Shown here: in pieces, positions 1 through 64,000 of the stretch
Layout: the number at the start of each line of letters is the position of its first letter
Position numbering within the stretch: position 1 is the first letter of the stretch
Origin: an uncultured bacterium
GTDB taxonomy: Bacteria; Verrucomicrobiota; Kiritimatiellia; RFP12; UBA1067
Assembly: GCA_902801025.1 (NCBI GenBank)
Contig: CADCGZ010000007.1
Location: forward strand, 1-64,000
Length of the DNA stretch: 64,000 nucleotides
Reading direction: 5' to 3'
Translations under genes and position numbers: made by a program
The notes under the pieces: model-generated
Seen by the model: the letters and a program-made list of their open reading frames with translations, nothing else
What the model was told of the DNA's origin: nothing
The model's database searches: none

Positions 1-195
1 GGGGATGTTGTTGACGCCCGCGCCAGCGCGCGCGACGGCGAGGAGATTAGGGCCAGGGACGAGCTCGTCCATCTTGGCGCTTCTCACGAAGACGGCGTCT
101 GCCTCTTCGAACTTCTCGGTACGGGCGTAGTTTTCGCCCAGGTTGTTTAGCCCGCAATCCGCAATCGGATTGAGGCAGTTGTATTTGTAGTTCAT
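1..195 (-). CDS. serA: D-3-phosphoglycerate dehydrogenase, N-terminal part (cut by window edge)
   Basis: Only the first 65 codons are visible, and the reading frame runs off the left edge. The segment reads like the N-terminal half-domain of D-isomer-specific 2-hydroxyacid dehydrogenases: a Cys/Asn-rich start, then AVFVRSAKMDEL, then ARAGAGVNNIP, which matches the conserved RAGAGVNNIP strand-loop of SerA-type phosphoglycerate dehydrogenases. SerA oxidises 3-phosphoglycerate to 3-phosphohydroxypyruvate, the first step of serine synthesis in the cytoplasm. A promoter-like TGGTATAAT lies about 61 nt upstream, so this mRNA would carry a normal leader. The NAD-binding domain is outside the window, so another 2-hydroxyacid dehydrogenase of the same family cannot be excluded. 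Confidence 0.8.
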   Translation of the reverse strand, partial: MNYKYNCLNPIADCGLNNLGENYARTEKFEEADAVFVRSAKMDELVPGPNLLAVARAGAGVNNIP

Positions 196-256
196 TTTCT
201 GCTTTCTTCCGTAGAGTTTATCATGGAATTTGCCGTCACGCATGACGACAGCAGAT

Positions 257-265
257 ATTATACCA
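257..265 (-). promoter_or_regulatory. Extended -10 promoter for the serA-like gene
   Basis: On the minus strand the sequence is TGGTATAAT, a perfect -10 hexamer with the extended TGG element. It lies 61 nt before the start codon, giving a predicted leader of about 54 nt. Confidence 0.6.
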
Positions 266-269
266 CATT

Positions 270-1064
270 TTACCCCCCGCGCGTCATAACGGTTTCGGCA
301 AACCCGGACAGCGGAGAAAAAGTCACATACCTGACAACGGCGCTGCTGTCTGCATTCAGTTCGACGCGCGGCAGGTAGTCGAACGCGGCGAGAGACGCAA
401 AGTCCACGCCCTTCTCGAACAAGCCGAACAGGCTATCGCCGTCATCGGAGTTTGGCGAGAACGGACCATGCCCGACCAGGAACTTCTTTAGCCCCGTCAC
501 AAGCCACTTCAGCTTGTGCAAGGCCGGTCGCCTCAGCTTGAACTGGCTGGCAATGTAGTCGAGCAGAACGATGTCAAGTGTCGCGATGGCGGGATCCCCG
601 ACAAGTCGCATGCGCTCTCGTACGTCTTCGCAGAAGCCCCCTTTGCCGTCGGTCAAGAAGAGCGTCTTGAATCCGTTCTCCGAGTCCCCTTCCTCCAGGC
701 ACGACAACCGCCAATCTGGCTCGAGCTCAAGCCCAGGAAACAACTTGAGGAATCGCGCAAACCACGATTTCCGCTTGCCGGTATCAGCATGCGCGACTGC
801 GGCCATGTATCTGGCCCTGCTTTTATAGTCCTCCTCCACGACTGTCGACGGCACATAGCAGGCCGCCAACTTCATAAGTCCATCCATGACGGCATCGCAA
901 TGCCGCGAAAGCTCGTTCTCGGGATCGTCGCCCAAAGCGAGGATCATCAAAGTCTCAATGCGGTCGCGCTCCTTCTCGCGAAGCTCAGTCGGCAGCTTCC
1001 TGTAGTCCCGCAGCCGCTCGTCGACTTCCTTGACTTTACTAGCATCTATCTGTTGCCTGATCAT
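270..1064 (-). CDS. Hypothetical protein, 264 aa
   Basis: An open frame of 264 codons starting with ATG. I do not recognise the family. The N-terminal 110 residues are charged and probably helical. There is a Lys/Arg-rich stretch around residues 95-110 (KRKSWFARFLKLFPG) and a mixed C-terminal half. No signal peptide or clear membrane segment is visible. It has its own upstream -10 (1101-1106), a leader of about 30 nt and a weak purine-rich ribosome site. Its GC content is higher than that of the genes to its right. It is kept as real because of its length, its promoter and the absence of a better frame on either strand. Confidence 0.6.
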   Translation of the reverse strand: MIRQQIDASKVKEVDERLRDYRKLPTELREKERDRIETLMILALGDDPENELSRHCDAVMDGLMKLAACYVPSTVVEEDYKSRARYMAAVAHADTGKRKSWFARFLKLFPGLELEPDWRLSCLEEGDSENGFKTLFLTDGKGGFCEDVRERMRLVGDPAIATLDIVLLDYIASQFKLRRPALHKLKWLVTGLKKFLVGHGPFSPNSDDGDSLFGLFEKGVDFASLAAFDYLPRVELNADSSAVVRYVTFSPLSGFAETVMTRGG

Positions 1065-1100
1065 ACTTTATCTTCTTGTTACTTTCAACTGAAGGAATCA

Positions 1101-1106
1101 ATTATA
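1101..1106 (-). promoter_or_regulatory. -10 hexamer for the 264-aa gene
   Basis: TATAAT on the minus strand, 36 nt before the ATG at 1064. No convincing -35 element was found. Confidence 0.4.
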
Positions 1107-1173
1107 CATACGAAATTACAACAAGCAGCATCTCTTCACCTCACAAACAGAAGACCCCATTAATTCTGCCCAA

Positions 1174-3966
1174 TTACTTCAAGGACTCGTCTTTATGCTG
1201 CAATTGGGGGACTTGAATGTCGCCATCTTCAAGAAGTCCACAAGAAACAATATCGAGCTTGATCTTTCCAGAGCGAAGGTCACTAATTAGGTTGGCCACC
1301 TGCTCGCGAACTGCCCAAATATGGCTACCATCTGTCTTCTTACACAATGCGCCCATAGCTTTCTCAAACCGCTTCTTGAGCTTTGCCCGTTGCTTTTTGA
1401 CTTGTTTGTCGCCAAGTTTCGGCTTGATATCCTTAAAGGTGGAAACCATATCAGCAAACTGCATATTCATAGTTCTAGCGAAGGCTTCGCAAAGACGCCC
1501 GTATTCAGGCGAGCCTTTACTTATTGGCGAATTAAGCAGCCTCTTCATCTCGCGACCAAGAGCCCCTGGTGCAAGAAACGCAATCGGCATGATCGACTCT
1601 TTTTCACTGACTCGTTGATATGACACATCAATATAATTGTCGTAAATAGTTATTATAAAATCCCGATTATTTGTGATGTTGTAAATCTTCTTGCCACCGT
1701 TTGAAAAGAGATGCCCAACCTTGTTCAATAACCCACCACAGCTCCTTTTTGACCGACAATCGCGAACACTAGCATTGCAGTCCTTATACTTAAACTCGAG
1801 AAGATTCATACACTCCTCGACAAGTCTGCACATCTCCCTAGTAGTTGACGCTTCAGTAAAAGTAATCTTATAGGACAACTTCTTATCAATTAGCCGCTCA
1901 ATGCATTCTGCATGTTCTATTGATTTAAACCCAATAACCACACCATCCTGTGTATATTCTTTATCCACACCAAAAAGAGAAGGTTCCCATTCGTCTTTTT
2001 CGTCGCATTCAGAGTCCTGCGACTCAACCCCTGTAAAGTAGTCAAGGCGGCAAGCATCATAAGACCTAGCATCCTTATTGATTCCAACAAGGTTCTTCCG
2101 TGAGCAAACAGAGTCAATGAAGAACGACAGCGACCCGCGGAACTCCTCAGCAGGAACCTTACCAGAGCCTTCACCGTTAAACTCCTCAACAAACCCATCC
2201 ATCTTTTCAATAAACTCCCGGCGAATCAGACTAGTAATTCGCACAACAGCCGACGCAATTTCATCCGGCCTTCCGGGCTTGCCTACATTCATTTCCTTTG
2301 CGAAAACATCATTAAGCCTCTTAGCTATATCCACAAGCTTATTATCAGCATCAGGGCATTTCTCATACTCTCGCCCAACGAAGATAAAGAAGGTGTTAAA
2401 CTCCCCTTTGAGCATCTCCCACAACTGTACCATTCCCTTCTGGAAATCCTTAGTATCGGTAGCCCACTTCTGAAGCACCTTGCGTTGCTCGTCCTCTACC
2501 ACATTAAACGCAGGATCCGCAAGTTGCAGAATCATCGCATAAGCTCTTGCAAAAAGCGTCTTGACCGAGGCAACCTCCTTTTTACGGAATTCCTCAATCT
2601 CCCCTTTGATCGTCTCGCTGACATCTTTGTCCGAATCGTACTCAACGAGAACAATTCTTTGATTCCGCATGCAATTCTTTATACGACTAATCCGATCATA
2701 TGCAACTTTATCACCATTCATCTTCTGCAAAGCAGTTAAAAGCACAGAGCTAACAGGCAACATCGCCTCTCGCATGACAAGTATTTCAAGACAAGACACT
2801 GCTTGCTTATACCACTCGACGCGTACTTCGCTCTCCGCATCGGACAGAGCAGGGCTTCCGTCTTCCGACTCTCTCTCTTCCTTTGCCTTCAACTCAACAA
2901 ATGCCGCGCCATAAATCATCGCTATCTTAAGTAGCAATTCTGAATTATCCATCGCAAGACGACGGACGCTCATCAGCTTGTCACCATCTTCAAGTAGCGC
3001 AGCAGCCCACCCGCCCCGCTCCTCTTTGACGATACTGATGTACTTCAAACGTGCATCTGCGGAGAAAAAGTCTTGACGAAGAAGATGGGAATCACACTCA
3101 ATGTATTTACCAAAACAAGATTTCGCCTCGTTAAGATACCGTTTCCTTATCTCTTCGCGGCTTGTTTTCTCAATTTCATCATCAGAAACAGTCTTGAGCG
3201 GTAGCTGCGTAATTTCAAGTGCCGCAGAGCCAAGTTCATACCAAAACTGAGGGTAGACAGAGAAATCCTCCCGCCGCTGATTAAGTTTTGCAAAACGGAG
3301 GAATGGGTCATATTCACTTTTGGCTTCATTGTACCAATCAATCTGTGTTTCCGTAAGTCTCCATTCGTCTTTGAACTCGTAAGCATCCGAAAGCCGCCAA
3401 GCACATTCAAAGAGTTCAACACGTAGCGCATGGAGCTGCTCCACTGCTGCTCGCTCCAACTCCCACATTTTATCCTCAAACTTCTCTAGCTCCTTCGCAT
3501 CGTCCTTCCTTTTATTCGCATACATGCTTACACCAACCACAGCTGCTGTCGCCGCTAGCGCGATTGGATTGCCGACGCAAACGATAAGCGAACTGCCACC
3601 AGACAGAAGCTTATCCATGACAGCCCCATTCACCTTCCTCTCATGGCGCACTTGAAGACGCCTGCGTTCCATGTCACTCAACCTAAAGAAGGAGATAGTG
3701 TCTAGCAACTTCCGCATAACCTTAAGCAAGGCCTCATCCTTGATGATGGACTCAATGTTTAGATTATTGAGAATGGCATTATATTCCTGCTCCATCGCAA
3801 CAAGATTGTTCTTGGCAATGATCTCAGAGACAGATGCCGTACACATGTTAAGTGCAGTTGCCGCCCGAAGCTTGTTGGCATCGCTGCGCTTGAGAGAGAC
3901 ATCGATCTTGGTTATGGAACGAGATCTATCGTTTCTGGAAAAGAATTGCGTGAAGATATTGTTCAT
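1174..3966 (-). CDS. Large membrane-associated protein of unknown function, 930 aa
   Basis: The start at 3966 is chosen because AAGGAGG sits 6-7 nt upstream; a longer frame begins at 4005 but would overlap the preceding gene. The protein is charged and largely helical. One hydrophobic segment, probably a membrane helix or hairpin, lies at about residues 120-147 and is rich in Gly, Ala and Val. Most of the protein follows that segment. The last 100 residues are basic. I see no catalytic motif. It starts 10 nt after the stop of the EEP-fold enzyme gene, so the two are almost certainly co-transcribed. It has low GC and AT-rich codons, unlike the housekeeping genes further right, consistent with horizontal acquisition. 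No function can be assigned. Confidence 0.75.
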   Translation of the reverse strand: MNNIFTQFFSRNDRSRSITKIDVSLKRSDANKLRAATALNMCTASVSEIIAKNNLVAMEQEYNAILNNLNIESIIKDEALLKVMRKLLDTISFFRLSDMERRRLQVRHERKVNGAVMDKLLSGGSSLIVCVGNPIALAATAAVVGVSMYANKRKDDAKELEKFEDKMWELERAAVEQLHALRVELFECAWRLSDAYEFKDEWRLTETQIDWYNEAKSEYDPFLRFAKLNQRREDFSVYPQFWYELGSAALEITQLPLKTVSDDEIEKTSREEIRKRYLNEAKSCFGKYIECDSHLLRQDFFSADARLKYISIVKEERGGWAAALLEDGDKLMSVRRLAMDNSELLLKIAMIYGAAFVELKAKEERESEDGSPALSDAESEVRVEWYKQAVSCLEILVMREAMLPVSSVLLTALQKMNGDKVAYDRISRIKNCMRNQRIVLVEYDSDKDVSETIKGEIEEFRKKEVASVKTLFARAYAMILQLADPAFNVVEDEQRKVLQKWATDTKDFQKGMVQLWEMLKGEFNTFFIFVGREYEKCPDADNKLVDIAKRLNDVFAKEMNVGKPGRPDEIASAVVRITSLIRREFIEKMDGFVEEFNGEGSGKVPAEEFRGSLSFFIDSVCSRKNLVGINKDARSYDACRLDYFTGVESQDSECDEKDEWEPSLFGVDKEYTQDGVVIGFKSIEHAECIERLIDKKLSYKITFTEASTTREMCRLVEECMNLLEFKYKDCNASVRDCRSKRSCGGLLNKVGHLFSNGGKKIYNITNNRDFIITIYDNYIDVSYQRVSEKESIMPIAFLAPGALGREMKRLLNSPISKGSPEYGRLCEAFARTMNMQFADMVSTFKDIKPKLGDKQVKKQRAKLKKRFEKAMGALCKKTDGSHIWAVREQVANLISDLRSGKIKLDIVSCGLLEDGDIQVPQLQHKDESLK

Positions 3967-3976
3967 GGCTTCCTCC

Positions 3977-5029
3977 TTAAAATGATTGAGACGCAGACAA
4001 GTCAAGCGTCGCCACTATCGGCACGTGATCAGACACACTCTCTTTATAAGAATGAAACATCTGGCTCGACCCTGCGTACACAAGCTCGGGAGCGTCAATA
4101 CGCTGTACATTTCTTATATAATCGCCAACTCGTCCAACTTCGAAACTGAAGTGATCATAATCATTGACATATGAACCGTCATTACCCGGTGTTTGATTCA
4201 TGGCAGAATTTGGCTGAGCTCCGGCAAACGCCTCGTCGTTCCCGAACAACCGCAACACGCCATTGTAGACCAAGGGGAAAAAGCCTAGACCAGCAGAATT
4301 ATCCACCCTAACATCCGGCTGGCCATCCGATCTTAGGTCCAATGTACAAATCGTTGTTTTATCCCTTTGCACGGACATCATTGTCGGCTGTCCTTTGAAC
4401 AATTTAGGGCGCGCATTAACAGCGGCGAGCATGGTGTACTTCAAGTTATAGTCCCCAGCGATGATCGCATATGTGCAAAAGCGCCTGCTAAAACGCGGAT
4501 ATATGTCATTAACGATCTTAGAATATTCATATGCCCTCATTGCCGCGCCTCCATACCACTCCGGATGCGACGACTGATAATTGTCAGGGCTAAATATGAT
4601 ATGCGTGTTTAACACACATAGTTCGTACCTCAATTCACCCAACCGCGTCGTGACAAACCTCGCGACCATCGGCGGACGCTTTATCGAGGTGTATCTCGTC
4701 ATCAATTCTGGCAGCACCTCATTCCCATCGTCGTCCTTTGCAAGAGTCACACAGTTCTCATCCCACAGGAAGGCGTATCCTTCACGATTATTACGCCATG
4801 TCTGTTTTTTGTCAAAGAATGCACGCCATTCACGATTTGCGCCACCAGACACACGAAGCTTGCCTATCAGATTGTCGATTGACTGCTGGTCAATTATCTC
4901 CTGCAACGCAAGCACGTCCGCACCCGACTTCACGATCACCTCGGCCACTACATCATAGTTCTTGGCAAACACACGATTCGTGTTAGAACTAAAGTTACAA
5001 AGATTTAAAGATCCTATCGTCAGTGCCAT
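3977..5029 (-). CDS. Endonuclease/exonuclease/phosphatase (EEP, DNase I-like) superfamily enzyme
   Basis: 350 aa from the ATG at 5029; a GTG at 5053 would add 8 residues. The ATG is preferred because EEP proteins begin with a strand like LTIGSLNLCNF. The metal-dependent EEP signatures occur in order: Asn9 in the first strand, LQE at about 42-44, NTH in the middle, GDYNL, DYDHF and a final SDHVPI. The predicted active site is therefore complete. EEP enzymes cleave phosphodiester or phosphomonoester bonds in nucleic acids, lipids or inositol phosphates; the substrate cannot be told from sequence. The gene lies directly upstream of the 930-aa membrane protein in an AT-rich block. No clear signal peptide is present. 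Confidence 0.85.
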   Translation of the reverse strand: MALTIGSLNLCNFSSNTNRVFAKNYDVVAEVIVKSGADVLALQEIIDQQSIDNLIGKLRVSGGANREWRAFFDKKQTWRNNREGYAFLWDENCVTLAKDDDGNEVLPELMTRYTSIKRPPMVARFVTTRLGELRYELCVLNTHIIFSPDNYQSSHPEWYGGAAMRAYEYSKIVNDIYPRFSRRFCTYAIIAGDYNLKYTMLAAVNARPKLFKGQPTMMSVQRDKTTICTLDLRSDGQPDVRVDNSAGLGFFPLVYNGVLRLFGNDEAFAGAQPNSAMNQTPGNDGSYVNDYDHFSFEVGRVGDYIRNVQRIDAPELVYAGSSQMFHSYKESVSDHVPIVATLDLSASQSF

Positions 5030-5097
5030 AAGCAAAAACCTAATATAGACCACATGTCTGACTTGCAGATGAAAATCAACAAAAATTCAATTTACCA

Positions 5098-5125
5098 ATA
5101 TTAGTAATTACGACAACCATGTCAA
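5098..5125 (-). promoter_or_regulatory. Promoter of the EEP-membrane protein operon
   Basis: The minus strand has TTGACA (5120-5125), a 16-nt spacer and TAATAT (5098-5103). The predicted leader before the ATG at 5029 is about 60 nt. Confidence 0.55.
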
Positions 5126-5163
5126 CTTGTGCAGTGATTAACATGCCACAGCTTCACAGTATA

Positions 5164-5202
5164 CCGCACAAGGCAAGGCTAGACAAAACCTGCCTTGCGC
5201 GG
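5164..5202. repeat. Imperfect inverted repeat (hairpin) between two island genes
   Basis: CCGCACAAGGCAAGG and CCTGCCTTGCGCGG are complementary over about 13 pairs, with one bulged A and one mismatch, around a 10-nt loop. It lies between the stop of the 75-aa gene and the promoter of the EEP operon. No T-run follows on the minus strand, so it is not a standard intrinsic terminator. Confidence 0.55.
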
Positions 5203-5233
5203 CCACCGTTACCATGTTCTATCTATTATAGCA

Positions 5234-5461
5234 CTATTTTTTCTTTGCGACCTTCTTTGCGGGGATCTTTTTTGCTGTTGGCTTCTTGTTTGCCGGCTTC
5301 TTGGCAGTTGGTTTTTTATCCAACTCCTTCTTCACATAATGCGTCCCCACAGCTGTCGCAGCGACCCCAATCATGGGCAGTCCAAGCACCGTTGCTGCAC
5401 CAGCGGCAATGGCCTCTGCCTTATGCTTTTTGAGAAATGTCAATACTTCTTTCATGTTCAT
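5234..5461 (-). CDS. Small Lys-rich single-pass membrane peptide, 75 aa
   Basis: The peptide has a short basic N-terminus, a hydrophobic Ala/Gly/Val-rich segment (about residues 17-40), and a C-terminal tail of about 25 residues made almost only of Lys, Ala and Pro in AKK/PTAKK repeats. Such tails resemble histone H1-like basic tails, but the membrane-like segment is unusual for a DNA-binding protein. AAGGA lies 8 nt before the ATG, and a good promoter (TTGCAA-17-TATAAT) lies upstream, so it is probably a real gene. Function unknown; binding of the tail to nucleic acid or acidic surfaces is an inference from charge only. Confidence 0.65.
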   Translation of the reverse strand: MNMKEVLTFLKKHKAEAIAAGAATVLGLPMIGVAATAVGTHYVKKELDKKPTAKKPANKKPTAKKIPAKKVAKKK

Positions 5462-5717
5462 TGTATTTATTCCTTTCGTATTTGTTAACTTTAACAGATT
5501 AATTTTCCTAGATTCAAATTTATAGTTGAAACATTTGCATTATAACACAGTATCAAACAAGTTGCAACATGCTTCGACTTGATTGTGGAAATGATAATAT
5601 CTCGTGGTCCTGCAAAGAAGAGAGTTCTATGCTGAGCTCGGCGTTCCACCACCGGCAGGTGGCGCATTTCATTTCCATAATCCGACAGAAAGCTGGCATA
5701 TCAAATTCACATATTTA
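5462..5717. other. Intergenic region, 256 bp
   Basis: AT-rich. It carries the promoter and leader of the 75-aa gene on the minus strand. The remaining 150 bp, downstream of the coiled-coil membrane gene, shows only a short CCACC/GGTGG hairpin with no T-run. I see no further gene. Confidence 0.5.
5539..5567 (-). promoter_or_regulatory. Promoter of the 75-aa peptide gene
   Basis: TTGCAA (5562-5567), a 17-nt spacer and TATAAT (5539-5544) preceded by TGT, an extended -10. The leader is about 70 nt and AT-rich, with AAGGA before the ATG. Confidence 0.65.
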
Positions 5718-6908
5718 TCATTTACCGTATTTCTTCCAAATCAAATATGTGCGAAGAAATTTCAAGGATGCCTCGACTATATCTTCTTTTTCATCCCTAT
5801 TCTTGTATTCGTAGTATGCTGCAGCCTTTTCTCGCGTGAACTGGCGGTAATCCGAGGACCTCGCCATTTCTTTTAGACGGTTTAGAATCTCACTCGCTCT
5901 GGCAAGAGGTTCCATTTTATCAAGATAGGCTAGCTCTTTGTCCATTTCAGCTTCGTACTTTGCCATCTCTTTTTCAAGACGCGCTTTTTCCATTGCCGCC
6001 TTCTCCGCAGATTCCTTCTCTGCTTTCTTACGTGCAGCAGCAAGCGCTTCTTTATTTTTTCTTAATTCCTCTTCAAAGCGCTCTATCTCCTTCTTGTCGA
6101 CAATCTTAGCATAAGCTTCAACCGTAGACCCAGCGCCTAAGGCAGTCGTATAAGAATAGGTCCCTTTTCGCACATAAATGCCTTCTTTCAATTGCGCACC
6201 GTCAACATAGCCACCATCTTGCGTCATGATAAAAACTATCTTGTCATTCGAGCCAGATCCTGAAAAAGCACTAAACCGTTCGGCTTCTTGCTCAAACATG
6301 TTCTCAAGATAATTGCCTGACCCATACACATAATGTACTAAGATACCGTCATCCGTCACACTTAAGACTTGTACTGCAGGATTCTGTCGATGTCGAAATG
6401 CCGTCCCAAACGCGGGTGTCGCCGTATGCTGGAAAATGTTCGAAAATGAGAGATCGCTAGCCTCAACGAATGCTCCGCCAGGCATTCTACCAACACCCCA
6501 TCCTACGACGAGTGAAAAAATTAAAATTGACGGCAAGGCAATTTTATCAACAATCGGCGTTAGCGGGCGATTCTTTACCTGAAGAAAAAGCCCGATCAGC
6601 ACATAAGCGACGAAAAGAACGGCAAAAAGCAACAAGGCATCTAAAAGAAACCATGCACAAAGAACAACCAGGACAACACCTGCAATCTTCCATACAATAG
6701 GAGGAACCTTTCCATCCAACTTGGACTTGATTTCAGCGGCTTTTTCTTTTGTTGCCTCCGCTGCGGCACGCGCCTTCTCTACATCTTCTGGACGCGCTTC
6801 CGTGGCCTTCTTTACGGCCTTTCCCCACCCCAGAGCGAGCAGATTCTTCAGCACTACCAGTTTCTCGAGTGCAGCCGACTTAAATGCTGCAAATGAGATC
6901 TTTTCCAT
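5718..6908 (-). CDS. Membrane protein with cytoplasmic helices and a coiled coil, 396 aa
   Basis: The N-terminal 65 residues are basic and helical. Two or three close hydrophobic segments follow (about 69-110) and another at about 122-140. A mixed domain of some 100 residues contains a MTQDGGYVDG stretch. A long charged coiled coil (about 255-340, rich in Glu, Lys and Ala) precedes a short C-terminal helical end. AAAGGAGGA lies close before the ATG. The gene ends the AT-rich island. Its transcript is predicted to start near 7118 and so carries a leader of about 200 nt with a strong hairpin. No family was recognised. Confidence 0.7.
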   Translation of the reverse strand: MEKISFAAFKSAALEKLVVLKNLLALGWGKAVKKATEARPEDVEKARAAAEATKEKAAEIKSKLDGKVPPIVWKIAGVVLVVLCAWFLLDALLLFAVLFVAYVLIGLFLQVKNRPLTPIVDKIALPSILIFSLVVGWGVGRMPGGAFVEASDLSFSNIFQHTATPAFGTAFRHRQNPAVQVLSVTDDGILVHYVYGSGNYLENMFEQEAERFSAFSGSGSNDKIVFIMTQDGGYVDGAQLKEGIYVRKGTYSYTTALGAGSTVEAYAKIVDKKEIERFEEELRKNKEALAAARKKAEKESAEKAAMEKARLEKEMAKYEAEMDKELAYLDKMEPLARASEILNRLKEMARSSDYRQFTREKAAAYYEYKNRDEKEDIVEASLKFLRTYLIWKKYGK

Positions 6909-6941
6909 AATCGTCTTCCTCCTTTATGTTTATACAAAAAA

Positions 6942-7010
6942 GTGCGTCGTTCTGTTCCTTTGTCGGAGGCCCTAGCACAGGCCGGTTGGAAAGGAGACAG
7001 GACGACGCAC
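6942..7010. repeat. Long imperfect inverted repeat in the 5' leader
   Basis: GTGCGTCGTTCTGTTCCTTT at 6942-6961 pairs with 6990-7010 over 20 positions, with one bulge and one G-T pair. An inner GGCC/GGCC helix (6968-6971 with 6980-6983) extends the structure. The whole element is about 69 nt and would form a stable RNA hairpin in the leader of the 396-aa gene. It could be an attenuator, a protein-binding site or a small non-autonomous mobile element; the sequence alone does not decide. Confidence 0.75.
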
Positions 7011-7088
7011 CAGAGGAGCAGCCATCCGCTTCTTCATCCAACCGTCTTTCAAGTGCTAGTTTTCCGACGTGGAGAAGCGACTTCAGGA

Positions 7089-7118
7089 TCACGCGGATTT
7101 CTCCCCGCGCTTTCCCAT
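7089..7118 (-). CDS. Predicted leaderless 9-codon upstream ORF
   Basis: An ATG lies 6 nt after the -10 hexamer at 7125-7130, the same spacing seen at the predicted leaderless genes of this window. The frame encodes nine residues (MGKRGEKSA) and a TGA. It would be the first translated element on the leader of the coiled-coil membrane gene. There is no direct evidence that it is translated. Confidence 0.3.
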   Translation of the reverse strand: MGKRGEKSA

Positions 7119-7124
7119 GCCCGC

Positions 7125-7133
7125 ATTATACCA
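7125..7133 (-). promoter_or_regulatory. Extended -10 promoter of the coiled-coil membrane gene
   Basis: TGGTATAAT on the minus strand. The predicted start of transcription is near 7118, leaving a leader of about 210 nt. Confidence 0.6.
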
Positions 7134-7233
7134 CACGAAACACGAAAAACGCAACGGGTATTTCCGCGCGCCCTCCGGCGCGCCGCCCTGTCCATACACA
7201 CATACGAACGGCAACCGGGGCCGTGACAAAATT

Positions 7234-7242
7234 TGCTATAAT
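7234..7242 (+). promoter_or_regulatory. Extended -10 promoter of the kinase-sigma operon, leaderless
   Basis: TGCTATAAT ends 7 nt before the ATG of the kinase at 7250, so transcription should begin at or next to the start codon. No Shine-Dalgarno sequence is present. Confidence 0.65.
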
Positions 7243-7249
7243 AATTCCG

Positions 7250-8422
7250 ATGCGGCAGATCGGAGAGTATGACATCATAGGCGAGGTAGGGCGCGGCGGA
7301 ATGGGGACTGTCTTCAAGGCCGTCCACCACACGCGGCAGACCGAACACGCCATCAAGGTCTTCAATGTCGCAAATGCCGCGAACCGCCCTGCCCTCGCGA
7401 AGAAGTTCCTTGCCGAAGCGAAGCTCGCCACAATAATTCGCCACCCCAATATCGTCCGCATCACTGACAGCGGAACAGATGGAGACGGGAACCCATATCT
7501 TGTCATGGGCTTCGTCGGCGAAGGTCATACCCTTGCCGACCGTCTCGCATCTCGCCCGCCGTCGCCAGACGAAGTTCTCCGTCTTTACGGCGAAATCCGC
7601 TCCGCACTCGCTTGCTGCCACGGACACGGCATCGTCCATGCCGACCTGAAAGCCGAGAACGTGCTGCTCGACCCAGACGGACGCGCCGTCCTAGCCGACT
7701 TCGGCATCGCGCGCGTCCTCAATCCCGAGTTCCGCGCCGGACTATCTCTTGCGACTGCGACACTCCCCGTGAATCTCGGCACGCCATACGCCCTCGCTCC
7801 TGAATGCGTCCGCGGCGAATTGGCGACGCCCGCCTCGGATGTCTATGCCTTTGGCGTCCTTCTCTTCAAGCTGACTACCGGCATCTGGTTCGAGGGCTCG
7901 CCTCGCCTTCTCAGACAAGTCCGCGAGCTCGCGCCAGAATGGGCGCCGCTCCTCACGCACATGCTCGCAAGCGATCCCGCACGACGGCCAGCCGATGCGC
8001 GAGCACTCCCTGAAAACCCACTTGCCGCGAGATCGCACCCATGGCGGCTCGCACTTGCACTAACAATTGGCGGGCTGCTCGCTGCCGCTGCTACCGGCCT
8101 CATCCTGCACGACAAGCCAAGCGAGATCCAAACGAAACCACAGTTAGTCAAGGCCGCCGACATCCGCGGCGGATATGTTCCGTATGCCGTCCTGACTCCC
8201 GCCGACACGCTCGTCCTCACGAGTGCAGTCCACTTCGGCACTGTTGTGCTGCCGGACACAAACGGCTTTGTCCATATCCGTGCACCAAAGAATTTCTCAG
8301 GAACGCTGGTCAGCGCCGACCATGCAGAAGGGAGCCTGTACAGCCAGTTTCACGTCGACAGGGAACCAGGCATGCGGGTATTCATAGTAGGCAACCAGAA
8401 AATCGTCATCAAAAGGCAATGA
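7250..8422 (+). CDS. Transmembrane Ser/Thr protein kinase (Hanks type)
   Basis: 390 aa. The kinase domain spans about residues 7-255: Gly-rich loop GRGGMG (14-19), catalytic Lys36 in AIKVF, catalytic loop HADLKAEN (130-137), DFG at 150-152 and APE at 183-185. The loop has HAD rather than HRD, so this is a non-RD kinase. A membrane helix lies at about 266-287, followed by an outside domain of some 100 residues of unknown type that could sense a ligand or a cell-wall state. The start is fixed by the domain start and by the extended -10 seven bases upstream. Its stop overlaps the start of the sigma factor gene (ATGA), so the kinase is likely to control that sigma factor. Confidence 0.93.
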   Translation: MRQIGEYDIIGEVGRGGMGTVFKAVHHTRQTEHAIKVFNVANAANRPALAKKFLAEAKLATIIRHPNIVRITDSGTDGDGNPYLVMGFVGEGHTLADRLASRPPSPDEVLRLYGEIRSALACCHGHGIVHADLKAENVLLDPDGRAVLADFGIARVLNPEFRAGLSLATATLPVNLGTPYALAPECVRGELATPASDVYAFGVLLFKLTTGIWFEGSPRLLRQVRELAPEWAPLLTHMLASDPARRPADARALPENPLAARSHPWRLALALTIGGLLAAAATGLILHDKPSEIQTKPQLVKAADIRGGYVPYAVLTPADTLVLTSAVHFGTVVLPDTNGFVHIRAPKNFSGTLVSADHAEGSLYSQFHVDREPGMRVFIVGNQKIVIKRQ

Positions 8423-9015
8423 GCGCAATACCAGACACACCGAAGACGCTTCTTGACGATCTCGCCCGCGGCGAACAGCTCGACGAGTTCAGATGGCGAA
8501 CTTTCGACGAACTCTACCGCCCCGTCGTCGCCTGCTTCCTCATCCAGAGGTTCGGTTCGCTCGCGCACGACGCAGACGACATCGTGCAGGACGTCATGGT
8601 GCGGCTCGTGGCTATTCTGCGCGATGGAAAATACGAGCCATCGCGCGCGCGGTTCCGCACCTTTCTCCGCGTTCTCGTGGCAAACATCGCAATAGACCGC
8701 CTGCGGAAGCTCGAACGCTTCAAGCAGATCCCCCTCGAAACGCTGGAATGGGCAGGCAACCGGACTTCCGATGTCAACCTAAGGTTCCTCGACCGACAAT
8801 GGGCGGAAGCATGCTACCAGGCGGCGCGGAAGCATGTCCTTTTCAACGCTCCAATCGCCGACAATCACCGCGAAATCTTCCTCGCGCTTGAGCGAGGCGA
8901 GCCAACGCGCGATGTCGCCAATCGATTCGGCGTCACGGAAGCCGCCATAAGGCAGATTCGCCATCGAACAAACACGGCCATAACATCATTTGCCAGCGAA
9001 CTTGCCGAAGCATAA
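8419..9015 (+). CDS. ECF-type RNA polymerase sigma factor
   Basis: 198 aa. Region 2 is visible at about 55-95 (HDADDIVQDVMVRL, then ARFRTFLRVLVANIAIDRLRK), with the typical acidic -10-binding helix. Region 4 (about 150-185) has a helix-turn-helix with DVANRFGVTEAAIRQIRHR. It should direct RNA polymerase to a small regulon. It overlaps the kinase gene by 4 nt and is probably translationally coupled to it. Kinase/sigma pairs are common in PVC bacteria, where phosphorylation can replace an anti-sigma factor; that this one works so is inferred from the pairing. No anti-sigma gene is adjacent. Confidence 0.88.
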   Translation: MSAIPDTPKTLLDDLARGEQLDEFRWRTFDELYRPVVACFLIQRFGSLAHDADDIVQDVMVRLVAILRDGKYEPSRARFRTFLRVLVANIAIDRLRKLERFKQIPLETLEWAGNRTSDVNLRFLDRQWAEACYQAARKHVLFNAPIADNHREIFLALERGEPTRDVANRFGVTEAAIRQIRHRTNTAITSFASELAEA

Positions 9016-9026
9016 TTGCAGTTACT

Positions 9027-9044
9027 TTGTCGACAACACGACAA
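9027..9044. terminator. Possible shared terminator hairpin between convergent genes
   Basis: TTGTCG and CGACAA form a 6-bp stem with a 6-nt loop, in the 41 bp between the ends of the plus-strand sigma gene and the minus-strand exonuclease gene. There is no long T-run on either side, so the assignment is weak. Confidence 0.3.
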
Positions 9045-9056
9045 GAGGCGGGAAAT

Positions 9057-9527
9057 CTACATGCCCAGGAGAAGCGCGAGGTTCGCGCAGGCGACGGCGT
9101 CATAGAGCCCGTCGTGCCACGTGCGGCCCTCGATCTGCGGCACCTGGCCGAACATTTCGCAGAGGTCGCCGAGCTTATATGACGGAAGCTTCGGGTATCT
9201 TGCCTTCGCAAGCTTCATCGTATCGACCCACGGGCCCCACTTCGTCAGCGGCGCGACGCGCGTAAGGATCGTCCGCTCACACGCGATGTTGTGCGCGACA
9301 AGGCGCACGCCCATGAGCTTCGGCGCCCATGTCTCGAAGGAGCTCTGCAAGGTGCCGAGAGCGTCTGGTTCGTGTGCTCGCGCCGGCGCTCCTTCGACAT
9401 CGAAAAACCACTCGCCCGCCTCGACTATTACGCCATCCTCGACGCGCGCGAACCCGAGCTGCCACGGCTCGTTGTCGCAGCCGAAGTCGTAGCCCGTCGT
9501 CTCGAAGTCTATCGCGAGGAAGTTCAC
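9057..9527 (-). CDS. DnaQ-like 3'-5' exonuclease (DEDDh family)
   Basis: 156 aa, beginning with GTG that overlaps the stop of the L,D-transpeptidase gene (GTGA). AIDFETTG gives the metal ligands Asp7 and Glu9. HDGLYDA near the end gives His138 and Asp143. The middle motif is AHNIACE, with Glu84 where most members have Asp (HNxxFD), an unusual substitution for a metal ligand. The family removes nucleotides from 3' ends of DNA or RNA. Its length fits a single-domain exonuclease. The exact role (proofreading-like, repair or RNA turnover) is unknown. Confidence 0.85.
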   Translation of the reverse strand: MNFLAIDFETTGYDFGCDNEPWQLGFARVEDGVIVEAGEWFFDVEGAPARAHEPDALGTLQSSFETWAPKLMGVRLVAHNIACERTILTRVAPLTKWGPWVDTMKLAKARYPKLPSYKLGDLCEMFGQVPQIEGRTWHDGLYDAVACANLALLLGM

Positions 9528-10462
9528 GGCTCAATCACCACCTTAGTTCCGCTTCGGCACATCGCGTAGAGCCGCGCGGCGTTCCAGTTCGCGAGGCGAA
9601 AGCATCCGTGCGAGCCGGTGAATCCGATCGACTCGGGGCGCGGCGTTCCGTGAATCCCGTAGCCGGGAAGGTTGAGCCCCAACCACGCGACGCCGACTGG
9701 GCAGTTCTCGCCTTCCGGCCAGATGTGCCGCTGCACCTTCTTCCCTTGCGGCGTAAAGTCAGGCGTGTAGGTGAAGTTCGGCCAAGGAATGCATGTTGTG
9801 ATCTTTAGTTCGCCATGAGGCGGAACCTTCGCCTTGTCAGCCGCGATTGAACACGGGAAGAATGCGAGGAGCTTAGATTCGGCGTCGTACACGCGAATCT
9901 CGCTCAGCGAAACCGATATCTTCACAAGCGCGGCCTCTGGGCGCTTCGGACGGTTCGGCATCCCCCTCTCGCCAGCAGCAAGCTCTTCTTCTATCGAAGG
10001 GAAATTAGGAATGACGAGCTTAAGCCCCGGCTTCACGTTCTCCCAGTCGACGCCTGGGTTCATTTTCGAAAGCGCGATCTGCGAAAGGTGTCCGCGCTCC
10101 GCGAACATCTCCTTTATCGACTCGTAGCCCATGCGAGGAAGATCTGCACGCTCTGCGGGATCGTCGGGAATCTTGACGAGCGCGGCTATGTCGGCGCGCG
10201 TCACCTCGACAACGCGGAACGGCTCTGGCGCATTTGCAAAGTAGCGGTCGCACGCCTGTTCCGGCGTGGCCGCGAGCGCTGGCTTGCGGGCGTTCGCGCG
10301 GGTATACTCGTAGAGCCGAAGCGCCCGTTCGGACTTCGCGCCCCACTGCCCGTCGATCGTGCTGCACGAAAAGCCCGCGCGGTCGAGATGAATCTGGACG
10401 GCGAGCGCCTTCGAGTCGGAGAAACCGAGCGCGGCGAACAAGGCGAGCGCGGCAATCGTCAT
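9524..10462 (-). CDS. L,D-transpeptidase (YkuD) with peptidoglycan-binding N-terminus
   Basis: 312 aa with a hydrophobic N-terminal export signal. Residues 22-55 look like a peptidoglycan-binding helical repeat (DRAGFSCSTIDGQWG), and about 110-150 a LysM-like segment. The YkuD catalytic domain covers the C-terminal half, with IHGTPRPESIG and SHGCFRLAN; Cys287 is the nucleophile. These enzymes make 3-3 cross-links in peptidoglycan or attach proteins to it, in the periplasm. It overlaps folP (ATGA) upstream and the exonuclease gene downstream, so it belongs to one operon. Confidence 0.9.
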   Translation of the reverse strand: MTIAALALFAALGFSDSKALAVQIHLDRAGFSCSTIDGQWGAKSERALRLYEYTRANARKPALAATPEQACDRYFANAPEPFRVVEVTRADIAALVKIPDDPAERADLPRMGYESIKEMFAERGHLSQIALSKMNPGVDWENVKPGLKLVIPNFPSIEEELAAGERGMPNRPKRPEAALVKISVSLSEIRVYDAESKLLAFFPCSIAADKAKVPPHGELKITTCIPWPNFTYTPDFTPQGKKVQRHIWPEGENCPVGVAWLGLNLPGYGIHGTPRPESIGFTGSHGCFRLANWNAARLYAMCRSGTKVVIEP

Positions 10463-11199
10463 TCCGGCAACGCCTCCCCCTTGAGCGCGGAGAGGACCTT
10501 GATTGCCTGCACGGTCTCGCGAACATCATGAACCCTGACGACGCTCGCGCCATTCATCGCGGCCCACAGCGCAATCGTAAGATTGCCCGCGAGGTCCTTG
10601 CCAGGAACCTTCTCCCCCGTAAGCCGCTTTACGATACGCTTGCGGCTCGCACCGATGAGAACGCGCCCCTTCTTCGCAAGCTCTGGGATAGTCTGCAAAA
10701 TCTCAAGGTCCTCCTCGCGAGTCGTTCCAAACCCTATCATCGGGTCAAGATAGATGGGGACAGACCCCAGAGACTTGGGGACAGACCCCAGAGATTTTGC
10801 AGGTATTACAAGTTCTGCGCCGCTTTTAGAGCAAATCTGCAACATATCCAAAACGGGCTCTGGATAGACACAGTTGACAATTGTCGCGCCAGCCGCGACG
10901 GCGCGCTCGGCAGTCTCAGGATGATAGGTGTCTACCGAAAGTTGAAAATTTGAAGAGTTGAAAGGTTGAAAAGCAGGGGTCGCCAAACCCTTGAGAACGG
11001 GCTCAATACGCGCCCATTCCTCTTCCCATGATATTGGAGTAGCGCCAGGGCGCGTCGACTCGCCGCCAATGTCGATAATCGCAGCGCCTTCCTCAATAAG
11101 GTTCTTGGCGCGGCGGATCGCCTCTTCCGGGGTGTTGAACTTCCCGCCGTCGGAAAACGAGTCCGGCGTGACGTTGACGATGCCCATCACCTTGCACAT
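10459..11199 (-). CDS. folP: Dihydropteroate synthase with in-frame repeat insertions
   Basis: 246 aa, starting at MCKVMGIVNVTPDSFSDGG. Other conserved parts are GGESTRPGA, SVDTYHPE, LDPMIGFG, GASRKR and VRVHDV. DHPS joins p-aminobenzoate to pterin pyrophosphate in folate synthesis. It is short for the family (usually 260-290): the central region with the MHMRG motif is missing. Two foreign-looking repeats are read in frame: four TTCAAC-type octamers (10941-10972), giving FQPFNSSNFQ just before the SVDT strand, and two GGGGACAGACCCC units (10756-10797), giving SLGSVP twice just before LDPMIGFG. The flanking catalytic loops are intact, so activity is plausible but untested. Confidence 0.85.
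   Translation of the reverse strand: MCKVMGIVNVTPDSFSDGGKFNTPEEAIRRAKNLIEEGAAIIDIGGESTRPGATPISWEEEWARIEPVLKGLATPAFQPFNSSNFQLSVDTYHPETAERAVAAGATIVNCVYPEPVLDMLQICSKSGAELVIPAKSLGSVPKSLGSVPIYLDPMIGFGTTREEDLEILQTIPELAKKGRVLIGASRKRIVKRLTGEKVPGKDLAGNLTIALWAAMNGASVVRVHDVRETVQAIKVLSALKGEALPE
10756..10797. repeat. Two direct 21-bp repeats with GGGGACAGACCCC cores, inside folP
   Basis: Cores at 10756-10768 and 10777-10789; each core is a short palindrome (GGGG and CCCC arms around ACAGA). The spacing of 21 bp keeps the folP frame. Close relatives occur at 41186-41240. Confidence 0.85.
10941..10972. repeat. Four TTCAACYY-type octamers inside folP
   Basis: On the plus strand the units are GTTGAAAA, TTTGAAGA, GTTGAAAG and GTTGAAAA. 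The total of 32 bp merges in frame with folP. The same repeat family forms the 64-bp array at 13551-13614. Confidence 0.85.
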
Positions 11200-11203
11200 G
11201 GCA

Positions 11204-12025
11204 CTACTTCTCGCTCTTCTTCTCAGCGTGCTCCTTGAGCGCCTTGCGCAACATGTCGAAGTGTTTTTCCTCTCCCTCGATAAGTTCCTTCTTGCGCTCT
11301 TCAAGGGCCTCGGGAACTTTCATCGCCTTCGCATCTACAAAGCACTTCTCGATAAGAGGCACATACTTGGGGTAGACTTCCTCGAACATGACCTTCTTGG
11401 CATAGGCCATGGCATCCTGCTGGTACTTCTGCCGTTCGGACTTTGGCATCTTCTTGTCGGGTTTCGGGAACTTCGCCTTGACCTTCTCCATCGCCGCATC
11501 GGAGTCTTTCCGCATCTCTGCGTCATGGCGGTTCAGGACGTCTTCGATCGGCTTGATGTACTTCTTTATCTCAGGGGCGAAGCGGATCTCCTCGTCGAGC
11601 ATCTGGAGGTACTTCTCGGGGCCTCCCGCCTGATAGCCGGTCCGCATAACTTCCTCGCCCTTCGAATCGAGCACGACGACAGTTGGGTAGCCCTCGATGC
11701 CAAACTTCTCAACAAGCTTCGGGTTGTTCTTCGCGGCCTCTGGAGTGAGAAGCGACTTGTCGCTCGGAGAGTCGACCATCAGGAGAACGTACTTCTCCGC
11801 GGCGCCCTTTCGGAACTCGTCAGTCGCAAACACTTCCTTGTCAAGGCGCTTGCACCATCCACACCAGTCGCTCCCCGAGAAGTCGACAACAACGTACTTG
11901 TTCTCGACGGCGGCCTTCTTGAGGGCGGCATCGTAGTCGTCGAGCCATCCTTCGGGCGTTGAGGTCTTGGCGAACGCAGCCAGCGCAAAGAGCGCGGCGC
12001 ACAACATTGCAATCTGTATTTTCAT
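11204..12025 (-). CDS. Secreted thioredoxin-fold protein
   Basis: 273 aa with a signal peptide (residues 1-19). The thioredoxin-like domain spans about 25-140 with the active site SGSDWCGWCKR; Cys55 and Cys58 form the CGWC redox pair. It is of the Thioredoxin_7/DUF255-like type with an atypical insertion. A charged helical C-terminal extension of about 120 residues follows. It probably reduces or forms disulfides outside the cytoplasm. The start is fixed by the signal peptide. The -10 ends 6 nt before the ATG, so the mRNA is predicted to be leaderless. folP begins 4 nt downstream of its stop, placing it first in the folP operon. Confidence 0.85.
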   Translation of the reverse strand: MKIQIAMLCAALFALAAFAKTSTPEGWLDDYDAALKKAAVENKYVVVDFSGSDWCGWCKRLDKEVFATDEFRKGAAEKYVLLMVDSPSDKSLLTPEAAKNNPKLVEKFGIEGYPTVVVLDSKGEEVMRTGYQAGGPEKYLQMLDEEIRFAPEIKKYIKPIEDVLNRHDAEMRKDSDAAMEKVKAKFPKPDKKMPKSERQKYQQDAMAYAKKVMFEEVYPKYVPLIEKCFVDAKAMKVPEALEERKKELIEGEEKHFDMLRKALKEHAEKKSEK

Positions 12026-12031
12026 GTCCAC

Positions 12032-12061
12032 ATTATACCCCAATCCCAAGCCGCTCGTCAA
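12032..12061 (-). promoter_or_regulatory. Promoter of the thioredoxin-folP operon, leaderless
   Basis: TTGACG (12056-12061), an 18-nt spacer and TATAAT (12032-12037). The hexamer ends 6 nt before the ATG at 12025. Confidence 0.7.
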
Positions 12062-12101
12062 TTGCGAACGTGAACGGGTTTTACTCCCAAGACGGCCGAG
12101 G

Positions 12102-12896
12102 TCATTGCCTCGGCTTGGCGCCGACAAGTTCGTCAAGCCGCTTGAAGATTGCGACAAGCCTCTCGCGGTCAAAGCGCGGGTCTTTAGCGCGCGCGACAAG
12201 CGTCTCTGGATGGAACTGGACGCCTGCAGCGGGATAGTCGTCGCTCTCAATGGCCTCCGGCACGCCGTCAGGCGCATAGGCCGAGATGCGGAAGCCGGGC
12301 GCTACGTCCTTCACCGCCTGGTGGTGGTGGCTGTTCACCTGCAAAGGCTCCGTTCCGACTATGGCGGCAAGGCGAGACCCCGCGACCGCGCTCACAGTGT
12401 GTGCCGGTGGATTCGTCGCCGCGCCCTCGTACGGCCAGGGGAACGCTCCCGTATGGAGTTTCGTAGCCCCCGCCGGCGGCACAAACTCGCTCGGCAAGTC
12501 CTGCCAGAGCGTCCCGCCGAAATAGACGTTGATCATCTGTACGCCGCGGCATATTCCGAACACGGGAAGCCGCCGCGACTTCGCAGCGTCGAGAATTGCG
12601 AACTCAAATGCGTCGCGCTCAAGATTCACCCTGCCGAGCGCGGGGCTTCGCTCCGCTCCGTATCTGGCAGGATTCACGTCTTCGCCGCCAGGTAAGAGAA
12701 GCACGTCGAGCCGAGAGACGACGGCCTTAAGCGCATTTGTGTCGTCCGTGCGCGGAATTATGACAGGTACATGGCCTGCCTGAACAAGCGCTTCGGAGTA
12801 GTAAGATTGAACGTTCACGGAATCTGGCGTTACGCATCTATCCGACACGCCGACGAAGAGAGACGACGCAACGAGGAAAACAGCCGCTATGCTCAT
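12102..12896 (-). CDS. Class I glutamine amidotransferase-like hydrolase (peptidase C26, PuuD type), exported
   Basis: 264 aa. VLLLPGGEDVNP (about 65-77), the nucleophile elbow FGICRG with Cys116, and a C-terminal QFHPE with the catalytic His identify the gamma-glutamyl-GABA hydrolase/C26 family. This family cleaves gamma-glutamyl amides. A hydrophobic N-terminus (MSIAAVFLVASSLFVG) suggests export, which is unusual, since PuuD is cytoplasmic. A role on gamma-glutamyl peptides outside the cytoplasm is possible. The start overlaps the stop of rnhB (ATGA), indicating translational coupling. Confidence 0.8.
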   Translation of the reverse strand: MSIAAVFLVASSLFVGVSDRCVTPDSVNVQSYYSEALVQAGHVPVIIPRTDDTNALKAVVSRLDVLLLPGGEDVNPARYGAERSPALGRVNLERDAFEFAILDAAKSRRLPVFGICRGVQMINVYFGGTLWQDLPSEFVPPAGATKLHTGAFPWPYEGAATNPPAHTVSAVAGSRLAAIVGTEPLQVNSHHHQAVKDVAPGFRISAYAPDGVPEAIESDDYPAAGVQFHPETLVARAKDPRFDRERLVAIFKRLDELVGAKPRQ

Positions 12897-13534
12897 GTTG
12901 CAGATCCTTTCAAGAGTGAATCCATTTCGACCGCCTCGGCCACGGGGCCGAAGCTCCTGCGGTGCTCGGGGCACGGGCCGAGCCGCGAAAGCGCTTCCAG
13001 ATGGTCCTTCGTCGGATAGCCCTTGTGCTTTGCAAAGCCGTAGCCGGGATAGAGCGCCTCAAGCCGAAGGCAGTCGGCGTCTCGCGCCGTCTTTGCGAGA
13101 ATCGATGCCGCCGCGATAAGAAGAGACTTCGCATCGCCCTTCACGACGTTCACGGCGTGCGGCAACGTCTTCACCGGAAGCCCGTCTACAAGAATGTGCT
13201 CCGCGCCGACTTCATCCGCCGCCCTTCGCATCGCGAGATGCGTCGCGTTCAGGATGTTTAGCTCGTCGATCTCCTTCGGGCTCGCACTCGCGATTGCCCA
13301 CCTACAGCCGTCCGTCGACTTGATGACCGCCGCAAGACGCTCGCGCTTTTTCTCCGTCAATTTCTTCGAGTCGTTGATCTCGCTCCACGCGCCGACGAGC
13401 AGCTGCTCCGCGAGCGCAAGCGGAACAGACACGGCCGCGGCATATACGCCGCCCGCGAGAGGACCGCGCCCCGCTTCGTCGATTCCCATAACTGGATCGC
13501 CTACCGTCTTCTCTATCTCAAGCGAAACTGCCAC
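12893..13534 (-). CDS. rnhB: Ribonuclease HII
   Basis: 213 aa. The RNase HII signature MGIDEAGRGPLAGG holds Asp19 and Glu20 of the active site. INDSKKL, HILVDGLPV and SILAKTARD follow in the usual order, and the length is normal. It cuts RNA-DNA hybrids and single ribonucleotides embedded in DNA. It overlaps the C26 hydrolase gene by 4 nt. Just upstream lies a 64-bp octamer array, so its promoter or leader contains that repeat. Confidence 0.93.
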   Translation of the reverse strand: MAVSLEIEKTVGDPVMGIDEAGRGPLAGGVYAAAVSVPLALAEQLLVGAWSEINDSKKLTEKKRERLAAVIKSTDGCRWAIASASPKEIDELNILNATHLAMRRAADEVGAEHILVDGLPVKTLPHAVNVVKGDAKSLLIAAASILAKTARDADCLRLEALYPGYGFAKHKGYPTKDHLEALSRLGPCPEHRRSFGPVAEAVEMDSLLKGSAT

Positions 13535-13550
13535 CGCACATCCTCACCAC

Positions 13551-13614
13551 TTCAACTCTCCAACTCTTCAACCTTTCAACTCTTCAACTTTTCAACCTTT
13601 CAACTTTTCAACCT
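13551..13614. repeat. Octamer tandem array (TTCAACYY, eight copies)
   Basis: Eight consecutive 8-bp units of the form TTCAACTC, TTCAACCT or TTCAACTT (the second copy is TCCAACTC). The array occupies most of the gap between the rnhB start and the terminator of the RRM gene, so it lies in or near the rnhB leader. The same unit occurs in frame inside folP. Confidence 0.9.
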
Positions 13615-13624
13615 TATAAACAAA

Positions 13625-13648
13625 AAGCGCGGCGAATGGGCCGCGCTT
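13625..13648 (-). terminator. Intrinsic terminator of the RRM gene
   Basis: On the minus strand AAGCGCGGC, loop CCATTC and GCCGCGCTT form a perfect 9-bp stem followed by TTTGTTT. It lies 26 bp after the stop of the RNA-binding protein gene. Confidence 0.85.
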
Positions 13649-13673
13649 CCCGTTTTAATCGACGAACCATCGA

Positions 13674-14036
13674 TTACCAGCGAGTCTCGCGACGAGGGCC
13701 ACGATCGCCATAGCCGCCACGATCACCGTAGCCGCCGCGTCCGCCGCCATAGCCACCGCGTCCACCGCCGAAGCCGCCACGACGCTCTTCGCGAGGCTTG
13801 GGCTGCGACTCATTGACGCGGACCGTGCGTCCGTCGAGTTCGTGTCCGTTGAGGGCGTCGATCGCGGCCTGCGCCTGGGTGGCGTCGGGCATCGTGACGA
13901 AGCCGAATCCCTTGCTACGGCCGGTCATGCGATCGGTCACGACACGAACGGCGGTAACTTCGCCGAATTGCGCGAACGCCGCCTTGAGTCCATCGTCGGT
14001 GGTCGCGTATGCGAGGTTACCAACATAGATTTCCAT
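13674..14036 (-). CDS. RRM-type RNA-binding protein with Gly/Arg-rich tail
   Basis: 120 aa. One RRM domain covers residues 1-78, with RNP2 (IYVGNL, 3-8) and RNP1 (KGFGFVTM, 42-49) intact. The tail (about 85-118) consists of GGRGGYG/GDRGGYG repeats, as in cyanobacterial and Verrucomicrobial Rbp proteins. It should bind single-stranded RNA and may act as a cold-shock RNA chaperone. The ATG has a purine-rich Shine-Dalgarno upstream. The gene is monocistronic, with its own promoter (14106-14114) and terminator. Confidence 0.93.
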   Translation of the reverse strand: MEIYVGNLAYATTDDGLKAAFAQFGEVTAVRVVTDRMTGRSKGFGFVTMPDATQAQAAIDALNGHELDGRTVRVNESQPKPREERRGGFGGGRGGYGGGRGGYGDRGGYGDRGPRRETRW

Positions 14037-14105
14037 CTTGATTCTTTCCTTCTTGTGTTCCGTCTCGCCGGGAAAGCACGCGCCCTCGCCGCTTCGACAC
14101 CGCAA

Positions 14106-14114
14106 ATTCTACCA
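14106..14114 (-). promoter_or_regulatory. Extended -10 promoter of the RRM gene
   Basis: TGGTAGAAT on the minus strand, about 70 nt before the start codon, giving a normal leader. Confidence 0.45.
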
Positions 14115-14155
14115 ATTTTGCCGCCGCCGCGTCAATGGCTAACAAACAACAATTT

Positions 14156-15397
14156 TCACTGACTGACTGGAACTGGCGTGCGCTCGTCGCCATCTTTCGC
14201 AGGCCAGATGAGCGTGACGACGACAGACTCACTGGAAATCGTCTTGCCGGAAAACGCCATAAGCGCATACCTCACCGTCACCCGTTTGCCGTCGGAAGTG
14301 GCATCATTGCTCTTGTAGCCCTCGACAATGTCGCTATCGAACATCACGGTGATCTTCGCCCCATCCGCGATCTCGCACTGTATTTCAAGTTCCGCGTCGG
14401 CTGCACCGTTCCGCAGATTGCAGACGACCTTCGGCGGCGCATCAAGCGGCGCGATTGCAGCCGCATACCGGAGCTCACCGCTCTGCGCAGGGGCGTGAGA
14501 CTTCCGTTCGCCACCCGAAAGGAACACGACTTCCATCGGCGCGGAAATCGGAGAGACGAACCTTTCACGGTCGAGCGTGAACTTCTTGATGCTCTCCGGC
14601 ACCTTCGGCCCCTTCACGTCCGCGAACTTTGGCGGACGAATGACTTCTGGCGCAGGGCCATGCCATGTTGCCGAGGGCGGCGTAAAGTCGATGTCTACTT
14701 CCGCGATTTCCGGCGGCGCCTCGCGCACTTCGTGTGCGTCTGCGAGTTCGATGGTCGCGTCTTCCTGCACGATGTCAACGGTATGGAAGCTATCGCGCCA
14801 GTTGCGGACGATCTGGCGACCAGAGTCCATCATAAGGACATACCACGCCGCGAGGCACACAACGAGCGACGCCGCTATCTTGAGCATGACCGACATCCAC
14901 GCAAAGCGCGGCAAATCCGCCGCGCGCGGCTCGGCGAACGGGACGAGCGTCCCCTCTCCGACAAGGAACTCGCGCTCGTACTTCGCCTGCACACCGTCGC
15001 CCACAGTGACGCGCCCGGGATTCGCCGCGGCAATTGCGCCGCGTATTTCCGCGAGGTCGGAATCGGAAATCGCGTCGACTCGCCAGCTGCGCGACGCGAA
15101 GCGGCGCGAAACGACAGTCGTGTTCCAGAGCTGAAAGACGCGCTCGCCCACCATCAGCTCGCGATCAGAGGCGGGTGCACAAAAAGGCGAAATTGGAACA
15201 ATGCGCCATCCGGAAAGACGGCGGTCTTCGACGACGAGCGCGACGAGCGGGCGGTTCGTGTCGGCAAATATCCTTATCTCCCCGACGACGACATCGGCGT
15301 CGAACTCTGAATCTGTCTTCGGCTCAAGACCAACGATCGGCGGAAGCTGTGTGCCACGCCGGTAGAGCTGCCACTCATTTAGAAACGCGGCGTTCAT
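14156..15397 (-). CDS. Single-pass membrane protein paired with a sigma-like gene
   Basis: 413 aa with one clear membrane helix (about 166-190). An N-terminal soluble half of 160 residues faces one side. The C-terminal half starts with an acidic and Pro-rich linker (PPEIAEVDIDFTPPS) and ends in a beta-rich region. The layout, and the 4-nt overlap with the preceding sigma-like gene, resembles anti-sigma factors, but no zinc-binding anti-sigma motif is seen. I do not recognise the family. The anti-sigma role is an inference from context. Confidence 0.65.
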   Translation of the reverse strand: MNAAFLNEWQLYRRGTQLPPIVGLEPKTDSEFDADVVVGEIRIFADTNRPLVALVVEDRRLSGWRIVPISPFCAPASDRELMVGERVFQLWNTTVVSRRFASRSWRVDAISDSDLAEIRGAIAAANPGRVTVGDGVQAKYEREFLVGEGTLVPFAEPRAADLPRFAWMSVMLKIAASLVVCLAAWYVLMMDSGRQIVRNWRDSFHTVDIVQEDATIELADAHEVREAPPEIAEVDIDFTPPSATWHGPAPEVIRPPKFADVKGPKVPESIKKFTLDRERFVSPISAPMEVVFLSGGERKSHAPAQSGELRYAAAIAPLDAPPKVVCNLRNGAADAELEIQCEIADGAKITVMFDSDIVEGYKSNDATSDGKRVTVRYALMAFSGKTISSESVVVTLIWPAKDGDERTPVPVSQ

Positions 15398-16203
15398 TCT
15401 TCCACCCCCAGTTCTTTTTGAAGGTCGCGCGGCAAATGCGCCGCGGTTGCAGCGACGAGGACGCGCGCGAAAAGAGGCGTGTCCGCAAGCTCGACATTGC
15501 GAAGCTCCCGCTCAAGCGCCGCAACAACTTTCTCACGCAAGGCGTAGGCCTGAGACTTCCCCGCGCCAAGCGCAGCGAGTATGCAGGGCTCGGTGAGCGA
15601 GATGTCGTGCGAGGTGGCGTAGACGAGAAGCGAGGCGGAGTCTTGCGCGAGGCGCGCGCGCTGCGCGACTGCGGCGATGACGCGCTCTGCGTCATCGCGA
15701 AGCGGCTCTTCATCGAGGAAGTCGAGCGACTGCGGCTCTTCCGACTGTTCGACGGCTGCGAGGTTCGCGTCTCCAGCATTTTCCCAGACGAGACGGCGAC
15801 GACCGTCCTCTCCAGCGACAGTGCGCGGCTTCCAGCCCTTGATGACCGATATCCAGTCGAGAGCGATGTCGCGGACGCGGCCCGAGCCGGAGCCGAAAAG
15901 AGTGCCGCAGACGAAGTCAACCATCTCGAGCCCTTCGTCCTTGATGCGGTGGGCGAAGTAGGACTTAAGCGGTTTCTTTTTCTCGCGCGAGCCCTTGAGC
16001 TTGAAATACGAGTCGAAGAAGGCAACCGGATCTTCCCCTCCCGCGTCTTCGCGCGAGATTCCGGCGCGGGCGAGTCGCGAGTAGAGCGCAGACGAAACCT
16101 GCTCGCGCAGCCGAGCGGCAAACTCGGGGCGACAGAGGTCGACCGAACAGATTTCAAACCATTCGGTCCAGGCCTCGTCGCCAGCGTAGCGGTCGTTCAG
16201 CAC
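15394..16203 (-). CDS. Possible divergent sigma factor-like protein, 269 aa
   Basis: The N-terminal half has KSYFAHRIKDEGLEMVDF, which could be a region-2-like helix. A likely helix-turn-helix near 215-240 (ILAALGAGKSQAYALREKVV) resembles sigma region 4. The gap between them is filled by a charged linker. It overlaps a membrane protein gene by ATGA, as sigma/anti-sigma pairs do. The similarity is weak and was judged by eye. It could also be an unrelated regulatory protein. Confidence 0.5.
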   Translation of the reverse strand: MLNDRYAGDEAWTEWFEICSVDLCRPEFAARLREQVSSALYSRLARAGISREDAGGEDPVAFFDSYFKLKGSREKKKPLKSYFAHRIKDEGLEMVDFVCGTLFGSGSGRVRDIALDWISVIKGWKPRTVAGEDGRRRLVWENAGDANLAAVEQSEEPQSLDFLDEEPLRDDAERVIAAVAQRARLAQDSASLLVYATSHDISLTEPCILAALGAGKSQAYALREKVVAALERELRNVELADTPLFARVLVAATAAHLPRDLQKELGVEE

Positions 16204-16221
16204 TTCCTCCCTTTCGTGCGC

Positions 16222-17802
16222 CTACGCCTTGGCTTCCCAGCCGTTCGAGTCGCCCGGACGGGATAGCGGGATGCCCTTCCCCGTGCCGTTGGCGAACTCC
16301 ATCCTCTCGGGATCCCAGTCGAAGCCGACGTCGTGCTTGTAGCTCATGTTGGCGAGAAGGCAGAGCGCACACGCCCTGCCGCCCGTCTCGGCTGGCGTAA
16401 TCGGCGGCTTGCGAGACTCGACGCACGCGCAGAAGTCGCGGACGTGCTGCGCGGTCCTGTAGAGCCAGTCCGGCATGGTCGGCGGCTTGAGCGAGAAGTC
16501 GCGGGCGTACCGCTCGCTCCTATAGAGCCCCGCGCGCGCAATGACGTCGGCGTATTTCTTCTCGATGAAGGAAAGCGAGGCCTCGAGAGAGGGATCGCCC
16601 ACGAGGGAACGGATGGAGGACGTGGCGATCTTCTCCGGCATGAATTCGCAGGTCTGCAGCTTGCGGCGGATGTCGCGCGTCGGCTTCACGAGGCCGGTAC
16701 CAGTCCAGACGGCGATCTTCTCGCGGTTAACGGCGACAATGCCCTTGTCGCCGTAGAAGACCGTCCCCCAGCCGTGCTCCTCGCCCTTGACGAGCGAGAA
16801 CGGCCCATGGTAGAGCTCTACGTCTCCATACGGCTTCTTGAAAAGCATGCGCACACCAAACTGCCGGCGGCCACCGTGGAAGAGGTCGGTCGAATGCGGC
16901 TCGTCGGAACGGATCACCCGATAGGGGCCTGAGCGGTCCATGTCGAGACCCCATTGCGCGATGTCGAGGTGATGCGCACCCCAGTCGCCGCAGTAGCCGG
17001 ACGCAAGGTCGTCGTCGCAACGCCAGAACATCGGGTAGAACATGTGGATGCCGCGCGGCGCGAGCTGGTCGGAATAGGGGCGCATCGCCGCAGGCCCAAG
17101 CCACATCGTCCAGTCGACGTCGGGATTTGGAGCGCCCTCCGCCGCCGCGTTCTTCGGGTCGTCCCAGAAGCGCACCGGCTGCGAAGGCCCGCCGAGCTTG
17201 GAGTCCGCGTGGCCAAAGTTTACGTCGACATACCAGACGTTCCCGATGAGCCCGCCACGCACGAGTGCAACGGCGTCGCGGAACTCGCGCGAACTGCGCT
17301 GCATGGAGCCGGTCTGGAAGATGCGCCCGAACTTTCTCTCCGCCTTGACGAGCTCCTTCGTCTCCTGCACCGACCAGGCGAGCGGCTTTTCGCAGTAGAC
17401 GTCCTTCCCGCGCCTCATCGCCTCGATGCAGATGTACGCGTGCCAGTGGTCGGGCGTCGCGACGCAGACCATGTCTATCGACGGGTCCGCAAGCACCTCG
17501 CGGAAGTCCAGGACGATCTTGCACGTGCCCACCCCCTGGACGTCGTCGACCTGCTTCGCACAGCCCTTCGCGCGCACGACGTCGCAGTCGCAGACGGCCG
17601 CGATGCGGACGTTTGGCGCGCTCTGCGGGTCGAGAAAGCAGGGGATGAGCGTGCTTCGCATCTGGCTGCCGCAGCCGATCATGGCGATCGTGCGCTTCTC
17701 GCCCGGCTTGAGGGCGCGGAGTCCCGTCTTCCCCGTCGCGCATCCCGCGAGCGACGCGGCGGCGACGGAGCCGAAAATGAAACCTCGTCTGTTTATGTTC
17801 AT
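16222..17802 (-). CDS. Tat-exported lipoprotein, Gfo/Idh/MocA oxidoreductase
   Basis: 526 aa. The N-terminus INRRGFIFGSVAAASLAGC combines a twin-arginine motif and a lipobox Cys. AMIGCGSQMRSTL starts the NAD(P)-binding Rossmann domain (about 38-170), with TPDHWHAYICIEAM and CEKPLAWS; the EKP motif is typical of the family. A C-terminal substrate domain follows. It is long for the family (usually 350-450). Such secreted members are abundant in PVC and Bacteroidetes, where some oxidise the 3-hydroxyl of sugars. The start is fixed by the signal, with the -10 nine bases upstream of the ATG. It appears to be transcribed alone. Confidence 0.88.
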   Translation of the reverse strand: MNINRRGFIFGSVAAASLAGCATGKTGLRALKPGEKRTIAMIGCGSQMRSTLIPCFLDPQSAPNVRIAAVCDCDVVRAKGCAKQVDDVQGVGTCKIVLDFREVLADPSIDMVCVATPDHWHAYICIEAMRRGKDVYCEKPLAWSVQETKELVKAERKFGRIFQTGSMQRSSREFRDAVALVRGGLIGNVWYVDVNFGHADSKLGGPSQPVRFWDDPKNAAAEGAPNPDVDWTMWLGPAAMRPYSDQLAPRGIHMFYPMFWRCDDDLASGYCGDWGAHHLDIAQWGLDMDRSGPYRVIRSDEPHSTDLFHGGRRQFGVRMLFKKPYGDVELYHGPFSLVKGEEHGWGTVFYGDKGIVAVNREKIAVWTGTGLVKPTRDIRRKLQTCEFMPEKIATSSIRSLVGDPSLEASLSFIEKKYADVIARAGLYRSERYARDFSLKPPTMPDWLYRTAQHVRDFCACVESRKPPITPAETGGRACALCLLANMSYKHDVGFDWDPERMEFANGTGKGIPLSRPGDSNGWEAKA

Positions 17803-17811
17803 GGCTTCCAC

Positions 17812-17820
17812 ATTATACCA
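17812..17820 (-). promoter_or_regulatory. Extended -10 promoter, nearly leaderless, for the Gfo/Idh gene
   Basis: TGGTATAAT on the minus strand. The hexamer ends 9 nt before the ATG, leaving a predicted leader of 2-3 nt. Confidence 0.6.
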
Positions 17821-17862
17821 CAATCCAGCGCCGAGGGGAAACGCTCCGCGCGCACCGCCGCG

Positions 17863-19515
17863 TCAGAACACGACGGCGACCTTTACGTCCTTGTCGGTAT
17901 CGAGCGAATTTGCGGCGACCTCGTCCTCTTCGTCGGCGCCGGCCTTCGTCGACGTCGTCGGGAGATAGCGGTAATATACCATCAGCTGGAGCGCCGCAAG
18001 GCATGTATCCATGTATGGGCGCGAAGAGTGCGCGTCGGTGTTCTGGTAATAGCCCTGCGCATGCCCCTTCCCTTTGACGTCCGCGACCTTTTCGGGGAGG
18101 TCGATGATCGAGGCCGGGTAGAGCTTTCTCATCTCGAGGTTCCATTTCACCCACGAATCGACATCTTGCTTCGTCGCGCCTGGCTTCATGCCCGCCTGGT
18201 ACTTGCACTGCGTCGCATAGTAGCAGTAGTACTGGGGGCTGCCGCCGGGCCTCTTTGCGGAAAGTTTGTCCGCCTCAAACGCGGGCATCCAGTCACGCAT
18301 CACGTCGAGCGCGTTCAGCGCCTCCGCTTCGGTGCCGCGGCCAAGGAACTGCATTGCGAGCGTGCCGACGCCGGCGAGGCCGGTGTTTCCGCCGTTGTTG
18401 TTCGCCGTCGGCGTGTATGTGAAGCCGCCGGACTTTGAGTAGCCGCGCCTTTTGAGGCAGTTCACCGCCTTGTTGATCGCAGTCTGCATCCCCTCGTGGT
18501 GAAGACCGGCCATCTTGCCTGCCTTGAGCGCCTGGATCGCCCAGCCCGCGAAGGAGAGGTCGTCGCGCGTCGAGTTCTTGTTGAGCTTGTAGTCCCATCC
18601 GCCCGTCGAGGACTGGTTCTCAATGATGCGATAGAGGCACGTAGTCGCCGCCTCCTTGCAATTGGGGTTCTTCGTCATTGCGAACGCCTCGCAGAGGGCG
18701 TATGTGCCGATCAGGAAGCTATACTCGTTGCCGTCCGTCCCCTGGAAGTGAGGAAGATTGTCATTGCCGACGTAGATGCTGCCGATGAGATAGTCAAGCG
18801 CAGATTGCACAGTCGGGCCGAAGTCACGCGTGTAGGGCGAGGGGGATCCTGGATGTTCGCCGTGGGCCAAGTAGGTAAGCACTGCAAGGGCGGTGTTCGC
18901 AACCTTGTTTGCGTTGCCCCAGCTGCCGTCGGTGTTCTGGTGCGCCTTGAGCCACCAAAGGACCTTCATCACCGCCGCCTCCGTATGCGGATCGCCACCG
19001 CCCTGCGACTTGCCAGACGTCACCGTGCCGATTGTGCCTGGAGTGCGACTCCCTTTTATAGTTTTCATCGTAACAGGAGACTTGATGTTCATTACGGCGT
19101 CAATAGGCGCGGGTTTTACGGAGATATCCGTCGAGCGCGTCTGGATGGGTGACGGCGGCAGCGGCGTGACGGGCGCAGGATCCGGAGTGTCGACGGTAAA
19201 CTCAATGGGTTCATCCGGCAGGGGAATCTCTTCTGGTTCCGGCACAGGCGGATCCTCGATTGGCGGCTCATCCACAATTGGATCTGCAATGTCCACGGGC
19301 GGCAATTCTGTCCTCCTCGATGAGACTGCCGTCACGACACAAAGGACTATAACGAACAGCGTAGGCACGACAATCGCCGTGAGAGGCGCCGAGAGACGCT
19401 GGAGCTCGATTCGCGCAAGTTTGTATTCGCGCGTGTCCCGAGGCATTCCGAGACCTTTAGACATCTCAAAAAGCCGACGGAAGAATCCTTTTTCAGTATA
19501 TTTGTCGTCGTTCAT
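17863..19515 (-). CDS. Membrane-anchored terpenoid cyclase-fold (prenyltransferase/squalene oxidase repeat) protein
   Basis: 550 aa. A cytoplasmic N-terminus of 43 residues and one membrane helix (44-64) are followed by an acidic Pro-rich linker (70-130). The large outside domain has QW-type alpha-alpha barrel repeats such as NTDGSWGNANKVANTALAVLTYLA and STGGWDYKLN. The family name comes from squalene cyclases, but the many membrane-tethered PVC versions lack an assigned reaction, and the catalytic DXDD motif is not seen. GGGAAGG precedes the chosen ATG. It is a single gene, not clearly linked to its neighbours. Confidence 0.75.
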   Translation of the reverse strand: MNDDKYTEKGFFRRLFEMSKGLGMPRDTREYKLARIELQRLSAPLTAIVVPTLFVIVLCVVTAVSSRRTELPPVDIADPIVDEPPIEDPPVPEPEEIPLPDEPIEFTVDTPDPAPVTPLPPSPIQTRSTDISVKPAPIDAVMNIKSPVTMKTIKGSRTPGTIGTVTSGKSQGGGDPHTEAAVMKVLWWLKAHQNTDGSWGNANKVANTALAVLTYLAHGEHPGSPSPYTRDFGPTVQSALDYLIGSIYVGNDNLPHFQGTDGNEYSFLIGTYALCEAFAMTKNPNCKEAATTCLYRIIENQSSTGGWDYKLNKNSTRDDLSFAGWAIQALKAGKMAGLHHEGMQTAINKAVNCLKRRGYSKSGGFTYTPTANNNGGNTGLAGVGTLAMQFLGRGTEAEALNALDVMRDWMPAFEADKLSAKRPGGSPQYYCYYATQCKYQAGMKPGATKQDVDSWVKWNLEMRKLYPASIIDLPEKVADVKGKGHAQGYYQNTDAHSSRPYMDTCLAALQLMVYYRYLPTTSTKAGADEEDEVAANSLDTDKDVKVAVVF

Positions 19516-19629
19516 ATCGCACCTTCCCTTCTGGCGGTTCTTTCCCGCCGCAAGGTAAAGGTGCTTGATTTCGACTTTTTCCGAAAAAATTTTCGTCAGC
19601 GCCAAGAGTAGGCGCCTGTGCTTGTTGTT

Positions 19630-22600
19630 TCAGTCCGCCGAGACGGAGAGATCTTTGAAGCGCAGGACGTTCTCCGCCGGGGAGAAGTCCGTCAGCCCCA
19701 ATTTGGAGCGGTTTACGCCGACCGAAACTGCGCGAACCTTGATCGGGAAGTCGATGATTTTGTCGCCGCCTTCGCTCGACCATTGTTCCACGACTGGACC
19801 TGGGCTGCGCTCGACGATGAGGTTTGTGTCGCGGAGCGGACAGTATACGTAAGCCCATCCGTCGAAATCCACACAGAGGTTGCCAGGCCAGTCCGTTATG
19901 TTACAACACCACCACGATCCAGTGGACAGGTTCTTGAAAACTTCTCCTTGGGCGTCTTCTATCTCGAATCTGACCTGTCCCCAGTTGGAGTCGCCTTTCA
20001 CCCAGACGCCGATCACGTTCGGCTTGCCTTCCACGGGCTTTGGCTCCTTGAAGCGCATGGTGGTGTAGCGTGTGACGTATCTGTCGACGAATTTGTTTGC
20101 GGGCTTTTCCTTTGCCGGCGCGAGGGCGAGTTCAATGCAGCGGCCTTTTTCGGCATCATCTGCCGTTTTGGCCGTAAACTCGCCTTCGCCCGCTTTCCTG
20201 AGGTAGGGAAGGAATGCGTGGCTTTGGGATTCGAGCCAAGGATCGGGAGCGAGGACGATGTCGTCGGCCGAGTCCATCGGTGCGACGATCACGGCGCGTT
20301 TTTCGATTTCGGCAGATTTGGGGTAAGTGCGTTTCCCGGCGCGGGCAGACGAAACGGGTTTGGGGGTTATCAGATATACGGGCGAGGAACCGGCCTTGAC
20401 GATGGATTTCCCGCTCGCGAGTTTCGATTCCGCTCCGAGCATCTTGATCGCGGTCCCGCCGGAAGGCGATACGATTTCGAATTCCGCGTCTCCCCGCGCC
20501 GCCCAGAGGACGGTGGCGTAGTTCCCGTCCAAGCGCTTGAACTCCACGGCGTAGACGGTCGTAGAGCCGGTATCGAGTTCGCGCGAGTATTTCACGCCGT
20601 CGAGGGCTTTCGTAAGGACGCCATATGCGACAAGCGCGGGCTTGGGATACACCCATGGCGAACGGTACGTGAGACCGGAGCCGCCCCAGAGTCCGTTGTA
20701 GTATCCGGAAGAGCAGTCGAAGAATACGCCCGGGCTGATGAGGTAGTAGCCGTGGGCGAGCGAGATTATGACGTCCCGCATATAATATTCGGCCTGCGCC
20801 TTTATGCCGAGGTCGCGTTCGGTTCGGTATACGAATTCCCACGTTCCGTTGCACATGATCTTCTTGCCGGAGATCGCCTCGAACGTATCCATCGTCACGT
20901 GCTGTCCCTGGATGTTGCAGTCGATAAGCCGTTCCGGGACGATTGTCTGCGAGGGGGTTTCGATGCCGATGCGGCCGTAGCTTTCCGCCTTCGCCCCCGC
21001 GCGCAAGGGCCCGATCACGGCGCCTGCCGACCATGTGGAGTTGCCGATCTGCAAACGCGGCGCGAGATCGGGGAAGTGCTTGCGAAGGAGTCTCGCGCAT
21101 TCGTTTATGTATTTGGCGTCGGCCCATGCCATTTTATAGGCAGGTTCTTTTGGCACGGGCAGACCGAGGATTTCTTCGGCGAGAAAGGCGGACGGGGCGG
21201 ATTCGTGCCATATCATTGGAGTTGCGACCGTATCCTTTGGCATCTTGTCGAGCGCCTTGCGCACTTCCTGCACGAACCAGTCTTCGCCCGAAACCGTCTC
21301 GCCCGAACGGAGGGTCTTGTCTTTGAACACGCCCTTTTCGTTGTCGAAATTATCGTGTCGCCTGGGCATCATGAAATTGCCGCATCCGGCGACATCGTAT
21401 TTGTCGTAGAGTTCCTGGTCGATTGTCTTCGTATTTCTGCCCTTGTCGTCTTTGACGGTTTTGTCAAACGAATTCCACGAGAACTTGCGTATGCCTGTTT
21501 TTTTCATGATCGGTCCGCCAATTTCCGGTTTCCCGGTCGAGCCGTGGCAGTTGAACCACCATACGGCATACGGCGAGTCGCGGCGCGAGACCTTGCGCCC
21601 TGCTTCGGGCATGATGCCGATTGCGGCTTCGTGCGAGAAGAGTTTCCTGCCCTCGCTCCCGGAAAAGGCGACATCGAGGGAATACCAGCCCGGACCAATG
21701 TCTCCGAACGGAATATCGACAACGTTTGTCGAGCCGGCGGCGACGTTGAACCTTCCGCCCCCTTTGAAGACCTCCGCACCGTCGAGGTCTTTGGCGGACC
21801 AGCTGACGCTGCCAGACGCATTGCCGCGGGCCGCTATGGCGAATGACGTCTTCTTCCCCTGTTCGTCGGCCGTGAATATGTTGCCGGGCTGGGCTTCTTG
21901 GATGACTATGTCGAACGGCGCTTTTTCGAGCGTCGCCCCGAAGATGTTGAATGCGCTGTCCGAATTGGGATCGGGTTTCATTCTGTTGTCGAGCTGCTGG
22001 AAGTTCTCCCATCCTTTTCCGGTCAGGTCGAACTCCATGTAGCTCCCCCTTTGTGCTGCAAGATCGACGACCGGCCCGGGGTTCAGAGGCACCTCCGCGT
22101 AGTAAAGAGGAACGGTTTTGCCGCAGAATTCGACCTCGCCGGCTTTCCGGCAATATTCCGGGACTCCGCCGGAGAAGTCGAGCACGGTGTCTCCGAGAGT
22201 GTTGCCGCCGACGCCGTTCGTTTCGTATCTGCCGAGCCGCAACGTGAGTATCGGGTCTTTCCCGGGCGACGGATCGAGGGCGAACAGGATGTGGGCCTTC
22301 ACGTATGTGGCGGCCGGGACGCGGTAGTGGACCGCCATCGGAAAGCCCTGGTACGGATGCCGTCCATGGTATTCTTCTACTTCGAGCGCCCAGTTGCCTT
22401 TGCCCTGCCGGCATATCGAAATGTCTGCGGAATCGATAGGGGCGACTGCTTTCACGGGAACGCCGCCGAAATCATGCACTCCCGGAGCTATTCCTTTGAG
22501 GACGCCGCCGGACATCGCTTTCGCCCGCGGGTTTTCGGAGAAGTCGAGCGGCTCGAAGCGCGAACGGTCGATCTTGGCGAAGGCGGCGTCGTTTTTGACG

Positions 22601-23745
22601 GCGTATGCCACGCCTGCCGAGGGGCGGAAAAAGAACTCTTTTATGCCGGAGCCGAGGGATTGTCTGCGCGAGCCGTCGACCCAGAGCGTCCACGAACCGT
22701 CATCTTCGCGCGTGAAATCGATGTGGAAAGTGTGGCGCGAAGCGGGCGGCAGGCGATTCCACTCGCGCAGAATGTCATGTCCGGAATCGACCATGCCGCG
22801 CTGGCCAGTCTCCGAGTTCTCGCAAAACGGGCGCATGTTCGGGCGCACCCACTGCGCTGCAGGCGTGTCGCGTCCCCTGCCGTTTTTCGAAAACGACAGA
22901 TACGCATCCTTGCGTTCTGCGGTGAAGTCGCCTATCGAACAATCCCATGCTGTCTCTTCGCCGCCGTCGCGCTTGAAGCCGAGTTTCGCGGAGCGCGACG
23001 CGTCGCCGCCGAAGTTGAAGGCCACGCCGCGGCGTCCGGCGCCTTCGAGGACGATGTTCTCGGTACCCGCCGCGACTGCGGCGTTCGCGAGCGGCTGCAA
23101 AAGCGATTCGAAGGCGGCGAAGTGCTTTTCGACCGGGAACGATACGAGAGGTTCGTCCGCTGTCTTGACGACGAGATCGGTGAGTGAGAATTTCTTGCCG
23201 GGCGTGCAGGCGAAATTGAAGGCCGAAGGCTTGAGGGAGAGGACGGCGCCGGCGATGCGCTTGAACTCGTGCCCCCTGTCGGTCGCCATCCAGAACTCCG
23301 CATCCCTGCCGCGGACTTTCAACCCGAAATATTTCCAGCTGTTGTCGAGAAGGTCTATTTTCTCGCCGGCCACCGAATCCGGAGCAATGCGCACGGTTTC
23401 GCGTTTGCCGCCGTTGTCGGCGAAAACGAGATCGAAGAACGACTCCTTGCCGGTGAGTTTGAACCTGAATGTCGCGTTGAAAGACCCTTCGGGAACTGTT
23501 ATCGCGTCGCGGAAGAGGTCTGAGGGCTTTTCCGCGTCTACATACGCCTCTCCCCTCCCGCTCCAAATCGGGTCGGTGCCGCAGCGTATGCCCTTGTCCG
23601 GAGACATTCGCGGAGCGTATGTGTCGTACTGCATGAAATTCTCGCAGAAAAGCGTTTTCGCATGGATTGACGGCGCCAATGCCGCCGCGAGACACGCCGC
23701 AACCGCCGCGAGCGTGTTTCTTTGCAATAGAGCTGCGTTTGTCAT
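19630..23745 (-). CDS. Very large secreted protein, probably carbohydrate-active
   Basis: 1371 aa with a signal peptide (about 1-29). The first 600 residues look beta-rich, with jelly-roll-like segments (NATFRFKLTGKESFFDLVFAD and another around 380-420). From about residue 730 a TIM-barrel-like region follows (WWFNCHGSTG, IWHESAPSAF, GNSTWSAG), ending in beta strands. It resembles large secreted glycosidase-like proteins of Lentisphaerota and Kiritimatiellota, but I cannot name a CAZy family or place a catalytic acid. It follows the deacetylase gene by 32 nt, so the two form an operon. Cell-surface or periplasmic polysaccharide processing is inferred. Confidence 0.7.
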   Translation of the reverse strand: MTNAALLQRNTLAAVAACLAAALAPSIHAKTLFCENFMQYDTYAPRMSPDKGIRCGTDPIWSGRGEAYVDAEKPSDLFRDAITVPEGSFNATFRFKLTGKESFFDLVFADNGGKRETVRIAPDSVAGEKIDLLDNSWKYFGLKVRGRDAEFWMATDRGHEFKRIAGAVLSLKPSAFNFACTPGKKFSLTDLVVKTADEPLVSFPVEKHFAAFESLLQPLANAAVAAGTENIVLEGAGRRGVAFNFGGDASRSAKLGFKRDGGEETAWDCSIGDFTAERKDAYLSFSKNGRGRDTPAAQWVRPNMRPFCENSETGQRGMVDSGHDILREWNRLPPASRHTFHIDFTREDDGSWTLWVDGSRRQSLGSGIKEFFFRPSAGVAYAVKNDAAFAKIDRSRFEPLDFSENPRAKAMSGGVLKGIAPGVHDFGGVPVKAVAPIDSADISICRQGKGNWALEVEEYHGRHPYQGFPMAVHYRVPAATYVKAHILFALDPSPGKDPILTLRLGRYETNGVGGNTLGDTVLDFSGGVPEYCRKAGEVEFCGKTVPLYYAEVPLNPGPVVDLAAQRGSYMEFDLTGKGWENFQQLDNRMKPDPNSDSAFNIFGATLEKAPFDIVIQEAQPGNIFTADEQGKKTSFAIAARGNASGSVSWSAKDLDGAEVFKGGGRFNVAAGSTNVVDIPFGDIGPGWYSLDVAFSGSEGRKLFSHEAAIGIMPEAGRKVSRRDSPYAVWWFNCHGSTGKPEIGGPIMKKTGIRKFSWNSFDKTVKDDKGRNTKTIDQELYDKYDVAGCGNFMMPRRHDNFDNEKGVFKDKTLRSGETVSGEDWFVQEVRKALDKMPKDTVATPMIWHESAPSAFLAEEILGLPVPKEPAYKMAWADAKYINECARLLRKHFPDLAPRLQIGNSTWSAGAVIGPLRAGAKAESYGRIGIETPSQTIVPERLIDCNIQGQHVTMDTFEAISGKKIMCNGTWEFVYRTERDLGIKAQAEYYMRDVIISLAHGYYLISPGVFFDCSSGYYNGLWGGSGLTYRSPWVYPKPALVAYGVLTKALDGVKYSRELDTGSTTVYAVEFKRLDGNYATVLWAARGDAEFEIVSPSGGTAIKMLGAESKLASGKSIVKAGSSPVYLITPKPVSSARAGKRTYPKSAEIEKRAVIVAPMDSADDIVLAPDPWLESQSHAFLPYLRKAGEGEFTAKTADDAEKGRCIELALAPAKEKPANKFVDRYVTRYTTMRFKEPKPVEGKPNVIGVWVKGDSNWGQVRFEIEDAQGEVFKNLSTGSWWCCNITDWPGNLCVDFDGWAYVYCPLRDTNLIVERSPGPVVEQWSSEGGDKIIDFPIKVRAVSVGVNRSKLGLTDFSPAENVLRFKDLSVSAD

Positions 23746-23777
23746 AGCTTGGCTTTTCCTTTCTTTGCTTCTACAAG

Positions 23778-25217
23778 TTAGTGCTGAAGTCCATTGACGT
23801 CTGAAACGGACTTGCCCGATCGCTCTCGGCGTAGCGTCCAGAGCTGAAGCCGCATGCGGTCGGAAAGGTAGCGGTCTTCCAGCCCCGGCGTGTGCACCCA
23901 TGTTCCCTTGAGGCGGAACGACTTCAGCTCGGGCAGGTCGTCCAGGTTTCCTAGCTGCTCACGCGGCATGACGGTGATTTCATTCGCATCGGTCATCAGC
24001 GCTTCAAGTGCGGCGAACAGGAAGTCTGCGGGACCGATCTCGAGTTTGCCTACGCGGATGGCCGGCGGCAGGAAGGCGGAGAGGTCGATGCTTTTCGCGG
24101 CGTGCACAAGGTCGGCGCGCGATACCTTTGCGGGCGCCGCCACGCCGCGAGGCGCGGAGAGGAAGCCGTAGACCTTCCCGGGCGTTCGCTCGCCCTCGCC
24201 GCGCAGGAATCCCACTACGGCCTGGAACACGTCGGCGACGCACCACGACGCGGACTCGTCGACGGGGCCGAGGCTTTTTTCGAGAGATGCCTTCACGCGC
24301 GGCAGGTCGGCACGCTTGATGGGCACGCGCGGACGCGGCGGCGGCAGTCGCGAGAGGTCGGTCAAGATGAAGCGGGGGTCTCCCTTGACTGTGCGGACGA
24401 AGTCGCGCACGCGCGAGAAGTACGTCTCCGTGTCGGCCGTGGAGCGTCGCGGCGTAGGTTTCCACTCGCCCCACGGGACGGAGTTCGTCCGGTTGTAGTT
24501 CACCGCGTCCCAATGGACGGTGCGCACGGCGATGTGGGGATGCGCGTAGAAGACGGCGCGTGGGCGGCGCGAGGCGGCGTCAAGCATCTCCGCGACGGCC
24601 GGCGGGTTCTTCGCAATGCCTGGGATCAGCCATTCGATCGACTCGTCGTAGCGCAGCTGGCGGATGTTGCAGTACCACAGGTCGTCGCCGGCGCGGTTCC
24701 ACACGACGGTGTCGCAGACGAAGGGAATGCCGAGGTCCGCCCAGGCGTAGTAGGCCGCGTAGCTCTTCGAGTCGCCTGGCGGCACGGCGCACCAGACGTC
24801 CATGCCGCCTGTCGCGGAGCGCACTGCGTCCCGTGCGCGGCGTTCCTCGTCGAACACGCGGTGGTATGCGAGCGAGAAGTCTTCGACGTCTGTGATCTCG
24901 CAGATATCGGGGTGCCGCGAGTGGTACATCGTCTGCGTGCCGACGAGGTGCGGCCTAAGCGATGCGAGAACGTCCTGACGACCCCAGCGGACGAGCTGAT
25001 CAGCCAAGAAGCCGACGATCGCGAAGTGCGCCTTCACCCCTTCTTCGGCGAAGAGGTCGGCGAATCGCTTGATGGAGTCGGCGGTGTCGGGGTCGGTGTA
25101 GTCTTCGGCGTCGAGGAAGAAGAGCACCTCGGTGGGCGGCTGCGCGGCGGATGCCGTCGCAGTCGGCACTGCACCGGCGAGAAGCGGAAGCGCGGCAAGC
25201 AAGCATGTTGCATTCAT
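23778..25217 (-). CDS. Secreted polysaccharide deacetylase-like protein
   Basis: 479 aa with a signal peptide (1-22). EVLFFLDAEDYTDP and FAEEGVKAHFAIVGFLAD are the first strand and helix of a NodB/CE4-like barrel. VFYAHPHIAV has the His residues expected in the metal site. CE4 enzymes remove N- or O-acetyl groups from chitin, peptidoglycan or xylan. The C-terminal 180 residues are an extra domain of unknown role. It is the first gene of an operon with the 1371-aa secreted protein. The catalytic Asp pair (TFDDG) is altered to LDAED, so activity is uncertain. Confidence 0.75.
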   Translation of the reverse strand: MNATCLLAALPLLAGAVPTATASAAQPPTEVLFFLDAEDYTDPDTADSIKRFADLFAEEGVKAHFAIVGFLADQLVRWGRQDVLASLRPHLVGTQTMYHSRHPDICEITDVEDFSLAYHRVFDEERRARDAVRSATGGMDVWCAVPPGDSKSYAAYYAWADLGIPFVCDTVVWNRAGDDLWYCNIRQLRYDESIEWLIPGIAKNPPAVAEMLDAASRRPRAVFYAHPHIAVRTVHWDAVNYNRTNSVPWGEWKPTPRRSTADTETYFSRVRDFVRTVKGDPRFILTDLSRLPPPRPRVPIKRADLPRVKASLEKSLGPVDESASWCVADVFQAVVGFLRGEGERTPGKVYGFLSAPRGVAAPAKVSRADLVHAAKSIDLSAFLPPAIRVGKLEIGPADFLFAALEALMTDANEITVMPREQLGNLDDLPELKSFRLKGTWVHTPGLEDRYLSDRMRLQLWTLRRERSGKSVSDVNGLQH

Positions 25218-25223
25218 GGTCAG

Positions 25224-25784
25224 CTACTGCTGCGGCTGCGACTCGGCGGCGCAATCCTCTTCCTTGGCGACTTCGCCGAGGGTCTTCGTGCCCGAGAGGA
25301 GCGCGACGACCTGGGACTGCACTTCAGCGAGGTTCTCAAGCCGGAGACGCGGGTCGAGAATGACGAAGGTATCGCCCTGCTTGCGGTCTTCGTAGACGCG
25401 GCGGATCTTCCCGTCCTCAAGTTCCTTGGCATCGCGCTCGACGAGTATCTTCGAGCGCTCGAGCATCACGGCGAGGACATAGACGACGTTCTTCATCGCG
25501 GGGTCGTCGAGCGTGACGAGCTGCCTGAGGAGCTCGCCCGCATCCTCCTTCTTGAGCGGCTCCTTCTTCTCTTCCTTTACAGGCGCGAGATAGACGCCAT
25601 CCCACTGCGAGAACGGCTCCCAGTCGCGCTCGGCTGTCTTCCAGCACTCCGGGTGGCAGTCGAAACGCTCGTACCCCTCGGGAGTCTCCTTTAGCGCACT
25701 TACTACCGGCGCGCGGTCGACGAGCGGCTTCTGGCAGAGACTGCATACATGGCCGCGAGACCTGATGTTCCATTCCTGTGACAT
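25224..25784 (-). CDS. Small zinc-ribbon-like protein, 186 aa
   Basis: The N-terminus has CSLCQKPL and DCHPECW, a C-x2-C plus C/H-x-x-C pattern that could bind one zinc. The rest is charged and helical. The ATG follows the stop of the pseudouridine synthase gene by 2 nt and has GGGGAAG upstream, so it is probably co-transcribed. No function was recognised. The polysaccharide deacetylase gene begins 6 nt after its stop. Confidence 0.65.
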   Translation of the reverse strand: MSQEWNIRSRGHVCSLCQKPLVDRAPVVSALKETPEGYERFDCHPECWKTAERDWEPFSQWDGVYLAPVKEEKKEPLKKEDAGELLRQLVTLDDPAMKNVVYVLAVMLERSKILVERDAKELEDGKIRRVYEDRKQGDTFVILDPRLRLENLAEVQSQVVALLSGTKTLGEVAKEEDCAAESQPQQ

Positions 25785-25786
25785 TG

Positions 25787-26710
25787 CTACTTCCCCATTC
25801 CAAAAAGCTTCAGCGCCGCCCTGAAGTCAGCCGGAAGCGGCGAGTGAACCGATATCTCCTCGTTCCGCTGCATCGGATGCGGCAGCGTAAGCGTGGACGC
25901 GTGGAGCATCTGCCGCGGAACGCGCATAAGCCGCGGGTCGCGCGCGTTCTTGAGCCCGAACACCCTGTCGCCGACAATCGGGAACCGCAGCGACGCAAGG
26001 TGGCGGCGAATCTGGTTCGTGCGGCCGGTGTCTATGCGGACCCTCAGGAAACTCGCGTCCGCCGACTTCGCCTCCCTCGTCACGCGAGAGACGGCTGGCT
26101 GCCCGTCAAGCGGAGTGTCGATGAGCCGGTGCGCGAACTTGAACTCGCCGACGACGATCGCATGGTAGACCTTGGAGACGACGTGCGTCTTGAATTTCTC
26201 TATCGCCGCCTCGAGCGCGGCGTGGTTCTTTGCAAACATGAGGCATCCCGTCGTGTCGCGGTCGAGACGATGGACCGCCTCGAGAGTCGGGACCTTCTCC
26301 TGCTCGCGCAGGATCGCCTCGACGCTCTTCGGGTCGTCGCAGGAAACGAGCCCGGCGGGCTTGTCGCAAACGAGGTAGCTGTCATCCTGCCAAAGCACCC
26401 TGACATGTCTCTTCGCGGGAGCGGCCGGGGCCGCCGCGGCGGATGCGCCGCGCGACGACTCCGCAGACTGCTTCTGCGCGCCCTTCACTACTGCTGACGG
26501 CACCTCGACGACGTCGCCGGTCTTCAGCGCGTACCGCGCAATCCACACGCACTTGCGGTTGACCCAGACATTGCGCCCATCGATGGCTGCCTTGGCGGAA
26601 CGGCGCGAAAGCGCGAACTTCAGGGAGAGAAAATCCTGGAGCACCTTCGGGTCGGGCTTGTTGACTGCAAGGGAGACGATGCCCGCGGAATGCTGGAAGG
26701 CACGTCGCAT
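25787..26710 (-). CDS. RluA-family RNA pseudouridine synthase
   Basis: 307 aa. An N-terminal S4-like domain (about 18-75, with NRKCVWIARYALKTGD) is followed by an Ala/Ser-rich linker. The catalytic domain contains AVHRLDRDTTG, the RluA motif II with the nucleophilic Asp, plus GRTNQIRRHLAS. It converts uridines in rRNA or tRNA to pseudouridine; RluC/RluD-like 23S rRNA targets are likely but not certain. The ATG at 26710 is preferred over a GTG one codon earlier. It follows the PAS protein gene directly. Confidence 0.92.
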   Translation of the reverse strand: MRRAFQHSAGIVSLAVNKPDPKVLQDFLSLKFALSRRSAKAAIDGRNVWVNRKCVWIARYALKTGDVVEVPSAVVKGAQKQSAESSRGASAAAAPAAPAKRHVRVLWQDDSYLVCDKPAGLVSCDDPKSVEAILREQEKVPTLEAVHRLDRDTTGCLMFAKNHAALEAAIEKFKTHVVSKVYHAIVVGEFKFAHRLIDTPLDGQPAVSRVTREAKSADASFLRVRIDTGRTNQIRRHLASLRFPIVGDRVFGLKNARDPRLMRVPRQMLHASTLTLPHPMQRNEEISVHSPLPADFRAALKLFGMGK

Positions 26711-26714
26711 CACG

Positions 26715-27425
26715 TCAGACCTTCGTGACGCTGCCGACGACGCCTATGCACTTGTGGCCCTGCATGTTGGGCGCGAGAACGACCTCGACCTCCTCTTGGT
26801 CTTCGTCGCCTTCCGCGACAATGCCGGTGACGGTCGTCTCGCCTTCGAGCGCCTTCTTGAAGTTCCCGGGCAGCGGCTCATCGGACATGAGGTCGGAGAA
26901 ATTGCGCGAACGGGCCTCGTCTTCGTCCTCGAGGTCGAACATCTCGCAGAACGCCGCGTTGCACTCGCGGATGCTGCCGTCGCTGTCGCAGGCGAAGAGC
27001 GCGGACTGCGCCACCTGAAAGGCGGCGGCCTTGGCGCGAAGCATGTTGTTGATGCGACGGCGGCGCTCGGTGTTTCGGACAGTGAAGACGAGATCGCCCG
27101 GATCCATCAGGTCGATGATCGAGACGGTCACCTCGCAAGAGAACTTCGAACCGTCCTTGTTTAGCCCGTTCGCGTCGATCATCATGTGGCGGTCGCCTTC
27201 GAGGCCGCGGCGGATGCGCTGGACTATCTCGGGGGCGAGACCGGGAATGAAGAAGGAGATCGGGCGATCGATGACTTCGTCCTGCGTGTAGCCGAAATGC
27301 TCCTCGGCGCGCGGATTGATCTCGATAATGTGGCCATTCGGGTCGGTTATGACGACGGCGTCGTACATTCCTGCCAGAAACTGGCGGAAAAGCGACTTGC
27401 GGTCTTTAGGCACGAACAGCGGCAT
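26715..27425 (-). CDS. Double PAS-domain protein without an output domain
   Basis: 236 aa. The first PAS domain spans about 10-125 (AVVITDPNGHIIEINPRAEEHFGYTQ) and the second about 135-230 (FACDSDGSIRECNAAF). No kinase, GGDEF or helix-turn-helix domain follows, so it probably senses a ligand or redox state and acts through protein contacts. Its -10 ends 10 nt before the ATG, predicting a leader of only 3-4 nt. It heads an operon with the pseudouridine synthase gene. Confidence 0.85.
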   Translation of the reverse strand: MPLFVPKDRKSLFRQFLAGMYDAVVITDPNGHIIEINPRAEEHFGYTQDEVIDRPISFFIPGLAPEIVQRIRRGLEGDRHMMIDANGLNKDGSKFSCEVTVSIIDLMDPGDLVFTVRNTERRRRINNMLRAKAAAFQVAQSALFACDSDGSIRECNAAFCEMFDLEDEDEARSRNFSDLMSDEPLPGNFKKALEGETTVTGIVAEGDEDQEEVEVVLAPNMQGHKCIGVVGSVTKV

Positions 27426-27435
27426 ATTGGGTAGT

Positions 27436-27444
27436 ATTATATCA
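27436..27444 (-). promoter_or_regulatory. Extended -10 promoter, nearly leaderless, for the PAS gene
   Basis: TGATATAAT on the minus strand; a second TATAAT sits just upstream. The hexamer ends 10 nt before the ATG. Confidence 0.5.
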
Positions 27445-27446
27445 AA

Positions 27447-28556
27447 TTATACGATGAGCATGCAATCACCGTATGAAAAGAACATGTAGTTGTTTCTCAC
27501 GGCAAGGGCATAGGAACAGAGAACCCGCTCGCGGCCTGCGAGCGCCGAAATCATCATAAGGAGCGTAGACTGCGGAAGATGGAAGTTCGTAAGCATGCAG
27601 TCGCAGACCTTGAACTTATAGGGCGGGTAGATGAATATGTCGCTCGCGCCCGACCCCGCCTCGACAACACGACCGTCCTTGCCGTCTACTGCGGCGGCGA
27701 CGGTTTCGAGCGTCCTGACCGTCGTAGAGCCGACGCAGAAGACGCGACCGCCGCGCGCCTTGCACTCGTTGATCGCCTCGGCCGTCTCGGGCGGCACAGT
27801 AAACGCCTCGAAGTCCATGTGGTGGTCTTCGATGTTGTCGGCCTTCACCGGGCGGAAGGTGCCAGGGCCCACGTGCAGCGTGACGGCGACGCGCCGGACG
27901 CCCTTCGCGTCGAGTGCGGCGAAGATCTCGGGCGTGAAGTGAAGCCCCGCTGTCGGCGCGGCGACCGAGCCAACCTCGCGCGCATAGATCGTCTGGTAGC
28001 GCTCGCGGTCCTCCTTCTCCTCCTCGGCCGTTCCCTCGCGCTTCACATAGGGCGGGACAGGCGTGCGGCCGAACTCGTCGAGAAGGCCCATAAGCGGGCG
28101 ATCGCACGAGAACTCCACCTGCCACATGCCGATGCCGGAAAGCGGCTTCAGAAGCGTCGCCTTGAGCTCGCCTGCGGGCCCGAACGAGGCGACCTGCCCT
28201 TCGCGGCACTTGCGGCCCGAGCCGATTATGCAGTTCCAGCGAAGCGAATCGGTCCCCGCCGTCATGCTCGGCCGCTCGTCGTCGGCGTCCATCGGCGCGG
28301 CGTTGACCATCAGAAGCTCGATTGCACCGTGCGTATCTGACCACTCGCCAATAAGCCGCGCGGGGAACACCTTGGTGTCGTTCACGACGAGCAGGTCGTT
28401 CGCCGTGATGTACTCGACGATGTCGGCGATATGCCTGTGCTCGACGACGCCTGTCGCGCGGTGGAGCACCATCATCTTCTCGGAGCCCCGCTTTTCGGCG
28501 GGGTGCTGCGCTATCAGCCGTTCGGGAAGCGGATACCAGAATTGCCTTGTCTTCAT
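27447..28556 (-). CDS. queA: S-adenosylmethionine:tRNA ribosyltransferase-isomerase
   Basis: 369 aa, normal length. Family signatures in order: FWYPLPERLIAQHPAEKRG, LLVVNDTKVFPARL, GLLDEFGRTPVPPYVKR, AAPTAGLHFTPE, THVGPGTF-like LHVGPGTFRPV, and TNFHLPQSTLLMMISALAG. It transfers the ribose of SAM to 7-aminomethyl-deazaguanine in tRNA, making epoxyqueuosine in queuosine synthesis. AAGGAG lies 11 nt upstream, and the start overlaps the stop of the metallophosphoesterase gene (ATGA). Confidence 0.95.
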   Translation of the reverse strand: MKTRQFWYPLPERLIAQHPAEKRGSEKMMVLHRATGVVEHRHIADIVEYITANDLLVVNDTKVFPARLIGEWSDTHGAIELLMVNAAPMDADDERPSMTAGTDSLRWNCIIGSGRKCREGQVASFGPAGELKATLLKPLSGIGMWQVEFSCDRPLMGLLDEFGRTPVPPYVKREGTAEEEKEDRERYQTIYAREVGSVAAPTAGLHFTPEIFAALDAKGVRRVAVTLHVGPGTFRPVKADNIEDHHMDFEAFTVPPETAEAINECKARGGRVFCVGSTTVRTLETVAAAVDGKDGRVVEAGSGASDIFIYPPYKFKVCDCMLTNFHLPQSTLLMMISALAGRERVLCSYALAVRNNYMFFSYGDCMLIV

Positions 28557-29686
28557 AAGGGACCCTTTCTCCTTAGCACGAGAACGCTGATCTCGGCGGC
28601 ATTGAAAAAGCGGATCGGGAACCCCGCCCACTGCCCGCAGCCGGGCGACACATAGAGGCGACCGGCCTGCCCCGAGGCCGACCCGTCGTCCGAAATGCGG
28701 TAGAGCCCGCGGACGAACCCGTTGTTGTGCCACGCGACAAGGAGATTGAGAAGCGGCATGATGCCGCCGTGAGTGTGTCCGGAGAGCTGGAGCCGCACGC
28801 CGTAAAAGACATTCTCCCTCGCTTCCCCCGGGCGGTGCTGGAGAAGGACGCGGTATTCGCCGTTCGTCGCAACGGCAAACACCTTCTCCACGTCGAACTG
28901 CTCGCTTCCGATGTCCCAATGCCTCGTCGCAGCTTCGTCGTCGACGCCGCCAAGCGCAATCCCCTCGTGCGGAAAGACACACTCGTTGTGGAGAAAGCGG
29001 ATGCCCCATTTGCCGTAAATCGCTCGCCAGGCGTCCCAGTCGTTGTAGAACTCGTGGTTGCCCGTGCAGAACCAGACGCCGTCCCGCGCCTTCAGGGTCT
29101 TCAGCGGCTCGACATCCGCAAAGCGCTGCGCGGGGTTGCCATCAACGACATCGCCCGTGCAGACGATCAGGTCTGCACCGACGGCGTTCGCCTTCGCGAC
29201 TATCGCCTCAGTACGCCAGCGCGGCGCAGACGCCGAAACGTGAATGTCCGCGAGCTGGAGAATGCGGTAGCCGTCGAGCGAGGCAGGCAACGCCGGGCAG
29301 TCGACCTCTACTACCCGCACGTCGGGGACCTTCACGCCGTTCCAGATTCCGATTGCGGCAAGCGACCACGCGAGCACGGGGAGGAGATACGCCCTTACCT
29401 TCCTCCGCAGGAAGAAGAACGCGACCGCCAGGACAAGCAAGATCATCGCGCCCGAATACATCCAGTTCCACAACCATATCACGGCCATCGGCAAGTCCGG
29501 GTTGAACTCGTCGCCGCCCAGCAGACGGTAGAACAGGAACTTCGAGCAAGCGAGAAGGACAAGCAGCGACCATGCGGCCTGCGTGCGCGAGCGAAGCTGG
29601 AGGGCGCGGCACGAGGGAAACACAAAGCCAAGCATCACGAAGACGAAGGCGATCAACGGAAAGCAGATGAAAATCGCCCTGAACAC
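28553..29686 (-). CDS. Membrane-anchored metallophosphoesterase (YaeI-like)
   Basis: 377 aa starting with GTG. Four hydrophobic segments fill the first 120 residues. The calcineurin-like domain follows: LQLADIHVS, CTGDVVDG, TGNHEFY and SGHTHGG hold the metal-binding Asp, His and Asn residues. The layout matches YaeI/YkuE-type enzymes, which act on lipid-linked phosphates such as UDP-diacylglucosamine or other phosphodiesters. The substrate here is not known. It overlaps queA downstream and nearly touches rsgA upstream. Confidence 0.88.
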   Translation of the reverse strand: MFRAIFICFPLIAFVFVMLGFVFPSCRALQLRSRTQAAWSLLVLLACSKFLFYRLLGGDEFNPDLPMAVIWLWNWMYSGAMILLVLAVAFFFLRRKVRAYLLPVLAWSLAAIGIWNGVKVPDVRVVEVDCPALPASLDGYRILQLADIHVSASAPRWRTEAIVAKANAVGADLIVCTGDVVDGNPAQRFADVEPLKTLKARDGVWFCTGNHEFYNDWDAWRAIYGKWGIRFLHNECVFPHEGIALGGVDDEAATRHWDIGSEQFDVEKVFAVATNGEYRVLLQHRPGEARENVFYGVRLQLSGHTHGGIMPLLNLLVAWHNNGFVRGLYRISDDGSASGQAGRLYVSPGCGQWAGFPIRFFNAAEISVLVLRRKGPL

Positions 29687-29687
29687 T

Positions 29688-30566
29688 TCACGTCCTCCAG
29701 CGGTGGGTCGAGACGCCCTTGGCCACTACCGGGTCGGTCTCGCCAACCATGCCTATCTCCCTGACGCCGGGCGTGTCGATCACCATCGCTCCCGAGGGCA
29801 GCATGACGAGCTCGCGACTCGTCGTCGTGTGGCGGCCCTTGCCGGACCATTCCTGTATCTCCTGCGTCGCAGCCCACGCCTCGCCAGCGAGCGTATTGAG
29901 GAGCGTGGACTTGCCGACGCCCGAAGAGCCGACGAAGGCAAGCGTCTTCCCGGGGGCCGCGTACTCCCTCACGACGTCCATCCCCTCGCCTGTCAGCGCG
30001 GATATCCTCATGAGCCGTGCCCTGCCCGCTATCGTCTCGACGAGCTCGTCCACGAACGCCTCGTCGCCGTCGCGCCAGAGGTCGGCCTTCGTGAGCACCA
30101 CGACCGCCTCACCTTCGCCAATGTCCTCGGCAAGCGCGAGATACCGGCTGATGCGGGCCGTAGAGAAGTCTTCGTTCAGCGACATCATTATGAAAAGCGT
30201 GTCGAAGTTGACTGCGAGCGTCTGCGAGGTGCGGCGCGCGGCAGGGTCGCGGCGCTCGAAGTGCGAAAAACGCGGCAGAACCTCAAGTATCATCGAGTCG
30301 CCCTGCGCGTTGTGGCGGAACCTCACGAAGTCGCCGGTGATTGGCTTAAGCGGTTCGGATGCCTGAAGCTCCGACTTCTTCGCGCCCTTCATGTCGTCTG
30401 GAGCGACGGTCTTCATGCGACCAAACGCGGACTTCTTCTTGCGGGCGAGTATCTCGCCCTCTGCCTCGTTGCAAACGAGATGGTAGTAGTCGCCGTGCGC
30501 GCTCACGACACGCCCGATGCCGGGCTCGACGGCTCCACGCCAGCCGAATCTCTCGATGCGGGTCAC
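29688..30566 (-). CDS. rsgA: Ribosome biogenesis GTPase RsgA, lacking the C-terminal zinc domain
   Basis: 292 aa, starting with a GTG that overlaps the stop of the 700-aa gene (GTGA). An N-terminal OB-fold (about 8-95) and a circularly permuted GTPase domain are present: TKAD (G4), ISALTGEG (G5), GSSGVGKST (G1) and DTPGVRE (G3). RsgA helps mature the 30S subunit. The usual C-terminal zinc-finger region (with CRF-DC-H-EPGC) is absent; the protein stops about 15 residues after DTPGVRE, where the next gene begins. No convincing zinc-finger is found in other frames downstream. Either a natural short form or a truncation. Confidence 0.85.
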   Translation of the reverse strand: MTRIERFGWRGAVEPGIGRVVSAHGDYYHLVCNEAEGEILARKKKSAFGRMKTVAPDDMKGAKKSELQASEPLKPITGDFVRFRHNAQGDSMILEVLPRFSHFERRDPAARRTSQTLAVNFDTLFIMMSLNEDFSTARISRYLALAEDIGEGEAVVVLTKADLWRDGDEAFVDELVETIAGRARLMRISALTGEGMDVVREYAAPGKTLAFVGSSGVGKSTLLNTLAGEAWAATQEIQEWSGKGRHTTTSRELVMLPSGAMVIDTPGVREIGMVGETDPVVAKGVSTHRWRT

Positions 30567-32665
30567 GACTTCGCGACACCTTCGCCACCGGCCGAGGCCT
30601 CGCCCTCGACAAGTGCGACCTTTTCCATGAACAGGCGCCGCAGGATCGGCATACGGCGCTCCTGGCGCTCGAGCGACCACATCACGAACGCCCACTTCTT
30701 CTCGAAGTCGTAGACGCTTGGAAGCGACGGCCTAAAGCCCTCGAACTCTTCGCGCATAACCGAAAGCTGCCACGCAAGCGCGTGCGTCCTGTACTCGAAG
30801 CCGTCCATGAACCTCTCGGCGACCTCGGCCATCGTCACGGCATGGCGCTTCTGGTAGATCTTAAGCGCATGGGCGAAGTTGCCAAGATAGAAGTTTGCGA
30901 GCGCAAGCAGGTTCTCGTCGGAGAACGAAATATCCGGCCATCCGAAACTGCCGCGCACAGAGCATGTCGCAACGCGCTTTGGAACGACGCGCTGGCGGAT
31001 GATGTCGTACTCGAACTCGTAGATCTCCTTGCCGACGCCGTAGAGCGGAGACTGCGTCTCAGGGTCGTACTTCTTCATCGCCATGTTCTGCGCGGCCGCG
31101 TCGCCCATCAGGGTCGCGAGCCCGAGAACGACGTCCTTCTCCTCGACCGAGGCGTCGTCGGCGTTGCAGAAGTAGTTGGCGGGGATCGAGTCCATCGGCT
31201 CGCCCTCGCAGCGCTCGCGGATGTAGAAGTCGAGCGGCCGACGACCCTTGTGCGGCCTGCGCCGCAGCAGCATGTAGTTCGCGCTCAAGGTGAGGCCGAG
31301 CGCCTTGAGAGCGCCGATCCGCGCAAGCATGTAGCTGCCGTAGCCGCGGCGGGCGCTCGAAAGCCGCTTCTCGATCAGGCTCTTCTCGAGCGGGCTGCGA
31401 TTCGTCTTGTAGACGATTTCGCGCGTCTTGCCCTTCCCGATCGGCACGTCCTCGGCCTGGCGGATCTCGTAGACGTTCGCGTATATGACGATCTCGTCCT
31501 TCGACATGAGCCCACGCAGGTTGGAGAGAAGCACTTCGCTGCGCTCGTCCGCGCCGGGATGCATTACGGCGCGCCCGCCGACATAAGTCGCGCCAGGGAG
31601 CGCCGTGCGGCGGTCGTCAAACGCCGGGGTCGAACCCTCGCCGGCGACGGCGTAGATCTCGCCCGTTATGTACATGTAAAGCGTCTCGGTGAACGCTCCC
31701 GACGTCTCGTCGGCGAACTCGGGACGCGTCAGGAGCGACTCGTAGAGCGAAAGAATCTCCTGCGTCTTCTGAATGACGCCAAGCTGGCCGAGCCGCCCGA
31801 GCGCGACAGACTCCATCAATCGCTCAAGCTCGGGGATAAGCCGCTCGAGCGCAACGCCGCGCCTCATGCCAAAAAGCTCGATCTCGTGGTGGCCTCGGTA
31901 CTTCGGCATGCGGCAGAACGAACACGGCTGCCCCTCGTAGACCGAGACGAGCTCCTTCACGCCGCGCACGAACTCGGCGGGATCGTCTTGCGCAAGCGAC
32001 GCGAAACGGCGGAGCTCGGGGAACGTGAGAAAGTGGACGCCTCGCGCGGAATGGTAGTAGTTGAGCTTCGTCGCGATGCGCTTCTTCGAGCCCGCAAGCG
32101 CGACTTTCATCTCGGTCTCCGTCCAGGCAAGCGGCTTCACGCGCCACTCCTGGCCAAGTTCGCGGTAGTGCGCAAGCGTCGTCTCGTTCCTGTCGCCCAT
32201 CACGATGTCGTTCATTGCGAACCCGAGCGAGCCGAGAAGCCACCCGTCTGCGGCGTAGAGCTTGGGCGAAGGAACGTCGCGCTGTGAAATCTCTATAGTC
32301 TCGCTCACGACGTTCGCGCAGAGAATGCAATGCATCAGCACGTCGCCGCGGCGAGAGGAGGGGAGCCGAGATATCTTCCAGAAGCGGCCGTCGAGAAGCG
32401 GAAAGGCCGCGACGGAGTGGTTGCCCGTCGTCATCGTAAAGACGCGCCCGACCTTGCCGTGCCTCAAGTCGCGCTTTTCCGCGACGAGGACGCTCGGCCT
32501 CTCGCCAAGGTGGGTGGATATGCCCTTCTCGAAGATGAAAGTGTCGTCGCCAATATCCCACGCGCGGAACACGCGCTCGCGTCCCATGGCCACTGTTCTA
32601 ACGCAGCCCGGGCGACGTACGCCCGTCTGGCAGACCCTGCTAAGGAACTGGCGAATCGCGTTCAT
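30563..32665 (-). CDS. Hypothetical protein, 700 aa, between MurU-AmgK and RsgA genes
   Basis: The chosen ATG (32665) overlaps the stop of the MurU-AmgK gene (ATGA). I do not recognise the family. The protein is soluble, with HCILCANV near residue 110 and CSFCRMPKYRGHHE near 265 as possible metal-binding Cys/His patches. Several Arg- and Lys-rich stretches and a helical C-terminus follow. It is too long and well coupled to be a chance frame. Its operon partners handle cell-wall sugar recycling and ribosome assembly, which gives no clear hint of its role. Confidence 0.7.
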   Translation of the reverse strand: MNAIRQFLSRVCQTGVRRPGCVRTVAMGRERVFRAWDIGDDTFIFEKGISTHLGERPSVLVAEKRDLRHGKVGRVFTMTTGNHSVAAFPLLDGRFWKISRLPSSRRGDVLMHCILCANVVSETIEISQRDVPSPKLYAADGWLLGSLGFAMNDIVMGDRNETTLAHYRELGQEWRVKPLAWTETEMKVALAGSKKRIATKLNYYHSARGVHFLTFPELRRFASLAQDDPAEFVRGVKELVSVYEGQPCSFCRMPKYRGHHEIELFGMRRGVALERLIPELERLMESVALGRLGQLGVIQKTQEILSLYESLLTRPEFADETSGAFTETLYMYITGEIYAVAGEGSTPAFDDRRTALPGATYVGGRAVMHPGADERSEVLLSNLRGLMSKDEIVIYANVYEIRQAEDVPIGKGKTREIVYKTNRSPLEKSLIEKRLSSARRGYGSYMLARIGALKALGLTLSANYMLLRRRPHKGRRPLDFYIRERCEGEPMDSIPANYFCNADDASVEEKDVVLGLATLMGDAAAQNMAMKKYDPETQSPLYGVGKEIYEFEYDIIRQRVVPKRVATCSVRGSFGWPDISFSDENLLALANFYLGNFAHALKIYQKRHAVTMAEVAERFMDGFEYRTHALAWQLSVMREEFEGFRPSLPSVYDFEKKWAFVMWSLERQERRMPILRRLFMEKVALVEGEASAGGEGVAKS

Positions 32666-34356
32666 CCCCTGCCGTGATCGTGTCCGCACGAGCAACCCTC
32701 GTGGCCTTGGCTTCGCCGCATCTCGGCGATGAGATCTTCCGCGAGCGCGCCGACGGCGTCAAGACCGGCGTCGTCTGCGGCGGAAAGGAGATTCTGAAGC
32801 GCAGGCATCACCCACTTGCAGAACTGCGGCTGCCCTACGGACGCGAGCCGCCCGTAGGCGCCAAGGCACTGGACGAGGCGCTGGACGGCGGCAAAGGGAA
32901 GGATCTTCTCGATCTCGGCACGGCCGCACTTCTTCGCGTAGAGCGCGACAAGCGCCCTCCGCCCGTCATCGGTGAAAGAGACATACGGGTCGTAGACGAG
33001 CGACGCGAGGTCGTAGGCCGCAGGGCCAAGGCGCATACCCTGGAAGTCGATGAACCTGGGCTTCCCGTTCTTCCAGAGGACATTCGTAGACTGGAAGTCG
33101 CGATGGACGAGCGCCTTCGGCTCCTTTTCGAGTATTTCAGCGACCTTTTCAAGCTCGGCTTCGACGTCCTTCGGCATTTCGCGCCGAAAGCGCGAGCCGA
33201 GGCAGTACTTGCGGAAAAGCCCCCTCTCCCACTCCCAGGTCTCGTCGTCGAAGCCGGGCAGGAGGTTGAGCTTGGCAAGCTCGGGGTCGTCGCCGAGCGC
33301 GTTGAAGCGCACAAGCTCCTCGACGACCTTGGCGTAGTCGTCGATGGACATCTTTTTCTCGCCGCCTGCGTCCTCGAGAACGAGGGCCTTGATGCCGGGC
33401 AGGTCGGCGAGCACCTCTGGGACGGGAACACCACGCGACTTGAGGAAGCGCGCGTGACCGGCGTAGAGACCGTTCTCGTCGCGGTTGCCGTCGTCGTAGA
33501 GTATGATTACGCCCTTGTCGCAGCGGAAGAACACGCGCTCGCTGCCACGTGCGCCGATGAACTCTACGCTGGAGTCAGGATTGGAGCCCGCCGCCTCAAG
33601 CGCGGCCTTCACCTGAGGGATGTCGGTGAAGGCGTTGTCGTCGCCGTCGCGGTTGAGATCAATGTAGCTCGGTATAGTGCCTGCGTCCGTCCACAGCATT
33701 TCGCGGCTCTTGACGGCCTTCACGAACTTGCCGTGCATCATCGCGTCTTCGTAGGCCGACACGATGGAGGAAAAGCCCTCGGGTTTTACAAACTTCAGTA
33801 TCTCCGGCTTGAGCACGGTGATGCCGCAATAAGTATAAGTGCCGTCGCAACCGGCGTCCTGGCTGCGCCAGTTGGTGACGAAGCCGCTCTCGGGCTCGAC
33901 TTCTATCGTGCGAGGGCCAGACTCAGAGACGAGGGCGACGCCAAGGACGGCGGCGCTGTCAAAATTGCGCACCTTGTCGAGCGGGTTCGGCGCGTTCTCG
34001 ACCACGATGTCGCCATTCACGAGATAGAACGGCTCGCCAGCGACCCACTCCCTGAGCGGGTTCAGCACGCCGCCGGTACCGAGGATCTCTGGCTCGTAGC
34101 TGACCTTGACCTTTACCTTGTCGCCAGCCGCCACTGCACCGCGCCGATAGCCGTCGGCCCAGGCCTTTACCTGCTCGTGCAGGCAGTGGGTGTTGAAGGC
34201 GATGTCGTCTACGCCCCAGGACCGGAGCATTGCGACGATGCGGCCGAGCATCGGCTCGCCCCACACGGGCATGAGTGGCTTCGGCGTAGCACACGTAAAC
34301 GGCCTAAGCCGGGTGCCGTGGCCCGCCGCCAGGACAATCGCCTTGCGAACCTTCAT
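32662..34356 (-). CDS. MurU-AmgK fusion: sugar-1-phosphate uridylyltransferase and sugar kinase
   Basis: 564 aa. The N-terminal half (about 1-230) is a nucleotidyltransferase: LAAGHGTRLRPFT, GTGGVLNPL, LVNGDIVVEN. The C-terminal half (about 255-530) is an aminoglycoside-phosphotransferase-fold kinase: LVHRDFQSTNVLW (catalytic Asp) and FIDFQGMRLGP (metal Asp). In Pseudomonas, AmgK phosphorylates MurNAc or GlcNAc at C1 and MurU makes UDP-MurNAc, a peptidoglycan recycling bypass; here the two steps are fused. The C-terminus ends in a Cys/His-rich tail (HEGCSCGHDHG). The start at 34356 is chosen for the family N-terminus; an ATG at 34377 would add 7 residues. Confidence 0.88.
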   Translation of the reverse strand: MKVRKAIVLAAGHGTRLRPFTCATPKPLMPVWGEPMLGRIVAMLRSWGVDDIAFNTHCLHEQVKAWADGYRRGAVAAGDKVKVKVSYEPEILGTGGVLNPLREWVAGEPFYLVNGDIVVENAPNPLDKVRNFDSAAVLGVALVSESGPRTIEVEPESGFVTNWRSQDAGCDGTYTYCGITVLKPEILKFVKPEGFSSIVSAYEDAMMHGKFVKAVKSREMLWTDAGTIPSYIDLNRDGDDNAFTDIPQVKAALEAAGSNPDSSVEFIGARGSERVFFRCDKGVIILYDDGNRDENGLYAGHARFLKSRGVPVPEVLADLPGIKALVLEDAGGEKKMSIDDYAKVVEELVRFNALGDDPELAKLNLLPGFDDETWEWERGLFRKYCLGSRFRREMPKDVEAELEKVAEILEKEPKALVHRDFQSTNVLWKNGKPRFIDFQGMRLGPAAYDLASLVYDPYVSFTDDGRRALVALYAKKCGRAEIEKILPFAAVQRLVQCLGAYGRLASVGQPQFCKWVMPALQNLLSAADDAGLDAVGALAEDLIAEMRRSQGHEGCSCGHDHGRG

Positions 34357-34382
34357 CTGCAATAAATCCCCCTGCATGTCAT
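34353..34382 (-). CDS. Possible leaderless 9-codon leader peptide before MurU-AmgK
   Basis: An ATG at 34382 lies 7 nt after the -10. It opens a nine-residue frame (MTCRGIYCR) whose TGA overlaps the ATG of the MurU-AmgK gene. Such a leader could couple translation of the main gene, which has a weak ribosome site at 34356. It may instead be chance. Confidence 0.3.
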   Translation of the reverse strand: MTCRGIYCR

Positions 34383-34389
34383 GCCGTAG

Positions 34390-34398
34390 ATTATACCA
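34390..34398 (-). promoter_or_regulatory. Extended -10 promoter of the MurU-AmgK operon
   Basis: TGGTATAAT on the minus strand; predicted transcription start near 34382. Confidence 0.6.
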
Positions 34399-34433
34399 TA
34401 AGTCAGTCGCATTTCACAGCCCAAGTTAAACCT

Positions 34434-35243
34434 TTAGCGGTAAACCGAGCGCGGACGCTGCATCTTGACCTTTGGCTCTTCGAGGAAAAGCGAATACCAT
34501 TGGTCGCCGATCCCCGAGTTGCTGAAATGGGCGACCTTGTTGTTCATGAGGCACTCGTGGTTGCGCTTCAAGGTCGCGTCGTCGGAGTTCTTGAGCGCCT
34601 CCGTGAGCGCCTTGAACGCCTCGTCGACCTTGCCGCGATTGACGAGTATCCAGCTCCATGTCGCGGCAAGAAGAACGTTCTGGTTGTAGCGGAGCCGACG
34701 AACGCCCTTGCGGTATGTCTTCTCCATCTCCGCGATCTCCTCTCCCCGCATCTGCTGGCGGGCGAGCTTGATTGCGACGGTAGTCGGGTCGAGGAACATC
34801 GCCTTCGGCATCAGCTCGTCTACGCGCTTGAAGTCCTTGATCATCCAGTTGAGCTGGAGCTGCGCGGTCGCCATCTGGCGCTCGATCATAGGCACCCAAA
34901 GGCGGTACTTGCGGAGGTTCTCGGTCTCGGCAAGCGCCTCCTTCACGAAAATGCGCGTATCGTCGGCGATCTCCTTCTGCGCGGCCTGGATCGACCCCGG
35001 CGGGCGCATCTGCCAGCGCTGCATCTTCTGCTGAAGCCGCTTCTGCCCGCCTTCCAGTATGCCCTGCACCTTCGCCATGTCGGCCTTGACCTTCCGCTGG
35101 ATGAAAAAGCCGAACGCCGCCTGGAAGACGCCAAACGAAACTAGGCCGAGGAAGATGCTCCACCCCATGCCGAGATCTGCGGCGTAGTGCGCCGCAGAGA
35201 AGCCGCCAAGAGCGACGGCAATCGCGATGAACAATGTAATCAT
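34434..35243 (-). CDS. Two-pass membrane protein with a helical repeat domain, 269 aa
   Basis: Two hydrophobic segments (about 1-20 and 26-48) form an N-terminal membrane hairpin. A long helical cytoplasmic part follows, with a coiled coil (about 55-100) and TPR-like helices (about 130-240). No named family was recognised. The -10 ends 6 nt before the ATG, and no Shine-Dalgarno is present, so the mRNA is predicted to be leaderless. It is a separate transcription unit. Confidence 0.7.
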   Translation of the reverse strand: MITLFIAIAVALGGFSAAHYAADLGMGWSIFLGLVSFGVFQAAFGFFIQRKVKADMAKVQGILEGGQKRLQQKMQRWQMRPPGSIQAAQKEIADDTRIFVKEALAETENLRKYRLWVPMIERQMATAQLQLNWMIKDFKRVDELMPKAMFLDPTTVAIKLARQQMRGEEIAEMEKTYRKGVRRLRYNQNVLLAATWSWILVNRGKVDEAFKALTEALKNSDDATLKRNHECLMNNKVAHFSNSGIGDQWYSLFLEEPKVKMQRPRSVYR

Positions 35244-35249
35244 GTTGGT

Positions 35250-35258
35250 ATTATACCA
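35250..35258 (-). promoter_or_regulatory. Extended -10 promoter, leaderless, for the two-pass membrane gene
   Basis: TGGTATAAT on the minus strand; the hexamer ends 6 nt before the ATG at 35243. Confidence 0.65.
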
Positions 35259-35278
35259 TAAATTCCCGCTGTGGAGAT

Positions 35279-36517
35279 TTACCCCTGGATGAGGTTTTGC
35301 ACCGCTGCGAGAAATGTCTCCTTGGACGCCTTCGCGTCGATCTGCGGGAAAGCACCGTGGTCGTAGAGCACTTCGCCGCCGACTATCGTCTCAATGACAT
35401 CGCTCGCGTGCATCGAATGGACGACGATATTCGGAAGGTCGAAGCAAGGCGTGAGGTGCAGGCGATCCAAGTCAACGATACAGAAATCGGCCTTCTTCCC
35501 GACGGAAATCTCGCCAATGTCATCACGCCCAAGCGCCTTTGCGCCGTTCTTCGTCGCCATCTCGATGATGTCCCACGGCGAGAGGGCTGTAGGGTCGTTT
35601 GCAAGCCCCTTGTGGATCAACGAGGCGAGATGCATCTCCTCGAACATGTCGAGGTTGTCGTTCGAGGCAGTGCCATCCGTCCCGAGCGCGACATTCACGC
35701 CAAGCTCCATCGCCCTGGGCACGCGCGCAAAGCCGCTTCCAAGCTTCATGTTGCTCGTCGGGTTGTGGACGAGCGAGACTCCCTTCTCGGCCATGATCCT
35801 GAAGTCGTCGTCAGTGCACCACACGCAGTGCGCGGCATATCCGCCGCGGTCGAGAAGACCCGTATCTGCAAGATATGCAATCGGCGTCTTGCCGTGGCGG
35901 GCGATGCACTCCTCGTGCTCCTTCTTCGTCTCGCTCACGTGGACATGAAGCGGACGCTTAAGTTCCTTGTTCGCCGCCGCTAGCGCGCGGCAGAACTTCT
36001 CGTCGGTAAGATACTCGGAATGGACGCAGATATCGGCGACAATGTGACCGCCAAGCGGCGTCTTGGCAAAGTCTATGCATTCGTCAAGTCGGCCTGGAAC
36101 GAATGAAAGCCCGACCCTGCACATGTTGCCGCGCATACCTGTTACCGCAAGCGCATCAGCGCCTGCGCGAGTGTGCTCGTACATGTCCGCGACGCATGTC
36201 GTGCCGCCTGCAAGCATTTCCATTGCGCCCCATGTCATTCCTGCGGCGACGTCTGCATCCGTCATCTTCGCCTCGATGGGGAAGATCGCCTCTTCGAGCC
36301 AGCGCTGAAGCGGAAGTCCGCCGCCTATCCCGCGCACAAGCGTCATCGGCGCATGGCAATGGCAGTTCACGAGCCCGGGGATAACGAGGTGCGATTGGCG
36401 TGTCGTACTTGGCGCGGGACGCAAGTCAATCTTTGCGATCGTGTCGCCCTCGATCTCGATCGAGCCGAATCCGACAGTTCGATTCGGCAGAAGCATAAAG
36501 ACGTTTTCAAGTTTCAT
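35279..36517 (-). CDS. mtaD: 5-methylthioadenosine/S-adenosylhomocysteine deaminase-type amidohydrolase
   Basis: 412 aa, normal length. VIPGLVNCHCHAPMTLVRGI gives the HxH metal motif; LHVHVSETKKE, NPTSNMKLGSG and LGTDGTASND complete the metal and substrate site of the MtaD/TrzN branch. It deaminates methylthioadenosine or S-adenosylhomocysteine to the inosine form, in SAM-product salvage. AAAAGGAGAACATAA precedes the ATG, a strong Shine-Dalgarno. A tandem repeat lies just upstream, between it and bioH. Confidence 0.9.
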   Translation of the reverse strand: MKLENVFMLLPNRTVGFGSIEIEGDTIAKIDLRPAPSTTRQSHLVIPGLVNCHCHAPMTLVRGIGGGLPLQRWLEEAIFPIEAKMTDADVAAGMTWGAMEMLAGGTTCVADMYEHTRAGADALAVTGMRGNMCRVGLSFVPGRLDECIDFAKTPLGGHIVADICVHSEYLTDEKFCRALAAANKELKRPLHVHVSETKKEHEECIARHGKTPIAYLADTGLLDRGGYAAHCVWCTDDDFRIMAEKGVSLVHNPTSNMKLGSGFARVPRAMELGVNVALGTDGTASNDNLDMFEEMHLASLIHKGLANDPTALSPWDIIEMATKNGAKALGRDDIGEISVGKKADFCIVDLDRLHLTPCFDLPNIVVHSMHASDVIETIVGGEVLYDHGAFPQIDAKASKETFLAAVQNLIQG

Positions 36518-36541
36518 TTATGTTCTCCTTTTAAGAGTTTT

Positions 36542-36577
36542 TTAACGCAGAGACGCAGGGACGCAGAGTGCGCAGAG
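36542..36577. repeat. Short tandem repeat (ACGCAGAG type)
   Basis: TTAACGCAGAG followed by ACGCAGGG, ACGCAGAG and a decayed CGCAGAG copy, in the 62-bp gap between mtaD and the bioH-like gene. The same family, in the opposite orientation, is embedded in a coding region at 48801-48830. Confidence 0.75.
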
Positions 36578-36579
36578 TT

Positions 36580-37233
36580 TCAAGGACTAGGCTTATTAAC
36601 AGCTGAAACGGCGGCATCGATCGATTCGGGGATAATGATCGGCAAGGCGTGTTCAGAGCCAGGGACTATCGTCACCGACGCCTGCGGAAATATCGACTTG
36701 AGGTACGCGGCGTTTTCGGCGCGCACGATTCCGTCGCGCTCGCTCTGGAAGATCGCGACCGGGCACTTGAGCCGCCCCGACGCCTTTAGTTCCTCAAGCT
36801 CTGCGCGTAGATCAGTCTCACGCAAGTATTCTAGCCCTCTGGCGAGATTCCTCTCCTCGTCGAGCATGTATGGATTCGGCTTGCCGTCGGGAATTCCGAA
36901 GAACCCTTCGCCATGCGTCATCTTGAGTCCTAACTCGAGCGCGGCAAGTCGCCTCTCCGACATCCCCGCCCAGTCGTTGTCCTTCATCATCCTCGCCGTC
37001 GCCGCGACAAGCACGAGCCCCTTTATCTTCTCGGGGTACGCCACAGCGAGACGAAGCGCGGCACTCCCACCCATAGACCACCCTACAAGAACGACTTCGT
37101 CCTCCGCCTCTACCGCCTTTTCTGGAAGACCTTCCAGCTGCTCGACGTATGAGAACACGCGGTCGCGCGGAAACGCGCAAAGATCCCACGCCTGCACGCT
37201 CGCGGACCAGCCGTTAAGGACAAAGGTCTTCAC
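36580..37233 (-). CDS. Alpha/beta hydrolase, probable pimeloyl-ACP methyl ester esterase BioH
   Basis: 217 aa starting with GTG, overlapping the end of coaB by 20 nt. NGWSASVQAWD at the start, the nucleophile elbow GWSMGGSAA (Ser), FQSERDGIV (Asp) and PGSEHALP (His) complete the triad. The short length and GWSMGG match BioH, which releases pimeloyl-ACP for biotin synthesis. No other biotin gene is in view, so the exact substrate is inferred. Confidence 0.7.
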   Translation of the reverse strand: MKTFVLNGWSASVQAWDLCAFPRDRVFSYVEQLEGLPEKAVEAEDEVVLVGWSMGGSAALRLAVAYPEKIKGLVLVAATARMMKDNDWAGMSERRLAALELGLKMTHGEGFFGIPDGKPNPYMLDEERNLARGLEYLRETDLRAELEELKASGRLKCPVAIFQSERDGIVRAENAAYLKSIFPQASVTIVPGSEHALPIIIPESIDAAVSAVNKPSP

Positions 37234-37897
37234 ATTCCCTCACGATCCGCCGCGCAACGGCGAGCTTGGTCATAAGCGGCAGACGGTCGACTGAGCCGTC
37301 TTTTCGAACAAGAGTCACGCGATTGGTGTCGACGCCAAAACCAGAGCCCTTCTCCGTGACGTCGTTAGCGACGATCATGTCGAGGTTCTTCTCGCGGCAC
37401 TTGCGCCGCGCTTCCGCGATGACGTCGTTTGTCTCGGCGGCGAAGCCCACAAGATAAGTGGGCGAGTGGATGATTGGGCGAGTGGGTGATTGGGCGGTTT
37501 TTGTTCTGCGACCAATCTCCTTGAGGATGTCGGGATTGCGGACGAGCTTGAGCGTGTCGGACATCTGCCCCTTTTTTAGCTTCCTCGGCGCGCATTTCGC
37601 CGGCCGCCAGTCCGCAACTGCCGCCGTGGCAACAAAGATGGTTGGCTTTCCGCTCTTGGCTTTCGCCATCTCTTCTTCAACGGCGGCGAGCATATCTCTC
37701 GCGCTCGTCACGTCGATTCGCCTGACGCCCTTCGGCGTCTTGAGTGACACAGGTCCGGCCACAAGGACGACTTCATGCCCGCGCATCGCCGCAACGCGTG
37801 CGACGGCGAAGCCCATCTTGCCGGTCGAAGGGTTCGAAAGAAACCTCACCGGATCGAGATATTCGCGCGTCGGGCCAGCTGTTACGACAAACTTCAT
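37214..37897 (-). CDS. coaB: Stand-alone phosphopantothenate-cysteine ligase (CoaB) with repeat insertion
   Basis: 227 aa. VTAGPTREYLDPVRFLSNPSTGKMG, ATAAVADWRP, KLVRNPDIL and VGFAAET and VANDVTE are CoaB hallmarks; the N-terminal CoaC decarboxylase domain found in most bacteria is absent. CoaB joins cysteine to 4'-phosphopantothenate in coenzyme A synthesis. Between NPDILKEIGRRTK and VGFAAET, about 15 residues (AQSPTRPIIHSPTY) are encoded by a 16-bp tandem repeat (37460-37497) read in frame; the family normally has a few residues there. Confidence 0.88.
   Translation of the reverse strand: MKFVVTAGPTREYLDPVRFLSNPSTGKMGFAVARVAAMRGHEVVLVAGPVSLKTPKGVRRIDVTSARDMLAAVEEEMAKAKSGKPTIFVATAAVADWRPAKCAPRKLKKGQMSDTLKLVRNPDILKEIGRRTKTAQSPTRPIIHSPTYLVGFAAETNDVIAEARRKCREKNLDMIVANDVTEKGSGFGVDTNRVTLVRKDGSVDRLPLMTKLAVARRIVRECEDLCP
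37460..37497. repeat. 16-bp tandem repeat inside coaB
   Basis: GGGCGAGTGGATGATT, GGGCGAGTGGGTGATT and a partial GGGCGG copy. It encodes the SPTRPIIHSPTY insertion on the minus strand and keeps the frame. Confidence 0.85.
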
Positions 37898-37900
37898 CGC

Positions 37901-38350
37901 TCATTCCTTGTTGAAGGGCTGCGACCCGCCCTGCGCAAAGAAGCCGAGCTTCTCCGCCTTCAGCGCCGCCTCCATAAAGGAAAGACGGTCCTTCTCCGCA
38001 AGTCGCCATACCTCGGCGGCGGTCAACGACGGCTTCGGACCGATTAAGGGACAACCCGACGCGGCGACGAGCATACGGACGGCGACAGGCGTAACGTCTG
38101 CGCCGTCGTGAAACCACTGCCCGCCCTTCTGCGTCGACACGAGCGACACGGCGCGGCTCGTCGTGCTCATGCCGTTCGTCGCGTACAATTCAACAAACGC
38201 GACCGCCGCGCATGTAAGGACAACCTCGTTCGTAGACGCGAGCGAGATCGCGTGGTCGACTTCGTTCTGCACGCTCGGCTCGAGGACGTCTTCGTCCACG
38301 AGCGGCTGTGCAGTTATGACTGCGGCGGCGACTATGAGAGAGCAGAACAT
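37901..38350 (-). CDS. Small exported protein of unknown function, 149 aa
   Basis: Starts at an ATG inside the end of the HD-domain gene (19-nt overlap). The N-terminus (MFCSLIVAAAVITAQP) is signal-peptide-like. The rest is a soluble domain with no recognised motif. coaB begins 3 nt after its stop, so it is part of the same operon. Confidence 0.6.
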   Translation of the reverse strand: MFCSLIVAAAVITAQPLVDEDVLEPSVQNEVDHAISLASTNEVVLTCAAVAFVELYATNGMSTTSRAVSLVSTQKGGQWFHDGADVTPVAVRMLVAASGCPLIGPKPSLTAAEVWRLAEKDRLSFMEAALKAEKLGFFAQGGSQPFNKE

Positions 38351-39108
38351 GCGAGGTCGCAGAGTTTGTCGATCGACGGGTCGTCCGTCAGCTGGTGGAG
38401 GAAATTGCGGCGGAACTCGAGATGATCGCGCTCGCGGCAGATGCGCCGCGAAGTCTGGTAATGAAGCCCTGAAAGCATCCAACCGACCTGGATCAAGACG
38501 AAGTCGGAAAGCGACTTTATGTCCTGGTAGTCGACGGGAACCAGTTTCGCTATGCAGTCGACCACGACGGGGTTCGGCGGGGCGTTGACAGCGAGGTTCC
38601 AGAACGCGCGGGAGTCGCCCTTCCAGTCGGTGTGCTCAACCTGGTCTTCGAGAACGCGAAAGATGTCGAGCTTGTCGGCGTCGCGCACCGTGTGCGAACA
38701 GACCTCGGTGAGCTTGTCGAGCCCTTCCGGGATGTCGCGCCTGTTGTGATAGAGGACGGCATTCAAGATCGCGTCGCGCTTGCGCGCGTCGGGAACAAGC
38801 GCATCAAGCCAGCCCTTCTCCTTCACGATGTCGTGCGAAAAGACGGCGTGGTCCACCGAGTCGGAATCGCGGAAAGTGTTATAGACCTTTATCTGCTCAT
38901 AGCGCCCAGTGTCGTGGAGAAGCGCCGCGGCAAGAGCGGCCTCGCGCGTCTCGGCGTCGAACTTCTCGCCGTCGGCGATTAGTTCTGCGTTCTTCACGAC
39001 AAACCCGGTGTGGATGCGTTTAAGGCGCATCAGCTTCGGCAGGGTCCCGTCCGGTTCCCTGTATCCGTCGACATATCCGTCGTAGAGCTTTGTCAGTTCC
39101 TCAAGCAT
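38332..39108 (-). CDS. HD-domain phosphohydrolase
   Basis: 258 aa. The HD motif ALLHDTGR with an upstream His (RIHTGFVV), then ILNAVLYHNRR and RDADKLD, give the metal ligands of the HD superfamily. Such enzymes hydrolyse nucleotides, often (p)ppGpp-like or dNTP substrates; the substrate is not known here. It sits in an operon with the small exported protein and coaB. Confidence 0.85.
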   Translation of the reverse strand: MLEELTKLYDGYVDGYREPDGTLPKLMRLKRIHTGFVVKNAELIADGEKFDAETREAALAAALLHDTGRYEQIKVYNTFRDSDSVDHAVFSHDIVKEKGWLDALVPDARKRDAILNAVLYHNRRDIPEGLDKLTEVCSHTVRDADKLDIFRVLEDQVEHTDWKGDSRAFWNLAVNAPPNPVVVDCIAKLVPVDYQDIKSLSDFVLIQVGWMLSGLHYQTSRRICRERDHLEFRRNFLHQLTDDPSIDKLCDLACSALS

Positions 39109-39115
39109 CGCAGAC

Positions 39116-39493
39116 TTACTCCGAAATCCTTACGCTAACGGCGCCTGTTCCCTTGCGAGGGGCGGGCGCTTCGCCTGTCTGGTGCATCTCGATCTTCGAC
39201 GGCTTGGCAACCAAATCCTTCACGCGTCGCTTCGCGCCGTCGTCGGCAGCAAGGAAATACCACGCCGCAAACACGGCGGCGGCGAACAGCACGACAAAAA
39301 GAACAAGCTTTAAGGCAGCAGACAGCTTCCCTCCGTCACTCTTGTCGCGCTTCTTCGTCCCCGCCTCGTGCAACGAGATGGGCGTTATGCCTTGGCGGCG
39401 CAATTCCGAATACACAGCATTGCGATCGGCGACTTCGATAGTCGTCTCGGCCATCTTGCCGTCGGCGGTTCTGTATGCTACGTCGAATTTCAT
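39116..39493 (-). CDS. Small single-pass membrane protein, 125 aa
   Basis: The N-terminal 45 residues (FDVAYRTADGKMAETTIEVADR, then ELRRQGITPISL) resemble the short adaptor region at the start of GspF/PilC secretion proteins. A Lys-rich linker and one membrane helix (about 60-82) follow. The C-terminus is Lys/Pro-rich. GAGGA lies 9 nt before the ATG, and the start overlaps the MATE stop (ATGA). It could be transcribed from an internal -10 in the MATE gene. Function unknown. Confidence 0.65.
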   Translation of the reverse strand: MKFDVAYRTADGKMAETTIEVADRNAVYSELRRQGITPISLHEAGTKKRDKSDGGKLSAALKLVLFVVLFAAAVFAAWYFLAADDGAKRRVKDLVAKPSKIEMHQTGEAPAPRKGTGAVSVRISE

Positions 39494-40824
39494 ACAAGCT
39501 TTATCCTCTTCCAGCCACCATTATACCATCTTACGAGCGTCCCTGCACAGATTACCACAACGTAAACGACCATAGTCCCCCAAAGCGCCGTCATCGTGTT
39601 GTGCCATTTCGCGACCACCCAGACGAGCGGCAGCCAAAGCCCGAAGGCGCACAAAGTCATCCACCACATGACGAAGTGCGTGTCACCCGCGCCCTTTAAC
39701 GCGCCTGAGACGATGACGTCCGTCGCGTCGAACACCTGCCACGCAGCCATCAGCAAGAAGAGCCAGAAGCCAAGGGCGTAGAACGTCGAGAGCCGCACGC
39801 CTGGAGAAGCGAAGAGCGAGAGGATCGGCCGGCAGAAGGCGACTGCGAGGGCCGAAAGGACGGCGACGAGCGAAAGCCCGAGGAAGAGCGTCCGCATCGC
39901 ATCGCGGTGCGCCGCGGCGGAATCGCCGCGCCCTTGGGCCTGGCCTACAAGAGTGGCGGCGCATATCGAAAAACCCTCCATCGGCGCAAAGAGGAAATAG
40001 TTCACCTTGAAGCAGGCGTTCGAGACAGCGAACTCCTGATCGCCGATGCGACCGGTGACAAAGACAAAGATCGTGAACGAGAGGATGTTTAGAGCCGAAT
40101 ATGCACCGCTGGGGATGCCATAGCGAAGCACCTTCCCGACGAGTGGCCATAGGCGCGGCACATCTGCCGCGCCGCCGCCATGAAGGCCGCGAAGGTCGCG
40201 CTCGACGCACCACGCGAGAACGCCCCACTGAACAAACATCGCCGCGACCGTCGCGTACGCTGCGCCGGCCATGCCGAGACGCGGGCAGCCGCAAAGCCCA
40301 AATATCAGGATCGGGTCGAGCGCGATGTTCACGGCGTTGCCGAGGACATTCACCCAGAAGACAAGACGCGTCTTCCCTCGTCCTGTGAAGTACGACGAAG
40401 CCGCCATCTGGCCGCAAAGCGCAATCGCCCCGACCGAGACGATGGCATAATAGGAAGACGCGCGCGCGACGACAGCCGGATTTTCCGACATGAACGGGGC
40501 GACCATAAGCCCGAGCGGAATTATCGCAATCGCTAGAATGCCGGCAGCGAGCGTTATGACAAGCCCTGCGCGGTAGCTCATCCTAATGCCGCGCGAATCG
40601 TCCGCACCATGATACTGCGCGACGAAAGTCCCCGAATACGCGACGACCGACTGGAAAAAACCCATCACAAGTATCGCGAGCATCGACGCGGGGAGCGACG
40701 CCTCCAAACTCTCAAGCGACTCGCGCGCAAGGAACACTCCGTCGACAAACTGCATGATCGCGTTGTTGACCATGCCGAGCGCAAGCGGCCAGACAAGCCG
40801 CAATATCTCAAGATACCGCTTCAT
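39490..40824 (-). CDS. MATE-family efflux transporter
   Basis: 444 aa with about 12 membrane helices. The MATE start (LRLVWPLALGMVNNAIMQFVDGVFLAR) and the second repeat (YGIPSGAYSALNILSFTIFVF) are typical. These transporters export drugs or metabolites with Na+ or H+. The substrate cannot be predicted. It overlaps the histidine kinase gene by 17 nt at its start, so both are probably in one operon. Its 3' end contains the promoter of the small membrane protein gene. Confidence 0.92.
   Translation of the reverse strand: MKRYLEILRLVWPLALGMVNNAIMQFVDGVFLARESLESLEASLPASMLAILVMGFFQSVVAYSGTFVAQYHGADDSRGIRMSYRAGLVITLAAGILAIAIIPLGLMVAPFMSENPAVVARASSYYAIVSVGAIALCGQMAASSYFTGRGKTRLVFWVNVLGNAVNIALDPILIFGLCGCPRLGMAGAAYATVAAMFVQWGVLAWCVERDLRGLHGGGAADVPRLWPLVGKVLRYGIPSGAYSALNILSFTIFVFVTGRIGDQEFAVSNACFKVNYFLFAPMEGFSICAATLVGQAQGRGDSAAAHRDAMRTLFLGLSLVAVLSALAVAFCRPILSLFASPGVRLSTFYALGFWLFLLMAAWQVFDATDVIVSGALKGAGDTHFVMWWMTLCAFGLWLPLVWVVAKWHNTMTALWGTMVVYVVVICAGTLVRWYNGGWKRIKLV
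39520..39528 (-). promoter_or_regulatory. Internal extended -10 in the MATE gene end
   Basis: TGGTATAAT on the minus strand within the last codons of the MATE gene. It would give the 125-aa membrane protein gene a leader of about 19 nt carrying its GAGGA site. Confidence 0.4.
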
Positions 40825-42034
40825 TGCCCCCTTTCGCCGCCGGGAGCGACAGAGTGAAAATGCACCCGTGCGGGCTGTTCGCCCGGACGGTGAGATCGCC
40901 GCCCATCGAACGCGCAAACTCGCGGGCGGTGCAAAGCCCGATGCCGAAACCGCCCTTCCCCGACTCGAGGACTGTCTTTGCGCGGTAGTAGCGGTCAAAC
41001 GCCCTCGCCATCTCGCGCGGCGACATGCCCTGACCCTCGTCCACGAATTCGACGCAGACGAAGCAATCTTTACGGAAGAACCTGACGCAAACAGGGCCAT
41101 ACGGAAGCGCATACTTGAGGTCGTTGCCGATCAGGTTCCACAGTATCTGGACGACGAGCGTTTCATCCCCCATTGCCGTAAAATTGGGGACAGGCCCCGC
41201 GAAAGTGCCGTTTTTCAAGGGTTCCGTGGGGTCTGTCCCCATATCGACGGGAATATCCGACCCGTCCGTGACGTCTCGGATGTCCTCACGGAAGAGCGCG
41301 TAGGCCTCTTTGTAGCACTTAACGAGGTCGACTTCGTCTCGTTGCGGCTTAGGGCGCTTCCCGCCAAGCCGAAGGAAGTCCTTGATGTTGGCGACAAGCC
41401 GTATCATCCGTTCATTGAGAACCTTCGCCTCTTCGTCGTTGCGTCCTATGGAGTAACGCATGCCAACAAGTGGCGTCGTAAGGTCATGGGCGGTAGCCGC
41501 GAGAAAATCGTCGCGCGAGCGCACATAATCGACAAAAAACCTCGCTCCGAGGAAGGTAATGCCCACAAGGACAATCAGAAACATAGGGCCAAAAAGATAG
41601 AACATGAACGCATAGTCGCGCTCCTCGATGTCGGTCCAGCGCACATACACCATATCGCCATCCTTCTCGCCAACGCCGCGAGCCCAGACAAGGCGTCCGT
41701 CCTCGAAAGCCCGCCACCCCCACATATCGTTCCACTTGGTGCCGGCGGAATTCCAGTCCTTCCACAACATGTCGGCCGGATAGTCGCCAAACTCCGATAC
41801 GCCGCGAATGATGCCGCGGCCGCGCTCCCAGACAAAGTCAGCCAAAAGCGGATCCTCGCGCATTGCCTTCGCCGCATGTTCAGACTCCGCGCGGACACGC
41901 TCTTTTTCGTCGCGCACGATAACCGGAACGTCATTGAGCAGAAATCTGACGCCAAGCGCCACGACCACGACAGTCGGTAGACTTAGGGCGGCGACGCTCC
42001 GCAACAGTCTCCAGTTCATAAGATGGTAAGTCAT
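40808..42034 (-). CDS. Two-pass sensor histidine kinase with repeat insertion
   Basis: 408 aa. Membrane helices lie at about 10-33 and 145-165, with an outside sensor between them. The H-box is AATAHDLTTPL, with the phosphorylated His. The ATPase shows the N-box (NLIGNDLKYA), G1 (DEGQGMS) and G2 (GGFGIGL). Between the H-box helices and the ATPase a loop (DMGTDPTEPLKNGTFAGPVPNF) is encoded by an inverted pair of GGGGACAG-type repeats. No response regulator gene is adjacent, so it is an orphan kinase in view. MATE follows with an overlap. Confidence 0.9.
   Translation of the reverse strand: MTYHLMNWRLLRSVAALSLPTVVVVALGVRFLLNDVPVIVRDEKERVRAESEHAAKAMREDPLLADFVWERGRGIIRGVSEFGDYPADMLWKDWNSAGTKWNDMWGWRAFEDGRLVWARGVGEKDGDMVYVRWTDIEERDYAFMFYLFGPMFLIVLVGITFLGARFFVDYVRSRDDFLAATAHDLTTPLVGMRYSIGRNDEEAKVLNERMIRLVANIKDFLRLGGKRPKPQRDEVDLVKCYKEAYALFREDIRDVTDGSDIPVDMGTDPTEPLKNGTFAGPVPNFTAMGDETLVVQILWNLIGNDLKYALPYGPVCVRFFRKDCFVCVEFVDEGQGMSPREMARAFDRYYRAKTVLESGKGGFGIGLCTAREFARSMGGDLTVRANSPHGCIFTLSLPAAKGGNEAVS
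41186..41240. repeat. Inverted pair of GGGGACAGRCCCC palindromes in the histidine kinase gene
   Basis: GGGGACAGGCCCC (41186-41198) and GGGGTCTGTCCCC (41228-41240) are inverted copies 29 bp apart, read in frame. The unit is the same as the direct pair in folP. Confidence 0.85.
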
Positions 42035-42040
42035 AGTTAT

Positions 42041-43345
42041 TCAGTTAGATAGGCACCACTTCCAAACCGGCACTGCACGGATGCCGTCTCCGAGATCAGC
42101 CTCCGTATCCCAAGTGACGACGATACAGTCCTCAATTCCAGTTGCCGCCTTGGCCTCTCGGATGGCCGACAACTCGCGGCCAAAAGTCGCATCATCGGAA
42201 ATGTCCCACGCCACCTGTATGAGACTATGCCGTCCAGACAGCTGATCGTATACATGAAAATCAACCTCGCGGTTGTCTGGAAGCGAAAGATAGTGCACCT
42301 TCCGCATCCCTCGCCGCAAGGTCAAATAGACAAGGTTCTCCAGCTTCCATCCCCTCTCGGCGTCAATCTTGGGCGTGACGGCGGAGATGAGGCCAGTGTC
42401 CACGACATAGTACTTGTCAGGATTGACCCGTTTGACCGCCAGCGAATCGGACATCACCGAGACTGGGTACACCAGATAAGCGTCCTTGAAATACGACACA
42501 TAGTCTGCAACATCCTCGCGCCGAGATGAATAGGCAAGATTCCGCAGCACACCTGATATCGCGTGAACCGAAATCCGCCGAGCGTAGTTGTGCACAAGAT
42601 AGTCAAGCGTATACAGGAGCGACTGCACGCTTACCACCTTGTGCCGCTGAAGCACATCCCTGTAGACCACCGCATGCAGATAATCCTGAAGCGTGGCGTT
42701 TCTTGCCGCCTCCGGCATGTCCTGCACCGCAGGGAATCCCCCGACATTGAAATACCTCTCCATGGCATTGCGCAGCATTCCCTTCTGCGCCGAAGTATAG
42801 ACCCCGGCGGACAGCGGTTTCTTCAATACGGAATTGAAGCGCAGGTATTCGCCGAACGACAGCGGAAACACCTCAAGCGGGACAGACCGGCCGCGCATGG
42901 CAGTCGCTATCTCCTCTGAAAGCAGTTTCGACGACGAGCCCGTCAGGCACAACTGCACTTTCGGCGAATCTACGAGTCTGCGCGCATACGCCTCCCAGCC
43001 CTTCACATTCTGCAGTTCATCGAGAAAATACCAGATTTTCTCCTGTGCGAATTCAGGAAAAAGCTCCGCATGCGCCTCGCCGATCAAATGGAGCTGGTCA
43101 ACAGTTATCGCTTTTATGCGTTCATCCTCAAAATTGAGATGCACTATGCGCCCCGGCGGGATTCCGCTTTTGATCAGCTCCCGCATGCGCTCGTATGTCA
43201 CAAAGGTCTTGCCCGTGCGACGCATCCCCTTTATTACCGTTGCAAGGGTAGTCTTTTCATAATACTCGACATCGCGATGAATGACCACTTCCGGCAGTCC
43301 ATCCTCATAAAATTCTGCCAATACGGTCTTTATGGCATTTTTCAT
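42041..43345 (-). CDS. AAA_14 ATPase with DUF4143 domain
   Basis: 434 aa. Walker A GMRRTGKT (40-47) and Walker B IWYFLDELQN (about 105), then LTGSSSKLLSEEIA sensor 1. The C-terminal DUF4143 domain (about 210-400) includes a nuclease-like strand (NREVDFHV). The family is widespread in bacteria and archaea; its role is unclear, with links to mobile DNA and defence suspected. The start is the ATG 7 nt after a TTGACG-17-TACAAT promoter, so it may be leaderless. It appears in a lower-GC block. Confidence 0.9.
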   Translation of the reverse strand: MKNAIKTVLAEFYEDGLPEVVIHRDVEYYEKTTLATVIKGMRRTGKTFVTYERMRELIKSGIPPGRIVHLNFEDERIKAITVDQLHLIGEAHAELFPEFAQEKIWYFLDELQNVKGWEAYARRLVDSPKVQLCLTGSSSKLLSEEIATAMRGRSVPLEVFPLSFGEYLRFNSVLKKPLSAGVYTSAQKGMLRNAMERYFNVGGFPAVQDMPEAARNATLQDYLHAVVYRDVLQRHKVVSVQSLLYTLDYLVHNYARRISVHAISGVLRNLAYSSRREDVADYVSYFKDAYLVYPVSVMSDSLAVKRVNPDKYYVVDTGLISAVTPKIDAERGWKLENLVYLTLRRGMRKVHYLSLPDNREVDFHVYDQLSGRHSLIQVAWDISDDATFGRELSAIREAKAATGIEDCIVVTWDTEADLGDGIRAVPVWKWCLSN

Positions 43346-43352
43346 GTCGCGT

Positions 43353-43381
43353 ATTGTACTAAAACCGCGCCAACGCGTCAA
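43353..43381 (-). promoter_or_regulatory. Promoter of the AAA_14 ATPase gene
   Basis: TTGACG (43376-43381), a 17-nt spacer and TACAAT (43353-43358), ending 7 nt before the ATG. Confidence 0.7.
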
Positions 43382-43384
43382 GTG

Positions 43385-43407
43385 TTTGGCTCAAAAATCG
43401 AGCCAAA
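43385..43407. promoter_or_regulatory. Perfect 8-bp palindrome beside the ATPase -35
   Basis: TTTGGCTC and GAGCCAAA flank a 7-nt AT-rich spacer (AAAAATC). It begins 4 bp from the -35 of the ATPase promoter and 42 bp after the stop of the repeat-protein gene. It may be an operator or a terminator of the upstream gene; no T-run follows on the minus strand. Confidence 0.5.
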
Positions 43408-43448
43408 GGCCATGATGGTTTAGTTCAACACGCTTGGAGCATTTAGGC

Positions 43449-44022
43449 TCACTTTACCGTTTTTGTCCAGATGACACGGCCTTGTGCATCTCGATAGGTG
43501 GTCTTCCCGCTGCGATCGGTCGTTTGCGAGCCTTGGACGCGCCCCATCCCATCACGATATGTCGTCTTTCCGCTGGAGTCCGTCGTGACCGTCCCCTGGA
43601 CGCGTCCTGACGCGTCGCGGTAGGAGCGCGTCGCGATACGTCGTCTTCCCGCTGCGGTCGGTCGTCTGCGAGCCCTGAATCCTGCCCTGTCCGTCGCGAT
43701 ATGTCGTCTTTCCGCTAGAATCAGTAGTGACGGTCCCCTGCACGCGCCCGGAGGCATCGCGGTAAGTGGTCTTACCTCGGCTGTCGGTCGTCTGCGAACC
43801 TTGCACGCGTCCGAGCGCATCTCGATATGTGGTCTTCCCGCTGCGATCGGTCGTCTGCGAGCCTTGGATCCTGCCCTGTCCGTCACGATACGTCGTCTTT
43901 CCGTTCCGATCGACGACAGTTGTCGAGATCACCCGTCCCGAACCATCGCGGTAGGTGGTCGTCGACTCGGCATGCCCGATGGCTGCCGCAGTAAGGCAAA
44001 TTGCAAGAGTTATGTTTTTCAT
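43449..44022 (-). pseudogene. Secreted YRD-repeat protein, interrupted by a frameshift
   Basis: A signal peptide (MKNITLAICLTAAAIGHA) is followed by about seven copies of a 21-residue unit of the form GKTTYRDxxGRxQGxxTTDxx. The frame from 44022 runs through four full copies and breaks near 43611-43638; the other frame continues with further copies and ends at 43449. At the break, a 12-bp sequence (CGCGTCGCGRTA) occurs twice at 16-bp spacing, as expected for slippage within the repeat. Without it the protein would be about 190 aa. AAGGAGG precedes the ATG. It may be a true pseudogene, a phase-variable gene or an assembly error. The unit resembles YD/RHS repeats only loosely. Confidence 0.75.
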
Positions 44023-44290
44023 AGCGCACCCTCCTTAATGTCCTGTATGTGCTGTAAGGGAGCACTCCTGCGCAAATCTGACAGGTTAATATAAAAATTA
44101 TCCACTTGCCTTTGTCACGAAAACAAGAACCGCTCAAAATTCTTATTGTTATGGGCACAGCCACATTTAAGCACTCTTTTACTTTGCAGTCTCGACATCG
44201 ACATACTTTACGCGCGACGGCGATACTAGTTTGAACTTCTTCGATTCATCGCGACTCCGCGATGGGGACGGGCCCTAGCAATATGAATAA
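44023..44290. other. Intergenic region with a short hairpin and a possible gene remnant
   Basis: 268 bp. A small hairpin (GTGCT/AGCAC, 44049-44065) and an AT-rich stretch precede the repeat-protein gene. At about 44181-44274, one minus-strand frame reads PSPSRSRDESKKFKLV and then VKYVDVETAK before a stop, without any start codon, as if it were the 3' end of a lost gene. A decayed GGGGACGGGCCC copy of the palindromic repeat lies at 44264-44275. Confidence 0.35.
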
Positions 44291-45235
44291 TCAAAAAGGA
44301 ACGGCTGGCGTTCCCACCGGCGCAATGGGTGTAACCGACGGCGAAGGAGGTTGGATATCATTAGCAATGATCGGGAATCTTACGGTATATGCGTCGTATT
44401 CTGCACCTTCTTCGGCATTCTCGTCAGGCTTTATCTCGCCGCTTAGCAACTTGCATGTTACAGAATCCTCAGCAAGCGTCTGAACGCCTACAACCGCGAC
44501 CTGACTTTCCTTCGCCGTCACCTTGCCGGTACGCTTATTGCGCACTTTCTTCCCCTTCTTGTAGACAACAAGTTGCTGACCTGGCTTAACGCGATTTGAC
44601 GGCACATCAATCGTGACCTCTCCATTCTCAACGTCCAAAACACTGAACGGCGTGAGAGAAACCAGCGTGTCGACGATATCATCCACTACCATCTTACATG
44701 CCGTCTGCAAAACCTGCTCATTCATGTTGCTCAACTTAGCCGTCGCATTCCCAGTTGCACTCCGAGAGATGTTCTTGGACTTTATGGTTTCGCGCGAACG
44801 CATGTCAACAACGCGGAGAATCAACTCGATTTTCGCCTGCCTTGTGGACGTCGTTTTCCCATACAGATCCTGCGACTGTGTTGACGCGTATCCATACTGC
44901 ATGACCGTCATCGCGACCTTCAGTGCCGGAGTCTTCATCGCGCTTTCCGAGCCACCATCCGTGGATAGGCTTTTGAACAACTGGTCGTCAACAAGTCCAG
45001 CCCCGATGTCCTTTGGAGTCAGCACCCTGTAGATGCCGGACTCTGTAAGCGCGTTGTTGAGCCGGTCGACAAGACCACCGAAGTTGGGATTTGCAACGTC
45101 GGTCTTGTTCTCAATTGATTTTTCATCTACAAATACTAGAGGCCTCATGTCCGGACCATCCTCATCCGCCTCCTCGGCAATAACTGGGGAGGCGACTGCA
45201 ATTCCAATGACCACGCTCGCTATGATTTTATTCAT
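44291..45235 (-). CDS. CsgG-like secreted protein
   Basis: 314 aa with a signal peptide (1-20). The core (about 25-215: NFGGLVDRLNNALTESGIYRVLTPKDIG, VDDIVDTLVSLTPF) resembles the CsgG/LpoB/GNA1162-type fold, which includes the curli pore CsgG. A second beta-rich domain (220-290) has a Lys-rich loop (VYKKGKKVRNKRTGK). The last 20 residues are Pro-rich. AGAGGA precedes the ATG. It is the last gene of a three-gene operon of exported proteins. Confidence 0.65.
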   Translation of the reverse strand: MNKIIASVVIGIAVASPVIAEEADEDGPDMRPLVFVDEKSIENKTDVANPNFGGLVDRLNNALTESGIYRVLTPKDIGAGLVDDQLFKSLSTDGGSESAMKTPALKVAMTVMQYGYASTQSQDLYGKTTSTRQAKIELILRVVDMRSRETIKSKNISRSATGNATAKLSNMNEQVLQTACKMVVDDIVDTLVSLTPFSVLDVENGEVTIDVPSNRVKPGQQLVVYKKGKKVRNKRTGKVTAKESQVAVVGVQTLAEDSVTCKLLSGEIKPDENAEEGAEYDAYTVRFPIIANDIQPPSPSVTPIAPVGTPAVPF

Positions 45236-45253
45236 TTAAATGGTTCCTCTTGT

Positions 45254-46267
45254 CTATCTGTTCAAAATCTCGGAGAGATTCCCCATGAATCCGTTGGCAG
45301 GCTGCTCAAGCAACCCAACCGATGTCCACTGAAACACAGAACGCGGTTTGTCGGCGTCATAGCCATCGACATGCACCCAGGCGCCATCGCTCGTGACTGG
45401 AGCGTTGCCTAGACCAATTGTCCCTGTGCCGACGCGCTGGCGGACGGATTCCTGCCGTCCGTCAAGGCCGTCCCTGAGGCGATAGCGGTAGAACTCTACA
45501 TGCATCCCAGATCGGACGCCGTAGTCAGAACCGACGCTGATATGCGCATACTCGCCATTTTGACAGGTTTCGGTAACATATATCGGCGGAGCAAACTTAA
45601 ACGCATACCTGCTCATAGCCTTGGCGACAGCAGTGCAAGCTGCCTCCTCCAGCATCGTGGCGTTCGGCCTCATGCTGCCGTCGTCGCTTTGCGTCACCGT
45701 CCCCTGCCCCGCAAATTCAAACACCGAGTGGCCGGCTGGCGAAATCATCCTGACTTCAACGGATACGTTGGCAGTCCATTCGGCAGGGTGCTGCCCATTG
45801 ACCGTAACGAATTGATTTACCTTTAGCTGCAAATCGAGGTTTGATATGTTGTAGGTGATGCGATAGATTTCCGGCTGGGAACCATCGGCGGCAACCGACA
45901 CTATCGGAGCCTCTCCTTCGCCAGTTATCTGAAGGTCACGAAGGCCAGACACTATCTCGCGGAGCTTCGCCTTTGCACTTTGCGCCATCATGCGTCGAAC
46001 CTCTACATTCCGGCATAGCGCATTTGCCTGCGGATCGTTGGAGCGCGGCACATAAGACGGGCTCAGGAACAGGACCATGCCATCGGCTTCCTGAATTACG
46101 ACCGGTCTTCGGAATTGCTGCCGCTGACGATAGTCGGCGGCAGCCTTGGCGACAAACGGCTTGTTTCCCTCGTCGATTGCATCATCTCCGGGAGCGACCG
46201 CGCCAGTGTATGACACACACCCAGACAGGAGCGCCGCCGCAACGCAGAAAATCCGACTATTTTTCAT
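45254..46267 (-). CDS. Outer-membrane-type lipoprotein of unknown function, 337 aa
   Basis: The N-terminus (FCVAAALLSGC) has a lipobox with Cys at residue 15. A mixed alpha/beta domain follows, with VVIQEADGMVLFLSP and a C-terminal beta-rich part with SVGSDYGVRSGMHVEFYRYR. No family was recognised. It lies between two CsgG-like genes and overlaps the end of the first by a start-codon offset only, so it is co-transcribed and may form a complex with them. Confidence 0.65.
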   Translation of the reverse strand: MKNSRIFCVAAALLSGCVSYTGAVAPGDDAIDEGNKPFVAKAAADYRQRQQFRRPVVIQEADGMVLFLSPSYVPRSNDPQANALCRNVEVRRMMAQSAKAKLREIVSGLRDLQITGEGEAPIVSVAADGSQPEIYRITYNISNLDLQLKVNQFVTVNGQHPAEWTANVSVEVRMISPAGHSVFEFAGQGTVTQSDDGSMRPNATMLEEAACTAVAKAMSRYAFKFAPPIYVTETCQNGEYAHISVGSDYGVRSGMHVEFYRYRLRDGLDGRQESVRQRVGTGTIGLGNAPVTSDGAWVHVDGYDADKPRSVFQWTSVGLLEQPANGFMGNLSEILNR

Positions 46268-46283
46268 GTTGGAGTCTCCGCTC

Positions 46284-47603
46284 TCACTTCGCGCCTTCTT
46301 CAACAGGCACTTCTACTGGTGCCTTTGTCATTTTAAAGTCGTATTTCTTCATCGTGGAAGTGACATTCAACGAACCCTTCATATCCTTGAAACCATCACA
46401 CATCGCCTCGAAAACATACGCGCCCTTGCGGATTTCTGCGGGACCGGCGGACGTTATCTCCACAGGATCCCCTTCCCATCCTTTCGGCGTCAACGTAACA
46501 GACGGGAATGCATCGCCTCCGGCCTTGAAAGTGAACTCTACCTCCTGCATGGCTTTTTCGAATGACTCGGTGAATGTCTTGCTTGCGCCAATCACCACCT
46601 TCTTGGAGTCCTTGCCACCCGCGAAGAGATACTCGCCTTCGACCTTGAAGGTGTACGACCCCTTGCGGATATCGACCGTTTCGCCGTCAGACGGCGTCGC
46701 CACTGGCTCATTCTTTCCATCCAGCACCGATATCGTAATCGCAGAGGGCTCAAACCCCTCAATCTTCCCGATAGGTTTGAACTTGAACGTGCAGGACGCG
46801 ACAAAATGCTCGTAGATCAACTTGGCCATCTGCTCCACTGCGTCGTCTACAAGTTCATCGTAGACGGTTCCCGAGTCAAATGTGCCACCAACATCGGTTA
46901 TGGTACGCTTGCGCTTCGCCATAACTTCGTTGGAAAACTCCTGCGTGCCGTCTAGCATGTTCTGCACCTTTAGCACAAACTTCCGCGAATATGTCGTGTC
47001 GCGGAACGAAACCCCGCCGACGGTGCCTTCATGCTCCTGATGGTGAAGGTCCTCGACATCGACTATTATATTGTAGGACGATGCCATGCGCGCGAGCGCG
47101 AAAAGCTGCTCCTGCTTCTCCTGCGATTCAGAGTTCGCTTCGTTGAGCATTTCCGCCATGTCGTTGCGCTCAAGAATCTTGAACACTCCGTACTGGGAAA
47201 GCTTTGCATTGAGCTTCTTCATGCCGTAGAACAGTGGACGGTTCTCCGCAGTCTTGAACATCGTGTCTCGGAGCTTCTCGATCTGCTCTTCCTGCTTCCT
47301 ATACGCCTCCTCGTCTTTCTGCATCTGAGCCTTGCGCGCCTGCATCCTTTCCCAGAAATTAGCAAGCTTAAGCGCAGTGGCGTCCTGCGAGTCAAGGCAG
47401 GCCATCTCCTGAGGTGTAAGCTTCATGGGCTCTGAATTTACCGACTTACGCTGAACTGGCTTCAGGAACTTGTTGAGCTCTGCGTCCAGTGGACGGAAGT
47501 GAAGCACACTGAGACCAATCTGTTCTGCAGCGTCCGCACAGACAACGCACACACAGGCAATCGCCGTTGCAAGGACTGCCTCAAATCTTGATTTTGCCTT
47601 CAT
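46284..47603 (-). CDS. CsgG-like secreted protein with coiled coil and PEGA-like domains
   Basis: 439 aa with a signal peptide (1-25). A coiled coil (about 75-115) is followed by a CsgG-like core (GMKKLNAKLSQYGVFKILERNDMAEML, SYNIIVDVEDL, VDDAVEQMAKLIYEHF). The C-terminal half has two PEGA-like beta domains (DIRKGSYTFKVEGEYLF and EIRKGAYVFEAMCDGF). AAGGA lies upstream of the ATG. It is the first gene of the three-gene exported operon, whose transcript has an unusually long leader. Confidence 0.7.
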   Translation of the reverse strand: MKAKSRFEAVLATAIACVCVVCADAAEQIGLSVLHFRPLDAELNKFLKPVQRKSVNSEPMKLTPQEMACLDSQDATALKLANFWERMQARKAQMQKDEEAYRKQEEQIEKLRDTMFKTAENRPLFYGMKKLNAKLSQYGVFKILERNDMAEMLNEANSESQEKQEQLFALARMASSYNIIVDVEDLHHQEHEGTVGGVSFRDTTYSRKFVLKVQNMLDGTQEFSNEVMAKRKRTITDVGGTFDSGTVYDELVDDAVEQMAKLIYEHFVASCTFKFKPIGKIEGFEPSAITISVLDGKNEPVATPSDGETVDIRKGSYTFKVEGEYLFAGGKDSKKVVIGASKTFTESFEKAMQEVEFTFKAGGDAFPSVTLTPKGWEGDPVEITSAGPAEIRKGAYVFEAMCDGFKDMKGSLNVTSTMKKYDFKMTKAPVEVPVEEGAK

Positions 47604-47633
47604 AATTACTATTCCTTCTTTGAGCCCACGTAG

Positions 47634-47792
47634 TTATACGTTAGTTGCACCTCGGGGTCGCAGGGCTGGCGGCTCCTTGATGCCGGAAGCCGCCATCTCA
47701 ATAGAACAAGAGCGGCGCACTCCCGAAATTCTGTCTTTCAGAGGCACCGCTAAGAGCCCATGCAGAAACATGAATAGGAAAGTGCGCCGCAT
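47634..47792 (-). CDS. Possible 52-codon leader ORF
   Basis: Starts at an ATG next to the long hairpin, with a short hydrophobic N-terminus (MRRTFLFMFLHGLLAVPL), and ends 30 nt before the CsgG-like gene. It covers both hairpins. It may be a leader peptide or chance. Confidence 0.25.
   Translation of the reverse strand: MRRTFLFMFLHGLLAVPLKDRISGVRRSCSIEMAASGIKEPPALRPRGATNV
47668..47694. repeat. Inverted repeat in the CsgG-like operon leader
   Basis: GGCGGCT and AGCCGCC, 7-bp stem, 13-nt loop. Confidence 0.6.
47712..47790. repeat. Long imperfect inverted repeat in the CsgG-like operon leader
   Basis: Ends are GCGGCGCACT (47712-47721) and AGTGCGCCGC (47781-47790), a perfect 10-bp stem, with further partial pairing inside. 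Size and position in a long leader are like the hairpin at 6942-7010, and both have GTGCGYCG-type ends. Confidence 0.7.
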
Positions 47793-48006
47793 GGATAATC
47801 CACGCGCACGCACAGTCGTAGTTCGCTTCTGCATTAGAAAATTAGCGGTTTTCTGAAAAGCTACTATACGCTGTCGCGTACGATGACGGATGTTGCCACC
47901 CGCCCTTGGCGAACTCCACTTTCGCGTGCCGCCAGTCCCAGGCCATCCTGCGCCCGGGAGTATGGAAAAGATCAAGTTGTCACGCGGTCACCCGCAAGAC
48001 AGAAGT

Positions 48007-48015
48007 ATTATACCA
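48007..48015 (-). promoter_or_regulatory. Extended -10 overlapping the stop of the ELM1-like gene
   Basis: TGGTATAAT on the minus strand; its TAA is the stop codon of the upstream gene. It would start a leader of nearly 400 nt for the CsgG-like operon. Confidence 0.5.
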
Positions 48016-49030
48016 CACCGCGCTTCAAAATGGCAAGCATGGGATTTTGGGAAAAAGGGGCCATCAGCGCCCTTGCGCGGGTGAACTCGGCGGAGAGGTC
48101 GACTTTGCGGCAGCCGTCGACGTATCCGGCGGCGCGGAGGTTCTCGACAAATCTGCGGAACTTGTGGGGACCGGGCTTCAGGTTGTCGAGAGCAATGACC
48201 TCGGCAGAGCCAAAGGTACACGCTTCAGAAAGCATCCCAGTAGATTCTGCAGTAACATAAAGCCGCTTCGCTAGTTGCACAAAAGCTGGGATTGGATTGA
48301 AATGGTCCTTCGAATAGATGAGCTTGTAGCTCCACGGATAGGAGTCGACGAGCGCCTCGACATCGGCTGGGGTGCGGCGAGAGGTCGTCACGCAAAGCTG
48401 CGCGCCCTTGTTTGCCGCGAATATCTCGTCAAGCCGCGACTTCATCCACTCTACTGTCATGGAAGAACACTTATTAGGTCCGCCGACAATTACGCCAACG
48501 AGGTTGTCGGTCGCACCCTGATAGCGCTCCTTGAACGAGACAACGCCCTTCTCGTAAAAATCTGCGTCGTTGGCTACGAGGTTCGCCGGAATCTCGACGA
48601 CGTTGGGAAGCTTCGCCGGGTTGTCGAACGTCGGCGCGAGAATGCAGTCGAAGGAGGAAAGATCGTAGCCACGCGGATAAAGGACGACGCCGCACTTCGC
48701 GCCGGGGATCTCCCGCGCAAGCGCCTTCGCGGCGTAGAAAGTGCCGGAGCCCGTTCCTATAACGACCGTACCTGGTTGGGAAGACTCTCGCGCCCCTTTT
48801 TCTCTGCGTCTCTGCGTCTCTGCGTTAAAAACTTCCAGCCCCTGCAAAAGCCCCACAGTCCTTATGCCAAGCCGATCAAAGAGATAGCTAAGCATCTTGT
48901 GGAACGGCGACTTGAATTTCACCGGCACAAGTTGGAAGTCGAGTCCCAGTGCGCGCGCAAACGCCTTTGACTGGTTTTCGTGCCCAGCCTTTCCGTCGGT
49001 AAGTACAATGGCTTTGCCGTCATTCGTCAT
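48008..49030 (-). CDS. ELM1-like (DUF1022) family protein with repeat insertion
   Basis: 340 aa. VLTDGKAGHENQSKAFARALG, GTGSGTFYAAKALARE, VIVGGPNKC, VTTSRRTPADV and VTAESTGMLSEA are marks of the mitochondrial-fission ELM1-like family, which has a GT-B glycosyltransferase-like fold and is often found near lipid A genes; the reaction is not established. Between LLQGLEV and VVIGTGSG about 15 residues (FNAETQRRREKGARE) come from a TCTCTGCG-type tandem repeat (48801-48830) in frame. The start overlaps the DHH gene (ATGA). Confidence 0.8.
   Translation of the reverse strand: MTNDGKAIVLTDGKAGHENQSKAFARALGLDFQLVPVKFKSPFHKMLSYLFDRLGIRTVGLLQGLEVFNAETQRRREKGARESSQPGTVVIGTGSGTFYAAKALAREIPGAKCGVVLYPRGYDLSSFDCILAPTFDNPAKLPNVVEIPANLVANDADFYEKGVVSFKERYQGATDNLVGVIVGGPNKCSSMTVEWMKSRLDEIFAANKGAQLCVTTSRRTPADVEALVDSYPWSYKLIYSKDHFNPIPAFVQLAKRLYVTAESTGMLSEACTFGSAEVIALDNLKPGPHKFRRFVENLRAAGYVDGCRKVDLSAEFTRARALMAPFSQNPMLAILKRGVV
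48801..48830. repeat. TCTCTGCG tandem repeat inside the ELM1-like gene
   Basis: Three copies of TCTCTGCG or GTCTCTGCG followed by TTAAAA. Its reverse complement matches the intergenic repeat at 36542-36577. Confidence 0.85.
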
Positions 49031-50070
49031 ACAATTCCCGCGGGGATGCGCATAGTCTTCCGGCATGCGCTTTTCAAGAGTTCCTTCACGGCCGCGCGCA
49101 TCTGGCGCTTCGCCGCGCCCATCGACGCCTTTATCGTGCAACCCGCCGCCTTGCGGTGCCCGCCGCCGCCGAACTTCGCCGCAAGCGCCGTTGCGTCCCA
49201 GTCGCCGCGCGTCCTTATCGAGCAGCGAGTCTCCTTCGTGCGGTCCGGGATCTGGTAGAAGAAAAGAGCGATCTCGTTCTTCGCGACAGAACGCGGAATC
49301 TCGATTATGTCCTCGGCGTCCGCCTTTGTCCCGCGCACCTCGCGGAAGTCGTCGCGCGTGAGCGAGACCTCTGCGACCTTCCTGTTCTTCCAGATGTGGA
49401 GCGAACGCCACGCTATGCGCTTGAGCTCGATTGCCTTGCGCGGGAATGTTCCGTATATGACGTCGTTTATGAAAGCGGTGCGGACGCCGTACTTGAGGAG
49501 ATCGCCAGCCGCACGCAAGGTGCGCTGGCTCGTCGAGTCGTACGCGAACCTGCCGGAATCCGTGATCATAGCGACCCAAAGCGCCTCTGCGGAAGCGCGG
49601 TCGAGCTTCCACTCCATCCACTTCGCAAAGCGCCAGACTATCTCGCCCGCGCTCGACGCCTCGGGATCTACGATCTGCACGTCGCCAAAAGAGCCGTCGT
49701 TCGTGACGTGATGGTCGATGCAGATGCACTTTAGGCCCTTCGCGACCGGCTCGACCTCCGGCGGCATGCGGCTAAACGAGCTGCAGTCCACGGCGATGAA
49801 AAGGTCGAACTGCCCGCCAATCCTGCGCCTGGCACTCTTGAGCTTGCGCACGGGAATCAAATCTGCCGCTCCTTCGAGGAAGCCGGGCTTCCCGAGCGCA
49901 TTGAGGTCGGCTGTCGCCCACGCATCCTTCCCTACGCCTTTCAAGAGCCGCGCGAGAGCGATCATCGAGCCGAGCGAATCCCCGTCGGGGCTCAGGTGCC
50001 CCGAAATTAGAATCCGCTTTGCGCCCTCAATAAGCTTCTTTGCGGCGTCATAGTTTTCCCGCTTCGCCAT
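49027..50070 (-). CDS. DHH-family phosphoesterase (NrnA-like nanoRNase/pAp phosphatase)
   Basis: 347 aa. SGHLSPDGDSLGS, AVDCSS, CIDHHVTND and the C-terminal DHHA1 motif GGGGHRKAAG identify the NrnA/RecJ-like DHH family. NrnA degrades short RNAs and 3'-phosphoadenosine-5'-phosphate. The ATG is 9 nt after a TATAAT, predicting a very short leader. Its stop overlaps the ELM1-like start. Confidence 0.9.
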   Translation of the reverse strand: MAKRENYDAAKKLIEGAKRILISGHLSPDGDSLGSMIALARLLKGVGKDAWATADLNALGKPGFLEGAADLIPVRKLKSARRRIGGQFDLFIAVDCSSFSRMPPEVEPVAKGLKCICIDHHVTNDGSFGDVQIVDPEASSAGEIVWRFAKWMEWKLDRASAEALWVAMITDSGRFAYDSTSQRTLRAAGDLLKYGVRTAFINDVIYGTFPRKAIELKRIAWRSLHIWKNRKVAEVSLTRDDFREVRGTKADAEDIIEIPRSVAKNEIALFFYQIPDRTKETRCSIRTRGDWDATALAAKFGGGGHRKAAGCTIKASMGAAKRQMRAAVKELLKSACRKTMRIPAGIV

Positions 50071-50079
50071 AGGTAAGTA

Positions 50080-50088
50080 ATTATACCA
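50080..50088 (-). promoter_or_regulatory. Extended -10 promoter of the DHH-ELM1 operon
   Basis: TGGTATAAT on the minus strand; the hexamer ends 9 nt before the ATG at 50070. Confidence 0.6.
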
Positions 50089-50149
50089 TAATTTTGGCCC
50101 TTGGGGCCCTTCGGCGAGAGACACTGCGGACGACAGCGGAACACTATGT

Positions 50150-51535
50150 CTACTTCACATCCGAGGAGGCGCTTTGAGACTTTGACTCGCCGCCCGTGGA
50201 ATCGAAATCGCCAATCTTGTAGGTCTGGTTCGGCTGCGGCGGAACGAGCCCATGTTGCGAACCCTGGACCCAAAGTATTGACTTCGGAGTCTTGATTGCG
50301 TTGAAAAGCGCGGCCTGCCCAGACGGCGGGCAGACGTAGTCGCCGAGACCTGCGCGCGGAATCTCAACCGGGCATTTGGCGCGGGCGATGTGCGAGATGG
50401 CGTCGAAATACTCGAGCCCCGGCGCATACTTGACGAACCAGTTGCCGTGGAGACGGCCGCCCGGTTCCGTCGCGGAGAAATTGCACCCCCAGGTGATAGA
50501 AGGACGCGCAAGCGACACATCGGGATCGAGCCCCGCGGCCCAAACAGTCTGGAGCCCGCCCTGGCTGCCACCTTCGGCGACAAGATCTTTGCCGTTCCAT
50601 TCAGGCAAGGACTTCACGTACTCAAGCGCGCGCAGGACGCGAAGCGCCATGAAGCGGAAATAGGCTGTCTCGGGCTTTGCGTTTTCATCGGGCGAGAAGG
50701 CATACGTGTAGCCCTCGGGGTGAATGCCCTTGCCAAACTCGTCATAGTACGACTGCTCGCGGCCAAGCTCATAGCCGTGGGCGTTGATCTCAAGGAATAT
50801 CTCGTTGCGCGCCTTGCAGGTCGCGGCCGCCCACTCGGGGCATCCCTGCTTGTAGAACCCGTAGCCCTGGAAACCGCAACGCGCCTTGCAACTCTTCGGC
50901 TCGGCCCCTTTGGGGATGAAAAGGTAGCCCGAGACAGGACGCGGCCCGTAGCAGTCGATGTAGAGCTCGTATATCGCTACGCCATGGGAGGTCTTTACTT
51001 CCTTGCGCGTCGCCTTGAGCGGAACGGCCGCGAGAAGTTGCTTCTGCTTGGCCCACCACTCGTCGAAGTCCTTCGGCTCGGGCGTAAACCTGCCGATCTT
51101 GTCGACGTCCACGCCAGCGCCGCCGTCGAAGAACACATCCTTCAGGAACCTCTGCCATTTAGGAGCGCCTGGGGCGGTCTTGTCGCGCACGACCTTCTTG
51201 CCGTTGGCGTCAACGACATACGCCTCAAGCCGCACGAAGCCAGGGATGCAGAGTTTCGTCGTTACCTTGCAGACTTCGCCAGACTTGAACGGTACCTTGC
51301 CTGACTCAACCTTGCCGTCGTCGCCGGTTCGCTTCCAGTCGACCATGTAGCCGGCGTTCTCAAGCTCGGCCGGGACCTCGGACGCGACGAGCGTGAATAC
51401 AATCTGCTCGCCAGACTTGTACCCCACTGGATTGTCCTTGTCGGTGCGCCCCTTGAGGAGCACTCCGTCCCAGGAGTTTGCGAAGACTACGGACGCGGCA
51501 AGCGCCGCGGACAGCATTACGGCAATTTTCTTCAT
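50150..51535 (-). CDS. Secreted acetyl xylan esterase (AXE1/CE7-like)
   Basis: 461 aa with a signal peptide (1-19). An N-terminal beta domain (20-145) precedes the alpha/beta-hydrolase: GYLFIPKGA, EGGSQGGLQ (Ser nucleophile), GLGDYVCPPSG (Asp) and VQGSQHG (His). CE7 enzymes deacetylate xylo-oligosaccharides and cephalosporin C. The C-terminal 25 residues are Ser/Thr-rich. The promoter is 7 nt upstream of the ATG, so the mRNA is predicted to be leaderless. Confidence 0.88.
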   Translation of the reverse strand: MKKIAVMLSAALAASVVFANSWDGVLLKGRTDKDNPVGYKSGEQIVFTLVASEVPAELENAGYMVDWKRTGDDGKVESGKVPFKSGEVCKVTTKLCIPGFVRLEAYVVDANGKKVVRDKTAPGAPKWQRFLKDVFFDGGAGVDVDKIGRFTPEPKDFDEWWAKQKQLLAAVPLKATRKEVKTSHGVAIYELYIDCYGPRPVSGYLFIPKGAEPKSCKARCGFQGYGFYKQGCPEWAAATCKARNEIFLEINAHGYELGREQSYYDEFGKGIHPEGYTYAFSPDENAKPETAYFRFMALRVLRALEYVKSLPEWNGKDLVAEGGSQGGLQTVWAAGLDPDVSLARPSITWGCNFSATEPGGRLHGNWFVKYAPGLEYFDAISHIARAKCPVEIPRAGLGDYVCPPSGQAALFNAIKTPKSILWVQGSQHGLVPPQPNQTYKIGDFDSTGGESKSQSASSDVK

Positions 51536-51542
51536 GGCTTTA

Positions 51543-51572
51543 ATTATACCACAACCCACAGCGATGCGGCAA
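51543..51572 (-). promoter_or_regulatory. Promoter of the AXE1 gene, leaderless
   Basis: TTGCCG (51567-51572), an 18-nt spacer and TATAAT (51543-51548) with the TGG extension; ends 7 nt before the ATG. Confidence 0.65.
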
Positions 51573-51604
51573 ATCCAATAATGCCCGACCCGGATCTGGA
51601 CATT

Positions 51605-52423
51605 TTACGGGTCGAAGACGAGAATGCCGAAGGCGCTTTCATTGGAGTAGGGGCGCTTGGGGTCGCCGATCCAGTAGAGGGCGTGATCGCGGCGGCCTCC
51701 TCCGTCATCGTCCTGCACGCTGATGTTGAAGCCAATGCGATCGGGCCGAGACATCTTGCCCATCGCGGCCCAAGGGATATAGAAGGTGTAAAGCGTGAGC
51801 TTGGATGAGTCGCCCTGGTTTCTCGCTCCAACTGTGAACGGCATTGCGCAACCCGACCACCAGACGTTAGTTGAATTGGCCATGCCCACCAATTCCGCCG
51901 TCCCCTTCTTGGAAAAATGCTTCCGGTCGACACGGAAGAACGTGTTCGGGTAGCCGGAGTAATCGCTGTTTGCGGCGCCATTGGCGACAAGGGCGAACTC
52001 TCCGCCATGCTTCAAATGGATACCGCCGTCCGCACGACTGTCTGGCAAGCGCGCAAGCTCGGCATCAATGAAGATCTCGACTGCATCGTCGTCCCATGCG
52101 GCGCACGAAACCGCGTTGGAGGGACAGGTGTCGGCGCGGCGAGCATCGTCGTCAAGGACGACCACCTTTACCGCAAGCCCGGCGGCATCGTAGGTGCAGC
52201 TGAACCAAAAGCTCAGGTCGTCGTCGCCGGCGGGCGGCTGCGTTTCCGCGTCTACGACTCCGTTCGTGACGGAAACGAACACGCCGTGCGGTCCGAACAT
52301 GTCGATGTTGGACGGTCCTTTTTGGGAATAGCGCGCGTGGACGACAGGTGCCTCCGCAGTGGAACCGGTCGCGCAACCTGCTGCGAGGAGAGGCAGCAAC
52401 AGCACGAAGCATTTCATTCTCAT
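51605..52423 (-). CDS. Lipoprotein with a CBM9-like carbohydrate-binding domain
   Basis: 272 aa. The signal MRMKCFVLLLPLLAAGC carries a lipobox with Cys17. The rest resembles family 9-like carbohydrate-binding modules: DDLSFWFSCTYDAAGLAVKVVVLDDD, AAWDDDAVEIFIDAE, and a YTFYIPWAAMGK segment. It would hold sugar polymers at the cell surface. The -10 ends 6 nt before the ATG, so the mRNA is predicted to be leaderless. It lies between the AXE1 gene and the amino-sugar operon but is transcribed separately. Confidence 0.75.
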   Translation of the reverse strand: MRMKCFVLLLPLLAAGCATGSTAEAPVVHARYSQKGPSNIDMFGPHGVFVSVTNGVVDAETQPPAGDDDLSFWFSCTYDAAGLAVKVVVLDDDARRADTCPSNAVSCAAWDDDAVEIFIDAELARLPDSRADGGIHLKHGGEFALVANGAANSDYSGYPNTFFRVDRKHFSKKGTAELVGMANSTNVWWSGCAMPFTVGARNQGDSSKLTLYTFYIPWAAMGKMSRPDRIGFNISVQDDDGGGRRDHALYWIGDPKRPYSNESAFGILVFDP

Positions 52424-52429
52424 GCAGAT

Positions 52430-52438
52430 ATTATATCA
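52430..52438 (-). promoter_or_regulatory. Extended -10 promoter, leaderless, for the CBM9-like gene
   Basis: TGATATAAT on the minus strand; the hexamer ends 6 nt before the ATG at 52423. Confidence 0.6.
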
Positions 52439-52495
52439 CAACTTCAACAACCGCATCACAGCGCCAGAGGAAGCGCCTTAGGCCCCCGCCATAAG

Positions 52496-53173
52496 TCAGA
52501 AGCTACCATTTATAATCGGAAAGACTGGCAAGAAGCCGCCGCGGGAGATAACGTTTACAATCCCTATCTGCAAGCCGGAATCCATCTTGCCCGCATAGTT
52601 CACTATGCCGATCTGACAGCCGCTGACGGAACCGGCGGCAACGTTGACGCCAGCAATGAGCAGCGCTCCGCACTGTACGCCGTGCACGTCAGAGGCGCAG
52701 TTCAGGAAGCCATACTGAAGACCCGACATGTTACCGCTCGACATGTTTATCCAGGCGTCCTGAAGCCCGAGAAATGAATCGGCATAGTTCAGGAGACCAT
52801 ACTGAACGCCAATCGAGCGACGAGCCGAGGAATCGTCGCCATTCGAGTTCCAGTTGACGAGCCCCACCTGAAGACCGACGAGCCGACGCGAGACGATGTT
52901 CGCGCCGCCTATCGAGAGCCCGTTGAAATCGCCGGTCGCGCGGCCGACGAGCCCGATGTCGAGCCCTGCGAAATCGTCGCACTGCCCGTAGAGAAGCGAA
53001 AGCCGGAAGCCGCCGACATCGCTTTGCGACGACGGCCACTGCACTGGGTCAAAGAGCGACAGCATCACGGGCGATCTTTCCTCGGCGTGGACGCATGGCG
53101 AAGCGACAACGGCGAGGCCAAGCGCGGCAAGCGGCAACAAAGAGGACAGCGTTTTGTTAATCATGGTTTTCAT
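52496..53173 (-). CDS. Secreted GLQxGxxN-repeat surface protein (LA_2272-like)
   Basis: 225 aa, starting at the ATG that overlaps the acetyltransferase stop (ATGA). A signal peptide (about 1-30) is followed by repeated motifs of the type GLQxGLxN (GLQVGLVNW, GVQYGLLNY, GLQYGFLNC, GCQIGIVNY, GLQIGIVNV), as in the LA_2272-like surface proteins of many bacteria. The repeats probably form beta strands on the cell surface. It is the last gene of the amino-sugar operon. Confidence 0.7.
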   Translation of the reverse strand: MKTMINKTLSSLLPLAALGLAVVASPCVHAEERSPVMLSLFDPVQWPSSQSDVGGFRLSLLYGQCDDFAGLDIGLVGRATGDFNGLSIGGANIVSRRLVGLQVGLVNWNSNGDDSSARRSIGVQYGLLNYADSFLGLQDAWINMSSGNMSGLQYGFLNCASDVHGVQCGALLIAGVNVAAGSVSGCQIGIVNYAGKMDSGLQIGIVNVISRGGFLPVFPIINGSF

Positions 53174-54291
53174 ACCTTTAGGAACACCCCCCTGCGGCCG
53201 AGATACCAGAGTATCGACCATGTGACAAGATAGGACGTAAGGCCTGTAAGCGCACCACCCCAGGCATCGACATAGCCGCAGAGCCCCGAGAAAAGCCACC
53301 TCTGAAGAACGCTCATGACACCCGTCATCATCAGCATGTAGGCGAGTATCGAGTTCTTGCCGACAGGATCGAACGCGACCGTCCAGCGCCGCAAGCCAAG
53401 GACATCGACGACAAACACGAAAAGCGCAAGCATGAAAAGTGAATAGGACGCCGCCGAAAGCACGAACGAGACAGTCCATAGCTTCTTTACGATCGGATCG
53501 CCAAGGACGAGGATCGAAACGCATGCGGCGATTCCGCTCGCCACGGCGAACGCCACGAGAATCACGCACTTGCGACCTGTGCACTGCGTGTCGTCACGCC
53601 TTAGAAGCGCCCCGGCGAACATGCCCATGAGAGCAAGTGCTATGCCTGTCGGAAGTGCGAAGAACGACTCCGGCTCATAGCCCCAGCCAGCGACCATATG
53701 CGAACCGTACACCACCTTGTCGAGCCACGAAACGATGTTGCCTTCCACCGAATACGACCACGCGACTTCCGGCGCCCCTGGCGCCATGCAGAAATGGAGA
53801 AGCGCATAGTAGCCGACGAGCAGGATCGCCGCCAAGGCGGCAAGGACGCTCTTGCGCCTGATGTGCAGCCATGCCGTTGCCGCGAACCCCCAGGAAAGCC
53901 CGATGTACTGGAGAACGCCCATAAGGCGGAAGTCCGGCTTGAACTTGAGCACCCCGCCGAACGAGAACCCCAGGAGGAACAGTATCGCCGTGCGGACCAC
54001 GATCTTCACCTGGATGCGCGAGACAGACCGTCCGCGGTCGAGCTGAGAGCCGAGGGAGAACGGCCACGAGACGCCGGAGAGGAAAAGGAAGAGCGGAAAG
54101 ATCGTGTCGTGCTGCGCGAGCCCAGTCCATTCGACGTGCTTCATCTGCACCGCAAGCCAGCCATCCTGGCAGCCAAGCGCCGCGCAGACTCCGGAAATGG
54201 CAGCAGCCCCTCCCGTGATGAAGAACATGTCAAAGCCCCTGAGGGCATCGAGCGACAGCAGCCGCCCTCCCGTCTTCTTTTCGCAGTTCAT
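53170..54291 (-). CDS. NagX/HGSNAT-like (DUF5009) membrane acetyltransferase
   Basis: 373 aa with about ten membrane helices. The start RLLSLDALRGFDMFFI is the DUF5009 signature, shared with human heparan-alpha-glucosaminide N-acetyltransferase and bacterial NagX, which moves acetyl groups onto glucosamine across the membrane. The ATG has a doubled AGGAGG upstream. It sits between the second Gfo/Idh gene and the surface protein gene in the operon. Confidence 0.82.
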   Translation of the reverse strand: MNCEKKTGGRLLSLDALRGFDMFFITGGAAAISGVCAALGCQDGWLAVQMKHVEWTGLAQHDTIFPLFLFLSGVSWPFSLGSQLDRGRSVSRIQVKIVVRTAILFLLGFSFGGVLKFKPDFRLMGVLQYIGLSWGFAATAWLHIRRKSVLAALAAILLVGYYALLHFCMAPGAPEVAWSYSVEGNIVSWLDKVVYGSHMVAGWGYEPESFFALPTGIALALMGMFAGALLRRDDTQCTGRKCVILVAFAVASGIAACVSILVLGDPIVKKLWTVSFVLSAASYSLFMLALFVFVVDVLGLRRWTVAFDPVGKNSILAYMLMMTGVMSVLQRWLFSGLCGYVDAWGGALTGLTSYLVTWSILWYLGRRGVFLKV

Positions 54292-54328
54292 TGTCCTCCT
54301 TTCCTCCTTTCCAGACCTTCGGCTTTGC

Positions 54329-55645
54329 CTACAGTTCCCAGCCCTTCTCGTACTCCCTGGACCAGAGAGCGGAAGCTGCCTTCGTGACCGGCGCCCCGGT
54401 CGCCGGATCGACATGCACGGTCTCGCCGAGGTCGGCGGCGATGTTGGCGACGAGCGGCATGAACGTCGACTTTACGCCGACTTCGGCAGGCGCGTTCGTC
54501 GCGGCGTTCTTCGCCCGGAGACAGTCCACGAAGTTCGCCATGTGATGGATGTCGAGGGCCCTGGTCGGATCCGTCAGGCTTCCGACGAGCATCGCGCTGT
54601 CCGATGCGAACTTGCGGACCTCCTTTGACTTTTCGTCGTAGATCGTCACGTTGTTCGCTGGGTCGAAGAAGGCCGACCCCCTTTCGCAGTAGATGACCGC
54701 GCCCGTGCCGACGCCCATGTATGGATTGCCTCCGTGGTGGCACGAGACTTCGAACGTCACGAACTTGCCGCCCGGGAACTTATAGGATATCCCGTAGACG
54801 TCTGGCCACTCGAAGTCGCCGCCGCGCGGGAAGACGGACGACGACAGCGCCTGCACGGACTCGGGCCATTCGACGTCAAGCGCCCAACGCGCGATGTCGG
54901 AAAAGTGCGGCATGTTGTTGCCGGTTTCGGCTGTGCCCCACCGGCGAAACCAGTGCCAGTTGTAGTGGACGACATTGTCGCGGAACGCCGTGCGCGGCGC
55001 GGGCCCCTGCCAAAGGTCCCAGTCCAGCCATTCGGGAACCGGCGCCTCCCGCCCGCTCCCGATGGACTCGCGTCTTGACATATACCAGCACTTCGCCCAC
55101 CTCGGCTCGCCGAGGGCGCCGCCGTGCAGCAGTGCGATCGCATCGCGGTAGGTCTTGGACGAACGACGCTGGCTGCCCACCTGAAGGACCATGCCCGTCT
55201 TGCGCTGCGTCTCGAGAATCACCTCGCCCTCGCGCGGGCAGAAAGCGCACGGCTTCTCGACGTACACGGCCTTACCCGCGCGCATCGCCATGACGGCGCC
55301 CCAGGCATGCCAGTGGTCGGGAGTCTCGAGGATGACGCCGTCGATGGACGGGTCTTCAAGCACCTTCCTGTAGTCGCGCTCCTTCTTCGGCGAGACGCCG
55401 GAAATCTCAAGCACCTGCGACGCCGCCCAGTCCATTGCGCGCGAGTCGACGTCGCATACGCAGGCGATGTCCACGCCGGGCACGCGGAGCGCCGCCTTCA
55501 TCACCCGCTGCCCGCGGCCAAGCTCGTGGCACCCCACGATGGCGAGCCGAACCCTGTTTGACGGGGCCTCTGCCCCGAACACCCTGCCCGAGGCCGCGAT
55601 GAACGCCGCCGAGCCATATCCAAGAAACTGCCTTCTGCTGTACAT
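54329..55645 (-). CDS. Tat-exported Gfo/Idh/MocA oxidoreductase
   Basis: 438 aa. MYSRRQFLGYGSAAF is a twin-arginine signal. LAIVGCHELGRGQR opens the NAD(P)-binding domain; ETPDHWHAWGAVMAMRAGKAVYVEKP carries the EKP motif. The substrate domain follows. Upstream is a strong GGGGGG ribosome site, 8 nt after the stop of the fused Gfo/Idh-DUF1080 gene. Together with that gene it is suited to oxidise a glycoside at C3, as known for such pairs. Confidence 0.85.
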   Translation of the reverse strand: MYSRRQFLGYGSAAFIAASGRVFGAEAPSNRVRLAIVGCHELGRGQRVMKAALRVPGVDIACVCDVDSRAMDWAASQVLEISGVSPKKERDYRKVLEDPSIDGVILETPDHWHAWGAVMAMRAGKAVYVEKPCAFCPREGEVILETQRKTGMVLQVGSQRRSSKTYRDAIALLHGGALGEPRWAKCWYMSRRESIGSGREAPVPEWLDWDLWQGPAPRTAFRDNVVHYNWHWFRRWGTAETGNNMPHFSDIARWALDVEWPESVQALSSSVFPRGGDFEWPDVYGISYKFPGGKFVTFEVSCHHGGNPYMGVGTGAVIYCERGSAFFDPANNVTIYDEKSKEVRKFASDSAMLVGSLTDPTRALDIHHMANFVDCLRAKNAATNAPAEVGVKSTFMPLVANIAADLGETVHVDPATGAPVTKAASALWSREYEKGWEL

Positions 55646-55653
55646 AGCCCCCC

Positions 55654-57294
55654 CTAACGTATTTCCTTTATTCTGATGTTGCGCCAAAAGATGTTGTGCC
55701 CGTGTCCGCACCAGTGGATGCGTCCGGACTTGTTGTGCAGTCCCGGCCGGCGTATTCCGTCGGCAGGCACGGTGCCGTCCGTCGAATACTGCGAAACGTC
55801 GGCGTCGACAAGCGTCGATCCGTTCAAGACGAACTTGACCCTCGGCCCGTCGGCCGTGACCTCGACGCTGTTCCACTCGCCGGGCTTTTTCAGGTAGCTG
55901 TCGCCGTTTACCTTGCGCGCCGGCGCGACCACTCCGTATATCGCGCCAGTGTAGTGCACGTCGGCAAGACGGTTGGAGCCGTTGTACAGATCGCCCCAGT
56001 CGTCGAGGAGCTGCAGTTCCATCCCCTCGCGAGAGCACCATCCGTTTGGAGGCGTGCGTATGCCGAGCCCGTTGTTCGCGTTCGGCGGAAGCTTGACGTC
56101 GAACCTGATCGTGAAATTTGTGTAGTCGCGCGTCGTCCACAGGTTCTTGGCTCCGGATTCCCCGATTCCGTCTGACTGCGTGCACGTCAAGTAGCCCTCG
56201 GGCGTGACGCAATACGTGTTGGTCGCGCCCTCCCAGCCCGCAAGGTCGCGGCCGTTGAACATCGGCACGAAGCCGTCCTCGCCGCGCGCCGCCGCCATGG
56301 CCTCGTCTATCGAGACGACGGCACCGCCGCGTTTCGCAGACATCTCGGCGGCCTCCATGAACGCCATAATCTCAAGCGTCTCGTCGTTTGGCACCGGCGG
56401 CTCGCCGGTCCTGAAGAACCTGATGATCTCCTCGAGAAGCGGCTCGTAGCCCTTGTAGTCGTCGAAGACCACAAGCGGGCTCTTCGGGTCCTTCGGCCTC
56501 TCGGGGAGGATATAGCCCGAATATATCCACTTGTTGCGCTGCAGGCGGAGCTGCCCTATCCTGCCGTCCTTCCACACGCCGCAGACGGAATCGCCGTCGT
56601 CGTTGCGCACGCAGCTCACCGTCTTCACGCCAGTGCCCATTACGGCGACAAGCGGCTCAAAGCCGTGGATCCCGTACCACGTGTAGAAGTTATGTGTCCC
56701 CTGCTCCTCGTCCGGCGAGGGGGCGATCAGCGAGGCGCCCCTGATCGGGCCGTATTTTCCAGCGCGCGCCGCCTTGGCGACGTCGGTGTACCTGAGCGCG
56801 GACGAAGAGAAGTACTTCGCGCCGCAGCTGCGGGCAAGATCGTATATCCTGACGGCGTCGGCGAGGTTGTGTGCGATCGGCTTGTCGATGAAGCAGCGCT
56901 TGCCAGCGGCGAAGACCTTCTCGGCCTGCCAGAAATGCTCGCGCCCGTCGTTCGTCTCGAGGCAGACGACGTCCACCGACTCGATGAGCTCGTCGATCGT
57001 AGGCACCACGGCCACGCCCATCTCCCGCACCTTTGCAATGTATTCCGGATAGCGATTGGTGGACGAGAATATGTCGCGCGACCCCCACTGGTAGGCGGAC
57101 GTCACGCGAAAGCCCTCCGTCCACGGCGGACGGTCCACGTTGATGACCTTCGTGAACGCGACGGCGTGGCTCGTGTCGAGTCCGATGATGCCGATGCGCG
57201 TCTCGGCGACCGCGCCGAAGACGGCAAGAAGCGCCGCGGCCGCCATGGCCACGACCTTGCCGTGCGTGCAACCTCCGGCTGGCGACTCCCTCAT
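55654..57294 (-). CDS. Fusion of a Gfo/Idh/MocA domain and a DUF1080 (3-keto-disaccharide hydrolase-like) domain
   Basis: 546 aa with an export signal (AMAAAALLAVFGAVAE). The first part (about 30-370) is a Gfo/Idh-like protein with IGIIGLDTSH and FIDKPIAHN. From about 385, FVPMFNGRDLAGWEG starts a DUF1080 domain with LQLLDDWGD, ending in a beta sandwich. DUF1080 proteins cleave or eliminate 3-keto-glycosides in known oxidative pathways. The fusion would place oxidation and cleavage in one exported protein. The start overlaps the nagB stop (ATGA). Confidence 0.85.
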   Translation of the reverse strand: MRESPAGGCTHGKVVAMAAAALLAVFGAVAETRIGIIGLDTSHAVAFTKVINVDRPPWTEGFRVTSAYQWGSRDIFSSTNRYPEYIAKVREMGVAVVPTIDELIESVDVVCLETNDGREHFWQAEKVFAAGKRCFIDKPIAHNLADAVRIYDLARSCGAKYFSSSALRYTDVAKAARAGKYGPIRGASLIAPSPDEEQGTHNFYTWYGIHGFEPLVAVMGTGVKTVSCVRNDDGDSVCGVWKDGRIGQLRLQRNKWIYSGYILPERPKDPKSPLVVFDDYKGYEPLLEEIIRFFRTGEPPVPNDETLEIMAFMEAAEMSAKRGGAVVSIDEAMAAARGEDGFVPMFNGRDLAGWEGATNTYCVTPEGYLTCTQSDGIGESGAKNLWTTRDYTNFTIRFDVKLPPNANNGLGIRTPPNGWCSREGMELQLLDDWGDLYNGSNRLADVHYTGAIYGVVAPARKVNGDSYLKKPGEWNSVEVTADGPRVKFVLNGSTLVDADVSQYSTDGTVPADGIRRPGLHNKSGRIHWCGHGHNIFWRNIRIKEIR

Positions 57295-58043
57295 TCGACC
57301 CCCTTCCCGAGCTTCGCCGCGGCCGGCGGATCGAGGAACATCGTGCAGTCGGGATGACGTCGCAGGACCGACGCAGGACACATGTTCGTGAGAGGCCCGT
57401 CCACCGCTCCAGCGACGGCGTCGGCCTTGCGCGAATCAGGAACCGTGCAGACGATGGCGCGCGCCGACATGATCTGCGGCACGGTCATCGAGAACGCCTG
57501 CCTCGGCACGTCGTCAAGCGATGCAAACCAGCCCTCGCCGACTTGCTGCATGCGGCACTTCTCGTCAAGGTCCACGACGGCATAGGCCGCCTTCGCGTCA
57601 AAGTCCGCTGGCGGATCGTTAAACGCGATGTGCCCGTTCTCGCCAATGCCGATGCATGCGACGTCGACAGGCGACTCCCTCACGAGCGCCTCAAGCCGAG
57701 CGAGCTCCGCGCCGACGTCTTCGGCCTCTCCGTTGACCTCTACGAACGCCTTCATCGGCTGCGGCGTCTTCGAGACGAGCCGCTCGCGCATGTAGCCGCG
57801 GAACGACGCCTTGTGCGTCACGGGAAGCCCCAGGTATTCGTCGAGGTGGAAGCCCGTCACCTTCGACCAGTCGATGCCAGGTTCCGCGACGAGCGCCGCG
57901 AGAAACTCGAACTGGCTCGCGCCCGTCGCGACAATTATGCGCGCCTCGCCGCGGGCGGCTATCGCCTCGCGTATCTTCCCGGCGGCGGCGTCAGCCGCAC
58001 GGCGGGCCATGTCAAGCTTGTCCCTGCCAACAACTATGTTCAT
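57291..58043 (-). CDS. nagB: Glucosamine-6-phosphate deaminase
   Basis: 250 aa. FHLDEYLGL, the GIGENGHIAFNDPP loop with the catalytic acid and His, and DGPLTNMCPAS are NagB signatures. It converts glucosamine-6-phosphate to fructose-6-phosphate and ammonia. It overlaps nagA at its start and the Gfo/Idh-DUF1080 fusion at its stop, both by 4 nt. Confidence 0.95.
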   Translation of the reverse strand: MNIVVGRDKLDMARRAADAAAGKIREAIAARGEARIIVATGASQFEFLAALVAEPGIDWSKVTGFHLDEYLGLPVTHKASFRGYMRERLVSKTPQPMKAFVEVNGEAEDVGAELARLEALVRESPVDVACIGIGENGHIAFNDPPADFDAKAAYAVVDLDEKCRMQQVGEGWFASLDDVPRQAFSMTVPQIMSARAIVCTVPDSRKADAVAGAVDGPLTNMCPASVLRRHPDCTMFLDPPAAAKLGKGVE

Positions 58044-58957
58044 TCGTGTCCTCCTATTAGTTCAAGCGGATTGTCGCGCCCTATCGCGCGAAGTTCGTCG
58101 CCAGAAAGTCCCACGCGCTCGGCGAGGAGAGCCATCATCTTGGCCATCGGCGTGGTCGCACCGACGAGACAGTTGCGCGCAGGGTTCCAAAGAAGCCCAT
58201 TCGGCTCGAGTCGTGCGCGCGCACCGCAGACATCGTACTCCCCAGGCGGCATTCCGGCCGGATACTGCGCGTCCGAGACGGCAACAAGACGCTTGAGCGG
58301 CACGGCGCGGCAATAGAGCTTCAGCATCGTGTCCGGGAGATGGTGTCCGTCGGGAATGAACATGACCGACGCACGGTCCTCGACGAGCGCCGAGAACACG
58401 ATCTGGTCATGTCTGTTGACGGTGTTTGGAATGCCGTTGCCGAGATGGGTGAACACCCTCGCTCCCGCCGCAAGACAGGGCTCAAGCTGCGCCGGCGACG
58501 TCGCGAGCTGGTGTCCGAGCGACACGACGACGCCTTGCGCGGACACGGCGCGCACGAAATCGGGCATGCCGGGAATCTCCGCCGCGACGTTTACCATCCG
58601 GACAAGCCCTTCCGCCGCGTCCTGGAAACGCCCGAAAAGCGCAAGATCCGGCGCACGCACCCATTCTATAGGATGCGTCCCAACGGCGCCAGGTTCGGGC
58701 GAGATGAACGGACCTTCGAGGAAGAATCCGAGAATCGCCCGCTCGCACTCCGCATAGCGCTTCCGTGCCTCCACGACAATGCGCATCGTCGCGATGACCG
58801 TCTCGGGGTCGCCGGTCACGAGCGTCGGCAGAAACGCCTCGGTGCCGTCGGCGACGAGTCTGTCCGTGACGGACTTTACGGCTTCGACGGTCAGGCCCGG
58901 CGCATTGAAGTCGACGCCTGCATAGCCGTTCACCTGGAGATCTACCCAGCCCTTCAC
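58040..58957 (-). CDS. nagA: N-acetylglucosamine-6-phosphate deacetylase, short form
   Basis: 305 aa, starting with a GTG that overlaps the stop of the isomerase gene (GTGA). GWVDLQVNGYAGVDFNAPG, FLEGPFIS (metal Glu81), FTHLGNGIPN, DGHHLPDT and VSDAQYPAG are the NagA barrel motifs. The protein lacks the usual N-terminal beta-sandwich (about 50 residues) and the C-terminal strands that complete it; full NagA has about 380 residues. It deacetylates GlcNAc-6-phosphate, feeding NagB. Confidence 0.9.
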   Translation of the reverse strand: MKGWVDLQVNGYAGVDFNAPGLTVEAVKSVTDRLVADGTEAFLPTLVTGDPETVIATMRIVVEARKRYAECERAILGFFLEGPFISPEPGAVGTHPIEWVRAPDLALFGRFQDAAEGLVRMVNVAAEIPGMPDFVRAVSAQGVVVSLGHQLATSPAQLEPCLAAGARVFTHLGNGIPNTVNRHDQIVFSALVEDRASVMFIPDGHHLPDTMLKLYCRAVPLKRLVAVSDAQYPAGMPPGEYDVCGARARLEPNGLLWNPARNCLVGATTPMAKMMALLAERVGLSGDELRAIGRDNPLELIGGHE

Positions 58958-59811
58958 ATCAGCCCCTTGAAGTAGTCGCGAGACTCGTCGATCCACTGCG
59001 GATTGTCGGGGAACGCGTTTGCAAGCTCAAGCCCGAGGCAGCCGTCGTAGCCAGTCTCCCTGAGCGCCGCAAAGATCCCGTCGTAGTCAAAGACGCGCCC
59101 CGCGGGGTTCACTCCCGACGAACCGTTCTTCGCGTCGGACAGGCAGCGGACGTGCCCGTCAAAGATGCGCGAGGCGTACTTCCGCGCGATCTCGCCACAG
59201 TCAAGCCCGTCCGCATACGTGTACGCCCAGTCCACGCAAAAGCCCATGCGTGGCGAAAGGTCGCCGATTATGCCGTAAGTCTCCGGCACGGCCGGGTAGA
59301 GATTCGGATTGCCCGTCTTGGGATTCCGGCCGTGGTTGTGGATCGCGAACTTCATCCTGTATTCATCGGCAAGGCGCGAGCAGAGTTCGCACATTGCGCG
59401 GTCGCTGTGGCAATCAGTCCATTGGGGGCCGTCCTGCCTGCCGGGAACGCCGACGATCAGCGGCACGCCGAGCGCCGCCGCATAGTCGAAGCGCCTGCGG
59501 GCCTCGTCAGGCGAGTTGAAGGCAATCGGGCCGACGGCATACGGCTCAACACCGTGGTCACTGCATTTGCGGCGGAACTCCGCGATGTCGGCAGGCGTCG
59601 CGTCAAACGGCAGGTGAAAATTCTTCACGCACAGATGCGCAAAGCCGTGGGCCTCGCAGAAAGCAAGCGCGTCGTCCGTCTTGAATTTGTTGAGCGTATA
59701 GCCAGCCATAGCAAGCTTGAACTTGGTCCTGCCGCCGCGCGGCAAGAGTGCCGCGCACCCGCCGAGCGCCACGCAGGAAGCCGCGCCAGCCATGAATTCA
59801 CGTCTTGTCAT
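58954..59811 (-). CDS. Tat-exported lipoprotein of the sugar phosphate isomerase/epimerase family
   Basis: 285 aa. The N-terminus (MTRREFMAGAASCVALGGC) combines a twin-arginine motif with a lipobox. The body is a xylose isomerase-like TIM barrel (AP endonuclease 2 family) with FAIHNHGRN, GFCVDWAYTY and FDGHVRCLSD metal sites. Members act as isomerases, epimerases or, in 3-keto-glycoside pathways, hydratases. It overlaps the transporter gene by 14 nt and nagA by 4 nt. Confidence 0.85.
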   Translation of the reverse strand: MTRREFMAGAASCVALGGCAALLPRGGRTKFKLAMAGYTLNKFKTDDALAFCEAHGFAHLCVKNFHLPFDATPADIAEFRRKCSDHGVEPYAVGPIAFNSPDEARRRFDYAAALGVPLIVGVPGRQDGPQWTDCHSDRAMCELCSRLADEYRMKFAIHNHGRNPKTGNPNLYPAVPETYGIIGDLSPRMGFCVDWAYTYADGLDCGEIARKYASRIFDGHVRCLSDAKNGSSGVNPAGRVFDYDGIFAALRETGYDGCLGLELANAFPDNPQWIDESRDYFKGLM

Positions 59812-61312
59812 CTTCCTTCTCCAGTCTTGAGAAAAATGCCTCGACCGCGGCGCGCCCGTCCGGCCCGTCGCGGAATACGAGCGTGCCGAGCGCCAGAAAG
59901 ACGACGGTCGCCGCCGCCGTCAGGGGGAAAGCCCAGATCATCTCGCGCAGAAACGGCCAGCGGACGCCCGCCGCGAACAGCGCGAGCCCGAAGGCGGCGC
60001 CCCCTACTAGGCCGGACATTCCAGCGCGGCGCGAGAGTCGTCGTACAAGCAGACCGCCGAGCATCGGCAGCGCGATTGGCGGGAGAAGCACCCCAAATAC
60101 CTTGTTTGAGAGGTTGAAAAGGTCGTCCGCCCCCTGTGCGTACTGCATGACGAACGTGAGCGCGACCACCAAGGACCCGACGACGACCGTCGCCACGCGG
60201 GCAGCGACCATCTTCGCCTGCGGCGAAGGACTCTTCGAGAACCTGAGGTACAGCTCGTTCACCATGACGGCCGCCGCCGCGTTGAAATTGCCGGCGAGCG
60301 AACTCATGGTGGCCGCGAACATCGCGGCTACGACGAGACCCATCATCCCGATTGGAAGGACCTCGCGGCAGAGCAGCGCGTATACGCCGTTCATCTCGGA
60401 TTCCGGCAGATCCGGCAGAAAGACGCGCGCCGCCATCGCGGGGAAAAAGAAAAGCGGCGGTCCGAGGAAGAGAAGCACTGCGACGAGATACGCCATCTTC
60501 CTCGCGTCGCCGTCGCTGCGAGTGGAGTAGTAACGCTGGACGAGCGACCAGTTTGTCGAGAGCGTCGAGCAGACGACGCAGAAGAACACAAGCATGTAGA
60601 CAAGCGTGTACTTGCCGGCTGTGAAATCGAAGAACCCTGGCGGCACCCGTTCGAGAAACACCTTGAAGCCATGCAATACTCCCGCTCCGCCGTCGAGCGC
60701 CGCAAGCCGCCCCAGGCAGAGAGGAGGGAGCGCGAAGACAACGGCGATGATGACGAGAAACTGGATGAAGTCGCAGGCGAGCGTCGCCTTGAGTCCGCCG
60801 AGAAACGTGTAGACGACGATTATGACGCCGGAAATGCAGATGGCCCAGAAAAGCGGGAAGCCCATCCCGACGCCGACCACGGTGCCGATCGCGAGAAGCT
60901 TGAGCGCGTTGTCGAGAAGCTGCATCGGAAGGCCGAGGACGGCGAGCGTCCCGCACATCGCCGGCGTATAGCGCTCGGCGACGAAGTCAATCGGGCTCCC
61001 CTTGGCCGCACGCCGCCACCTGACTGCGAGGAACCACGCGCCGAGCAAGACGACGGGGACGGAAATCCAGCTTATGGCGACCGGAATCCACCCGAACTTG
61101 TAGGCAAGCGCGGAATACATGACGAACGCAAGCGCCGAGAAACTGTTCATGTAGAACGACACGCCCGAAAGCCACCACGGAACGGTCTTGTCGTTGCCGA
61201 AGAACTGCGCAGACGAAGTGGGCCTGCGGCTGTAGTAGACGCCGATTCCGACCATCACAGTGAAAAACACCGCGACGACGCCATAGTCAACTGAAGAAAG
61301 ACTCCCCGCCAT
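59798..61312 (-). CDS. Sodium/solute symporter (SSS family)
   Basis: 504 aa with about 13 membrane helices. GGLKATLACDFIQFLVII and FAATMSSLAGNFNAAAAVM match the SSS core helices (sodium-binding region). It is probably the importer for the sugar made by the operon's outside enzymes. The ATG is 8 nt after the -10, predicting an almost leaderless mRNA. It is the first gene of the amino-sugar operon. Confidence 0.93.
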   Translation of the reverse strand: MAGSLSSVDYGVVAVFFTVMVGIGVYYSRRPTSSAQFFGNDKTVPWWLSGVSFYMNSFSALAFVMYSALAYKFGWIPVAISWISVPVVLLGAWFLAVRWRRAAKGSPIDFVAERYTPAMCGTLAVLGLPMQLLDNALKLLAIGTVVGVGMGFPLFWAICISGVIIVVYTFLGGLKATLACDFIQFLVIIAVVFALPPLCLGRLAALDGGAGVLHGFKVFLERVPPGFFDFTAGKYTLVYMLVFFCVVCSTLSTNWSLVQRYYSTRSDGDARKMAYLVAVLLFLGPPLFFFPAMAARVFLPDLPESEMNGVYALLCREVLPIGMMGLVVAAMFAATMSSLAGNFNAAAAVMVNELYLRFSKSPSPQAKMVAARVATVVVGSLVVALTFVMQYAQGADDLFNLSNKVFGVLLPPIALPMLGGLLVRRLSRRAGMSGLVGGAAFGLALFAAGVRWPFLREMIWAFPLTAAATVVFLALGTLVFRDGPDGRAAVEAFFSRLEKEDDKT

Positions 61313-61320
61313 TTGTTGAT

Positions 61321-61349
61321 ATTATACCGAAAAATCGCGATCACTTCAA
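61321..61349 (-). promoter_or_regulatory. Promoter of the amino-sugar operon
   Basis: TTGAAG (61344-61349), a 17-nt spacer and TATAAT (61321-61326); the hexamer ends 8 nt before the ATG. No operator was recognised. Confidence 0.65.
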
Positions 61350-61353
61350 TTGT

Positions 61354-63576
61354 CTACCGAATGTCCTCTGCGGCGGCAAAGGCCGCCTTCAATCGCGGAA
61401 CGGAAAGACCGGTTTCAAAATAGGCGCGGTCGGCGGCGCGAAGCGTCACGGACGAGCCATCCTCGCCGAGCGGCGCGGAAAAGAGGCTCTCGCGCTCTCG
61501 GGCGTTCCAGTAGGCAAGGACCGTGCGCCCGCCGCGAACGAACACAAACGCCCGCACGTTCTTAGCCTTCTCCGGCTCCGGCAGCATCTCGATAGGATGC
61601 AGTTCATATTCGCCGTCCTCGCGCAGGTAGAGATGGTGTTCGACCTTGCCGTCGCGCATCGCCTCCTTCTGCGCCTCCGTCAGCCACCTCCTCACGCGCA
61701 CGTCCTCCCATCTGCGAATCGTCTCGATGACGTCCTTGGCGCGCGGGTGGCGCTCGAACGCCTCCTTGTCATACGCGAACTGGATCGGGCAGTCCCAGGC
61801 CGCCGCAGTCGATGTCCCGAATTCGTACATGTCTGACTGCATCCCGATGTCGCCGGGACGGATGCGGCCTGGCTCGCCGAACCAGAACCAGCCGAAGTTG
61901 ATCCGCGTGAAATCCTCGCGCATTATCGGCGCCTCCCTGATCTGCCACTTCCTGAGCTCTTCCTTGAACACGTTCGGCTCGCACACGTCGAAGGCGTTCG
62001 CCCCGGAAAGCATGTGCCAGCCGAAATGGCCCTTCGCGGCACCCTCGGCGAAAAGCGGTTCGGGGACGAGATTCCTGTAGACCCTGTACTGGGCAAGCGG
62101 CACGTTTATGCCGGCCGGCGGGAGAACGCCTTCGCTGCCGTCGAAATAGATGAACGAAAAGCCGCACTCGTTGTAGAACGCCGCTATCTTGCCTGCTATC
62201 TCGTCCTGAAGGTCCGTTGTCTGGTCAATGTAGCAACTGTTGCATCTGAACTCCGACATGTCGAGAATGCCGCCAATCTCGCCGCGCGGATGCGCAACGA
62301 CATCCGTCTCCCACGCGCCGCGCCTGACGCCAGTGAATTTCCAGGGGCGCTCGCGCGTGTACGCCTCGTAGCAGAAAAGCTCGGTCCCGAACTTCAGGAC
62401 ACGCGCCTTCGCGGCCAGAACGGAGCCCTGCGGATTTTCGAGGACTTCGATTTCCGGGACGTCGCCCTGCGCAGGAATCGGACGGGCGAGCGTGAACCTG
62501 CGCTTGATCCCAAGACGAGGGTCGGCGGCACCCTTCACGTATCTGCTTTTCATGCCGATGTGCGTCTGCAGGATATGAAGCCCAACCTCAAGACCGGCCT
62601 CCCTGCACTTCGCGATCGCCGCCTTGGCGTCGGCAACGCCGTTCGGCCACTTGTCGCGCCTTATGTCGTAGTCGCCGCAGTACAGGTAGGCGTTCTCTTC
62701 CTCGAAAAAGCGCTTGTAGTACGCATGGAGAAGCTTTATCCCGCACTTCTTCGCCATTGCGATCGTGTCGTCGACGGTCTCGGGCGAGAAGTCCCTCAAG
62801 TCCATCTGCGAACGGTTGATGACGGCGGAGCGTCGGCTCTGCACACCACGCGGCAGGCCGAAGTCGCGCTCCATTGCGTCAACACGGTCGAGTATCGCCT
62901 CTCCCGCGTCGGCGGCAATCACTACCGGGACGCCGCGCAGCTTGACGGCATCGTAGGTTGCGGCCCAGGTCAGCCTGCATCGTGCACGGACTTCGCTGTC
63001 GACCTCCGCTTCCGGCGCCGCCGCCATGAGGGCGACGGCCGCCTTCTCGTCCCATGCGCAGTTCAGGACTACGCCGAAGTTCTTGCGCGGCTTGAGCGGA
63101 AGCTGGACGACGCGGAATTCCGCCACCGCCGGCCAGTCCATGAATTCGTCCAGGCTGTTCGGCTCAAACCCCCTCAGCGTGAACGCCATGTAGTCGTCCG
63201 TCACCTTGACGTCGACTATCGCCTTGTAGGAATAGCCCGGCGCGTCGGATATAGTATCGAAGCCAAAAACAAGAGCACCGTCCCTCTCCTCGACGGAGTT
63301 GGACCCGTACACCGATCTCTTGTTCGGCCAGATAAGCTTGACCTCGTTTCCAAAGGGCCTGTCCTGCACGGTCTGGCAGAAAGACACGCCCTCGTCCCCC
63401 GCAAGGCACTCCTCGCCCGTGGACTTGACCTTGAGCGAGCGAACCTTCCCGTCGGCCGATATGACAAGCGAGAACCTCGAGTTTTCAAGCGTAACGCCCG
63501 AAGGCGCGGCAACAGCCAGCGCCGGGGCGAGTGCGGCGGACACGAGTGCCGCTCCTGCAAAAATGCTCCTCATCAT
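61354..63576 (-). CDS. Secreted TIM-barrel protein, probably glycosidase-like
   Basis: 740 aa with a signal peptide (1-23). The N-terminal 200 residues are beta-rich. The middle (about 265-580) is a TIM-barrel-like region with AYYKRFFEEENAYLYCGDYD, LEVGLHILQTHIG, CGFSFIYFDGSEGV and FGWFWFGEPG. The C-terminus is a beta domain. The layout resembles alpha-galactosidase-like (melibiase clan) proteins, but I cannot name the family or its catalytic residues. GGAGG precedes the double ATG. It starts by overlapping the gene on its right and ends just before the transporter promoter. Confidence 0.7.
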   Translation of the reverse strand: MMRSIFAGAALVSAALAPALAVAAPSGVTLENSRFSLVISADGKVRSLKVKSTGEECLAGDEGVSFCQTVQDRPFGNEVKLIWPNKRSVYGSNSVEERDGALVFGFDTISDAPGYSYKAIVDVKVTDDYMAFTLRGFEPNSLDEFMDWPAVAEFRVVQLPLKPRKNFGVVLNCAWDEKAAVALMAAAPEAEVDSEVRARCRLTWAATYDAVKLRGVPVVIAADAGEAILDRVDAMERDFGLPRGVQSRRSAVINRSQMDLRDFSPETVDDTIAMAKKCGIKLLHAYYKRFFEEENAYLYCGDYDIRRDKWPNGVADAKAAIAKCREAGLEVGLHILQTHIGMKSRYVKGAADPRLGIKRRFTLARPIPAQGDVPEIEVLENPQGSVLAAKARVLKFGTELFCYEAYTRERPWKFTGVRRGAWETDVVAHPRGEIGGILDMSEFRCNSCYIDQTTDLQDEIAGKIAAFYNECGFSFIYFDGSEGVLPPAGINVPLAQYRVYRNLVPEPLFAEGAAKGHFGWHMLSGANAFDVCEPNVFKEELRKWQIREAPIMREDFTRINFGWFWFGEPGRIRPGDIGMQSDMYEFGTSTAAAWDCPIQFAYDKEAFERHPRAKDVIETIRRWEDVRVRRWLTEAQKEAMRDGKVEHHLYLREDGEYELHPIEMLPEPEKAKNVRAFVFVRGGRTVLAYWNARERESLFSAPLGEDGSSVTLRAADRAYFETGLSVPRLKAAFAAAEDIR

Positions 63577-64000
63577 TTCTTCCTCCCTTCTGATGGTGGC
63601 GCAATGCGGCGCAGGGCAAGTCTGTCGACGTAGAGCGTTCCGTTCTCGTAGCGAGCCGAGACCCATAGATCGTACCAGTTCGGATCGACGTCCATGCCGT
63701 CGTCGAGGATGTGGAAGTCTTTGAGGTTGAAGTCGCAATCCCAGGAACCGTCGAACCAGAAGATCGTCTCAAACCCGACGTGGAGCGTCTTCAGCTTCAC
63801 CCATGTGTATGTCTCGGCGCTCAGTTCCTCGGCAGCCTTGACGACACGCTGGCCGTAGCTCTTCTTCGACGGACGGTCGTAGACGCCCCAGATTATATTG
63901 GAGCCAGTCTTCTTCATCACGGCCTTGCCTCGCGGGGACTTGGGGTCGTCGATCCGCTTGCCGCCGCCGCCCACATGCCAGTCAACAAGCAAGAGATCTC
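63573..64000 (-). CDS. C-terminal part of an unknown protein (cut by window edge)
   Basis: The frame is open from the right edge (64000) to a stop at 63573 that overlaps the ATG of the TIM-barrel gene. About 142 residues are visible: a beta-rich region (TWVKLKTLHVGFETIFWFDGSWD and DLWVSARYENGTLYVDRLAL) reminiscent of carbohydrate-binding or DUF-type jelly rolls. No name can be given. Confidence 0.65.
   Translation of the reverse strand, partial: DLLLVDWHVGGGGKRIDDPKSPRGKAVMKKTGSNIIWGVYDRPSKKSYGQRVVKAAEELSAETYTWVKLKTLHVGFETIFWFDGSWDCDFNLKDFHILDDGMDVDPNWYDLWVSARYENGTLYVDRLALRRIAPPSEGRKK

Follow-up and report, generated by a model that had tools for sequence, protein, structure and literature searches.

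The stretch of DNA analysed here (64 kb, called the window below) is the start of a contig in the draft genome (3.5 Mb, 195 contigs; G000) of a rumen-type bacterium, whose nearest named relative at the locus described is the Kiritimatiellae MAG RGIG4421 (roe deer omasum). Positions 1001-7000 have the lowest GC content of the window, 0.41-0.48 in each 1-kb step, against 0.49-0.68 outside them (at least 0.493 in every step). A 5.7-kb frame laid on the block has a GC content of 0.45 (lowest non-overlapping frame, 0.536), and GC3 is 0.43-0.54 in the four island genes and 0.66-0.83 in eight neighbouring genes. An earlier note on this DNA had described an AT-rich island, which these values confirm.

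The island genes are transcribed from the minus strand in the order coiled-coil gene, Lys-tail gene, EEP gene, and 930-codon gene. The coiled-coil gene (5718..6908, minus strand; 396 aa, N-terminal hydrophobic segments) and the Lys-tail gene (5234..5461, minus strand; 75 aa, small, Gly/Ala-hydrophobic, and Lys-tailed), which the earlier note had following the other two, thus precede them in transcription order. The Lys-tail/EEP intergenic region contains a strong hairpin (5147..5215, minus strand, z −4.77), the core of which was found only in the source genome among the loci fetched, and upstream of the EEP gene lies a promoter-like TTGACA-16-TAATAT (5098..5125, minus strand; consensus match only). 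The gene for a DNase I-like EEP nuclease (3977..5029, minus strand), recognised by motifs and profile matches, encodes 350 aa from its likely ATG; an alternative GTG at 5053 would add 8 residues. From its stop to the start of the partner gene (1174..3966, minus strand; 930 aa, with homologues found by searching) there are 10 nt, as the earlier note had it, with a AAGGAGGA site. The next gene (1064-270, minus strand; 264 aa) has normal GC. To the right of the island, the window holds ordinary neighbours (kinase, RNase_T exonuclease, YkuD, thioredoxin, peptidase C26, and RNase HII); the kinase gene (7148-8422) is matched by PADLOC kinase models, as any generic kinase would be.

Neither gene upstream of the pair was retained as a component, and the earlier note's grouping of them with it is unsupported. 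The coiled-coil gene, an island passenger, has matches in 5/161 genomes (source genome included) and never occurs with the pair outside the source genome, the other four carriers (G118, G121, G030, and G067) being without it. The Lys-tail protein was rejected as a third component on its similarity to the TerB/DUF533 protein encoded upstream of the pair in G384, which is not significant (E 0.043, two-sequence comparison).

The probable EEP nuclease and its partner

The EEP protein contains the motifs SLN..N, LQE, NTH, GDYN, YDH, and SDHVP. Its catalytic set, which we take to be the strand-1 N, the E of LQE, the H of NTH, the D-x-N of GDxN, the D of YDH, and the D-H of SDH, is invariant in all seven aligned members and keeps the required order; the earlier description of an intact EEP enzyme with all catalytic motifs therefore holds. 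A glutamate in the loop before the AFLW motif is present in four members, out of register in G087, and absent from G384 and G460. Pfam Exo_endo_phos matched the window protein at E 1e-4, just under cut-off. The NCBIfam profile MnuA (NF045851) matched all seven members (best E 2.5e-13), the window protein reaching 46 bits (curated cut-off, 185 bits) over the first half of the profile. Searched against solved structures, the EEP family profile had DNase gamma as its top match (E 1.1e-8); this enzyme and DNase I made up the first four matches (E 1e-8 to 2e-5), ahead of sphingomyelinase C at E 4e-4. Assignments as a lipid phosphatase or sphingomyelinase were rejected because DNase-type relatives outscored them.

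The window protein has no signal peptide, its first strand motif beginning at about residue 3, and no membrane anchor or lipoprotein signal was found on it. Taking the first ATG before motif 1, EEP proteins start at the fold in 6/7 loci; only in G087, where the start is uncertain, is the N-terminus Gly/Ala-hydrophobic. Examined as possible secreted polymorphic toxins, the EEP proteins showed neither a signal peptide nor a trafficking domain, with the same uncertainty for G087. The motifs, the DNase-first profile matches, and the missing leader make the EEP protein likely to be a cytosolic nuclease of DNase I type, with predicted DNase activity.

The partner belongs to an undescribed protein family, unnamed in the libraries searched: Pfam, NCBIfam, PHROGs, and PADLOC gave no match better than E 0.01, and partner profiles found nothing convincing among solved structures. 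At its C-terminus, a 30-residue match to the PADLOC 2TM effector (E 0.015) and one to SLATT_4 (E 0.07, below its cut-off) were dismissed as charged-helix matches of 30-38 residues, the helix being absent from distant relatives. The conserved part is an N-terminal domain (residues ~24-260), helical by prediction and by eye; AlphaFold2 models, built from two sequences each, were of low confidence (pLDDT, 30.8 and 38.7). The C-terminal part is variable, and identity falls by thirds from N- to C-terminus (0.87/0.75/0.64 between G000 and G093; 0.72/0.45/0.39 between G062 and G074). A hydrophobic stretch with a 19-residue mean of 2.0 in the window protein and 1.9 in its closest relative fades to ~1.5 or less in the four remaining relatives tested. 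A membrane role is therefore no general feature of the family, and a membrane-pore reading was rejected for the family. The earlier label of a membrane-associated protein without known domains accordingly stands for the domains and is weakly supported for the membrane.

Profile searches recovered the partner family from 14/161 genomes of the order and from 7/387 genomes drawn from the phylum (draws that overlap with the order set). Its 17 distinct proteins form two clades, each supported 100/100. Clade A comprises the seven EEP-paired proteins (627-930 aa), which have no signal peptide. The N-terminal domain also occurs in the secreted proteins of clade B (10 proteins, one of them, from G004, cut at a contig start), in which, judged by eye, signal peptides predominate and G233 shows a lipoprotein-like leader instead. 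Directly upstream of the clade B gene in G108 and G063 lies a gene for a secreted Endonuclease_NS; the other 8/10 loci show no adjoining Endonuclease_NS, two of these (G004 and G116) starting at a contig edge and not being judgeable. By our estimate, chance is unlikely to have put the two genes side by side at two diverged loci, because genomes of the order that encode Endonuclease_NS (122/161) mostly have one or two such genes each. This hints that the whole partner family works with nucleases.

Conservation and mobility of the pair

All seven genomes found to have this type of EEP gene carry a clade A partner directly downstream, and every clade A gene likewise has its EEP gene (7/7), once contig C170 of G093 is set aside, on which the partner gene is 99.97% identical to the first copy of that genome, cut at the contig end, and treated as an assembly duplicate. 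The hosts are 5/161 genomes of the order and two genomes (G384 and G460) of another class, whose pairs were detected independently by the EEP profile and the partner profile; the EEP protein of G087, missed by single-sequence search, was recognised by Pfam (E 4e-6). Further draws added no new genome: class-level samples yielded the pair in 1/136 (source genome only) and 1/138 (G384 only), and the order of G384 had it in 2/137, both already known. Spacing between the genes is that of an operon throughout (10 nt in G000 and G093, 11 nt in G087, 14 nt in G384 and G460, and −4 nt, a 4-nt overlap, in G062 and G074). Both genes are under purifying selection (dN/dS between G000 and G093, 0.07 for each); between G384 and G460, values are 0.04 for EEP (14 differences) and 0.5 for the partner, the latter from 12 differences only.

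EEP and partner share one tree topology (G000/G093, G062/G074, and G087/G384/G460), which conflicts with host taxonomy: G000, G093, G074, and G087 belong to one genus scattered over three places in the tree, G062 belongs to another genus, and G384 and G460 belong to another class. The last two represent different genera (RecO, 34% identical), yet their EEP proteins are 99.4% and their partners 98.7% identical, within a common block of 4.7 kb at 94% DNA identity. At the start of the block stands a tRNA-Met gene whose own sequence is not the same in G384 and G460, as expected for an island entering behind a tRNA; its far end is a contig edge, and chimeric MAG contigs are possible. At all seven loci, GC is lower in the pair than in the flanking DNA. 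By this conflict between phylogeny and taxonomy and this atypical composition, the pair is cargo of mobile genomic islands, in line with the foreign look ascribed to the locus. No copy was found in plasmids and viral contigs (searched for both genes) or in a phage collection (searched for the partner).

The neighbours of the pair vary between loci. In G074, an SLFN_AlbA_2-HATPase gene, a 201-aa gene, and genes for a BnzB-like and an S1 protein precede the pair, and an FtsK-type gene follows. In G087, the order is DUF4062-HATPase, a 217-aa gene, the pair, and the BnzB-like and S1 genes, and the remainder of the locus holds a TerB-DnaJ gene and a DUF4143 ATPase with matches to a PADLOC candidate system (PDC-S01); the BnzB-like gene, which is defence-annotated, and the S1 gene adjoin the pair in both genomes (E 1e-27 and 6e-26). 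G093 has RtcR-CARF, bpMoxR, and VWA genes (3-8 kb from the pair), DUF4062-HATPase, the pair, and a TerB-like fragment. The pair is followed by a 179-aa gene and TerB-DnaJ in G062 and preceded by a TerB/DUF533 gene in G384 and G460. The DUF4062/HATPase genes are weak defence markers, since their matches to pAgo models are only partial. Among the neighbours scanned, no recognised defence gene lies beside the pair in the window, G384, or G460. The setting is thus defence-like in 3/7 genomes, which is suggestive and not proof.

The homologue search proposed in the earlier note, then, bore out conserved pairing in full and defence-gene vicinity for some relatives only, the window not among them. 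The outcomes named there as contrary, a pair conserved nowhere or always set beside housekeeping genes, were looked for, and neither occurred.

Candidate function and competing explanations

Because both genes move together between distantly related bacteria, they probably make up a defence or toxin-like system that has gone unrecognised. Reading function from sequence, we lean slightly towards a nuclease effector that is held and released by its large partner, with sensing by the variable C-terminus, in defence or another conflict. For this arrangement we infer DNase activity, a physical interaction, a trigger, and a defence role. The two genes form a single mobile operon, its effector a probable cytosolic DNase I-type nuclease that the large helical partner may bind and control. 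Within the partner, the conserved N-terminal domain would serve as the core, and the rapidly changing C-terminal part could offer the sensing surface. When phage or plasmid entry, or a similar trigger, is sensed, the nuclease would be set free to cut invading DNA or, in the manner of abortive infection, that of the host cell. Speaking against this reading are the absence of a fitting PADLOC model, the empty searches of phages (partner), plasmids, and viral contigs (both genes), the lack of recognised defence genes among the neighbours scanned in the window, G384, and G460, the inconstant loop glutamate, the partner's dN/dS of 0.5 on 12 differences, and the low confidence of the structure models.

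The close spacing, co-inheritance, mobility, and tRNA-linked site would also suit a toxin-antitoxin-like addiction module, in which the EEP protein is the toxin and the partner its neutraliser, stabilising the island and not acting against phages. At 627-930 aa and with a fast-evolving C-terminus, the partner would, however, be an unusual antitoxin, and the genes scanned beside the pair included no recognisable recombinase (several loci are cut by contig ends); we consider this explanation unlikely. The island-like site after tRNA-Met in G384 and G460, together with the FtsK-type gene near the pair in G074, could instead point to genes with which an integrative element processes its own DNA for replication or transfer, outside any conflict. 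The changing neighbourhoods speak against such a function, as does the scan of adjoining genes, which brought up no recognisable relaxase, integrase, or replication gene, and we regard it as very improbable.

Nucleic-acid scavenging or turnover, with the partner family aiding nucleases in the cytoplasm (EEP) and in the envelope (Endonuclease_NS), would account for the secreted Endonuclease_NS genes that precede secreted partner relatives in G108 and G063. It would also fit mycoplasma nucleases such as MnuA, linked to nucleotide acquisition (PMC12115388). Yet the EEP pair has no signal peptides, is patchy and mobile (its 5/161 genomes in the order), and Endonuclease_NS stands beside just 2/10 of the secreted relatives, which makes scavenging quite unlikely.

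The nuclease effector controlled by its partner, which we prefer, would make the pair a compact candidate module for defence or conflict, both parts of which are unnamed in the libraries searched, in a host group that seems little explored for defence genes. If it is right, the intracellular effectors of bacteria would come to include DNase I-like enzymes, and the occurrence of one helical family beside two nuclease folds may point to a general way of nuclease control. A bolder version, which we think doubtful, would have the partner as founder of a nuclease-controlling family that recruited two unrelated nucleases, EEP in the cytosol and Endonuclease_NS in the envelope; the result would be an immune or toxin system spread over two compartments and so far undescribed in bacteria.

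Comparison with known systems

The literature searched, which took in PMC12115388 and PMC8195603 and few subscription journals, contained no account of such a pair. DNase I and DNase gamma, the latter being the best solved-structure match, resemble the EEP protein in motif order through SDH; unlike them, it is bacterial, has no signal peptide, and is encoded with a large partner. The MnuA profile recognises every EEP member, but the window protein falls far below its cut-off with half-profile coverage and has no membrane anchor. Clade B shares a homologous N-terminal domain with the partner and, at two loci, a nuclease neighbour; it differs in its signal peptides, its separate position in the tree, the unrelated fold of that nuclease, and the usual absence of such a neighbour. 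The earlier note knew of no system like this one, and PADLOC-DB 2.0.0 indeed has nothing fitting the pair, since none of its models matches either protein at E 0.001; its two-gene nuclease defence systems are nonetheless similar in layout, with a nuclease and a large partner, mobile and patchily distributed.

Probable island border and clade B relatives

A 4.7-kb block common to two genera (loci L047 and L048) was bordered by a tRNA-Met gene (L047, 6509-6583; L048, 5562-5636), which is likely the insertion site of an island. The secreted clade B proteins of L032 and L050 were relatives of the window's 930-aa protein, and each gene had a secreted Endonuclease_NS gene immediately 5' (two-gene stretches: L032, 1045-3643; L050, 7356-10428; both minus strand). 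The clade B gene of L033 was preceded by a gene for a 340-aa protein (10381-11403, minus strand) that, judged by eye, looks like a nucleotide-cyclase relative; Pfam returned nothing for it at E 0.05.

Hairpin upstream of the EEP gene

The Lys-tail and EEP genes were separated by an interval containing a very stable hairpin (window 5147-5215, minus strand; computed fold, −43 kcal/mol; z, −4.77). The hairpin had no match in Rfam, and its core was not found in the compared loci from other genomes.

Genes beside the EEP pair

An acidic-tail protein (179 to 217 aa; no Pfam match) lay beside the pair in four genomes (L021, 8218-8847; L023, 3314-3853; L024, 4844-5449; L025, 1779-2432), with 72 to 92% DNA identity across its C-terminal segment (about 130 bp). 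In G093, contigs C78 (L021) and C170 (L022) carried 8.5 kb in two copies (99.97% identity), probably assembly redundancy.

PADLOC identified a BnzB-like gene, followed by an S1-domain protein gene, in L024 (5554-8671; E, 1e-27) and L025 (6414-9646; E, 6e-26), both on the plus strand, 5' of the pair in one genome and 3' in the other. Between these two genomes, the BnzB-like proteins were 73% identical and the S1-domain proteins 59%; the gene set is perhaps a Bunzi-related variant.
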